From NCBI GenBank assembly GCA_030748335.1, contig JASMMD010000016.1:1-33877 (forward strand): a stretch of DNA of 33,877 bases. The letters run 5' to 3'. The first letter of the stretch is position 1; every line of letters begins with the position of its first letter. Source of the DNA: Candidatus Thalassarchaeum sp. (GTDB taxonomy: Archaea; Thermoplasmatota; Poseidoniia; Poseidoniales; Thalassarchaeaceae). The notes under the pieces were generated by a model, which saw nothing but the letters and a program-made list of their open reading frames with translations, had not been told where the DNA came from and ran no database searches. The translations under genes were made by a program, and so were the position numbers. This document shows positions 1 to 33,877 of the stretch, piece by piece.

Positions 1-224
1 CTGATACGCCGCAGGCCCATCCTATGCCGCCGGAGCTTTCATCCACCCACCGTTCCAGGCGTGGTGAACTATGGGGCATTATTCTCAGTTTCCCGAGGTT
101 ATTCCCCAGCATAGGGCAGGTTACCCACGTGTTACTGAGCGGTACGCCGAGTCCCTAGGACTCACGACTCGCATGGCTTAATCGAACTCCAATAGCGGTA
201 GCCTCCGGCAGGATCAACCGGATT
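1..224 (-). rRNA. 16S rRNA, 5' end (partial, runs off the left edge)
   Basis: Reverse complement begins ATCCGGTTGATCCTGCCGGAGGCTACCGCTATTGGAGTTCGATTAAGCCATGCGAGTC, the conserved archaeal 16S 5' end. Exact 5' nucleotide is approximate. Confidence 0.96.
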
Positions 225-319
225 TCGCGTGAGCGGAATCACATGATCCTTGCAGAGTCTGTTTATCACAAGTTGTCACTAATTGGTTATTGGCGCAGAT
301 GCACTTTCATTGATTGAAT

Positions 320-331
320 GTAATTTATCTG
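320..331 (-). promoter_or_regulatory. Candidate TATA-like element of the 16S promoter (AGATAAATTA on the minus strand)
   Basis: AT-rich element about 100 nt upstream of the 16S 5' end in an otherwise GC-rich region. Motif match only. Confidence 0.3.
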
Positions 332-339
332 CTTCTTGC

Positions 340-357
340 ACCCCCTGTATCGGGGGT
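340..357. other. Hairpin ACCCCC-TGTATC-GGGGGT in the secY-16S gap
   Basis: 6-bp perfect stem, 6-nt loop. Confidence 0.75.
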
Positions 358-386
358 CAAGTCATAATTGTGGTTAACCTCCTCAA

Positions 387-404
387 CCACGAACTAGTTC
401 GTGG
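387..404. other. 18-bp perfect palindrome CCACGAACTAGTTCGTGG in the secY-16S gap
   Basis: Read directly; perfect self-complementarity. Confidence 0.85.
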
Positions 405-567
405 CCGCACTTCCTCGGCAGCGCCACACCTGAAGGAGGATATCATCGCACTGGGTGCTCAATCTCCAACGCCGGTTAGACGCAGCGTCCTGCCGACCCT
501 CATACGGTATTTCAACGTGACGAGGGAGTCAGTATCGGCACTGCCGGGCAGTACGCCGAATATCGAC

Positions 568-2490
568 TCAGTCCGCTCCGAAGAACTCGCGCAGGACGGG
601 GTGCATCTCCATCGCCTGCTCCTTTTGGATTTGCTCGTAGGTCCGCAGGATTATGCCTACGGCTAGGAGCAGTCCGGTTCCAGTCGCGTTACCCACGGTT
701 CCCAGCAAGTCCGCACCTGCAGCAAGCAAGCCGACGAAGGCTCCGGAGAACAGGGTCACGGGAGGGATGTAACGCTCGAGGATGCGCTCGAGGACGACCG
801 GGTTCTTGCGGAACCCGGGAATCTGCATGCCGGTGCGCTCGATCTGCTTGGCGACGTCCTTGGCCCCCATGTTCGTGGTCTCGATCCAGAACTTCGCGAA
901 CACCGTCGAGCCTGCGGTCATGAAGAAGACGTAGGTGAAGACGTGCACCATTATCTGACCGAGGCTGTGGCCGTAGGCGTCGCCTGTCTGGTTCAGCAGC
1001 GGAATCAGCCAGTCGCCGACACCATTCACCATAGACGAGTACCATGCGAAACCGTCCGTGGGAGTAGTGGCGCCCGGTTCGTATGCTCCGAACCAGTGCG
1101 CCTTGCTCCAAGCCCCGTTCCTCCCTAATATCGGGACGGTGGACAGCACCGGGTGGCTCCAGAACAACAGGGTGAACATGTTGACGTTGGCGAGCAGGGC
1201 GGCCATCAGGATGACTGGGATGTTGCTCGCGTAGACCAGTCGGATGGGATACTGGCCCCGGTGACCGCGGACCTTGCCGTGGGTCAGGGGTAGTTCCAGC
1301 TTGCTAGACTCGGCGTATGCCACCACTAGGAACACGATGATTGAGGACGCTAGCGCTGCTATCGGGTTGGCATGATTGAGCAGTATAAGCTCGAAGCCGT
1401 TCTGCGACACCAGTTCGGAGTTGGTCGCGGTGCGCAGCGTGTAGAAAATCATCGGCAGGGTCCCGGAGGGTGGGTTGTCGAAGCTCATCGGTGAGCCTTG
1501 GACGACCGGTAATGGGGACAGTGTTCCGACGAAGGTCGACTGGGCGACACCGGCGGCGATGAACAGCGAGATTCCGCTACCTATGCCCCACTTGCTGACC
1601 AGCTCGTCTAGGAGGAACACGAGGTAGGAGCCGATGAACAGCTGCGAGACGATGATGGCGTTGGCCCATCCGATGCCGTACTGCCCGATGATGGTCTCGC
1701 TGGGGTCGAGGAAACCGTACACCTGGGGAATCGACTCGACGGGAATCATGAACAGGACTAGTAGTTTCTGGACGCCTTGGTACAGCTGCTTGTCGCTGGA
1801 GTCCTGCAGATCCAACTGGATAATCTTGGCCCCAGCGAACAACTGCATGATGATTGAGCCAGTGACGATTGGGCCTATCCCAAGGTGCATGATTGAGCCA
1901 GAGGCACCAGCCATGATGGCCCGGAACGAGGAGAAGATGTCGAGCGTAGAGTCTGAGAGCCCGTAGATCATCACGTTGGTCATCATGAAGTAGATGATGA
2001 GGACCAGTACGGTCGTCCACATCTTCTGGTTGAACCTGACGTGTCCCTCGGGCTTGGTTATGCTGGGGTAGACGTCAACTAGGCGTGACAGCGCGTAGAG
2101 CCTGCTTGACTCGGAACCAGAGTATGCCAAGCACGTGATAGCCATTGTCGCTCCCAGCCCTAGCAGTGCGACGCCTACCAGCAGGAATCCCACCGCGGCC
2201 TTGTCGACCCATCCCCAGTAGGCTAGGGCTAGTACGAAGACGAGCCATATCATGCCCTTCAGAGACTTGCCTAGGAATGGGATTTCCCTGATGTTATCAG
2301 GCAGGTCCCGCATGGTCGCCCACATGACGTAGCCGACGTAGAGGAATGAAACGAGGAACATCTTCAGAGCGCGCGTCTGCTCATCCGCAGAGCCATCGAG
2401 AAGATCTCCCCTCAACCAGTAGAACAGGGCACCCCAGTATATTGTCGCCATTATCGCGATTCCAATCGGGCTCGCTCGGCGCTCGACCAT
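568..2490 (-). CDS. secY: Preprotein translocase SecY with N-terminal multi-TM extension (ORF open to 2511; MVERR start avoids overlap with uL15)
   Basis: LYALSRLVDVYPSITKPEGHVRFNQKMWTTVLVLIIYFMMTNVMIYG and the downstream multi-TM SecY pattern; end of the spc cluster. Confidence 0.95.
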   Translation of the reverse strand: MVERRASPIGIAIMATIYWGALFYWLRGDLLDGSADEQTRALKMFLVSFLYVGYVMWATMRDLPDNIREIPFLGKSLKGMIWLVFVLALAYWGWVDKAAVGFLLVGVALLGLGATMAITCLAYSGSESSRLYALSRLVDVYPSITKPEGHVRFNQKMWTTVLVLIIYFMMTNVMIYGLSDSTLDIFSSFRAIMAGASGSIMHLGIGPIVTGSIIMQLFAGAKIIQLDLQDSSDKQLYQGVQKLLVLFMIPVESIPQVYGFLDPSETIIGQYGIGWANAIIVSQLFIGSYLVFLLDELVSKWGIGSGISLFIAAGVAQSTFVGTLSPLPVVQGSPMSFDNPPSGTLPMIFYTLRTATNSELVSQNGFELILLNHANPIAALASSIIVFLVVAYAESSKLELPLTHGKVRGHRGQYPIRLVYASNIPVILMAALLANVNMFTLLFWSHPVLSTVPILGRNGAWSKAHWFGAYEPGATTPTDGFAWYSSMVNGVGDWLIPLLNQTGDAYGHSLGQIMVHVFTYVFFMTAGSTVFAKFWIETTNMGAKDVAKQIERTGMQIPGFRKNPVVLERILERYIPPVTLFSGAFVGLLAAGADLLGTVGNATGTGLLLAVGIILRTYEQIQKEQAMEMHPVLREFFGAD

Positions 2491-2495
2491 GGGGA

Positions 2496-2924
2496 TCACT
2501 CCTCTTCCCACTCGTCCCAGTCGCCGTCGCCGTCTTCTCCGACGGTGACGGACCCTCCAGCTGCCTCTACCTTCTCGATGGCGCGGGCGCTAGCCTCGGC
2601 GACGGTGATGTTGATGGCGCGGTCGATTCTGCCCTTGCCGAGCAGCTTGTCGTAGCCCTTCTCGCCGAGATTTATGGAATCGCCCTCAGCGAGCTCCTGC
2701 ACCTCTTGCAGGTTGATTGAGACGTTCACGTTGCGCAGGCTGGGGTGTCGGTTGAAGCCGTACATGCCCCAGTGTCTGGGCATGTACTTCAGTCGCGTCA
2801 TCAGCCTGTGCTTGTTGATTCCCGCGTTGCCGCGGCCGCCTCTCTTGCCAGCCCCTCTGCCGGCCTTCTTGCCACGGCCGTGATAGCGGCTGCGACCTCT
2901 GAACTTGTTCGTTCGTGAAACCAT
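2496..2924 (-). CDS. rpl15: 50S ribosomal protein uL15
   Basis: GRSRYHGRGKKAGRGAGKRGGRGNAG; position between uL30 and secY. Confidence 0.95.
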   Translation of the reverse strand: MVSRTNKFRGRSRYHGRGKKAGRGAGKRGGRGNAGINKHRLMTRLKYMPRHWGMYGFNRHPSLRNVNVSINLQEVQELAEGDSINLGEKGYDKLLGKGRIDRAINITVAEASARAIEKVEAAGGSVTVGEDGDGDWDEWEEE

Positions 2925-2933
2925 GGCTATCCC

Positions 2934-3404
2934 TCAGATCATCCTTCCCACGAGGTCTGCTATCGCCTCGCCCCTGAATCCCAGAGCGCCACCAACAGAG
3001 AAGCTGCGCTTGATGCCGCCCCAGCCCTTGGCCCCCCTTGGCGGGTGCAGCCGGAATACTGGTTTCATCCCCTCGACGTCGCTGGTTCGGGCATCGCCTG
3101 AGGCGATGGCTTTCGATAGCGCGTTTATGGTCGAGAATTCGCTTCCAGACTTGATGATGGCGTTGGTGATTGGCTTGTCTCCAATCATGCGACCTCTCTG
3201 TGAGATGAGTTCGGAGATGGTGTCCGCGTCGGCCTCGCCCCATGTAACGTAGTCCTTGGCCTTCTTCAGCATCCCGACGTAGGCAGGGGTGTCGGGCACC
3301 AGTACGGCGTGGTTGACCTTGGTCAGGTTGAGCATCGACATGGTGTCGCGAATCTTCGGCTTGACACCGCGATCGCTGCGGACGCGTATCACTAGGAAGG
3401 TCAT
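2934..3404 (-). CDS. rpl30: 50S ribosomal protein uL30
   Basis: L30 N-terminal fold, FRLHPPRGAKGWGGIKRSFSVGGALG; synteny. Confidence 0.95.
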   Translation of the reverse strand: MTFLVIRVRSDRGVKPKIRDTMSMLNLTKVNHAVLVPDTPAYVGMLKKAKDYVTWGEADADTISELISQRGRMIGDKPITNAIIKSGSEFSTINALSKAIASGDARTSDVEGMKPVFRLHPPRGAKGWGGIKRSFSVGGALGFRGEAIADLVGRMI

Positions 3405-4213
3405 CTGATGATCCTCCCCTCAGTGATGTTGAGCCTAGTGCGGTCGGCCTCAGTGATTCGGGTCCGATTGAGCTCGACCAGCGCATTGAAGGTGGCGCGA
3501 GCGAAGTTGATTGTGGTCCGGGTCTGTCCCGCCGAGCGCGACCAGACGTCGGTGATACCGGCTAGGTCTAGGACTCTACGACCGTAGTCTCCAATGACAA
3601 GGCCCTTGCCCGCGGGTGCAGGCATCAGTGTGACTCTGGTCGAGCCCGAGTGTCCGGTCACCTTGAATGGGACGCTGGTTCCAGGACCCTCTGAGGACTC
3701 CCATGAGCCATTGCCACGCATCACGGTGACGAGATTGAGTTTGGCCTTGTCAATGGCCTTACGGATGGTGCTAGCAACCTCTTTGCCCTTACATACGGAC
3801 AGGCCGATGTATCCGTCCCCGTTGCCGACGGCGCAGAGCACGTTGAATCTCACCCTGCGGCCTGAGTCAGTCATCCTCTGAATCATGTTGACTGAGAGCA
3901 CGTCGTCGGTCAGGTCGGGCAGTAGCGCGTCAACAATCTCGACCTCGCGTACGGGCAGACCAGTGTCTAGGGCCTGCTCGTAGGTGTAGACCTCTCCGCT
4001 GGCGACCATTCTGCCTAGGCGCGTGCGGGGCTGCCATGCCCTCAGCGCGGCCAGTGGGTCGGGGCCCCGGCGGCGACGGGCGTCGCCTTCCTGCTCCTCC
4101 TGGGGTGCCAGTGCCATGGCTAGGCCCGGAGCTAGGTTGACGGGTTCTTCGATGGGCTCCTCTGAGGGCTCCTCTGTTGGCTGCTCTGCCGGTTCCTCGC
4201 TCATACTATGCAC
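3401..4213 (-). CDS. rps5: 30S ribosomal protein uS5 with acidic Pro/Glu N-terminal extension
   Basis: RRVRFNVLCAVGNGDGYIGLSVCKGKEV motif; synteny. Confidence 0.95.
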   Translation of the reverse strand: MHSMSEEPAEQPTEEPSEEPIEEPVNLAPGLAMALAPQEEQEGDARRRRGPDPLAALRAWQPRTRLGRMVASGEVYTYEQALDTGLPVREVEIVDALLPDLTDDVLSVNMIQRMTDSGRRVRFNVLCAVGNGDGYIGLSVCKGKEVASTIRKAIDKAKLNLVTVMRGNGSWESSEGPGTSVPFKVTGHSGSTRVTLMPAPAGKGLVIGDYGRRVLDLAGITDVWSRSAGQTRTTINFARATFNALVELNRTRITEADRTRLNITEGRIIR

Positions 4214-4712
4214 CCTCTATCGCTTTCTTCGCCGACTCGACCGCTGCGGCAATCGAATCGTCGATGTGAGTTCCGTTGATCCTGTCGTCGTCAGGCAGCA
4301 CGTCCGCGCCGTGCGGCACGTCCAGTCCCGCGTCGACCATGCCCTTGAGGGCAGCGAACACGCGTCCGCCCGGCGACGAGGATGCAAGGCCGATGTCTAG
4401 TATGGCGCTGTCATGGCCCGCGGCGATGGCGGACTTGGCGAGCGCGTACCCTGCGATGTAGCAGGCGGGGACCGATTTCCTCGATGCTTCGGCGGGCCAG
4501 CCGTGCTTGGCCAGCGTCTTGCCGTTGACCGAGGCGACGATGCTGTCCCCACCCATCCCGAACTTGACCAATTGGCACGTCACTTGGGTGTTGGATACCC
4601 TGACGACTGCTCGGAGTGCGCCGCCCCTGAGCATCCTCAGACGGCGCCTGTAGTCTGTCCTGCCACTGCGGCGGCGCTTGAAGCGCAACCTCTGTCGCTT
4701 GCCGTGGGCCAT
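4206..4712 (-). CDS. rpl18: 50S ribosomal protein uL18
   Basis: RLRFKRRRSGRTDYRRRLRMLRGGALRAVVRVSN; synteny. Confidence 0.95.
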   Translation of the reverse strand: MAHGKRQRLRFKRRRSGRTDYRRRLRMLRGGALRAVVRVSNTQVTCQLVKFGMGGDSIVASVNGKTLAKHGWPAEASRKSVPACYIAGYALAKSAIAAGHDSAILDIGLASSSPGGRVFAALKGMVDAGLDVPHGADVLPDDDRINGTHIDDSIAAAVESAKKAIEGA

Positions 4713-5188
4713 CACTCATCACCTCCTAGCGAAATTTCGTCTAGCTCCATATTTGATCGCATATGAGCTATCGATCTGTATGAGCCGCCCTTCGACTTGC
4801 GGTAGTAGTAGCGGTACTGCGACGGAGTCAAGGTTCCGCTCGATCGAAGTTCCTTGAGTTCCCTGCGCTGAGCCCTAATCAGGCTCATCCAGCGCTGCTT
4901 CTTCGGGTTGCGTGAGTTGGCGCTGCCCTTGCGCGAGCCGTGGCCCTTGCGGCGGCCCTTCGACCTCTGGGCCGCTGCCTTGCGAGCCCTCACTCGACTG
5001 GTTCCCTTAATCGGCTTGGCCCTGATCAGGCCCTCCTCAATCAGTTCCCTGATGTCGTCCTTCTGGACGGCGCTCGAGACCTCGTCGAGGTAGTCCGGGT
5101 GGATCCAGACGCGGTGGACACCAACCTGCCTGCCTTCCTTCCTAGAGAGTATCTGGGCAGCCATCCGCTTCTGGTTGGTGATCATCAT
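4712..5188 (-). CDS. rpl19e: 50S ribosomal protein eL19
   Basis: QKRMAAQILSRKEGRQVGVHRVWIHPDYLDEV; synteny. Confidence 0.95.
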   Translation of the reverse strand: MMITNQKRMAAQILSRKEGRQVGVHRVWIHPDYLDEVSSAVQKDDIRELIEEGLIRAKPIKGTSRVRARKAAAQRSKGRRKGHGSRKGSANSRNPKKQRWMSLIRAQRRELKELRSSGTLTPSQYRYYYRKSKGGSYRSIAHMRSNMELDEISLGGDE

Positions 5189-5835
5189 TGCAAGTCCCCC
5201 TTGCGCTCGAAGCGCCTCCGATTCAGTACCCTGAGCCCTAGGTCGTCGGCGCGGTCGTGAATCTGCGCTCGCTTCCTGTTACCGACCTTGGAGCCGATGC
5301 GGACAGCCTGACGCTCTGGGTCGATGCCGTCGAGGTCGGCTGGCTTGTGCACCATGACCTCCTTGAACCCTGATGGGTGCAGGCCTCTGACGGATGCGAT
5401 TTTGCGGTATCCAACCCTAGCCATGGGAGAGCGGTACTTGCGATTGACTCGCTGGCTCGACTGCATGCCCTTCGGCTTCCTCCAACCGGTCTTGGAGAGT
5501 CTTCTGTAACGGAACCACTCCTGTCTCCTGAAAGCGGGCTGCTTCTTCTTCTGAGCGTTCAGCAACTCTATGTCAGAGATTGTCGAGTCGTCGAGAACTG
5601 GCTTCTGCCGGGCGACGTGGAAGTCATCCCACTCGTCGTCGAAGAAGTCGTCATCGGCATCGAAGTCGTCGTCCTCGCCAACCTCTTCTTCGTAGTCTGG
5701 CTCCGGTTCGGAAGCGCCGCCGTCCTCGACTAATCGGTCGATCAGCTCTGCCTTCTTGCCGGAGACGGGCAGCCCGCGCTCGCGCAGGATGTCCTTGAGT
5801 TGGGCGACGGTGAGTCCCTCGTATTCCTCGTTCAT
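5185..5835 (-). CDS. rpl32e: 50S ribosomal protein eL32 with N-terminal SAP-like domain and acidic linker
   Basis: C-terminal eL32 core (FRRQEWFRYRRLSKTGWRKPKG...); N-terminal LTVAQLKDILRERGLPVSGKKAELIDRL matches the SAP pattern. Start at MNEEYEG, just after the uL6 stop; the longer ORF overlaps uL6. Confidence 0.92.
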   Translation of the reverse strand: MNEEYEGLTVAQLKDILRERGLPVSGKKAELIDRLVEDGGASEPEPDYEEEVGEDDDFDADDDFFDDEWDDFHVARQKPVLDDSTISDIELLNAQKKKQPAFRRQEWFRYRRLSKTGWRKPKGMQSSQRVNRKYRSPMARVGYRKIASVRGLHPSGFKEVMVHKPADLDGIDPERQAVRIGSKVGNRKRAQIHDRADDLGLRVLNRRRFERKGDLQ

Positions 5836-5839
5836 TCTA

Positions 5840-6391
5840 TCATACTCCCTTTGAGACGATGTAGATTCCATCTTGGAAGACTCGTCTGTCTCGTTTCTTG
5901 ATTTTGCAAGCACGCTCGATGTTAGCAGCCGTCTGACCGACCTTCTCGCGGTCGGCTCCCTTGACCACCACATCGGTCTTGTTCTCGACGCGGACCTCGA
6001 CCTCAGCAGGGGTCCAGGGCAGCGGTGCCACTCGAGGGACCTTTTCGCCGAACAGGTTGGTGATTGTGAACCGCTTGCCATCCACCTTGAGGCTCATGGG
6101 GAAGTGGCTGAATACCGCCTTCAGTCGATACTCAAAGCCCTCGTCGACGCCGCGGACCATGTTTCTCAGATGCGCGGCCCAAGTCCCTGCGAGGGCCTTG
6201 TCGGAGCGTCGAGGGAGATTGGTGAATACCTCTAGTGCTCCCTCGCCCGTCCTGACCTCGACCTTGTGGTGACGGAACTCGCGAGATAGTGTCTGCTCGT
6301 CCTTGGAAATCGTCACGACATCACCATCCATGCTCGTGCTCACGCCTTCGGGGAGTGCGATTGAGTGCGAGATGTGGTCAAGTTTCGGCAT
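5840..6391 (-). CDS. rpl6: 50S ribosomal protein uL6
   Basis: LAGTWAAHLRNMVRGVDEGFEYRLKAVFSHFPMSLKV; synteny. Confidence 0.95.
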   Translation of the reverse strand: MPKLDHISHSIALPEGVSTSMDGDVVTISKDEQTLSREFRHHKVEVRTGEGALEVFTNLPRRSDKALAGTWAAHLRNMVRGVDEGFEYRLKAVFSHFPMSLKVDGKRFTITNLFGEKVPRVAPLPWTPAEVEVRVENKTDVVVKGADREKVGQTAANIERACKIKKRDRRVFQDGIYIVSKGV

Positions 6392-6403
6392 CTTATCCCT
6401 CCT

Positions 6404-6793
6404 TCAGAAAATGTATGCGAGGAGCCTTCCGCCGACTCTCTCCTTCTTGGCGTCGTAGTGGTTCATGACGCCCTGATTCGTGGTTAGTATCAGTACTCCT
6501 AGGTCGCGTGCGGGCAGGTACCTCGACTCCCACTTCTCGAACTCGGCGCGCCTCACGGAGTGCCTCGGCTTGATTACGCCGCAGCGGTTTATGGCCCCTA
6601 TGAGTTCAACCCGGTAAGAGCCTCCGCGTCCGTTCTCCAGTTTCTCGTACTCGCCAATGTATTCGGATGCCTGCATGATGGAAAGCATGCTGCCCAGCAT
6701 CTTGCTGGCAGGTTTGACGGTCACTTCGTAGTGGCCGGCTTGCTCGGCGTTGAATATTCGCGCGAACGCGTCACTTAGGGGGTCAAACTGCAT
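6404..6793 (-). CDS. rps8: 30S ribosomal protein uS8
   Basis: DPLSDAFARIFNAEQAGHYEV and GVLILTTNQGVMNHYDAKKERVGGRLLAYIF. Confidence 0.95.
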   Translation of the reverse strand: MQFDPLSDAFARIFNAEQAGHYEVTVKPASKMLGSMLSIMQASEYIGEYEKLENGRGGSYRVELIGAINRCGVIKPRHSVRRAEFEKWESRYLPARDLGVLILTTNQGVMNHYDAKKERVGGRLLAYIF

Positions 6794-6803
6794 TTATATC
6801 ACC

Positions 6804-6956
6804 TCACGAGTATTTCTTGAATCCTATATCGGGAGCCACGTCCCGGAAGCACTGCCTGCACAGCCTCAGACCGTGTCGGCGAATCAGGCCACGCTTGCGG
6901 CCGCAGCGCCTGCAGCCGTTGGAACGTCCTATCTCTTTGCCATGATCGTGCGCCAT
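6804..6956 (-). CDS. rps14: 30S ribosomal protein uS14, zinc-ribbon type (50 aa; missing from the ORF track)
   Basis: My translation: [50 protein letters not shown]; two CxxC motifs; lies between uL5 and uS8. Confidence 0.95.
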
Positions 6957-6961
6957 CCTTC

Positions 6962-7489
6962 TCACTCCTCCACTATCTCAAGCTCGTAGCGCTCCTGGAA
7001 CCACTGCTTGCTCTCCTCGCGGCCAACCCTGTGTCTCATGCCGACCTTGGAACTCCTCTGTCGGCGTCTCGACACCCGATGTCCCGGCCTCTCGAGGACG
7101 ACGTTGATGTCCATCCCGAAGATGCCGATGTCGGGGTCGTACTTCTGCTTCGGGAAGTCGGTGTAGTCCGAGATTCCGAAGGAGAGGTTTCCCTGTGAGT
7201 CGAAGTTGTAGGATGGCAGGGCGTTCTGCCTGACCCAGAACGCGTCCGTGAGGAACTTCTGAATCTCGTCATCACCGCGAATTGTCACCTTGCAGCCTAT
7301 CGGAGCACCCCTGCGCGTCCCGAGGTCGCGGTTGGTCTGCGTGGCCAGAGTGCGCACTGGCTTCATGCCGGTGAGCACCTCCAGGACCTTCTCGGCCAGT
7401 TGCAGCCTCTGGCCGCCCTCGCCGACACCGATGTTTACAGTGACCTTGGTGATGGACGGGGCCATCATGGAATTGCCCTCGTTGCTCAT
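6962..7489 (-). CDS. rpl5: 50S ribosomal protein uL5
   Basis: [60 protein letters not shown]. Confidence 0.96.
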
Positions 7490-8181
7490 GACTCAGCCCC
7501 CGGGATATCAGACTCTGAGCCGACGACGAACACGTAGTCGGCAATGGTTTGGAAGTCGTCGAACTGGACCTCGTTCGCCTTGGACGAGCGCTTTACATCG
7601 TGCTCGCGGACTGTTGCCGTCTCGCCGATGTGACTGCCACCGGTCAGGTAGGCCAAGGCGCCTTCTGCAAACGGCAGATGAGATGTTATCGCCTGCTCGG
7701 GTAGGGAGATTACGACGCTGTCACCGCTCTTGTAGGCTGAGGCGTCTTCCATCAGCAGGTTCCTGCCATCATGCAGGTGCAGTTGCGTCTTAGCGCCGCG
7801 AATCGTCGTCTTGCCGGTGACGCGGCACAGCTTGCTGCTCGCTGCGCTCGCTGGAATCGGTCGGTAGCGGAGCTTGCCGTTGATATCAAGCACGCAGCGA
7901 TAGTTGCTCTGGCCCACCGTCAGGACGTCCATCAGCCCAACCCCGCGGCCGTCGTCGGTCTCTATTCGTCCGTCGACCATGACCTGTCGGGAGTGCAAAA
8001 TTCGCTTGGCCTCGCGGCGAGTGTGGGCGACACCGAGGATGTCGCGCAGAACCAGTGCCATGGGCATGCAGTTCTCGATGGAGTGACCACCGGGATTGGG
8101 CTTCTGGACCCATATCGAGGACTTGCGAGGAAGGGGCCAGCTGCGTGGCATAACTAGGCGCTTGATGTGGCTCCTACTCAT
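7486..8181 (-). CDS. rps4e: 30S ribosomal protein eS4
   Basis: SHIKRLVMPRSWPLPRK...RREAKRILHSRQVMVDGRIETD. Confidence 0.95.
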   Translation of the reverse strand: MSRSHIKRLVMPRSWPLPRKSSIWVQKPNPGGHSIENCMPMALVLRDILGVAHTRREAKRILHSRQVMVDGRIETDDGRGVGLMDVLTVGQSNYRCVLDINGKLRYRPIPASAASSKLCRVTGKTTIRGAKTQLHLHDGRNLLMEDASAYKSGDSVVISLPEQAITSHLPFAEGALAYLTGGSHIGETATVREHDVKRSSKANEVQFDDFQTIADYVFVVGSESDIPGAES

Positions 8182-8620
8182 CGGCGGCACCCCCTGACCT
8201 CTCCATTAGCCTCTTGATTCTGAGAGGGTCACCCTCAAACAGTGCTGTGACGACGAGGTTTGATGGCCTGATGGGGACTCCTTCCTCCTTGCCGTCAGCG
8301 GTCGAGGAGGTGATTCCGTCGACGAAGATCATCCCTCTCTCTGTATCGACGCTGGCCACCTTGGCCTTGATTCCGGCTCGGCCCCTAGATTGACCTAGGC
8401 GCTTACCTCGAGAGTCTGCCTTGACGCTGTTTGGGTTGCTGAAGTCACCACGCAGGACCTCTACTTCGTCGCCCGCTCGCACGGTGACGGTCCTGATTCC
8501 CTGCAGTTCTGAGTCGTCAGACAGCAGTCGGGCGCGTATCCGCTTGCGCTTGACGTGCAAGGCCGCCTTGCCACTGGTCCGACGCTGCTTACTCGGATGC
8601 TTGCTTACCATACTCATCAC
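8174..8620 (-). CDS. rpl24: 50S ribosomal protein uL24
   Basis: KOW-type sequence VRAGDEVEVLRGDF...KVASVDTERGMIFVDGIT; synteny. Confidence 0.93.
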   Translation of the reverse strand: MMSMVSKHPSKQRRTSGKAALHVKRKRIRARLLSDDSELQGIRTVTVRAGDEVEVLRGDFSNPNSVKADSRGKRLGQSRGRAGIKAKVASVDTERGMIFVDGITSSTADGKEEGVPIRPSNLVVTALFEGDPLRIKRLMERSGGAADE

Positions 8621-8621
8621 C

Positions 8622-9020
8622 TCACACTATCTGCTTAGCAGTGGCGGCTATGCGCGGCCACCGCTCCGCTGCCTCTCGGCTCACAGGGCCCTTGATGTCG
8701 GAGCCCTGAACCTCGCCACGTCTGTTCGTAATTACGCAGGCGTTGTCTTCGAATTGGACCCATGTCCCATCAACGCGCCTGAATGGACGCGCCTGTCGGA
8801 CTATGACGGCGTCGAATATCTGTCGGCGCGTCTCGGGCGTCCCGCGATTCACGGTCACGCGAATCATGTCACCCACTCCAGCCGAGGGATAACGTCGCGC
8901 TACGCCTCCCTTGTTCAGAACGGTGATCAGCTGCACCACCTTGGCACCGGTATTGTCTACACAGTCGAGCTTTGCCTGCGACGGCAGGCCGGCGGTGACA
9001 CGTCCGGCTATTCCCTTCAT
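8622..9020 (-). CDS. rpl14: 50S ribosomal protein uL14
   Basis: LDCVDNTGAKVVQLITVLNKGGVARRYPSAGVGDMIRVTVNRG. Confidence 0.96.
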   Translation of the reverse strand: MKGIAGRVTAGLPSQAKLDCVDNTGAKVVQLITVLNKGGVARRYPSAGVGDMIRVTVNRGTPETRRQIFDAVIVRQARPFRRVDGTWVQFEDNACVITNRRGEVQGSDIKGPVSREAAERWPRIAATAKQIV

Positions 9021-9349
9021 TGCTTGGCCTCCTTCTCTATGACGCAGAACTTCACCGTCTTCGACAGCGGCCTACACTCCATGATGCGGACTCTGTCACC
9101 ATGGCTGACGCCGCCTATGCACGAAGGTAGGTGTGCAGCGTAGCGCCGCGTGCGCTTCTCGTAGCGTTCGTACTTCTGCATGTAGCGCGTAGTCTCCCTT
9201 TCGACCACTATCGAGTCGGTCATGCCGTGCGAAGATACGGTTCCCTCAATGATCTGGCCGCGCACCTTGAGGCTACCGTAGAACGGGCAGTTGTCACTGC
9301 CGTCCCACTCTCCCTCAGGAGATCTTACGTCGACGCCTATGTCTCTCAT
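9017..9349 (-). CDS. rps17: 30S ribosomal protein uS17
   Basis: GTVSSHGMTDSIVVERETTRYMQKYERYEKRTRRYAAHLP...GDRVRIMECRPLSKTVKF. Confidence 0.95.
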   Translation of the reverse strand: MRDIGVDVRSPEGEWDGSDNCPFYGSLKVRGQIIEGTVSSHGMTDSIVVERETTRYMQKYERYEKRTRRYAAHLPSCIGGVSHGDRVRIMECRPLSKTVKFCVIEKEAKQ

Positions 9350-9350
9350 C

Positions 9351-9608
9351 TCAGCGCCTCCCGTACCTGCGGTTAATCCGATCCTCGGGGCGCTGGGTGA
9401 CGACTGAGCCGTCGATTACCTCCCCCGAGTCGATTGTGAACTTGATGACGTTTTTCGCCAGTCTGACGCGACCGCTGTCGGTCAGGATGCGAATGGTCCT
9501 GCGTGTCTCGTCTAGGACGGTGCCGCTCAGACCGACCAGCGTCGGGTCTAGTGAGTCGACCACGGTGATCGTTCTCGACAGCCAGGGCAGGTGCATGACT
9601 TCACCCAT
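9351..9608 (-). CDS. rnp1: RNase P protein component 1 (Pop4/Rpp29)
   Basis: DPTLVGLSGTVLDETRRTIRI and conserved position next to uS17. Confidence 0.9.
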   Translation of the reverse strand: MGEVMHLPWLSRTITVVDSLDPTLVGLSGTVLDETRRTIRILTDSGRVRLAKNVIKFTIDSGEVIDGSVVTQRPEDRINRRYGRR

Positions 9609-9908
9609 CTATCGCACCTCCACCTGGTAGCCGTTCTGCTCGAGTACCTTCGCGGCTCTCTTCTTGTGATCGCCCTGCAGCTCGATGGTCCGTCCCTTGA
9701 CCGTGCCGCCACTGGCGCAGGCCCCCTTGAGAATCTTGGCGAGTTGGCCTAGGTCGATAGCGGTGTCCTCAATCCCCTCAACGATGGTTACCATTTTCCC
9801 GTACCTCCTCCTTACTACTGAGATTGTCGCCTTCTGCTGTTCCTTTGCTATCTCTTGGCATATGCACAGTTCGTCCGGTAGTCCACACAGGTTGCATATC
9901 CCAGCCAT
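9609..9908 (-). CDS. Translation initiation factor aIF1/SUI1 family
   Basis: VRRRYGKMVTIVEGIEDTAIDLGQLAKILKGACASGGTVKGRTIELQGDHKKRAAKVL; N-terminal CxxC/CxC knuckle. Confidence 0.93.
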   Translation of the reverse strand: MAGICNLCGLPDELCICQEIAKEQQKATISVVRRRYGKMVTIVEGIEDTAIDLGQLAKILKGACASGGTVKGRTIELQGDHKKRAAKVLEQNGYQVEVR

Positions 9909-9912
9909 CTAC

Positions 9913-10116
9913 CTACTCCCTCTCCTGCTTGTTGATGTTGGTGAGCAGCCTCGCAATGCTCCTGCGTGTCTGCTTATACTCTCCTGAGTTCGATGCCGAG
10001 CCTCCCAGTGCCTGCTGGGCTCGTAGTTGCAGGAGCTCCTCTCGGAGCTCCTCAAGCGCGTCCTGACGCTGCTCGGGGCTCATCGTCTCGATGTCCCTCG
10101 ACTTCACGTGCGTCAT
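9913..10116 (-). CDS. rpl29: 50S ribosomal protein uL29
   Basis: Short helical uL29 pattern (EELREELLQLRAQQ...YKQTRRSIARLLTNINKQ); synteny. Confidence 0.93.
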   Translation of the reverse strand: MTHVKSRDIETMSPEQRQDALEELREELLQLRAQQALGGSASNSGEYKQTRRSIARLLTNINKQERE

Positions 10117-10890
10117 TCACTCCTCCTCCTTCTGCTCTATTCCGGCCATCATGTCGACGACCGAGTCGACCACGCCCTCGGTATTCTCCTCGGGCTCCTC
10201 GGTCGCAGCGACGAGTTGTTCGGCTTCCTCGTCGGGGGCGTCTATGACTGCGATCTCCGCCAGCGGCGGCAGGCCCGAGTCGGCGCGCTCGGTGATTACT
10301 ATCTCGTGCGGGAGTTTGGCGTCCGGTCGCATTATCTTGACCGTGCAGCCGATTGTGCCCAGTTTCTTGACTGCGGTCGAGAATCCAGTGTCCATGAACT
10401 CAAGTGCGGTCTCGCCGCAGAACTTGATGTGCCCCTGCTGGAACTTCTCGACCCGGTGCCTAGCGCCTGTGATCTTACCACTGAGTACGACTAGGCAGCC
10501 TCTTGCACCTGCGTCCATTATCTGCTGCGCGGTGCCGTGCCCAGCGCGGCGGAAGAACCAGCCGCGCTCGAGTGAGCTGGCTAAGCGACTGGCCATAATC
10601 TGGGCGTTGAGACGGGGTTCGGTGATTTCGTCGACGTCGAGGTGGGGTCGGTCGATATCGAAGTCGTTCTTGAGCCGGTTGCCCAACTCGTGGATGACCT
10701 TCCCCCGACGACCTATCACTCTCCCGACTTGCTCTGCCAGCAGGCTGATCTTGGTGCCTTCCGGGGTACGGGTGAAGGTCAGGCCGCCGAAGCCGGCGCG
10801 CTCGGTCTCCCTCAGCAGGAACTCGCGGACAAGCTGGCGCTCGACGTTGCGGTCGATGAGTTTCCTGATGGTACTCTGCTGCTCCGCCAT
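10117..10890 (-). CDS. rps3: 30S ribosomal protein uS3
   Basis: KH domain GRVIGRRGKVIHELGNRL; S3 C-terminal domain. Confidence 0.95.
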   Translation of the reverse strand: MAEQQSTIRKLIDRNVERQLVREFLLRETERAGFGGLTFTRTPEGTKISLLAEQVGRVIGRRGKVIHELGNRLKNDFDIDRPHLDVDEITEPRLNAQIMASRLASSLERGWFFRRAGHGTAQQIMDAGARGCLVVLSGKITGARHRVEKFQQGHIKFCGETALEFMDTGFSTAVKKLGTIGCTVKIMRPDAKLPHEIVITERADSGLPPLAEIAVIDAPDEEAEQLVAATEEPEENTEGVVDSVVDMMAGIEQKEEE

Positions 10891-10899
10891 TATGTCACC

Positions 10900-11433
10900 T
10901 CAGAATACGTCCTCTCCCTCTCCGGCGCCGTAGTGCTCGAGGAAGACCTCAAGATTGACCTGGTAGTGATTGCTGGGAGTGGCGCGACCTTGGGCCCTAG
11001 GGCGCCAGTTAGTGGCGACCTGCCCGCGGTGCGCGGCGACGTGCGTGATTGTCATGTCCTCGGCGTCGAGGGTGTCGAAGCGCTGGCGCGCGTTGTCCAT
11101 GGCGCTGTTGATCAGTTTGATGAACTCCTTCGAGGCTTTGTTTGGGTACTTGCCCGGGCCCATCTTGCCCTTGCGGTGGCCCGCCATGGTGTTGCCGCCG
11201 CGGCCCCTGCGGGAGCGGCGAGTGTAGGGGATGGCGCGCTTCTTGGCGATGACGTCCTCGAGGTAGCCAACGGCGTCAGCGGCGTTCATCCCGCGAATCG
11301 CCTTGGCTATGTGGTAGCAGTGCTTGTGATGGCAGTCAATATTGACTGCTCTGGCAGTGACGAGGTTGGAGCCCTCCAGCAACTGAGTGTAACCGGACTG
11401 CGGCTTGCCTGCTCTCCTGCTCATTCTTCTCAC
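10900..11433 (-). CDS. rpl22: 50S ribosomal protein uL22
   Basis: CYHIAKAIRGMNAADAVGYLEDVIAKKRAIPY; synteny. Confidence 0.95.
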   Translation of the reverse strand: MRRMSRRAGKPQSGYTQLLEGSNLVTARAVNIDCHHKHCYHIAKAIRGMNAADAVGYLEDVIAKKRAIPYTRRSRRGRGGNTMAGHRKGKMGPGKYPNKASKEFIKLINSAMDNARQRFDTLDAEDMTITHVAAHRGQVATNWRPRAQGRATPSNHYQVNLEVFLEHYGAGEGEDVF

Positions 11434-11434
11434 C

Positions 11435-11935
11435 TCACTTCAGTGCCACGTGCTGTGACGAACGGGTCGCTCCAACGCCCGGACCGGTGTGCGTGACCGA
11501 CTTGCGCGTGTGGGCGAACTCGCCCAGCGCGTGGCCAATCATCTCCGGCACGATATCGACTCTGACGAAGTCCTTGCCGTTGTGGATTCCAACGGTCGTA
11601 CCGACCATCTCGGGCAGGATGTACATGCCGCGGCAGTGGGTCTTGACGGTCTTGCCGTCGTTGGAACGGATGCGCTCTAGGAGCTTGTAGCACTCGAGGC
11701 TGAGGCCGCGTGACAGCGAGCGCTTGGCCCGAGAGGGCATCAGGGTGGCTATGCAGGGCGCCTCGATGTCGTCCTCGGGTGGATATAGGGGCAACTCAAG
11801 GAGCTGCTCCATCGTGTAGCCGCGCCACATGAATTCCTTCTTGCGGCGCTCGGATATCCTTGAGCGTCGCTTGCGGGCTTGGCGCCTCGCCAACTTGGGC
11901 GAGCGGAATACCTTCTTCGATCTTCGACGAGCCAT
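11435..11935 (-). CDS. rps19: 30S ribosomal protein uS19
   Basis: HCRGMYILPEMVGTTVGIHNGKDFVRVDIVPEMIGHALGEFAHTRKSVTHTGPGVGATRS. Confidence 0.96.
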   Translation of the reverse strand: MARRRSKKVFRSPKLARRQARKRRSRISERRKKEFMWRGYTMEQLLELPLYPPEDDIEAPCIATLMPSRAKRSLSRGLSLECYKLLERIRSNDGKTVKTHCRGMYILPEMVGTTVGIHNGKDFVRVDIVPEMIGHALGEFAHTRKSVTHTGPGVGATRSSQHVALK

Positions 11936-11936
11936 T

Positions 11937-12662
11937 CTAATCAGTCTCCTGCTCCCTCACCCTTCCGCGTCCAGTCCGGCGCGGCGCGATGTTGCCGACC
12001 TTCTTGCCCGGCGGGGCGTTGCGACTCACCGAACTCGGGCCGTGGACGGCCTGGTGGTTACCTCCGCCATGCGGGTGGTCAACCGGGTTCATCGCCACGC
12101 CGCTGACAGTGGGGTATAGCTTGCCGCGGGCCTTGGCCCGATAGTGAGCTGCGCCGGCCTTCATCAGGGGCTTCTCAGAACGGCCGTGGCCGGACAAGAC
12201 GCCAATAGTGGCTCGGCAGTTCGCCGGCAGATCCTTGACGCGACCGCTCGGCAGGCGGACACGAGCCCTGTCGTCCATCCTGGCCTCCAGAGTCGCAGAG
12301 TTCCCACCGGAGCGGGCGAACTTACCTCCGTCACCGGGGCGCGCCTCGACGTTGCATATCGGGGTCCCCTCGGGTATCTCGGAGAGCTTGGTGACGTTGC
12401 CCGGCCTCAGGGACACGTTGTCACCGAATGACAGGCTTTGGCCTATCGATATGCCCTCGGGCGCGGCTATGTGTCCGACGCTACCGTCGTCGAACTTGAT
12501 CTTGGCTAGAGGGGCTGTGTGTACCGGGCTGTGTACGAGGTCGACCACCACGCCGATCTGGTCGTAGACCCGGGGGATCCTGTTCGAGGCCGGGAAGCGG
12601 TGGCTCGAAACCCTGTTCTTGGGGCTTGAGCCGCGACGTTGTGATCGTGTGCGCTTACCCAT
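11937..12662 (-). CDS. rpl2: 50S ribosomal protein uL2
   Basis: GVAMNPVDHPHGGGNHQAVHGPSSVSRNAPPGKKVG signature. Confidence 0.97.
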   Translation of the reverse strand: MGKRTRSQRRGSSPKNRVSSHRFPASNRIPRVYDQIGVVVDLVHSPVHTAPLAKIKFDDGSVGHIAAPEGISIGQSLSFGDNVSLRPGNVTKLSEIPEGTPICNVEARPGDGGKFARSGGNSATLEARMDDRARVRLPSGRVKDLPANCRATIGVLSGHGRSEKPLMKAGAAHYRAKARGKLYPTVSGVAMNPVDHPHGGGNHQAVHGPSSVSRNAPPGKKVGNIAPRRTGRGRVREQETD

Positions 12663-12674
12663 ACTCTCACCTCA

Positions 12675-12965
12675 TCAGAACGCGCCCAGCTTGAGCGCGG
12701 CCTCCTCTGCATCGTAGCCCTCGGCAAGGCGCACACTGGCGTGCTTGCCGGTGATCGTGAATCTGGTGTTCACCTTGTCCACCTTGACGTCGAACATCTG
12801 CTCGACGGCTTCTCGGATTTGCGGCTTCGTCGCTTCCTTCCGGACGATGAACTCGATACGGTTGTTGTTTTCCTTGTAGCCGCCGTCCTCGTCTGCGACA
12901 CGGCGCGCCTCGAGAGTCTTCTCGGTAATCCAAGGCATGATGATTATGTCATACGGATCGGTCAT
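12675..12965 (-). CDS. rpl23: 50S ribosomal protein uL23 (start MTDPYD; ORF open to 13004)
   Basis: NNRIEFIVRKEATKPQIREAVEQMFDVKVDKVNT signature. Confidence 0.95.
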   Translation of the reverse strand: MTDPYDIIIMPWITEKTLEARRVADEDGGYKENNNRIEFIVRKEATKPQIREAVEQMFDVKVDKVNTRFTITGKHASVRLAEGYDAEEAALKLGAF

Positions 12966-12970
12966 CGAAA

Positions 12971-13849
12971 TCACTCCAGCTCCTCTATCGAGGCCTTGGT
13001 CCACACTGTCAAGCGGCCGGCATCACCGCCGGGGGCGAGATCCTCGGCGGATAGGTCCCTAGCGGCGACCACGTCGACACCGGGGACGTTTCTTGCGGCC
13101 TTGTGGAGACCGTCCTTGTTGGATACGACGAGAAGGATACTCTTGGGAGTCCTGTAGCGGCGGCCGCGCATCTTACCCTTGCCCGCGCGGATGTTTCTGC
13201 CGCTCTTGGCCCTCTCTAGATCGGCACCTAGGCCGAGTCCCTCCATCATGGCGAGGAACTTGCGAGTGGAGTACTGCAGAGGGAGGGACTCGATGTCGTA
13301 CTTCTCCTCCGAGTCGTCGCGCGACTCAACATAGCCATCGACGATGATGGGGAATCGTACGCCGTCTTCGAATCGGTGGCCGCGCGCGGCCACGGTCCCG
13401 GCGTCAGCGGTTGCTGCGATGGCGGAGTCGCGGGCCATGCGGCGTTGCTTCGAGTTGGCCTTCTGCGACCAGTCCTTGGCGACCAACGGACCGTGCGCCC
13501 TGCGACCGCCGCGAGTATGTGGGTTCTGAGCTCCTGTGCGCTGGCCGGTCTTGCGCATAATCCTCGACACACCACGCCCCTTGCCCCACCACTCGACGGA
13601 ATGTTTCATGCCGGGCTGCGGGGCCCTCTTGCCGTCATGCTCGCGGTGGCCGTAAGGCTGCCTGCGATTGGCCCGGGAAGCCAGTACTGCTGAGCGGATC
13701 AAGTCCTCGCGGACATCGGAGGAGAATGCTGCTGGCAGAGTGATGTTCTTGCCATCGCTCGCCTCGACGAAATAGTACTCGGCTAGAAGCCCGGCGTCGA
13801 GCTCATCCTGCTCTACTGAATTGACCAGATTGTACGCCTTCGTCTTCAC
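12971..13849 (-). CDS. rpl4: 50S ribosomal protein uL4
   Basis: ASRANRRQPYGHREHDGKRAPQPGMKHSVEWWGKGRGVSRI...GGRRAHGPLVAKDW. Confidence 0.96.
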   Translation of the reverse strand: MKTKAYNLVNSVEQDELDAGLLAEYYFVEASDGKNITLPAAFSSDVREDLIRSAVLASRANRRQPYGHREHDGKRAPQPGMKHSVEWWGKGRGVSRIMRKTGQRTGAQNPHTRGGRRAHGPLVAKDWSQKANSKQRRMARDSAIAATADAGTVAARGHRFEDGVRFPIIVDGYVESRDDSEEKYDIESLPLQYSTRKFLAMMEGLGLGADLERAKSGRNIRAGKGKMRGRRYRTPKSILLVVSNKDGLHKAARNVPGVDVVAARDLSAEDLAPGGDAGRLTVWTKASIEELE

Positions 13850-13853
13850 GGTA

Positions 13854-14930
13854 TCACGCTCCCTGCTTGCTCGAGGTGCTCACGTAGGTGATGTCGACCT
13901 CGGGTTTGGCCACCCTAGGGCGGATGGCATCCCGGAACCTCAGCATCCGCTTGGAGGGACCGGGCAGACTGCCCTGGATTAGCATGTATGGATTGGTCAC
14001 CTCGCCGTAGTTGAGGAAGCCGCCAGCGGGGGTTATGTCAGACTCCCCTGGGTCGGAGATTCTCAGGATGCGTTTATTCAGCTCGGTTCGGTTGTGGTAG
14101 CCGACTTGGCCAGCCTGACGGATGGTCTTGCGGACGTAGCGGGTGCCGAAATCACCCATGTTTCCACCTTGTCGTCTTCGCTTGCTGTTCTTGTGAGAGA
14201 GGAGTTTGATACCCCACCTCTTGATTGAACCCTGCCAGCCCTTGCCCTTGGTCACACCTGCAACATCGATCTCCTGACCGGTCTGGTAGACGTCATCCAG
14301 CGTGATGGCCCCACCCAACCTCTCCTCGGCCCAGTCCAGCTTGGCGGCGTTGTCACCTCCAGCCAGTGCGACCTCCATGATCTCGGGGGTCTTGCTGGAG
14401 ACACTCTTGACGAGGGCAGGTTGTGTGGAAACTATCAGGCGGACCTCACAGAGGTCTGCCTCACGCAGGGCCTTCAGGGCCTCCTCAGGAGAACTATCCC
14501 CTCTGACTGGGATGCGGCCAGCGCGCTTGGAGGGTTTACGGCCCTCCTCTGCGTCGCGCTCGCCTCGACTCTGGTTGGCCAAGCGGGGCATCAGGCCCTC
14601 GGGGCCGCCGTCAGAGTCGTGCCAGGCCTCGCCTGCAGTCTGCATCCCGTAGGGAGTCATGCGGTAGCCGCGCACGGCTAGGACGCTCATCGGAGGGGCC
14701 TCGACGACGGTGACGGCCTTGCGAACCTCTTGCTGGGCCGAAGGTGAGTGAGGGTTGTTGTCGCGAATTAGGATGTGGGTCATGCCGGCCTTCCAGCCGG
14801 CGAATCCCTGAACCCTGACCTCGGAGGAGTCCGACTCAGGCCAGGAGCTGATTCTACTGAACTGTCGGTTCGCCCTCTTGCGAGGGCTATAGCCCATGCT
14901 ACCACGGCGGGGTTTGCTGCGGTCTGCCAT
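13854..14930 (-). CDS. rpl3: 50S ribosomal protein uL3 (start MADRSKPRRGSMGYSPRKRA; ORF open to 14975)
   Basis: AGMTHILIRDNN..., VTKGKGWQGSIKRWGIKLLSHKNSKRRRQGGNMG signature. Confidence 0.96.
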   Translation of the reverse strand: MADRSKPRRGSMGYSPRKRANRQFSRISSWPESDSSEVRVQGFAGWKAGMTHILIRDNNPHSPSAQQEVRKAVTVVEAPPMSVLAVRGYRMTPYGMQTAGEAWHDSDGGPEGLMPRLANQSRGERDAEEGRKPSKRAGRIPVRGDSSPEEALKALREADLCEVRLIVSTQPALVKSVSSKTPEIMEVALAGGDNAAKLDWAEERLGGAITLDDVYQTGQEIDVAGVTKGKGWQGSIKRWGIKLLSHKNSKRRRQGGNMGDFGTRYVRKTIRQAGQVGYHNRTELNKRILRISDPGESDITPAGGFLNYGEVTNPYMLIQGSLPGPSKRMLRFRDAIRPRVAKPEVDITYVSTSSKQGA

Positions 14931-15016
14931 ACTGGTTCCTCCGGGCGTTACCGGCATCGGGCCGCAAAACGGCACTCCACCGGGCCCACTGCGTCAAGGA
15001 GGAACCGTGACACCGG

Positions 15017-15042
15017 GCCCGGGCCGCGAGTGCGGCCGGGGC
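15017..15042. other. GC hairpin in the uL3/helicase divergent gap (6 bp + mismatch + 4 bp; GGCCGC-GAGT-GCGGCC core)
   Basis: Direct reading. Confidence 0.75.
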
Positions 15043-15220
15043 GTGAAGGGTGCTTCAGCAGTGCCTATTGGTGTCTGGTTCCTCACGTAGTGAGCGGCCT
15101 TCCGACAAACATACCCTATTTGAACGAATCGGGGTATGACCCGCACCACCCCTACGGGGTGTAAGTGGAATCCCGGACTTGTGCAACGATTTAGAACCCT
15201 GACTCCCAAGGTGTGGGCCC

Positions 15221-17011
15221 ATGCGGTACGGAATACGCCATCCGAGTCTCACCTCGGGGGTAATCGAGGCACGTGCCTACCAACTCGAGGCGGCGGACGA
15301 GGCGCTCTCCGGCTCGACGATGCTGGTACTGCCCACCGCGGCTGGCAAGACAGTGGTGGCCTGGATGGTGATAGCCGACCGGTTGGAGAGCAGCGACGGG
15401 TGGGTCTTGATCGTCGCCCCGACCGTTGCCCTAGTCGAGCAGCACCTGCGTGGTGTCGGGCCCGTGCTGGCTGACGCCGCTTCGGTGAATCCGATATCCA
15501 TTACAGGTCAGAACCCGGTGGCCAAGCGCGCTAATCTATGGGGGTCTTCCAGACTCGTCGTAGCCACGCCCCAGGTCGTCAGGAACGATGTAATTAGAGG
15601 CGTCCTAGACCTCTCTGGCTGCGCACTGCTAGTGGTTGACGAGGCGCATCACTCCACGGGCGACCATGCCATGGCGCAGGTCGGCGATTTGTATCTGTCG
15701 CAGACCTCCGAGCCCCTCGTCCTCGCCACCACGGCGAGCCCGGGCTCAAGGACCAATCAGGTCGAGGAAGTCTGCGACCATCTGGGCATAGGCAGAATCC
15801 ACATCAGGACCGGTGGCGATGCGATGGTGGCCAAGCACCTCGCTGGACTGGAGGTGCAGGAAGTAAAGGTCGAGGTCCCAGTTCAGATTAGAGAACTTGC
15901 GGAGCCCCTCGTGATGTGGCAGAGCGGGATTGTCGATCGCGAGAGGCGGCTCGGCAGGTACGTGATGCCGGGTGTAATTAGCCACGCCGGCCTCTCCAAT
16001 GCGATGGAACGGGCCCAGCAAGCGATATCGAGGGGCGAGTCCAGCGCCTACCAGTCAGTATCGAGGATAGCCACGGCGATGCGCTTGCATCACCTGATCA
16101 ATCATCTGCTTTGTCAGGGTGTCGCCGCGTCCAGAGAGTTCCTTGAGCGCCTCTCCAGAAGCGAGCAGTCCCAGAACAAGTCGACACGTAACTTCCTGAG
16201 GGACAGGAGGGTGTCGAGTCTGCGAGCGAACCTGTCTGAGATGGAAGAGGCACACAGCAAGGTGGGCGCGGTACGCAGGCTAATCTCGGAGAGGCTTCGC
16301 AGGGATTCAGGCTCACGCGTCATCGTGTTCGCAACTTTCAGGGACACCGTCGCTGCCGTCGAGGAGTCCCTCGGAGAGCTAGAAGGAGTTCGTCCGATTC
16401 AGTTCGTCGGGCAGTCCAGCCGCGAGGGCAGTGGAGGACTAACTCCCAAGCAGCAAATCGCTAGGCTTGACGAGTTCAGATCGGGTGCTGCCAACGTCCT
16501 AGTAGCGACCTCGGTAGGAGAGGAGGGTCTAGATATTCCCAGTGCCGATCTAGTCATATTCTACGAGCCGGTGTCCAGCGAGATACGGACCATACAGAGG
16601 CGAGGGAGAACGGGTAGGCATAGGGAGGGTGAGGTCGTCGTCCTGATAGCCGAGGGTACTCGGGACGAGGGTGCTAGGGCATCCGCCGAGAGGCGTGAAG
16701 AGTTCATGCAGCGGGCCGTCCACAGGGTCAGCAGGAAATTGCCTCGCAGCCATCACAGGGATCTCTCGAACCTAGGCAGGTTCGAGGTGGTCTCCGAGAG
16801 TGGTTCCGTCCCGGCATCCGAGTTCGTCTCCGAACAGCGGGAGATACACAGGGTGGAAATCAACGAGTCTGACGACAACGAAACCGTAGATAGTAGCGGC
16901 CCTCCCGCTCTGCCCCCAGAGACATTCAGAGCCAAGGGGCAGACTGGGCTGGAGCAGTTTGGCGTCGAATCAGTTATGCCCGTAGAGAATGGCCTTGAGC
17001 GTGACACTTAG
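15221..17011 (+). CDS. Hef/FANCM-like superfamily 2 DEAH helicase, helicase module only (no XPF nuclease domain)
   Basis: PTAAGKT (Walker A), VVDEAHH (DEAH), ATTASPGS, VATSVGEEGLDIPSADLVIFYEP, QRRGRTGR. Confidence 0.88.
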   Translation: MRYGIRHPSLTSGVIEARAYQLEAADEALSGSTMLVLPTAAGKTVVAWMVIADRLESSDGWVLIVAPTVALVEQHLRGVGPVLADAASVNPISITGQNPVAKRANLWGSSRLVVATPQVVRNDVIRGVLDLSGCALLVVDEAHHSTGDHAMAQVGDLYLSQTSEPLVLATTASPGSRTNQVEEVCDHLGIGRIHIRTGGDAMVAKHLAGLEVQEVKVEVPVQIRELAEPLVMWQSGIVDRERRLGRYVMPGVISHAGLSNAMERAQQAISRGESSAYQSVSRIATAMRLHHLINHLLCQGVAASREFLERLSRSEQSQNKSTRNFLRDRRVSSLRANLSEMEEAHSKVGAVRRLISERLRRDSGSRVIVFATFRDTVAAVEESLGELEGVRPIQFVGQSSREGSGGLTPKQQIARLDEFRSGAANVLVATSVGEEGLDIPSADLVIFYEPVSSEIRTIQRRGRTGRHREGEVVVLIAEGTRDEGARASAERREEFMQRAVHRVSRKLPRSHHRDLSNLGRFEVVSESGSVPASEFVSEQREIHRVEINESDDNETVDSSGPPALPPETFRAKGQTGLEQFGVESVMPVENGLERDT

Positions 17012-17872
17012 TCAGTCGCCGATTACCGCAATTCTAGTGCGCAGTTGTGCCAGCCTAGTGTTGTGGTGTCCCATCGAGAAAGAAAGCATCTCTGTGAGGT
17101 GTATGACTGGGATGTTGGTGGCCAGCCCAGTCGACCTCGATGCCTTGCCTTGGTAGACGTCGAGGACGGTGTGAGAGAGATTGCACGCGCTCACGATGAG
17201 GTCTGCGCCCTCGGACTTGGCCTCGTGGAGCACAGAGGCTGCCTGCCGCAGCACTGTAGACTCCTCTGAGAAGAGTCCCGGAACCCCGACGCTCTGGGTG
17301 CGCCCCTCCCACTGCACCGGCCTCCCGCCAAGCGCGTCGATGACCAATTCGAGGTACTCGGGGTCGTGGACGTCGTCGCCCCCACAGGCCCCGGTCTGCT
17401 GGATATTGGGACCGTAGAACCCAGCGACATCGAAGTCGATAGGGTTCCTCACCTCCGATTCTAGCCTCTCGATTCCGACCTCATCGACGATGACATGCAG
17501 GAGGTGGTGGACGTGTGTGTCGCCCGAGAATCTCCTGCCGCATGTCTTCTCTAGGACCTCGTTGATCTCCCCGAGCAGGTTCGGGTCCTGCTTCAGTGTA
17601 GCGAGGTCTTCCTGCAGGTTGCCCGCAGTCGCGGCGCATGGCGTTATGATGTCGAGACCCATTTCCTCGGCCATCGAGAATGTGCGTGCGTTAAGGGTCA
17701 GCTGGAGGCGTCTGCTGGCCTGCTTGATTATGCCGGCTCCGCAGCTGGTGGCACCATCCAGAGGGACCAACTCGATGCCCAGTGAGCTTGCTACCGGTTC
17801 CATCGTCTCTGCCACCTCGGTGGCGCTGCTGTGGGCCACGTTTCCGGGGTGGTAGGCGTACTTCAGGGGCAT
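17012..17872 (-). CDS. HdrB/SdhE-like (CCG-domain) protein with most cluster-ligand cysteines substituted
   Basis: LKYAYHPGN...LGIELVPLDGATSCGAG...ITPCAAT matches the CCG-domain layout (YxPGC...CCG...CxxC); second repeat FYGPNIQQ...TQSVGVPG...IVSACNLS. Confidence 0.75.
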   Translation of the reverse strand: MPLKYAYHPGNVAHSSATEVAETMEPVASSLGIELVPLDGATSCGAGIIKQASRRLQLTLNARTFSMAEEMGLDIITPCAATAGNLQEDLATLKQDPNLLGEINEVLEKTCGRRFSGDTHVHHLLHVIVDEVGIERLESEVRNPIDFDVAGFYGPNIQQTGACGGDDVHDPEYLELVIDALGGRPVQWEGRTQSVGVPGLFSEESTVLRQAASVLHEAKSEGADLIVSACNLSHTVLDVYQGKASRSTGLATNIPVIHLTEMLSFSMGHHNTRLAQLRTRIAVIGD

Positions 17873-19842
17873 CAGAACCTACCATCCACTTCGTTGAATA
17901 TCGCGACGACCTCATGGTGGTCGTCGATAGAGGAGTTGAACTGCTTGGGCATCTTCCCGATGCCGGCGGGAGGAGCCACCATCCCGAGCATCCCGTTGAA
18001 CACGTTTCCTCCTGTCCTAGTGAAACCGAGGACCATCCGGGCAGTGACTCCAGAGAACAGGTTCCCGAGTAGACCCATGGGGCCGAGTACCTGCCTGTAG
18101 ACAACTGTGTCATTGACCCTACCGCTGCTCTTCACGGACCAGGTGTACCACCATACGTGCTTGCCGTGGCGGCCGTTGAAGGCGTCCCTAGACAGAGTCG
18201 AGGTCCGTGCGTCGAGCAGGGCCTCGGCGATAATTCTAGTCGAGTCGTTCTGACGGCGGATTGAGGCTAGGTCCGTCTCGGCCTTAATGCCGCCCTTGGA
18301 GTCCATAACCGCATGCATCTCGGTTATGCTCCCCACCGAGGAGCGAGGGTCGTTTATTCGGGCCCAAGTCCGTGCCAGCACGGCCGGGCCGAGGTACGCT
18401 TCGGCGTGAGGAGTAGCGTCCGAGCAAGAGTGGAGCAGGGGCGCACTACAGAAGTCGGTCGACGAGTGCAGCACGTCCGCCGTCGAAGCCTCCATTGTGC
18501 CAATTACTCCCTGCGAGGTCTCGGCCCCGTCCCTAGTCGCTGCCACCATCCACGGCTTGGAGGACTCGCGCCCTCTCTCAAGCGGCCAGTGGTCCACCAC
18601 CAGATCACGGATGACGTCGAACGCGGGCAGGGGTTCTATGCGCAGCCTCAAACCGCCGTCGCGAATCGGCGCGACCGAGTCAAGTCTGACACCTCCAGGC
18701 AGGATTAGCCTGCCGTTGACCGATATGGCTGTGGTCGGGTCGTCGCTGGGGCCGTCCCTGAACGACAGGGTGCCGTCATGAGTTTCCTTGAGCGTCCTCA
18801 GCGACTCGAGCACCGTCATGTGACCTGGCAGGGCACAGACCCAAGTGTCCTTGCCAGTGCTTGCACTGACCGGGTCATAGCGGAAGATGCTAATCTCGGC
18901 CTGGATTACCTTGGCTGTGGTATCCGGGACCGAGAAGCCGTCATCACCGGATGCACCTGCAGCTGCCGAGCCGGAGACGAGGTCCTTGATCGCCTCGACC
19001 TGTTCCTCGTGGAACTCGCCGTTCCCGTCAACTGCGGCCATCACTGCAAGAGCGTCGATGGACCATGCGGCGGCGGGGGCGTCGTAGTCGACGTCACAGT
19101 CGACGCGTTCGACCAGTCGTGTGGCTCCCAACTCCTCCAGTCGCTTGTCCCAGTCCTTACCGGACTCACAGTAGAACTCGTAGCTGCTGTCTCCCAGCGC
19201 CAGTACCGAGAAGCCGACGTTCCCCATTTTGGGGGCCGAGTCGGCACTGGCCTCTTGCCACAGCTCCTCGGCGTTGTCGGGCATTTCGCCCTCGCCCCAA
19301 GTCGAGCAGATGATTAGCACCCTCTTCATCGCGGTCATCGAGGACAGGTCGAACTCATCCATGTCGTGCACCGTGGCATCCAGCCCGTAGTCACTAGCCC
19401 GCTTGGCGAATTTGGCCGCGAGCTCCTCCGAATTTCCGGACTGCGAACCAAAGAGGATGTTCAGTGTACGGTCCCCTGTGGACAGAAGCGAGTCGAGGTC
19501 ATCGCTTGAGACCTCTACGGGGCCCTCGGGCGCAGCCTCCTCTTCTGGCTCGGGCGCAGCCTCCTCTTCTGGCTCGGACTCTCCCTCCTCAGTTCCATCA
19601 ACAACAATGATGACATCGACCGGGCAGGCGTCCGCGGCGTCGAGGATATCATCGGAGAATGAGGATATGACTTCTGGTTTCAGACCGGATTTGTCGATGT
19701 TGCGGTCGTAGCCGCCGTCGACTCTGGCGTCGGGCTTGATGAAGCAGGTGTCCTCGGTGACCTCGAAGACATCGGGTGCGGCCTCCTCACAAGCGTCGCA
19801 TGTGATGCAGCCATCATCGATGAAGACGCTGAATATCTCCAT
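17872..19842 (-). CDS. Ferredoxin - acidic linker - flavodoxin (FMN) - SdhB-like fusion, 656 aa; SdhB-like part lacks most Fe-S cysteines
   Basis: CITCDAC...ACPVDVI ferredoxin; NILFGSQSGNSEELAAKFAKRA...ICSTWGEGEMPDNAEEL...LALGDSSYEFYCESGKDWDKRL flavodoxin; FRYDP...LSFRDGP...VNGRLILPG...LRLRIEPLPAFDVIRDLVVDHW...KPWM...YLGPAVLARTWARINDPRS SdhB-like. Stop and downstream start overlap (TGATG). Confidence 0.82.
   Translation of the reverse strand: MEIFSVFIDDGCITCDACEEAAPDVFEVTEDTCFIKPDARVDGGYDRNIDKSGLKPEVISSFSDDILDAADACPVDVIIVVDGTEEGESEPEEEAAPEPEEEAAPEGPVEVSSDDLDSLLSTGDRTLNILFGSQSGNSEELAAKFAKRASDYGLDATVHDMDEFDLSSMTAMKRVLIICSTWGEGEMPDNAEELWQEASADSAPKMGNVGFSVLALGDSSYEFYCESGKDWDKRLEELGATRLVERVDCDVDYDAPAAAWSIDALAVMAAVDGNGEFHEEQVEAIKDLVSGSAAAGASGDDGFSVPDTTAKVIQAEISIFRYDPVSASTGKDTWVCALPGHMTVLESLRTLKETHDGTLSFRDGPSDDPTTAISVNGRLILPGGVRLDSVAPIRDGGLRLRIEPLPAFDVIRDLVVDHWPLERGRESSKPWMVAATRDGAETSQGVIGTMEASTADVLHSSTDFCSAPLLHSCSDATPHAEAYLGPAVLARTWARINDPRSSVGSITEMHAVMDSKGGIKAETDLASIRRQNDSTRIIAEALLDARTSTLSRDAFNGRHGKHVWWYTWSVKSSGRVNDTVVYRQVLGPMGLLGNLFSGVTARMVLGFTRTGGNVFNGMLGMVAPPAGIGKMPKQFNSSIDDHHEVVAIFNEVDGRF
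19525..19572. repeat. Two exact tandem copies of a 24-bp unit coding PEEEAAPE in the ferredoxin-flavodoxin linker
   Basis: ctcgggcgcagcctcctcttctgg x2, read directly. Confidence 0.95.
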
Positions 19843-19904
19843 GAAGCCAACTCACGCCTACCGGCAGTATGGGCACCCTGACGCGATTATTGAATCTAGT
19901 GCAA

Positions 19905-19941
19905 CCGAGGTCTACGGCCGTAGGCCGTATTCCACCCTCGG
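19905..19941 (-). terminator. Two-tier hairpin right after the thermosome stop codon (candidate terminator or processing element)
   Basis: CCGAGG/CCTCGG outer stem and TACGGCC-GTA-GGCCGTA inner stem; starts 2 nt past the stop codon. Confidence 0.5.
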
Positions 19942-19943
19942 CC

Positions 19944-21560
19944 TCACATCATGCCCATTCCGTCGAACTCGCCGCCCTCTGGCATAGGAGGGGTGGCCCG
20001 ACTGGAAATCACGTCGTCGATCCTCAGAATCATCACTGCGGTCTCCGAGGCGCTCTGGATTGCCTGCTCGACTACCCTACTAGGCTCGAATACCCTTCCC
20101 TCCTTCATGTCCGCGACTCCGCCCTCGTACACGTTGACACCGAAGTGCGATTTGCCCTCGGAGTGCGACTTCCTGAGGTCGATGATGGTGTTGACCGGGT
20201 CCAGACCGGCATTCTCAGCGAGAGTTCTCGGAATCACCTCTAGTGCCCCTGAGAAAGCCTCGATTGCCATCTGCTCCCTTCCACCTATCCCCTCTGCGTA
20301 GGAACGCAGTTCACGGCTGATGGCTGCGGTGACGGAGCCGCCTCCTGTCAGTACCACTCCGTCCTCGTGTGCAACAGCGACGACGCCAACGGCATCATCG
20401 AAGGCCCGGCGAATCTCGTCCACGACGTGTTCGGTGCCGCCTCGGAGAAGGACCGAGACACTCTTGGCGTCAGGGCAGCCTGTAACGAAGACCATATCCG
20501 ACTCGCCAATCTTGCGTTCCTCGACCTTGGATGCGCTTCCCAAGTCGTCAGAGGATAGGTCGTCGATGTTCGTGACTATCCTACCGCCGGTTGCCTTGGA
20601 CAGGGCCTCCATATCGCTCTTCTTGGCCCTGCGTATGGCGAACAGACCGGCCTTCGACATGTAGTGCTGAGCCACGTCGTCGATGCCCTTCTGGCAGATG
20701 ACCACACTTGCCCCGGAGTCCTGAATCTTGTCGACGAGGGACTTGAGGTACTGCTCCTCCTCATCTAGGAACTGCGACAGCATGTTGGGATCGGTAATCT
20801 GGATTTTGGCATCGACCTCGGTCTTCTTGACCTCGATGGCCGAGTTAATCAGCGCTACCTTCGCATCGGAAACGCTGCGGGGCATCCCGCTGTGGACGCG
20901 CTCCTTGTCTAGGATGATGCCGTCGACGAGGGAACTGTCCTTGATGGAGCTGCCTTGCCTCTTCTGCACCTTGATGTCATCCAGATCGACCACTGTCTCC
21001 CCGTCGACTTCCTGAGCCACGGCGAGCACCGCCCTGACCGAGATGTCAGCGAGGAACTCCTTGACGGCACCCGCGCTCTTGCCGGTGAGCGCGGTCTTCG
21101 CCACCTCCTCCAGCATGTCTTGGTCGACTTCAATTGAATGCGCCTCTATCAGCTCCGACGCCTTGTCCGAGGCGAGCCTGAAGCCCTCGCAGATGACCGT
21201 CGGGTGGACGTTCTGCTCGACTAGGTCCTCGCTGCGCTTGAGCAACTCCCCTGCTATCACGACTGCGCTGGTGGTGCCGTCGTAGCAGTGTTGCTCTTGG
21301 GTCTTGGCGATCTCGATGATCATCTTGGCAGCGGGGTGCTCTATGTCCATCTCCTTGAGTATCGTTGCGCCGTCGTTGGTGATGACAACGTCGCCCATGC
21401 TGTCGACCAGCATCTTGTCCATACCCTTTGGACCTAAGGTGGAACGAACCGAGTCTGCGACTGCCTTCGCAGCAGCGATGTTGTTACTCTGCGCAGAGCG
21501 ACCGCTGGTGCGCTCAGTGCCTTCCTTGAGTATGAAAATTGGCTGTTGACCGCTGTACAT
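19944..21560 (-). CDS. Thermosome (group II chaperonin) subunit
   Basis: [39 protein letters not shown]...[20 protein letters not shown]; Gly/Met-rich C-terminus. Confidence 0.97.
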
Positions 21561-21641
21561 AGGAAATCACGCTCCGGAATCCGGCGACCAATGGGGGGGT
21601 CATAAGCCCTCGCACGGGCGCGAGCGGGTGCGCTCACGGCG

Positions 21642-24600
21642 CTATTCCCGGTTCTGCTGGTCCAACCAGCGCTGACCGTAGTGGACCCACTGCTCGACCG
21701 TCCATCCTTCGGGGAGGCCCTCGTCGGGAATCGGCGGGACCCCGGGTGGCAGCTCGGGCTCTGGCTCGGGCTCTGGCTCGGGCTCTGGCTCCGGCTCGGG
21801 CTCAATAGGAGGAGGTGGTGGCATCTCAGGGGGTTGCTCGAAGATCTCCTTCGCCCCCCCATACATCGAGTTGGCCACATCGTCGTCAGCCGGGAGCTCC
21901 GGTGCGTCGGGTATTGACTCGTCCCCGCCCCAGCCGCTGCCGTCGACGGTCATCTCGTAATTATCCAGAGTGGATATCTCCTCCATAGGCGCGGTCGCGC
22001 TCTTGAATATCCTGAGGGACGCTAGCAGTACAGCGACCATGACTCCGATTCCAATCAGCAGGAAGAGGATGTTCCCGGCCCACCATGCCGTCTCCTCTAC
22101 GTCGACCCCCGTCTCTATTGGATTCAGCTTGTGCATCACGACCGAGCCGTTCATCGATACCTTGTCTCTGTCTCCGTCGACCTCGAGAGTTATCTCAAAG
22201 GTCATCTCGTTCGCTACGAGGTTCTCGAGGTTGTCCTCGGTCACCGTCAGCCAGACCGTGATGGTTCTCGAGTCGTTTGCGAGCAGGACGAAATCCCTGT
22301 CTCCGGCGTCGACTCGCGCGTCGAAGATGTTGAAGAAGATGTCAGAGTTCCTGTCTATGTCAGCCCTCAGAAGTTGGTCATCGGGATACAGGTTGACTAC
22401 CGTGTACACCAGAGCGTAGTCGTCCCCGCTCTCGGTAATCTCCAAGGGCATAGGGGCGAGCACTTGGAAGAATCCCTGAGTGCCGACGATGAAATCGGCC
22501 GTCCCGCTTCCGGTTACGGTGAGGCCGTCACTGGTCGCCTCGACGCTGGAAGCAATCAGGGTGACTTCACGTTCGCCTGCGGCGGAGAAATCGAACGAGT
22601 ACCGCACGGTCAGGTTCAAAGACGAGCCGGCCGGGATGTACGGAGTCCTGCCGTTGGTCAGCCCAGTTGCCTGAACCCAGACGTCGGGGTGACTGGTCTG
22701 GAAGTCAATAGTGAAGGCATCGTTGACGTTTCCGTTGTTCCAGATTTCCCAATTGACGGTCCTAGCATCGTCACCGCCCCTGAACACCTCCTCAGTCATG
22801 TCTAAATCCTCTACTTCGACGAGGTTTGTCACGGGGACGGTTAGCAGCACCCTGACGCTTGATTGGTAGTCCGAGTTGTCCTGGCTGGCTGCGATGACCC
22901 AAATCTCGTAGGTCTCGTTCGCGATTCCGTACGGCATAGGCAGCAGCAGCATGACGGTGCTATCTCCTCCGAACGGATCTATTCCGAGGCTCTGCTCGGC
23001 GTTCAGTGAGACGCCGAGTTTCCAGTCGGACAGCACCGTCAGGTCGAACGCCTCCTCGGAGTTTCCGTTGTTAACCATCCTAATCTCGATCAGCCTTAGG
23101 AAGCCATCTGCAGCGGCCATAATCTCCGTGGTCTCTGGCTCGAGCACTAGGTCGTGGAACACCGGGACCTCGATGTATATGGTCCAATCAGCAACGAAGT
23201 TGGCAGGGGGCCTGCCACTTGCGAGTAGGGTTATCGGATAGGTCCCGGGAGGCATCTCGTCGGGCACGATGACGGTCGCAGTGAGTTCGAACTCGTCGGT
23301 GATGTTCATCGAGAGACTGGTGACCACGGAGCCGTTGGCATCGTTCCAGATTAGGTTCTCGGCACCCCAGCGATTGTCTCCGAAGGTGGCGCCTAGGTTC
23401 CAGGTCGCGATTTGGTTCCCGGTGTTCTTGATTACCATAGCGACATTCCCGGTTGTTCCCGGGTACAGGACTGCAGCGGGGTTGGCGAGGGTCTTCTGAT
23501 CGAGTGTAATCGAGTACGATGCTATGACCGATACGGGCAACTCGATGTAGACCTTGGAGAGGTTTGTCGTCCCGTCGTTCACCCAGACGAACCAGTCGAG
23601 TTCCTCGACGCTGGCGCCCTCGGGTATGCTGAGGTTGAACCAAGTGTCCATGGTCTCTAGAGCGTTGATGACTTCCGATACGACGTAATTGTCATGGTCG
23701 AACATGTTGTTAGAGTCGATCCTCAGCGGGTAGTTGTTCATCCACGTCTGGTTTGAGACCTCGGTGTATAGGCGCAGCGTGATGTCAACATACCCGTTGT
23801 TCTTGATTTTGCAGTACAGCGATGGCGGCCGGGGGTCATCGGGGATGACCATGTAGGCGTTGGGCAGCGGGTCGTCGCAATCGACGTCGATTGTGTACTC
23901 GGCGACCTTCTCGAACCCGAACAGGAGGAATGAATCTAGGTGAATGCCTTGGTTCGCTAAGGAGCTGTTGGAATCGAAGCGAAACGCGAGTGTGTAGTCG
24001 GCGTTCGGGTGCACGTCGGTCATGTTCCAGATCATCTGTGACCACTCTCCGTGGTTCTTGGACAGGTTCTGCGCGGTGTAGTTGTAGTGGGCGAGAGAGC
24101 CTCCAGCGTCAGCCTCAAGCCTAATCTGGTCACCGGCAGCCATCTCGCCCCAAGCCTCGGTTACTAGGTGCATCGAAATGAAGTCGAACGACCTCACTCT
24201 AATCTTGCAGAAGTTGTTGCCGTAAAGGGCCGAGACCGCCGAGTCAAGGGTTCCGTACTTGAGCCCGTGCCCAGGGTCATCGCAGTTGTCGAACGGGGTG
24301 AACCATCCCCACCATAGTCTGTCATGCCTGTTGCTGGCGTAGTCCGAGCCTGGCCTCGACACCCTCCAGTGCCAATCACCTTCTGCACTCGATGCGTTCT
24401 CCATCCTCCAATGGCCGTACCAGTCTGGGTCTGACGAGAGGGAGCCATCCGAGTTGTAGCCAGCGCCTGCCCACGTCGGCTCGTTGGCGCTTAACTGATT
24501 GGTGCAGTCAATGACCTGATCGCCATCCACATCCCCGCAGAAACCGTTGTCCATCGGGTCCTTCCAGACGGCTACCGGGACCTCCCTGTCCAACTCGTTG

Positions 24601-25100
24601 TTCTCCTCGTTGTCGTCGGCTAGGCCGCCGTCTATGGTGCCACGTAGTATGATGCCACCGTAGAGGTCGCCGACATCATTGATGGCACTGTGAGCAGCGC
24701 TGGGGGTCCAGTAGAACGTCTCGGTCGTGGACTGCAGGCCGGACAGTGTCATGTTGACGTAGTGTTCCTCCATCAAGAACCCAATCGGGTGCCACACCTG
24801 CATCCAACCCTCTGCGTAGGCAGGCTGGCTGGACGTACCCGCCTGAGTGAATGTGATGCTCACGAGAATCCACTGGTCACGGAGGACGTACTCGGCGGTC
24901 GAGTTATCTGACTGGTTCCACTGATGGGCCGACGTCTGAGAATCGCCGAGCTCGATCGAGGTGACTTCGAAGTCAATCAACGCCTTCGGGGTGGCCGCAC
25001 GCTCGTCGACGGTCGTAGTCATCACCGAGTTGGCGGCCAACGGGGCCGTACTCATTACTAAGAGTAAGGACACCAAGAAGAACGGGGACAGGCTGCGCAT
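21642..25100 (-). CDS. Large secreted surface protein (1152 aa): signal peptide, beta-rich ectodomain, C-terminal TM, PE-repeat cytosolic tail
   Basis: N-terminal MRSLSPFFLVSLLLVMSTAPLAAN; many NxS/T sites; DVDGDQVID Ca-binding-like loop; TM NILFLLIGIGVMVAVLLASL; IEPEPEPEPEPEPEPEPELPPG tail. Confidence 0.85.
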   Translation of the reverse strand: MRSLSPFFLVSLLLVMSTAPLAANSVMTTTVDERAATPKALIDFEVTSIELGDSQTSAHQWNQSDNSTAEYVLRDQWILVSITFTQAGTSSQPAYAEGWMQVWHPIGFLMEEHYVNMTLSGLQSTTETFYWTPSAAHSAINDVGDLYGGIILRGTIDGGLADDNEENNELDREVPVAVWKDPMDNGFCGDVDGDQVIDCTNQLSANEPTWAGAGYNSDGSLSSDPDWYGHWRMENASSAEGDWHWRVSRPGSDYASNRHDRLWWGWFTPFDNCDDPGHGLKYGTLDSAVSALYGNNFCKIRVRSFDFISMHLVTEAWGEMAAGDQIRLEADAGGSLAHYNYTAQNLSKNHGEWSQMIWNMTDVHPNADYTLAFRFDSNSSLANQGIHLDSFLLFGFEKVAEYTIDVDCDDPLPNAYMVIPDDPRPPSLYCKIKNNGYVDITLRLYTEVSNQTWMNNYPLRIDSNNMFDHDNYVVSEVINALETMDTWFNLSIPEGASVEELDWFVWVNDGTTNLSKVYIELPVSVIASYSITLDQKTLANPAAVLYPGTTGNVAMVIKNTGNQIATWNLGATFGDNRWGAENLIWNDANGSVVTSLSMNITDEFELTATVIVPDEMPPGTYPITLLASGRPPANFVADWTIYIEVPVFHDLVLEPETTEIMAAADGFLRLIEIRMVNNGNSEEAFDLTVLSDWKLGVSLNAEQSLGIDPFGGDSTVMLLLPMPYGIANETYEIWVIAASQDNSDYQSSVRVLLTVPVTNLVEVEDLDMTEEVFRGGDDARTVNWEIWNNGNVNDAFTIDFQTSHPDVWVQATGLTNGRTPYIPAGSSLNLTVRYSFDFSAAGEREVTLIASSVEATSDGLTVTGSGTADFIVGTQGFFQVLAPMPLEITESGDDYALVYTVVNLYPDDQLLRADIDRNSDIFFNIFDARVDAGDRDFVLLANDSRTITVWLTVTEDNLENLVANEMTFEITLEVDGDRDKVSMNGSVVMHKLNPIETGVDVEETAWWAGNILFLLIGIGVMVAVLLASLRIFKSATAPMEEISTLDNYEMTVDGSGWGGDESIPDAPELPADDDVANSMYGGAKEIFEQPPEMPPPPPIEPEPEPEPEPEPEPEPELPPGVPPIPDEGLPEGWTVEQWVHYGQRWLDQQNRE
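21752..21802. repeat. Short tandem repeat (12-bp-like ggctctggctcg unit) coding the Pro-Glu tract
   Basis: Visible repetition of ctcgggctctgg. Confidence 0.85.
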
Positions 25101-25152
25101 GTGACGAATCTTCGGTCCTACAACTGTGTATGAAGGTTCGCTAGCAACGTTC

Positions 25153-25169
25153 GCCGCCCAAAGGGCGGC
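25153..25169. other. Perfect hairpin GCCGCCC-AAA-GGGCGGC in divergent intergenic gap
   Basis: 7-bp stem, 3-nt loop. Confidence 0.85.
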
Positions 25170-25181
25170 ATCGAATGGATT

Positions 25182-25210
25182 GGCGGTTCTCGGGTGCCTC
25201 CCTAACCGCC
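25182..25210. other. Hairpin GGCGGTT-(15 nt)-AACCGCC, 12 nt after the previous one
   Basis: 7-bp perfect stem. Confidence 0.75.
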
Positions 25211-25258
25211 CGGTGGTGGCACAGCCTCGATGAAGGGCTTATGGTGACTCTATGAGGC

Positions 25259-26356
25259 GTGACTGCTGTGACTGGAGAGGAACTGTACCAGAGGTTCGTA
25301 CTCTACACAGTGGTCGTGTTGCAAGTCACGCTGGTCCCGATAGTCGGCTTCTCTCTGACCTACTTGCTTGAGGTGGATCAGGACAACTTCTCCATTGCCG
25401 TGCGAACCGAGCTTGTCTACTGGATAGTCATCGCCGGCCTGCTGTACGGTTTCCTGTCGCTCCTGCTGGCTCTGTTCTTCGGCGGTTTCAGACCTACTCC
25501 GGTCGCTGACAAGGGTGGATGGATGCCGGTGCTCGGCTTGAGCAGGAGAGCGGGTGATCCGGAGCTCATCGACCGGTCGAGGTTGGCCCTGCAGGCGAGT
25601 CCTTACGGCAGGATGGCGAGAATCGTGCACGAGAAAACGATGGGCGATGGGCATGACCTGATAGCGGTTCACGGTGGACTCCAACTGCTGGCCGTCCCCA
25701 TGCAAGTGCTGCTGATTGCAGTGCCGCTGCTCATCATGGAGGGCGTGCCCGAGGGGGTGATCAAGTCGGACCGGGCCTTCGAACTGGGTATGGCAGGCTA
25801 CATGATTGCACTGTGGATGGCAGTGAGGATCCAACCACTGGTGTCGAGCTGGTTGGTGGCTTACGCGGCGATGTTCAGGAGCGTGCTCTGGCGGATATCG
25901 AGGTTCTCGTGGCTGCTGCCGATACTGTTCTTCTGGATTATCGCCAGAACCTTCCTCGCAGCCTCCCTCAACTGGCTAGACGTCGACATCACGCAGTGGG
26001 ACGAGGTGCAACTCGAAGCGGTCCTGTTGCACGTGGTCGCCCCTGATGCGGTGGTTCCCGAAACCGCTGTAATCGACTTCCTCGTGGCCATTTCGGTGCT
26101 GCCGATGGCGACCTTCACCACGATGTCCGTACTTGGGGGGGCGCACGACATGCCCGGTTGGATGGGGGGGCAGGAGAGTGGGCTTGAGAACCTGCAGATG
26201 GACTTGCTTGAGAGTCCAGAAGAGTCGGGAGGCGATGAGGTCGTCGAGCCTGAGGAGCCTGATTTTCCAGAGGTCGATGAGGCTGTCGATGAAGAGGCTG
26301 AGGAGGACGCTTCAAGCAGGATGATTGACCTTCCATTCAGGCTGTTCGAAGACTGA
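25259..26356 (+). CDS. Uncharacterised multispanning membrane protein with acidic C-terminal tail (GTG start)
   Basis: About six hydrophobic segments, then a Glu/Asp-rich tail; family not recognised. Confidence 0.75.
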   Translation: MTAVTGEELYQRFVLYTVVVLQVTLVPIVGFSLTYLLEVDQDNFSIAVRTELVYWIVIAGLLYGFLSLLLALFFGGFRPTPVADKGGWMPVLGLSRRAGDPELIDRSRLALQASPYGRMARIVHEKTMGDGHDLIAVHGGLQLLAVPMQVLLIAVPLLIMEGVPEGVIKSDRAFELGMAGYMIALWMAVRIQPLVSSWLVAYAAMFRSVLWRISRFSWLLPILFFWIIARTFLAASLNWLDVDITQWDEVQLEAVLLHVVAPDAVVPETAVIDFLVAISVLPMATFTTMSVLGGAHDMPGWMGGQESGLENLQMDLLESPEESGGDEVVEPEEPDFPEVDEAVDEEAEEDASSRMIDLPFRLFED

Positions 26357-26575
26357 TCATCGAAGCGGCGTGGCCCGTTCGACCATCTCATTCAACAGGA
26401 CCCATCCGGAGCCGATGGCCAGTCCGAATCCGATTGCAGACGGGCCGAGGGCATACAGGTATGCTAGTGAGAACAGCAGGATTGCAAGTGCCAGCGTGCT
26501 AGACCCTATTCTAGGACTCTCGCTGCCGATGTAAAGGCAGACGAGGAAGAGCGTGAATGCCTCGATTAGCCCCAC
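26357..26575 (-). CDS. Small membrane protein (72 aa), likely in operon with the aminotransferase
   Basis: Two to three hydrophobic helices; 5-nt gap to the upstream gene; abuts the convergent gene exactly. Confidence 0.6.
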   Translation of the reverse strand: MGLIEAFTLFLVCLYIGSESPRIGSSTLALAILLFSLAYLYALGPSAIGFGLAIGSGWVLLNEMVERATPLR

Positions 26576-26580
26576 CTTAG

Positions 26581-27729
26581 TCAGTCTCCCCTGAGGTCGG
26601 CCAGCACCGCCTCGACCCGGTCCATGCCCCTCTCGATGTCATCACGGCCGATGGTGTAGGCGAAGCGGAGGTGCCCCTCACCCAACTCGCCAAACGCCGT
26701 GCCGGGAGAGCACAACACTCCTCCCTCAAGCAATGCCATGGCTATCTCCTCGCTATTCATCCCAAAGACCTCGACCTTAGGGAACACGTAGAACGCCCCG
26801 GTGGGGACGTGACAGGAGACTCCTGGCATCGCATTGAGTCGTTTACAAATCAGGTCTCGCCTAGCCTTGAACTCTGAGCACATCTCCTCGGGATAATCGG
26901 GAGCGTTCTCAAGGGCCTCAAGTACAGCGTGCTGCATGGCGTCGTTGCTGCAGGCGGTGACGTAGTACTGCATCTTGGTCAATTGCGACATCGCATCGGC
27001 GTCTGGGGACAGCAGATACCCGATTCTCCATCCGGTCATGGCGAAGGTCTTGGAGAACGACTGCACCATGATGACCTTATCGTAGCCCGCCCCTAGGAAG
27101 GAGACGTGCTGGGCGTCGTACACTATACGGTCGTAGACCTCATCGCTAATCAGCCAGAGGTCGTGCTCCTTGGCGAAAGCCACGAGTTCGTCCCTTTGGG
27201 ACTCGTCCACGTTGCCACCGGTGGGGTTGCCGGGGAAGTTGTACAGGATGGCCACCGTGTTCTCATCCACTCTGGATTCGAGGTCCTCGATGGTCGGGAC
27301 GAAGCCGTTCTCGAAGGTGCAGGGGTACAGGTTAGGCTCGCCTCCACAGATTACCACGTCCGAAGGGTACAGGGGGAAGTAGGGCTCGGGCAGTAGCACA
27401 TTGTCCCCGGGGCCCACCAAGGCTAGGAAGATGTCCAGTAGACCGTTGGTCCCGCTCATGGTGATGCAGACGTTCGACTCGTCGAGCCCCGGCTCAAGGT
27501 GTTGCCACATTTCGGCGATCTTCTCCCTCAATGCCGGGAGCCCGGCCGTTGTGGTGTACTTGTTCCGGCCGTCCTCCATTGCCTTGGTGAACGCCTCTAT
27601 GGCGATTTGAGGTGGCTGGAAGTCCGGCTCTCCCAAGCCGAACTGCACCGCGTCGTCCCCCGCCATGTCGAACATCCTCCTGACTCCAGTAGGACGGATG
27701 CTGTTGGCACGCTCGGAGAACCCCGCCAT
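26581..27729 (-). CDS. Class I/II PLP-dependent aminotransferase (aspartate aminotransferase-like)
   Basis: NFPGNPTGG, SDEVYDRIVY, SFSKTFAMTGWRIGYL, LRFAYTIGRDDIERGMDR. Confidence 0.95.
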   Translation of the reverse strand: MAGFSERANSIRPTGVRRMFDMAGDDAVQFGLGEPDFQPPQIAIEAFTKAMEDGRNKYTTTAGLPALREKIAEMWQHLEPGLDESNVCITMSGTNGLLDIFLALVGPGDNVLLPEPYFPLYPSDVVICGGEPNLYPCTFENGFVPTIEDLESRVDENTVAILYNFPGNPTGGNVDESQRDELVAFAKEHDLWLISDEVYDRIVYDAQHVSFLGAGYDKVIMVQSFSKTFAMTGWRIGYLLSPDADAMSQLTKMQYYVTACSNDAMQHAVLEALENAPDYPEEMCSEFKARRDLICKRLNAMPGVSCHVPTGAFYVFPKVEVFGMNSEEIAMALLEGGVLCSPGTAFGELGEGHLRFAYTIGRDDIERGMDRVEAVLADLRGD

Positions 27730-27769
27730 GGCCGGCGGACGAGAGTTCTAGGCTTTGAACAAGGCGCTT

Positions 27770-27786
27770 CGAATCCTGCGGATTCG
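27770..27786 (-). terminator. Perfect hairpin CGAATCC-TGC-GGATTCG touching the protease stop codon (candidate terminator)
   Basis: 7-bp stem, 3-nt loop; no clear U-tract. Confidence 0.45.
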
Positions 27787-29919
27787 CTATTCGGGGTCCT
27801 GTTCAGGAATCAGTTCGGCTTCGAGCACTTCCTCGACTGCCGAGTCCTCCTCCCTGCGCCACCTCGAGAGCAGGCTGTCAATCTCGCCGTCAGAGCGCAT
27901 TCGGACGAGGGACAGCGAAGCCAGCCAAATGACGAAGACCACGCCGATTCCGAATATCACGAGTGGGGGTACGGAGAAGTCCGAGGCGCTGCCTGCCGTG
28001 CCGTACACGGTCGCTAGAACGGGTAGTGAGTGGCCATCTCCCGAGACTGCCCTGACCTCGATCTGATGGGGACCCTCCCCTAGTTTGGACGGATCTAGGA
28101 TGACGTGCCATGAGAATGGCGTCAAGGCGCCTATCTCGGCGGGCTCGGCAGAGTACGTCGTCTCGTGCCACTCACCCCCGTCGATTCTGAACTCGACCCT
28201 GTCGACGCTTCCCAGCTGACCCCATGCGTGTCCTGTGACATTGATTGTACCGTTGGAGTCGATGAGTTTCAGGAGGTGGTTCTGCAGGCTGACGTCCAAG
28301 GAGTCCGTCTGGTCTGTCTGGGCGATGTGCTGTGCCATTGCTACGGCTGCGTAGGCGTCCACCATACCCCACCCGAAGTCGCGGTTCCAGTATGGGTCAA
28401 TGTCAGGAACACTGGGCTCTCCCCTGCGCTCTGCGGTCTGCTTGAGAATCTCCTTAATCTGCAGAGGGGTGAGGTTGCCATTCGCCTCGATGACAAGCGC
28501 GATGACCCCGGTGACCGCAGGTGTGGCGTAGGACGTGCCGCTGCCGCGTCCGGTGTAGGTGTTGTCGGAGGCATCGCCACCGAGGAAGTTGTTGCACCCT
28601 CCGCTGGTGACGCAGCCTTCGGCCTGGACAATGTTGGTCCCGGGCGCACTGAGTTCCGGTACGAGTTCGTTGAGGGGGTTACCGTCGCCGTTGTCCTTGC
28701 GAGGTCCCCGGGAGGAGTAACTGGCTATGGTGTCGTCCGTGCGGTTGACGGTATTGAGGTCGTCAGTCGCCGCAACGGTGACCGACAGGGAAGACGCGCT
28801 CATTCCCGACAGGCCGTCGTTGTCCGGCCCGTCGTTCCCAGCAGCGTTGGAGACAGTGACCCCTGCCAGCATCGCGTCATCCAGTATTCTACTGTGCATG
28901 TCCGTACCGTCCGAGCCGCCGTTCTCATGGCTGGTAATCCCCCATGACAGCGAGATGATGTCTATACCGTGGTTGGCCTCGTCGACCCCAGCCCAAGCAT
29001 CGTCCCTGTGGTCGATAATCCACTGCAGGCCGTTCATCGCGGACTCATAGAACTCCTGCTCCAGCAGGTAGTTCTCGAACGGACCCGCGCCAACGTCAGT
29101 GCCGATTCTTACATCGACCAGCGAGGCGTTCGGGGCGGAGCCGTAGTAATCCGACTGAGAGCCGTCTGCCTCGATTCCCGTTGCACTGGCCATCCCCATG
29201 CACGCGGTACCGTGTTGATTGCCGTCATCGGGATCAAAGGAGCCATCCTCCTCGCGACCCCCCGCTAGGAGGCACTGAGGGTCTGTGTGCACATAGCAAA
29301 CGGCATCATACCCTGCCACGAACTTGCCCGAGAGGCCGGGGTGCTCGTTGTCAACCCCGGTGTCGGTGAGTGCTATGTTCACCCCGCGTCCGCTGACCCC
29401 GAGGTCCCATGCACCCACTGGGTACTCCGTGGAGTTGCTAGCCTTGACCGCGGGTGTCTGGATGTCGCCGAAGAACACAAGAGAGCCGTACCGTTCAACC
29501 ATCACTACGCCCTCCAACTGGGATAGGACGTGCACATCGGAGGCGTCCACGTCCCCGATCAGCACAGCGTCGACCGAGAGAAGTTCCAGATGTATGTCGT
29601 GACCCATTCGGGCTAGATCGAGTCGATTGGATTCGGTGACCTTGCCATCGTAGGAGAGTCCTACGTTAACCGGACCGGATGCCGTCTGCAAAGAATCGTG
29701 GATGCCGTTCCTGTCAGAGTCCAGAGATGTCCACGTCCACCACGGCCCGGGGTTAGCCCAGCTTACAGCAGCCTGGGTCGGTGGCGTGGTCTGCTGACCA
29801 TCGCCAATCAGATGGAGCCCGTCCGAGTCTAACAGGGATGCCTGCGGAGGAGCCACACTACCAGCCAGAGGGACTAGGAGCAAAGCGCACATGATGGCGT
29901 GGAGTCCCTTGGCGTCCAT
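27787..29919 (-). CDS. Secreted subtilisin-like serine protease (S8) with C-terminal membrane anchor
   Basis: Asp motif NIALTDTGVDNEHPGLSGK, His motif GNQHGTACMGMA, Ser motif GTSYATPAVTGVIAL; signal-like N-terminus; TM VPPLVIFGIGVVFVIWLASLSLV. Confidence 0.95.
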   Translation of the reverse strand: MDAKGLHAIMCALLLVPLAGSVAPPQASLLDSDGLHLIGDGQQTTPPTQAAVSWANPGPWWTWTSLDSDRNGIHDSLQTASGPVNVGLSYDGKVTESNRLDLARMGHDIHLELLSVDAVLIGDVDASDVHVLSQLEGVVMVERYGSLVFFGDIQTPAVKASNSTEYPVGAWDLGVSGRGVNIALTDTGVDNEHPGLSGKFVAGYDAVCYVHTDPQCLLAGGREEDGSFDPDDGNQHGTACMGMASATGIEADGSQSDYYGSAPNASLVDVRIGTDVGAGPFENYLLEQEFYESAMNGLQWIIDHRDDAWAGVDEANHGIDIISLSWGITSHENGGSDGTDMHSRILDDAMLAGVTVSNAAGNDGPDNDGLSGMSASSLSVTVAATDDLNTVNRTDDTIASYSSRGPRKDNGDGNPLNELVPELSAPGTNIVQAEGCVTSGGCNNFLGGDASDNTYTGRGSGTSYATPAVTGVIALVIEANGNLTPLQIKEILKQTAERRGEPSVPDIDPYWNRDFGWGMVDAYAAVAMAQHIAQTDQTDSLDVSLQNHLLKLIDSNGTINVTGHAWGQLGSVDRVEFRIDGGEWHETTYSAEPAEIGALTPFSWHVILDPSKLGEGPHQIEVRAVSGDGHSLPVLATVYGTAGSASDFSVPPLVIFGIGVVFVIWLASLSLVRMRSDGEIDSLLSRWRREEDSAVEEVLEAELIPEQDPE

Positions 29920-30035
29920 CGAGTCACGCGAAATACGCGAAGTCCTTCAACCCAACCTATGTCGGAGTTACTGAAATGCTGTACGCACTGGTGCATATGG
30001 TGGGGGCACTGGGATTTGAACCCAGATCAGCGGGT

Positions 30036-30148
30036 GTCTTCCGCTTAGCGTGCACCTGGATTGCGCACGCTCTCGGGTTGCGACGGGTCGGTGCTCCAGT
30101 TGGTCATCAAAGCCATCAGAAAACCCACTCGTCGTCATTCCCGTGCAA
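30036..30148 (-). other. tRNA-Trp intron bounded by a bulge-helix-bulge motif
   Basis: GCGGG/CCCGC; 3-nt bulge AC^A; 4-bp helix CUCC/GAAG (one C-A mismatch); 3-nt bulge AG^U; UGC/GCG. Cuts fall after the second bulge nucleotide on both sides. Confidence 0.85.
30078..30148 (-). ncRNA. Intron-encoded box C/D guide RNA for tRNA-Trp positions 34 and 39
   Basis: Terminal stem UUGCACGGG/CCCGUcGCAA; box C AUGACGA; 12-nt guide; box D' CUGA; 5-nt spacer; box C' UUGAUGA; 12-nt guide; box D CCGA. Confidence 0.85.
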
Positions 30149-30247
30149 CTGGAGCCCGCGGTACTACCAGGTTATACTATACCCCCTTAGGAGTGCATCG
30201 CCATAGGGCCTCGCTCTTATGATGCTCTCGGTCCGTCGAATGGGATC

Positions 30248-32584
30248 TCACAATGAGCCCATGACCGGGCCCACCAACAGAGCCAGCACCACCCAAGTCC
30301 CTAGGATCGCGGAGGCGAGTCCCCACGCACGCGGGCGTATGCCCACACTTAGCCACCCGAACACACGAGAGAGTTTTCCTGGTGACAGGGCTACGAGACG
30401 TGCTATGTTGACTACAATCCCTGCAGCGACTAGGAAGCCCAGCATGGCAAGCACGGAGAGTGGGATTCCCAGTATGTCCGATCTAGCGACTGCACCCACT
30501 CCCTGAGGAATCAGTGCAGGCGTGCGCAACCACAGCAGCCAAGCCAGCCAAAGTCCCAGGTAGGCGTCCTCAGCGAAGCTGGCTCTGTCGCGCCAAGAGC
30601 GGAATCCATCAGGTAGGCGCGAGTATGCCACTGTGATCAAGCGCTCGACCTCGACTATCTTGCCGTACAGCAGTACTGACAGTCCGTGGTACACGAAGAC
30701 CACCGCGAGCAGTAGCTCGACCCAGATCCAGAACGCACCTAGCCCAAACGCGGCCATCAGCGCCACAGGCAGGGCCCAGAGTCCGAATCCCGTGGCCGCG
30801 CCGGCTGCGGTCATGAGTGCTCCAGCACCTGGGAACAGAGGCTCCTCAGGCAGCTCCAACTCCCGGTCTCTCGGCATGGCGAGAACAACCAGAGGTAGCA
30901 GTGCAGTTCCGATGATCACCGAGAATAGTGACAACGGGTTATTGCCTGAGCCTCTGGAGGCAGATGAAACGGCCTCATCTATCTCCAGTGCCGACATCGT
31001 GCCTGGTTGCCAATCGGTGACGAAGCCTGCTGAGTCGATGATTATGACAGCGTCCGTGGCGCCACTTGGGAACGCCTTACCAACGGCAGCATCTGCCTCG
31101 TCCATGAGCAGGGGCCATGACTCGTTGAGGATCAGAGAGTAGGTGTCCAGATCGACTGACTGGACGCCCTCACCGGTGGCAATCTGGATGAATGCGATTT
31201 CAGAATCACTGATTATAGCAGCACCACGGAAATCGTCGAACTGCCTGATTGCATTGGGCGAGCCGGTTCGGAACAGCCCGACGACCACGGCATCGCTCCC
31301 CTTCAGCAGTTCGGGCAGTTTGACCAGTTCTCCCTCGTGCGATAGCAACGCGAACGATGGGGAAGCTCCCTCCTCCCTCGGGGCGTTGCTGTCTATGTCA
31401 GGTAGGTGGATGGCAGGACCGAGTGCTGCTATCGCAAGTAGCAATAGTATCGCGTAGGTCTGTATCGGCAGCATCGCCTCGCGCATCGACACTCCAATCC
31501 AGGCGATTATCCCCAGAGGGACCACGACTGCGGCCCACATCGAAGACAGCATCGGTTTGGCATCCTGCGGGACCTCAAAGCGAAGGACCCCGATTGCGTC
31601 GCAAAGCTCCCCTGGATTCTGGTCGGTGATCATGAAGCAAGCGTCAATCATGTATCTGCCAGGCATCAGAGGCTTCTCCGAGGACCAGGTCAGTATCGTC
31701 CTGTTACCCTCACCGGTCCTCGTTCCATGAGGAGTCTCAAAGTGCTCCAATCGCTGATCCTCCTTGCCGAAGCCATGGACCATCTCATCCCAGTCTAGTG
31801 GCCCCACTATCTCAAGCACTTGCCCATCAAAGTCTCCTGGCCCCCATGGAGAAATTGGTGTGAATTCTACCCTTGCCATTCTATTGGAGTCGATGCTGTA
31901 TTCTAACTTCGGTTCGATGACATCCCCGTCGAAGATGATTCCGGAGGTCGCATCATATGTCCCCCACCAAAGGACCCCCTGCTGTAAGCAGTCGTGCTGT
32001 ACATCGACTTGTAGAGAGACGAGATCCCCTGATGCCAGTGAGACGTTGACATCGAGTGCCTGTACTGTGAACTCGTGGGCCGAGAGGTACGATTCCTCCA
32101 TAGGCAGCGAATTGGTCTGAGCGTTTCCTATGACCACTGTGCTACCGAGAGACAGGGTCACTAAGAAGGAGGTCTCAGCACCAGCGGAACCCGGTAACAC
32201 GTTAGTCAGTCTACAACCGTCGTTGGTGGAGTCAAGAGATGCAAAAAGCCGCACTGTGATGTTGCCCTCGAACCTGAACGACTCCGATAGGGGCGCAGAT
32301 TGGATGTCAATCAGATTGGGATTGAGCGCGGAACTCGTCTTGGTGAACTCGGCCCTGCCTAGGGGCTGACCGGTGTTGGTGGTCCAGTTGCGGTCTAAGA
32401 ACGGCTGATCCTCCGTACCCTTCAGATACAGCATGTGAGTGTCAGGGAGTGTCCATTCGATACCTGGGCCTTCGGCTTCCATGGCATCCTGAGCGTTGAC
32501 CATCAGGGATGTCGAAGTCACCGTCAGAAGCAATACTAGGGCAATCAAGGCCCCGGCTCTAGCAGCTCCAGTCCCCTCTCCCAT
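30248..32584 (-). CDS. Membrane protein (778 aa): secreted beta-rich N-terminal region, TMs, redoxin-like domain without CxxC, polytopic C-terminus
   Basis: Redoxin-like SPSFALLSHEGELVKLPELLKGSDAVVVGLFRTGSPNAIRQF...WPLLMDEADAAVGKAFPSGATDAVIIIDSAGFVTDW followed by several TMs. Confidence 0.7.
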   Translation of the reverse strand: MGEGTGAARAGALIALVLLLTVTSTSLMVNAQDAMEAEGPGIEWTLPDTHMLYLKGTEDQPFLDRNWTTNTGQPLGRAEFTKTSSALNPNLIDIQSAPLSESFRFEGNITVRLFASLDSTNDGCRLTNVLPGSAGAETSFLVTLSLGSTVVIGNAQTNSLPMEESYLSAHEFTVQALDVNVSLASGDLVSLQVDVQHDCLQQGVLWWGTYDATSGIIFDGDVIEPKLEYSIDSNRMARVEFTPISPWGPGDFDGQVLEIVGPLDWDEMVHGFGKEDQRLEHFETPHGTRTGEGNRTILTWSSEKPLMPGRYMIDACFMITDQNPGELCDAIGVLRFEVPQDAKPMLSSMWAAVVVPLGIIAWIGVSMREAMLPIQTYAILLLLAIAALGPAIHLPDIDSNAPREEGASPSFALLSHEGELVKLPELLKGSDAVVVGLFRTGSPNAIRQFDDFRGAAIISDSEIAFIQIATGEGVQSVDLDTYSLILNESWPLLMDEADAAVGKAFPSGATDAVIIIDSAGFVTDWQPGTMSALEIDEAVSSASRGSGNNPLSLFSVIIGTALLPLVVLAMPRDRELELPEEPLFPGAGALMTAAGAATGFGLWALPVALMAAFGLGAFWIWVELLLAVVFVYHGLSVLLYGKIVEVERLITVAYSRLPDGFRSWRDRASFAEDAYLGLWLAWLLWLRTPALIPQGVGAVARSDILGIPLSVLAMLGFLVAAGIVVNIARLVALSPGKLSRVFGWLSVGIRPRAWGLASAILGTWVVLALLVGPVMGSL

Positions 32585-32628
32585 GCCCTTGTCTCCTTAC
32601 CACTCAGTACAAACCCCTCGTCTTGATG

Positions 32629-33378
32629 TTACAGGAACCTGAATACCACCACAGCAGCCATTACCGCCCCGGAGAGCGTTGCCAGGAAGTTCACGGTATG
32701 CTTGCCGATGTATCCTCTATTCTCTAGGAGCTCTCCTAGGATTGAATCGATCTGGCACCCAAGCCAACCCACAATCGTTACCGTAACGAAGATGGTGGTG
32801 GCGCTCATCTCCTCTCCGTAAACTGGGGCGAGCAGAGCGGTCGATACGGCGATAATCAAGGCTCCGAGCAGCGCTGCTATCGTGCCCGTCGGAGACATCC
32901 CTCCGTTGGTCCCGGGCGGTACGGCCTCGAGGGTGATGATGCTGCGTGTCCTCGGGTCTAGGCTGCCGATCTCCGAGGCCAATGTGTCTGAGAGGGCCAC
33001 CGATACACTGCAGGTCACGGCTAGGAAGTACCAATCTCCGTTGCCGAACCAACCGAGTATCGCTACAATGGATGCGGCCGCACCGTTAGCCATCACATTG
33101 CGCCATCCCCTCGCGCCCTCGTTGGACTCTTGAATCGAAAGTGCTCGCTTCTCCTCGAAGCGCCACTTGGTTGCGATGGAGGCCACGAAGAGGAATATTA
33201 CGAGAATGATGAGCCATGTCCAGTGCCCAAGAAGAGAGACTGTGAGTCCGACAGCCATGGCAGCGAGCATTCCGCTCAGGTTGAGCATGTCACGGAGCTT
33301 GGATACCAGCAGCAACCCGACGACCAAGGCGATAGAAATCATCTGGTCGTCGGAAAAGTAGGTCGATGGGTCCACCAT
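32629..33378 (-). CDS. DUF92 family integral membrane protein
   Basis: ATKWRFEEKRAL...GARGWRNVMANG...SDTLASEIGSLDPRT...PPGTNGGMSPTGTIAALLGALI. Confidence 0.88.
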   Translation of the reverse strand: MVDPSTYFSDDQMISIALVVGLLLVSKLRDMLNLSGMLAAMAVGLTVSLLGHWTWLIILVIFLFVASIATKWRFEEKRALSIQESNEGARGWRNVMANGAAASIVAILGWFGNGDWYFLAVTCSVSVALSDTLASEIGSLDPRTRSIITLEAVPPGTNGGMSPTGTIAALLGALIIAVSTALLAPVYGEEMSATTIFVTVTIVGWLGCQIDSILGELLENRGYIGKHTVNFLATLSGAVMAAVVVFRFL

Positions 33379-33433
33379 TCTGCTCGTTCTCGCTGCCTTG
33401 TGCAGCGGTCATGAAGGATTCCCCTGTGAGAAG

Positions 33434-33453
33434 TCCGTTCCCGTAGGAACGGA
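33434..33453. other. Perfect hairpin TCCGTTCC-CGTA-GGAACGGA
   Basis: 8-bp stem; the 5' arm recurs at 33514-33521. Confidence 0.85.
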
Positions 33454-33528
33454 GGTATTTTCGAAACCCGAGCTTTTCTGCTTGTTGCTGCTCCGAAGAT
33501 TCAAGGGTTCTAATCCGTTCCACCATAT

Positions 33529-33877
33529 ATGGCCGATGGGTCGGATAATGACTCATTTGAATCCAGAGTTGGCAGTGCCTTGGACAAGATCGATGAGGCA
33601 TCGAAAAAATTGGAGTCTTCAATCAAGCAGAAACTCGACAGTAGAGAGAGTGAAAAAGAGTCCGCCGCCAATGAAATTAATCACGATGATGAGCAATCAA
33701 ACCAAGGGTCGACGTTGTCAAAGACCCGGGAAGGGATGAGCGATATAGGAAGCAGAATTTCCACAACTGTAGAAAAAGCAGATATTCCAGGCAAAGCAAC
33801 CGGGATAGGCAATTCAGCCAAAGGTGCGGGGAGTGCGATTTACTCTGTATTGAAGAGTGTCGGAAGTTTTCTCCCTT
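33529..33877 (+). CDS. Hypothetical protein, 5' part only (runs off the right edge; absent from the ORF track)
   Basis: My translation: MADGSDNDSFESRVGSALDKIDEASKKLESSIKQKLDSRESEKESAANEINHDDEQSNQGSTLSKTREGMSDIGSRISTTVEKADIPGKATGIGNSAKGAGSAIYSVLKSVGSFLP..., open for 116 codons. Confidence 0.6.
   Translation, partial: MADGSDNDSFESRVGSALDKIDEASKKLESSIKQKLDSRESEKESAANEINHDDEQSNQGSTLSKTREGMSDIGSRISTTVEKADIPGKATGIGNSAKGAGSAIYSVLKSVGSFLP

What the first reader, a model, noticed from the sequence alone, without database searches (positions are those of the whole stretch)
17012..19842. Coupled SdhB-like + HdrB/SdhE-like gene pair stripped of Fe-S ligands, with a grafted ferredoxin-flavodoxin front end
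Sequence: the two genes overlap at TGATG. The first is ferredoxin + flavodoxin + SdhB-like; the second is HdrB/SdhE-like. SdhB next to an HdrB-type CCG protein is the subunit logic of SdhE-type succinate dehydrogenases and of TfrB of thiol:fumarate reductase (established). In both partners nearly all cluster cysteines are replaced while the fold signatures persist. Inference: a repurposed or regulatory module in which the electron path was re-plumbed to the N-terminal ferredoxin/FMN domains, or a non-redox scaffold paralogous to true SDH. I know of no described equivalent.
Basis: partly seen in the sequence, partly recalled or inferred. Interest (0 to 1): 0.82.

Follow-up and report, generated by a model that had tools for sequence, protein, structure and literature searches.

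The report
Ghost succinate dehydrogenase with flavodoxin front
Nearly all examined genomes of a dominant group of ocean-surface archaea carry a gene pair descended from two subunits of an unusual succinate dehydrogenase; it has lost almost every iron-sulfur attachment point, is still under strong selection, and carries an interchangeable ferredoxin or flavodoxin electron-carrier front end, which suggests that evolution removed the iron wiring and rebuilt the machine around flavin.

Summary
On the minus strand, 19842-17872 encodes [4Fe-4S] ferredoxin + CysJ-like flavodoxin + SdhB domain; 17872-17012 encodes an SdhE/HdrB protein. Against E-type succinate dehydrogenases of another Thermoplasmatota family, all 12 SdhB cluster cysteines are lost (4 Cys in 816 cells, 68 genomes). 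Of SdhE's 10 cysteines, the second motif keeps one; the first is intact in 7/68. The pair occurs in 141/146 genomes of the order (Poseidoniales), is under purifying selection (dN/dS 0.02-0.08) and was not found in sister MGIII. A canonical SDH lies elsewhere in the genome. New: (1) the front end was swapped repeatedly between ferredoxin-flavodoxin, flavodoxin-flavodoxin and single flavodoxin (13-15 changes), supporting a working electron-transfer role; (2) most genomes also carry an unlinked SdhA-like flavoprotein that lost its succinate-site residues (23/23), a candidate third subunit; partnership unproven. Best reading: an E-type SDH derivative in which flavin transfer replaced Fe-S wiring, perhaps under iron or oxygen stress. 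Published annotations ('succinate dehydrogenase cytochrome b', 'sulfite reductase flavoprotein') mislead.

The parts
17872..19842 (-). Fd-Fld-SdhB-like protein, 656 aa (q1), whole ORF including stop
   Evidence: in 141/146 genomes of the order
19597..19842 (-). N-terminal single-cluster [4Fe-4S] ferredoxin domain (residues 1-82; C12, C15, C18, C73 intact)
   Evidence: Fer4_13 E 2.4e-7; CxxCxxC...C kept where the domain is present
18988..19479 (-). CysJ-type flavodoxin domain (residues 122-285), FMN-site motifs SQSGN / STWGEGE / GDxSYExxC conserved
   Evidence: Pfam E 1.1e-33, CysJ model E 3e-44; PDB 6efv/1ykg; conservation
18589..18909 (-). SdhB N-terminal [2Fe-2S]-type fold with all four cluster cysteines replaced (RYSCRQAICGSC...C became RDGPSDDPTTA...G)
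   Evidence: Fer2_3 E 1.2e-8; alignment to E-type SdhB
18208..18588 (-). SdhB C-terminal dicluster region with all eight cysteines replaced (some positions fixed as Ser or Glu)
17875..18207 (-). C-terminal ~110 aa, very conserved; aligns with the C-terminal extension of E-type SdhB (residues 546-656)
   Evidence: invariant columns
17012..17872 (-). SdhE/HdrB-like protein, 286 aa (q2), two CCG-type halves; HdrB fold predicted
   Evidence: HdrB fold, TM-score 0.87 to 8rwn_B, on the q2 part of the model of a fused orthologue
17633..17860 (-). first CCG half: C11->N, C43->S, C82->T; C44 and C79 kept (all five kept in 7/68 orthologues)
17048..17425 (-). second CCG half: motif lost (P at position 155, SVG for CCG, CNLS for CPLC); only C230 kept
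17870..17874 (-). TGATG overlap of q1 stop and q2 start (translational coupling likely)
   Evidence: overlap or near-adjacency in the orthologous loci

Best explanation
The pair descends from SdhB and SdhE of an archaeal E-type succinate dehydrogenase. In the ancestor of Poseidoniales another SDH served the TCA cycle, and this copy lost its Fe-S ligands (all of SdhB and the second CCG site first, the first CCG site later in most lineages) while its folds and pairing were kept. A CysJ-like flavodoxin domain and a ferredoxin or second flavodoxin domain were fused to the N terminus. Proposed working: electrons enter through the front-end ferredoxin/flavodoxin, pass to the FMN of the flavodoxin domain, and this tethered domain docks on the SdhB/SdhE-like platform to exchange electrons directly with a flavoprotein partner, most plausibly the order-specific SdhA-like FAD protein encoded elsewhere, which no longer has a succinate/fumarate site and must act on another substrate. 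Shown: descent, ligand loss, conservation, purifying selection, front-end swaps, existence and spread of the SdhA-like protein. Inferred: FMN and Fe-S binding of the front end, direction of electron flow, identity of the partner, substrate, and iron/oxygen economy as the driver.
For: Nearest relatives of q2 outside the order are SdhE subunits next to SdhB and SdhA with all cysteines; q1's C-terminal extension aligns with theirs. Pair in 141/146 genomes, 33/33 of the most complete, absent in 5/5 MGIII; dN/dS 0.02-0.08 in close pairs. Ligand columns replaced, some by fixed residues. CCG1-intact orthologues branch at the base, the CCG1-lost ones form one nested clade (100/99). FMN-site motifs conserved. 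Front end Fd-Fld 41, Fld-Fld 22, Fld 5 of 68, with 13-15 changes on the core tree, at least 9-10 forced by supported branches, some between sister genomes; replacement of ferredoxin by isofunctional flavodoxin is the classic response to iron and oxidative stress (PMC5322553, PMC10287166). Canonical SDH is separate. SdhA-like protein in most of the 146 genomes, with Arg of TEGxRGEGG, His of HYxMGG and Arg of HGANRLGGNS lost in 23/23.
Against: No internal cofactor remains between FMN and q2 in most lineages, so a chain through q1 to q2 is impossible; only direct flavin-flavin transfer or transfer to a partner is left. The SdhA-like gene is unlinked to the pair, one 94% complete genome (G013) has the pair without it, and its descent from the same E-type operon is not resolved. 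Rate correlation between q1 and the SdhA-like protein (partial r 0.70-0.72) is not much above a control helicase (0.54-0.63). The SdhB region was modelled poorly by AlphaFold.
Confidence: 0.55

Rival explanations
1. Non-redox scaffold or regulator: the SdhB/SdhE-like platform is a pseudoenzyme that binds a protein or the membrane, and the ferredoxin/flavodoxin domains act as redox or iron sensors rather than carriers.
For: All internal electron-transfer ligands lost while folds and many residues are invariant.
Against: A ferredoxin domain is repeatedly exchanged for a flavodoxin of the same electron-carrying role; FMN-site motifs stay conserved; a pure iron sensor should not keep working when its cluster domain is replaced by an iron-free one (inference).
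Confidence: 0.22
2. Cluster-free disulfide chemistry: FMN of the flavodoxin domain reduces a thiol/disulfide made by the two invariant cysteines of q2 (C79 and C230, equivalent positions of the two halves), a flavin-driven relative of heterodisulfide reductase.
For: C79 and C230 are Cys in 68/68 whereas seven of the other eight ligand columns hold Cys in at most 7/68; HdrB fold kept; HdrB acts on disulfides (established for methanogens).
Against: Distance between the two cysteines was not measured; no substrate or redox partner known; the thiols may be structural.
Confidence: 0.1
3. Ordinary succinate dehydrogenase/fumarate reductase or Hdr subunits that still bind clusters through unusual ligands.
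For: Fold models match SdhB and HdrB/SdhE.
Against: 12 SdhB ligand columns are Cys in 4/816 cells, replaced by Ser, Glu, Leu, Ile, Gly, Pro and others, which cannot stand in for them as a set; a separate complete SDH exists.
Confidence: 0.04
4. Sulfite reductase flavoprotein, as annotated in the literature.
For: The flavodoxin domain is closest to CysJ.
Against: No FAD/NADPH reductase half; no sulfite/nitrite reductase hemoprotein (PF01077) in 40/40 genomes of the order while the control rings in 11/14 reference genomes.
Confidence: 0.03

Closest known systems
E-type (non-classical) succinate:quinone oxidoreductase SdhABE(F), e.g. Acidianus ambivalens, Wolinella succinogenes 8-methylmenaquinol:fumarate reductase (PMC2680327)
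   Same: SdhB next to SdhE with a 10-cysteine-type HdrB fold; SdhB with a C-terminal extension; gene order B then E; homologous in sequence
   Different: No SdhA in the operon; 12 of 12 SdhB ligands and 7 of 10 SdhE ligands lost in the window; ferredoxin and flavodoxin fused in front
Heterodisulfide reductase HdrB (PDB 5odc, 8rwn)
   Same: Fold of q2 (TM-score 0.87 normalised to the target, 30% identity)
   Different: Noncubane cluster motifs lost; partner is an SdhB-like protein, not HdrC/HdrA
CysJ / diflavin reductases
   Same: Flavodoxin domain of the CysJ type
   Different: No FAD/NADPH domain; no sulfite reductase in the order
Ferredoxin-to-flavodoxin replacement in iron-limited phototrophs (PMC5322553, PMC10287166)
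   Same: Ferredoxin replaced by flavodoxin in the same role
   Different: Here the exchange is between fused domains of one multidomain archaeal protein, repeatedly within one order
Thiol:fumarate reductase TfrB
   Same: SdhB-like and CCG parts work together (established for methanogens)
   Different: TfrB is a fusion with full cysteine sets; match to q1/q2 is weak

Membership tests
E-type succinate:quinone oxidoreductase (SdhABE) | SdhB homologue adjacent to a CCG/10-cysteine SdhE homologue | tested here: met
E-type succinate:quinone oxidoreductase (SdhABE) | SdhB binds [2Fe-2S] and two [4Fe-4S] clusters through 12 Cys | tested here: not met
   4 Cys in 816 ligand cells
E-type succinate:quinone oxidoreductase (SdhABE) | SdhE 10-cysteine motif | tested here: not met
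   second motif lost in 68/68; first intact in 7/68
E-type succinate:quinone oxidoreductase (SdhABE) | SdhA in the same operon with succinate-site residues | tested here: not met
   neighbours are helicase and thermosome; the order-specific SdhA-like protein is unlinked and lacks the residues
HdrB | two CCG motifs holding noncubane clusters | tested here: not met
HdrB | HdrB fold | tested here: met
Flavodoxin / CysJ FMN domain | flavodoxin fold with FMN phosphate and isoalloxazine loops | tested here: met
   FMN content itself not testable here
CysJ sulfite reductase flavoprotein | FAD/NADPH reductase module and a CysI partner in the genome | tested here: not met
Single-cluster [4Fe-4S] ferredoxin | CxxCxxC...CP in a ferredoxin fold | tested here: met
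Succinate dehydrogenase flavoprotein (for the unlinked SdhA-like protein) | catalytic Arg of TEGxRGEGG, His of HYxMGG, Arg of HGANRLGGNS | tested here: not met
   0/23 keep them
All of the above | bound FMN, FAD, Fe; electron transfer; complex formation | not testable with these tools
   needs purified protein

The most novel reading that the evidence does not exclude
An entire E-type succinate dehydrogenase (A, B and E) was converted, order-wide in very abundant euryarchaeal plankton of the surface ocean, into a flavin-wired oxidoreductase of unknown substrate: the three core subunits lost their Fe-S ligands or succinate site, and a swappable ferredoxin/flavodoxin front end took over electron delivery. 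It would be a respiratory-type complex whose Fe-S wire was evolved away.
Probability: 0.3. Interest if true: 0.9.

Novelty: new variant of a known kind. Interest (0 to 1): 0.74.

Why it matters
Complex II-type enzymes are textbook Fe-S wires. A derivative conserved across a whole order, with the wire removed and a ferredoxin/flavodoxin cassette fused in front, would show how an iron-dependent respiratory machine can be rebuilt around flavins, possibly under iron or oxygen pressure in surface waters, and gives uncultured Poseidoniales a testable, order-defining redox system that is currently misannotated. Repeated ferredoxin-flavodoxin swaps on one core are a natural series for testing carrier equivalence.

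Tried and rejected
Evolutionary-rate correlation as proof of partnership between q1 and the SdhA-like protein: highest of the pairs tested (partial r 0.70-0.72) but the neighbouring helicase used as a control gives 0.54-0.63, so not specific. AlphaFold of window q1: mean pLDDT 54, SdhB part unusable; a fused orthologue (L162) gave good flavodoxin and HdrB-like domains but no reliable interface. The fusion in L162/L069 seemed to be evidence for a complex, but the last part of q1 is missing at the junction and it occurs in one genome only, so it was not used as evidence. A separate upstream ferredoxin in the single-flavodoxin variants: none found. Gene neighbourhood of the pair: ribosomal cluster, helicase, thermosome, peptidase, aminotransferase; no redox partner. 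SdhB and SdhA trees: long branches leave the exact sister group of q1 and of the SdhA-like protein unresolved.

Full report
What is there. The window (G000:C7, ribosomal gene cluster of a Poseidoniales/marine group II archaeon; its closest public relatives are MAGs named Thalassarchaeum, Marine Group II euryarchaeote and the like) holds two minus-strand ORFs that overlap by one base: q1, 19842-17872, 656 aa, and q2, 17872-17012, 286 aa. q1 is a single-cluster ferredoxin (Fer4_13), a flavodoxin best matched by CysJ, an SdhB-type domain, and about 110 residues without a Pfam match. q2 matches HdrB and the SdhE membrane-anchor model over its length.

Origin. Searching the phylum with an alignment of q2 gave the strongest hits outside the order in one Thermoplasmatota family (f6; E 1e-65 to 1e-71), ahead of the other SdhE- and HdrB-like proteins of the phylum. 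There the gene lies in an sdhA-sdhB-sdhE operon with all cysteines. The SdhB of these operons has a C-terminal extension that aligns with the otherwise unmatched C-terminus of q1. So q1 core + q2 are relatives of the B and E subunits of an E-type SDH. E-type SDHs are defined by an HdrB-like SdhE with a 10-cysteine motif and an SdhB whose cysteine pattern implies a second [4Fe-4S] in place of [3Fe-4S] (PMC2680327), that is 12 cysteines.

Ligand loss. Over 68 genomes the 12 SdhB ligand columns hold Cys in 4 of 816 cells (outgroup 142 of 144). Some replacements are fixed: Ser 68/68 and Glu 68/68 at two positions. In q2 the second CCG motif keeps only C230. The first motif (C11, C43, C44, C79, C82) is complete in 7/68. 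In a rooted q2 tree of 25 of these sequences, the 6 CCG1-intact ones lie at the base and the 19 CCG1-lost ones form one nested clade (100/99). C79 and C230, equivalent positions in the two halves, are invariant. In the model of a fused orthologue the HdrB fold is kept (TM-score 0.87 to 8rwn_B).

Conservation. q1 is found in 141 of 146 genomes of the order and in 33 of 33 of those that are at least 90% complete and little contaminated. q2 lies beside it in the loci examined. Full-length q1-core matches are confined to the order: 64/64 sampled, and 0/5 in sister MGIII. dN/dS is 0.02-0.08 for both genes in close pairs. This is not decay.

Not the cell's SDH. The same genome has an SdhC-like/SdhA/SdhB operon with complete motifs (L037), of a different kind shared with MGIII. 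[quoted passage not shown] Tully (PMC6336850) mentions canonical complex II only. No sulfite reductase hemoprotein was found in 40/40 genomes.

Front-end swaps. Of 68 orthologues 41 are ferredoxin-flavodoxin, 22 flavodoxin-flavodoxin and 5 single flavodoxin. On a tree of the core plus q2 the label needs 13-15 changes, at least 9-10 forced by supported branches, with different front ends in close relatives (L005/L016; L018/L065; L012/L019). Single-flavodoxin forms have no separate ferredoxin upstream. Because ferredoxin and flavodoxin share a one-electron carrier role rather than a structure, exchange between them argues that electron delivery is what selection preserves. Ferredoxin-to-flavodoxin replacement is a classic response to iron scarcity and oxidative stress (PMC5322553, PMC10287166). 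That this drives the pattern here is inference.

A third ghost subunit. The genome has a 478-aa SdhA relative (G000:C1:25423-26859, L038:4424-5860) with an FAD-binding domain. Relatives occur in most of the 146 genomes; in some, only the canonical SdhA answered the search. In 23/23 aligned sequences the succinate-site Arg, His and Arg motifs are gone. MGIII has only canonical-type SdhA matches. Genomes in which the pair was missed do have it, which suggests incomplete assemblies, but G013 (94% complete) has the pair without it. It is unlinked to the pair; its own conserved neighbours include a HIT protein and an acyltransferase. That it is the partner of q1/q2 is my inference from shared family, the same kind of loss and similar distribution; rate correlation did not separate it clearly from a control.

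Mechanism. Most likely electrons enter at the ferredoxin or first flavodoxin domain, move to FMN of the second domain, and the tethered FMN domain docks on the SdhB/SdhE-like platform to exchange electrons with a flavoprotein bound there. With all clusters gone, no Fe-S path through the platform exists in most lineages, so it works as a scaffold. In the seven CCG1-intact lineages one cluster may still take part. Cofactor binding, direction, partner and substrate are unproven.

Verdict. The finding is real, conserved and undescribed as far as the papers searched show. It is a new variant of a known kind (an E-type SDH/Hdr-derived module); it works unlike that enzyme and is not filed as a member, because the defining cluster motifs were tested and not met.

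Noticed in passing
L038:4424-5860 (G000:C1:25423-26859): SdhA-like flavoprotein without succinate-site residues, widespread in the order; followed by a HIT-domain protein and a PlsC-type acyltransferase in most genomes examined, which may hint at a lipid or nucleotide role.
   Followed up: partly
L162:4858-7818 (=L069): One genome encodes q1 and q2 as a single 987-aa ORF; the end of q1 is missing at the junction. Real fusion or assembly error unresolved.
   Followed up: partly
L037:7160-8035 (-): Putative membrane anchor of the canonical SDH (291 aa) has no Pfam or NCBIfam match.
   Followed up: no
window:21642-25100 (-): 1152-aa protein without a Pfam match at gathering level, upstream of the thermosome gene; its family appears to be a conserved neighbour in most loci of the order (37 of 39).
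   Followed up: no
window:30248-32584 (-): 778-aa protein with no Pfam match.
   Followed up: no
L159: MAG titled Chloroflexi bacterium SP4360 carries a contig with the q1/q2 pair, close to marine group II sequences: probably a mis-binned contig.
   Followed up: no
third match per genome (~530-590 aa): Many genomes of the order have a further distant SdhA-family protein with weak PF02910 scores, not identified here.
   Followed up: no
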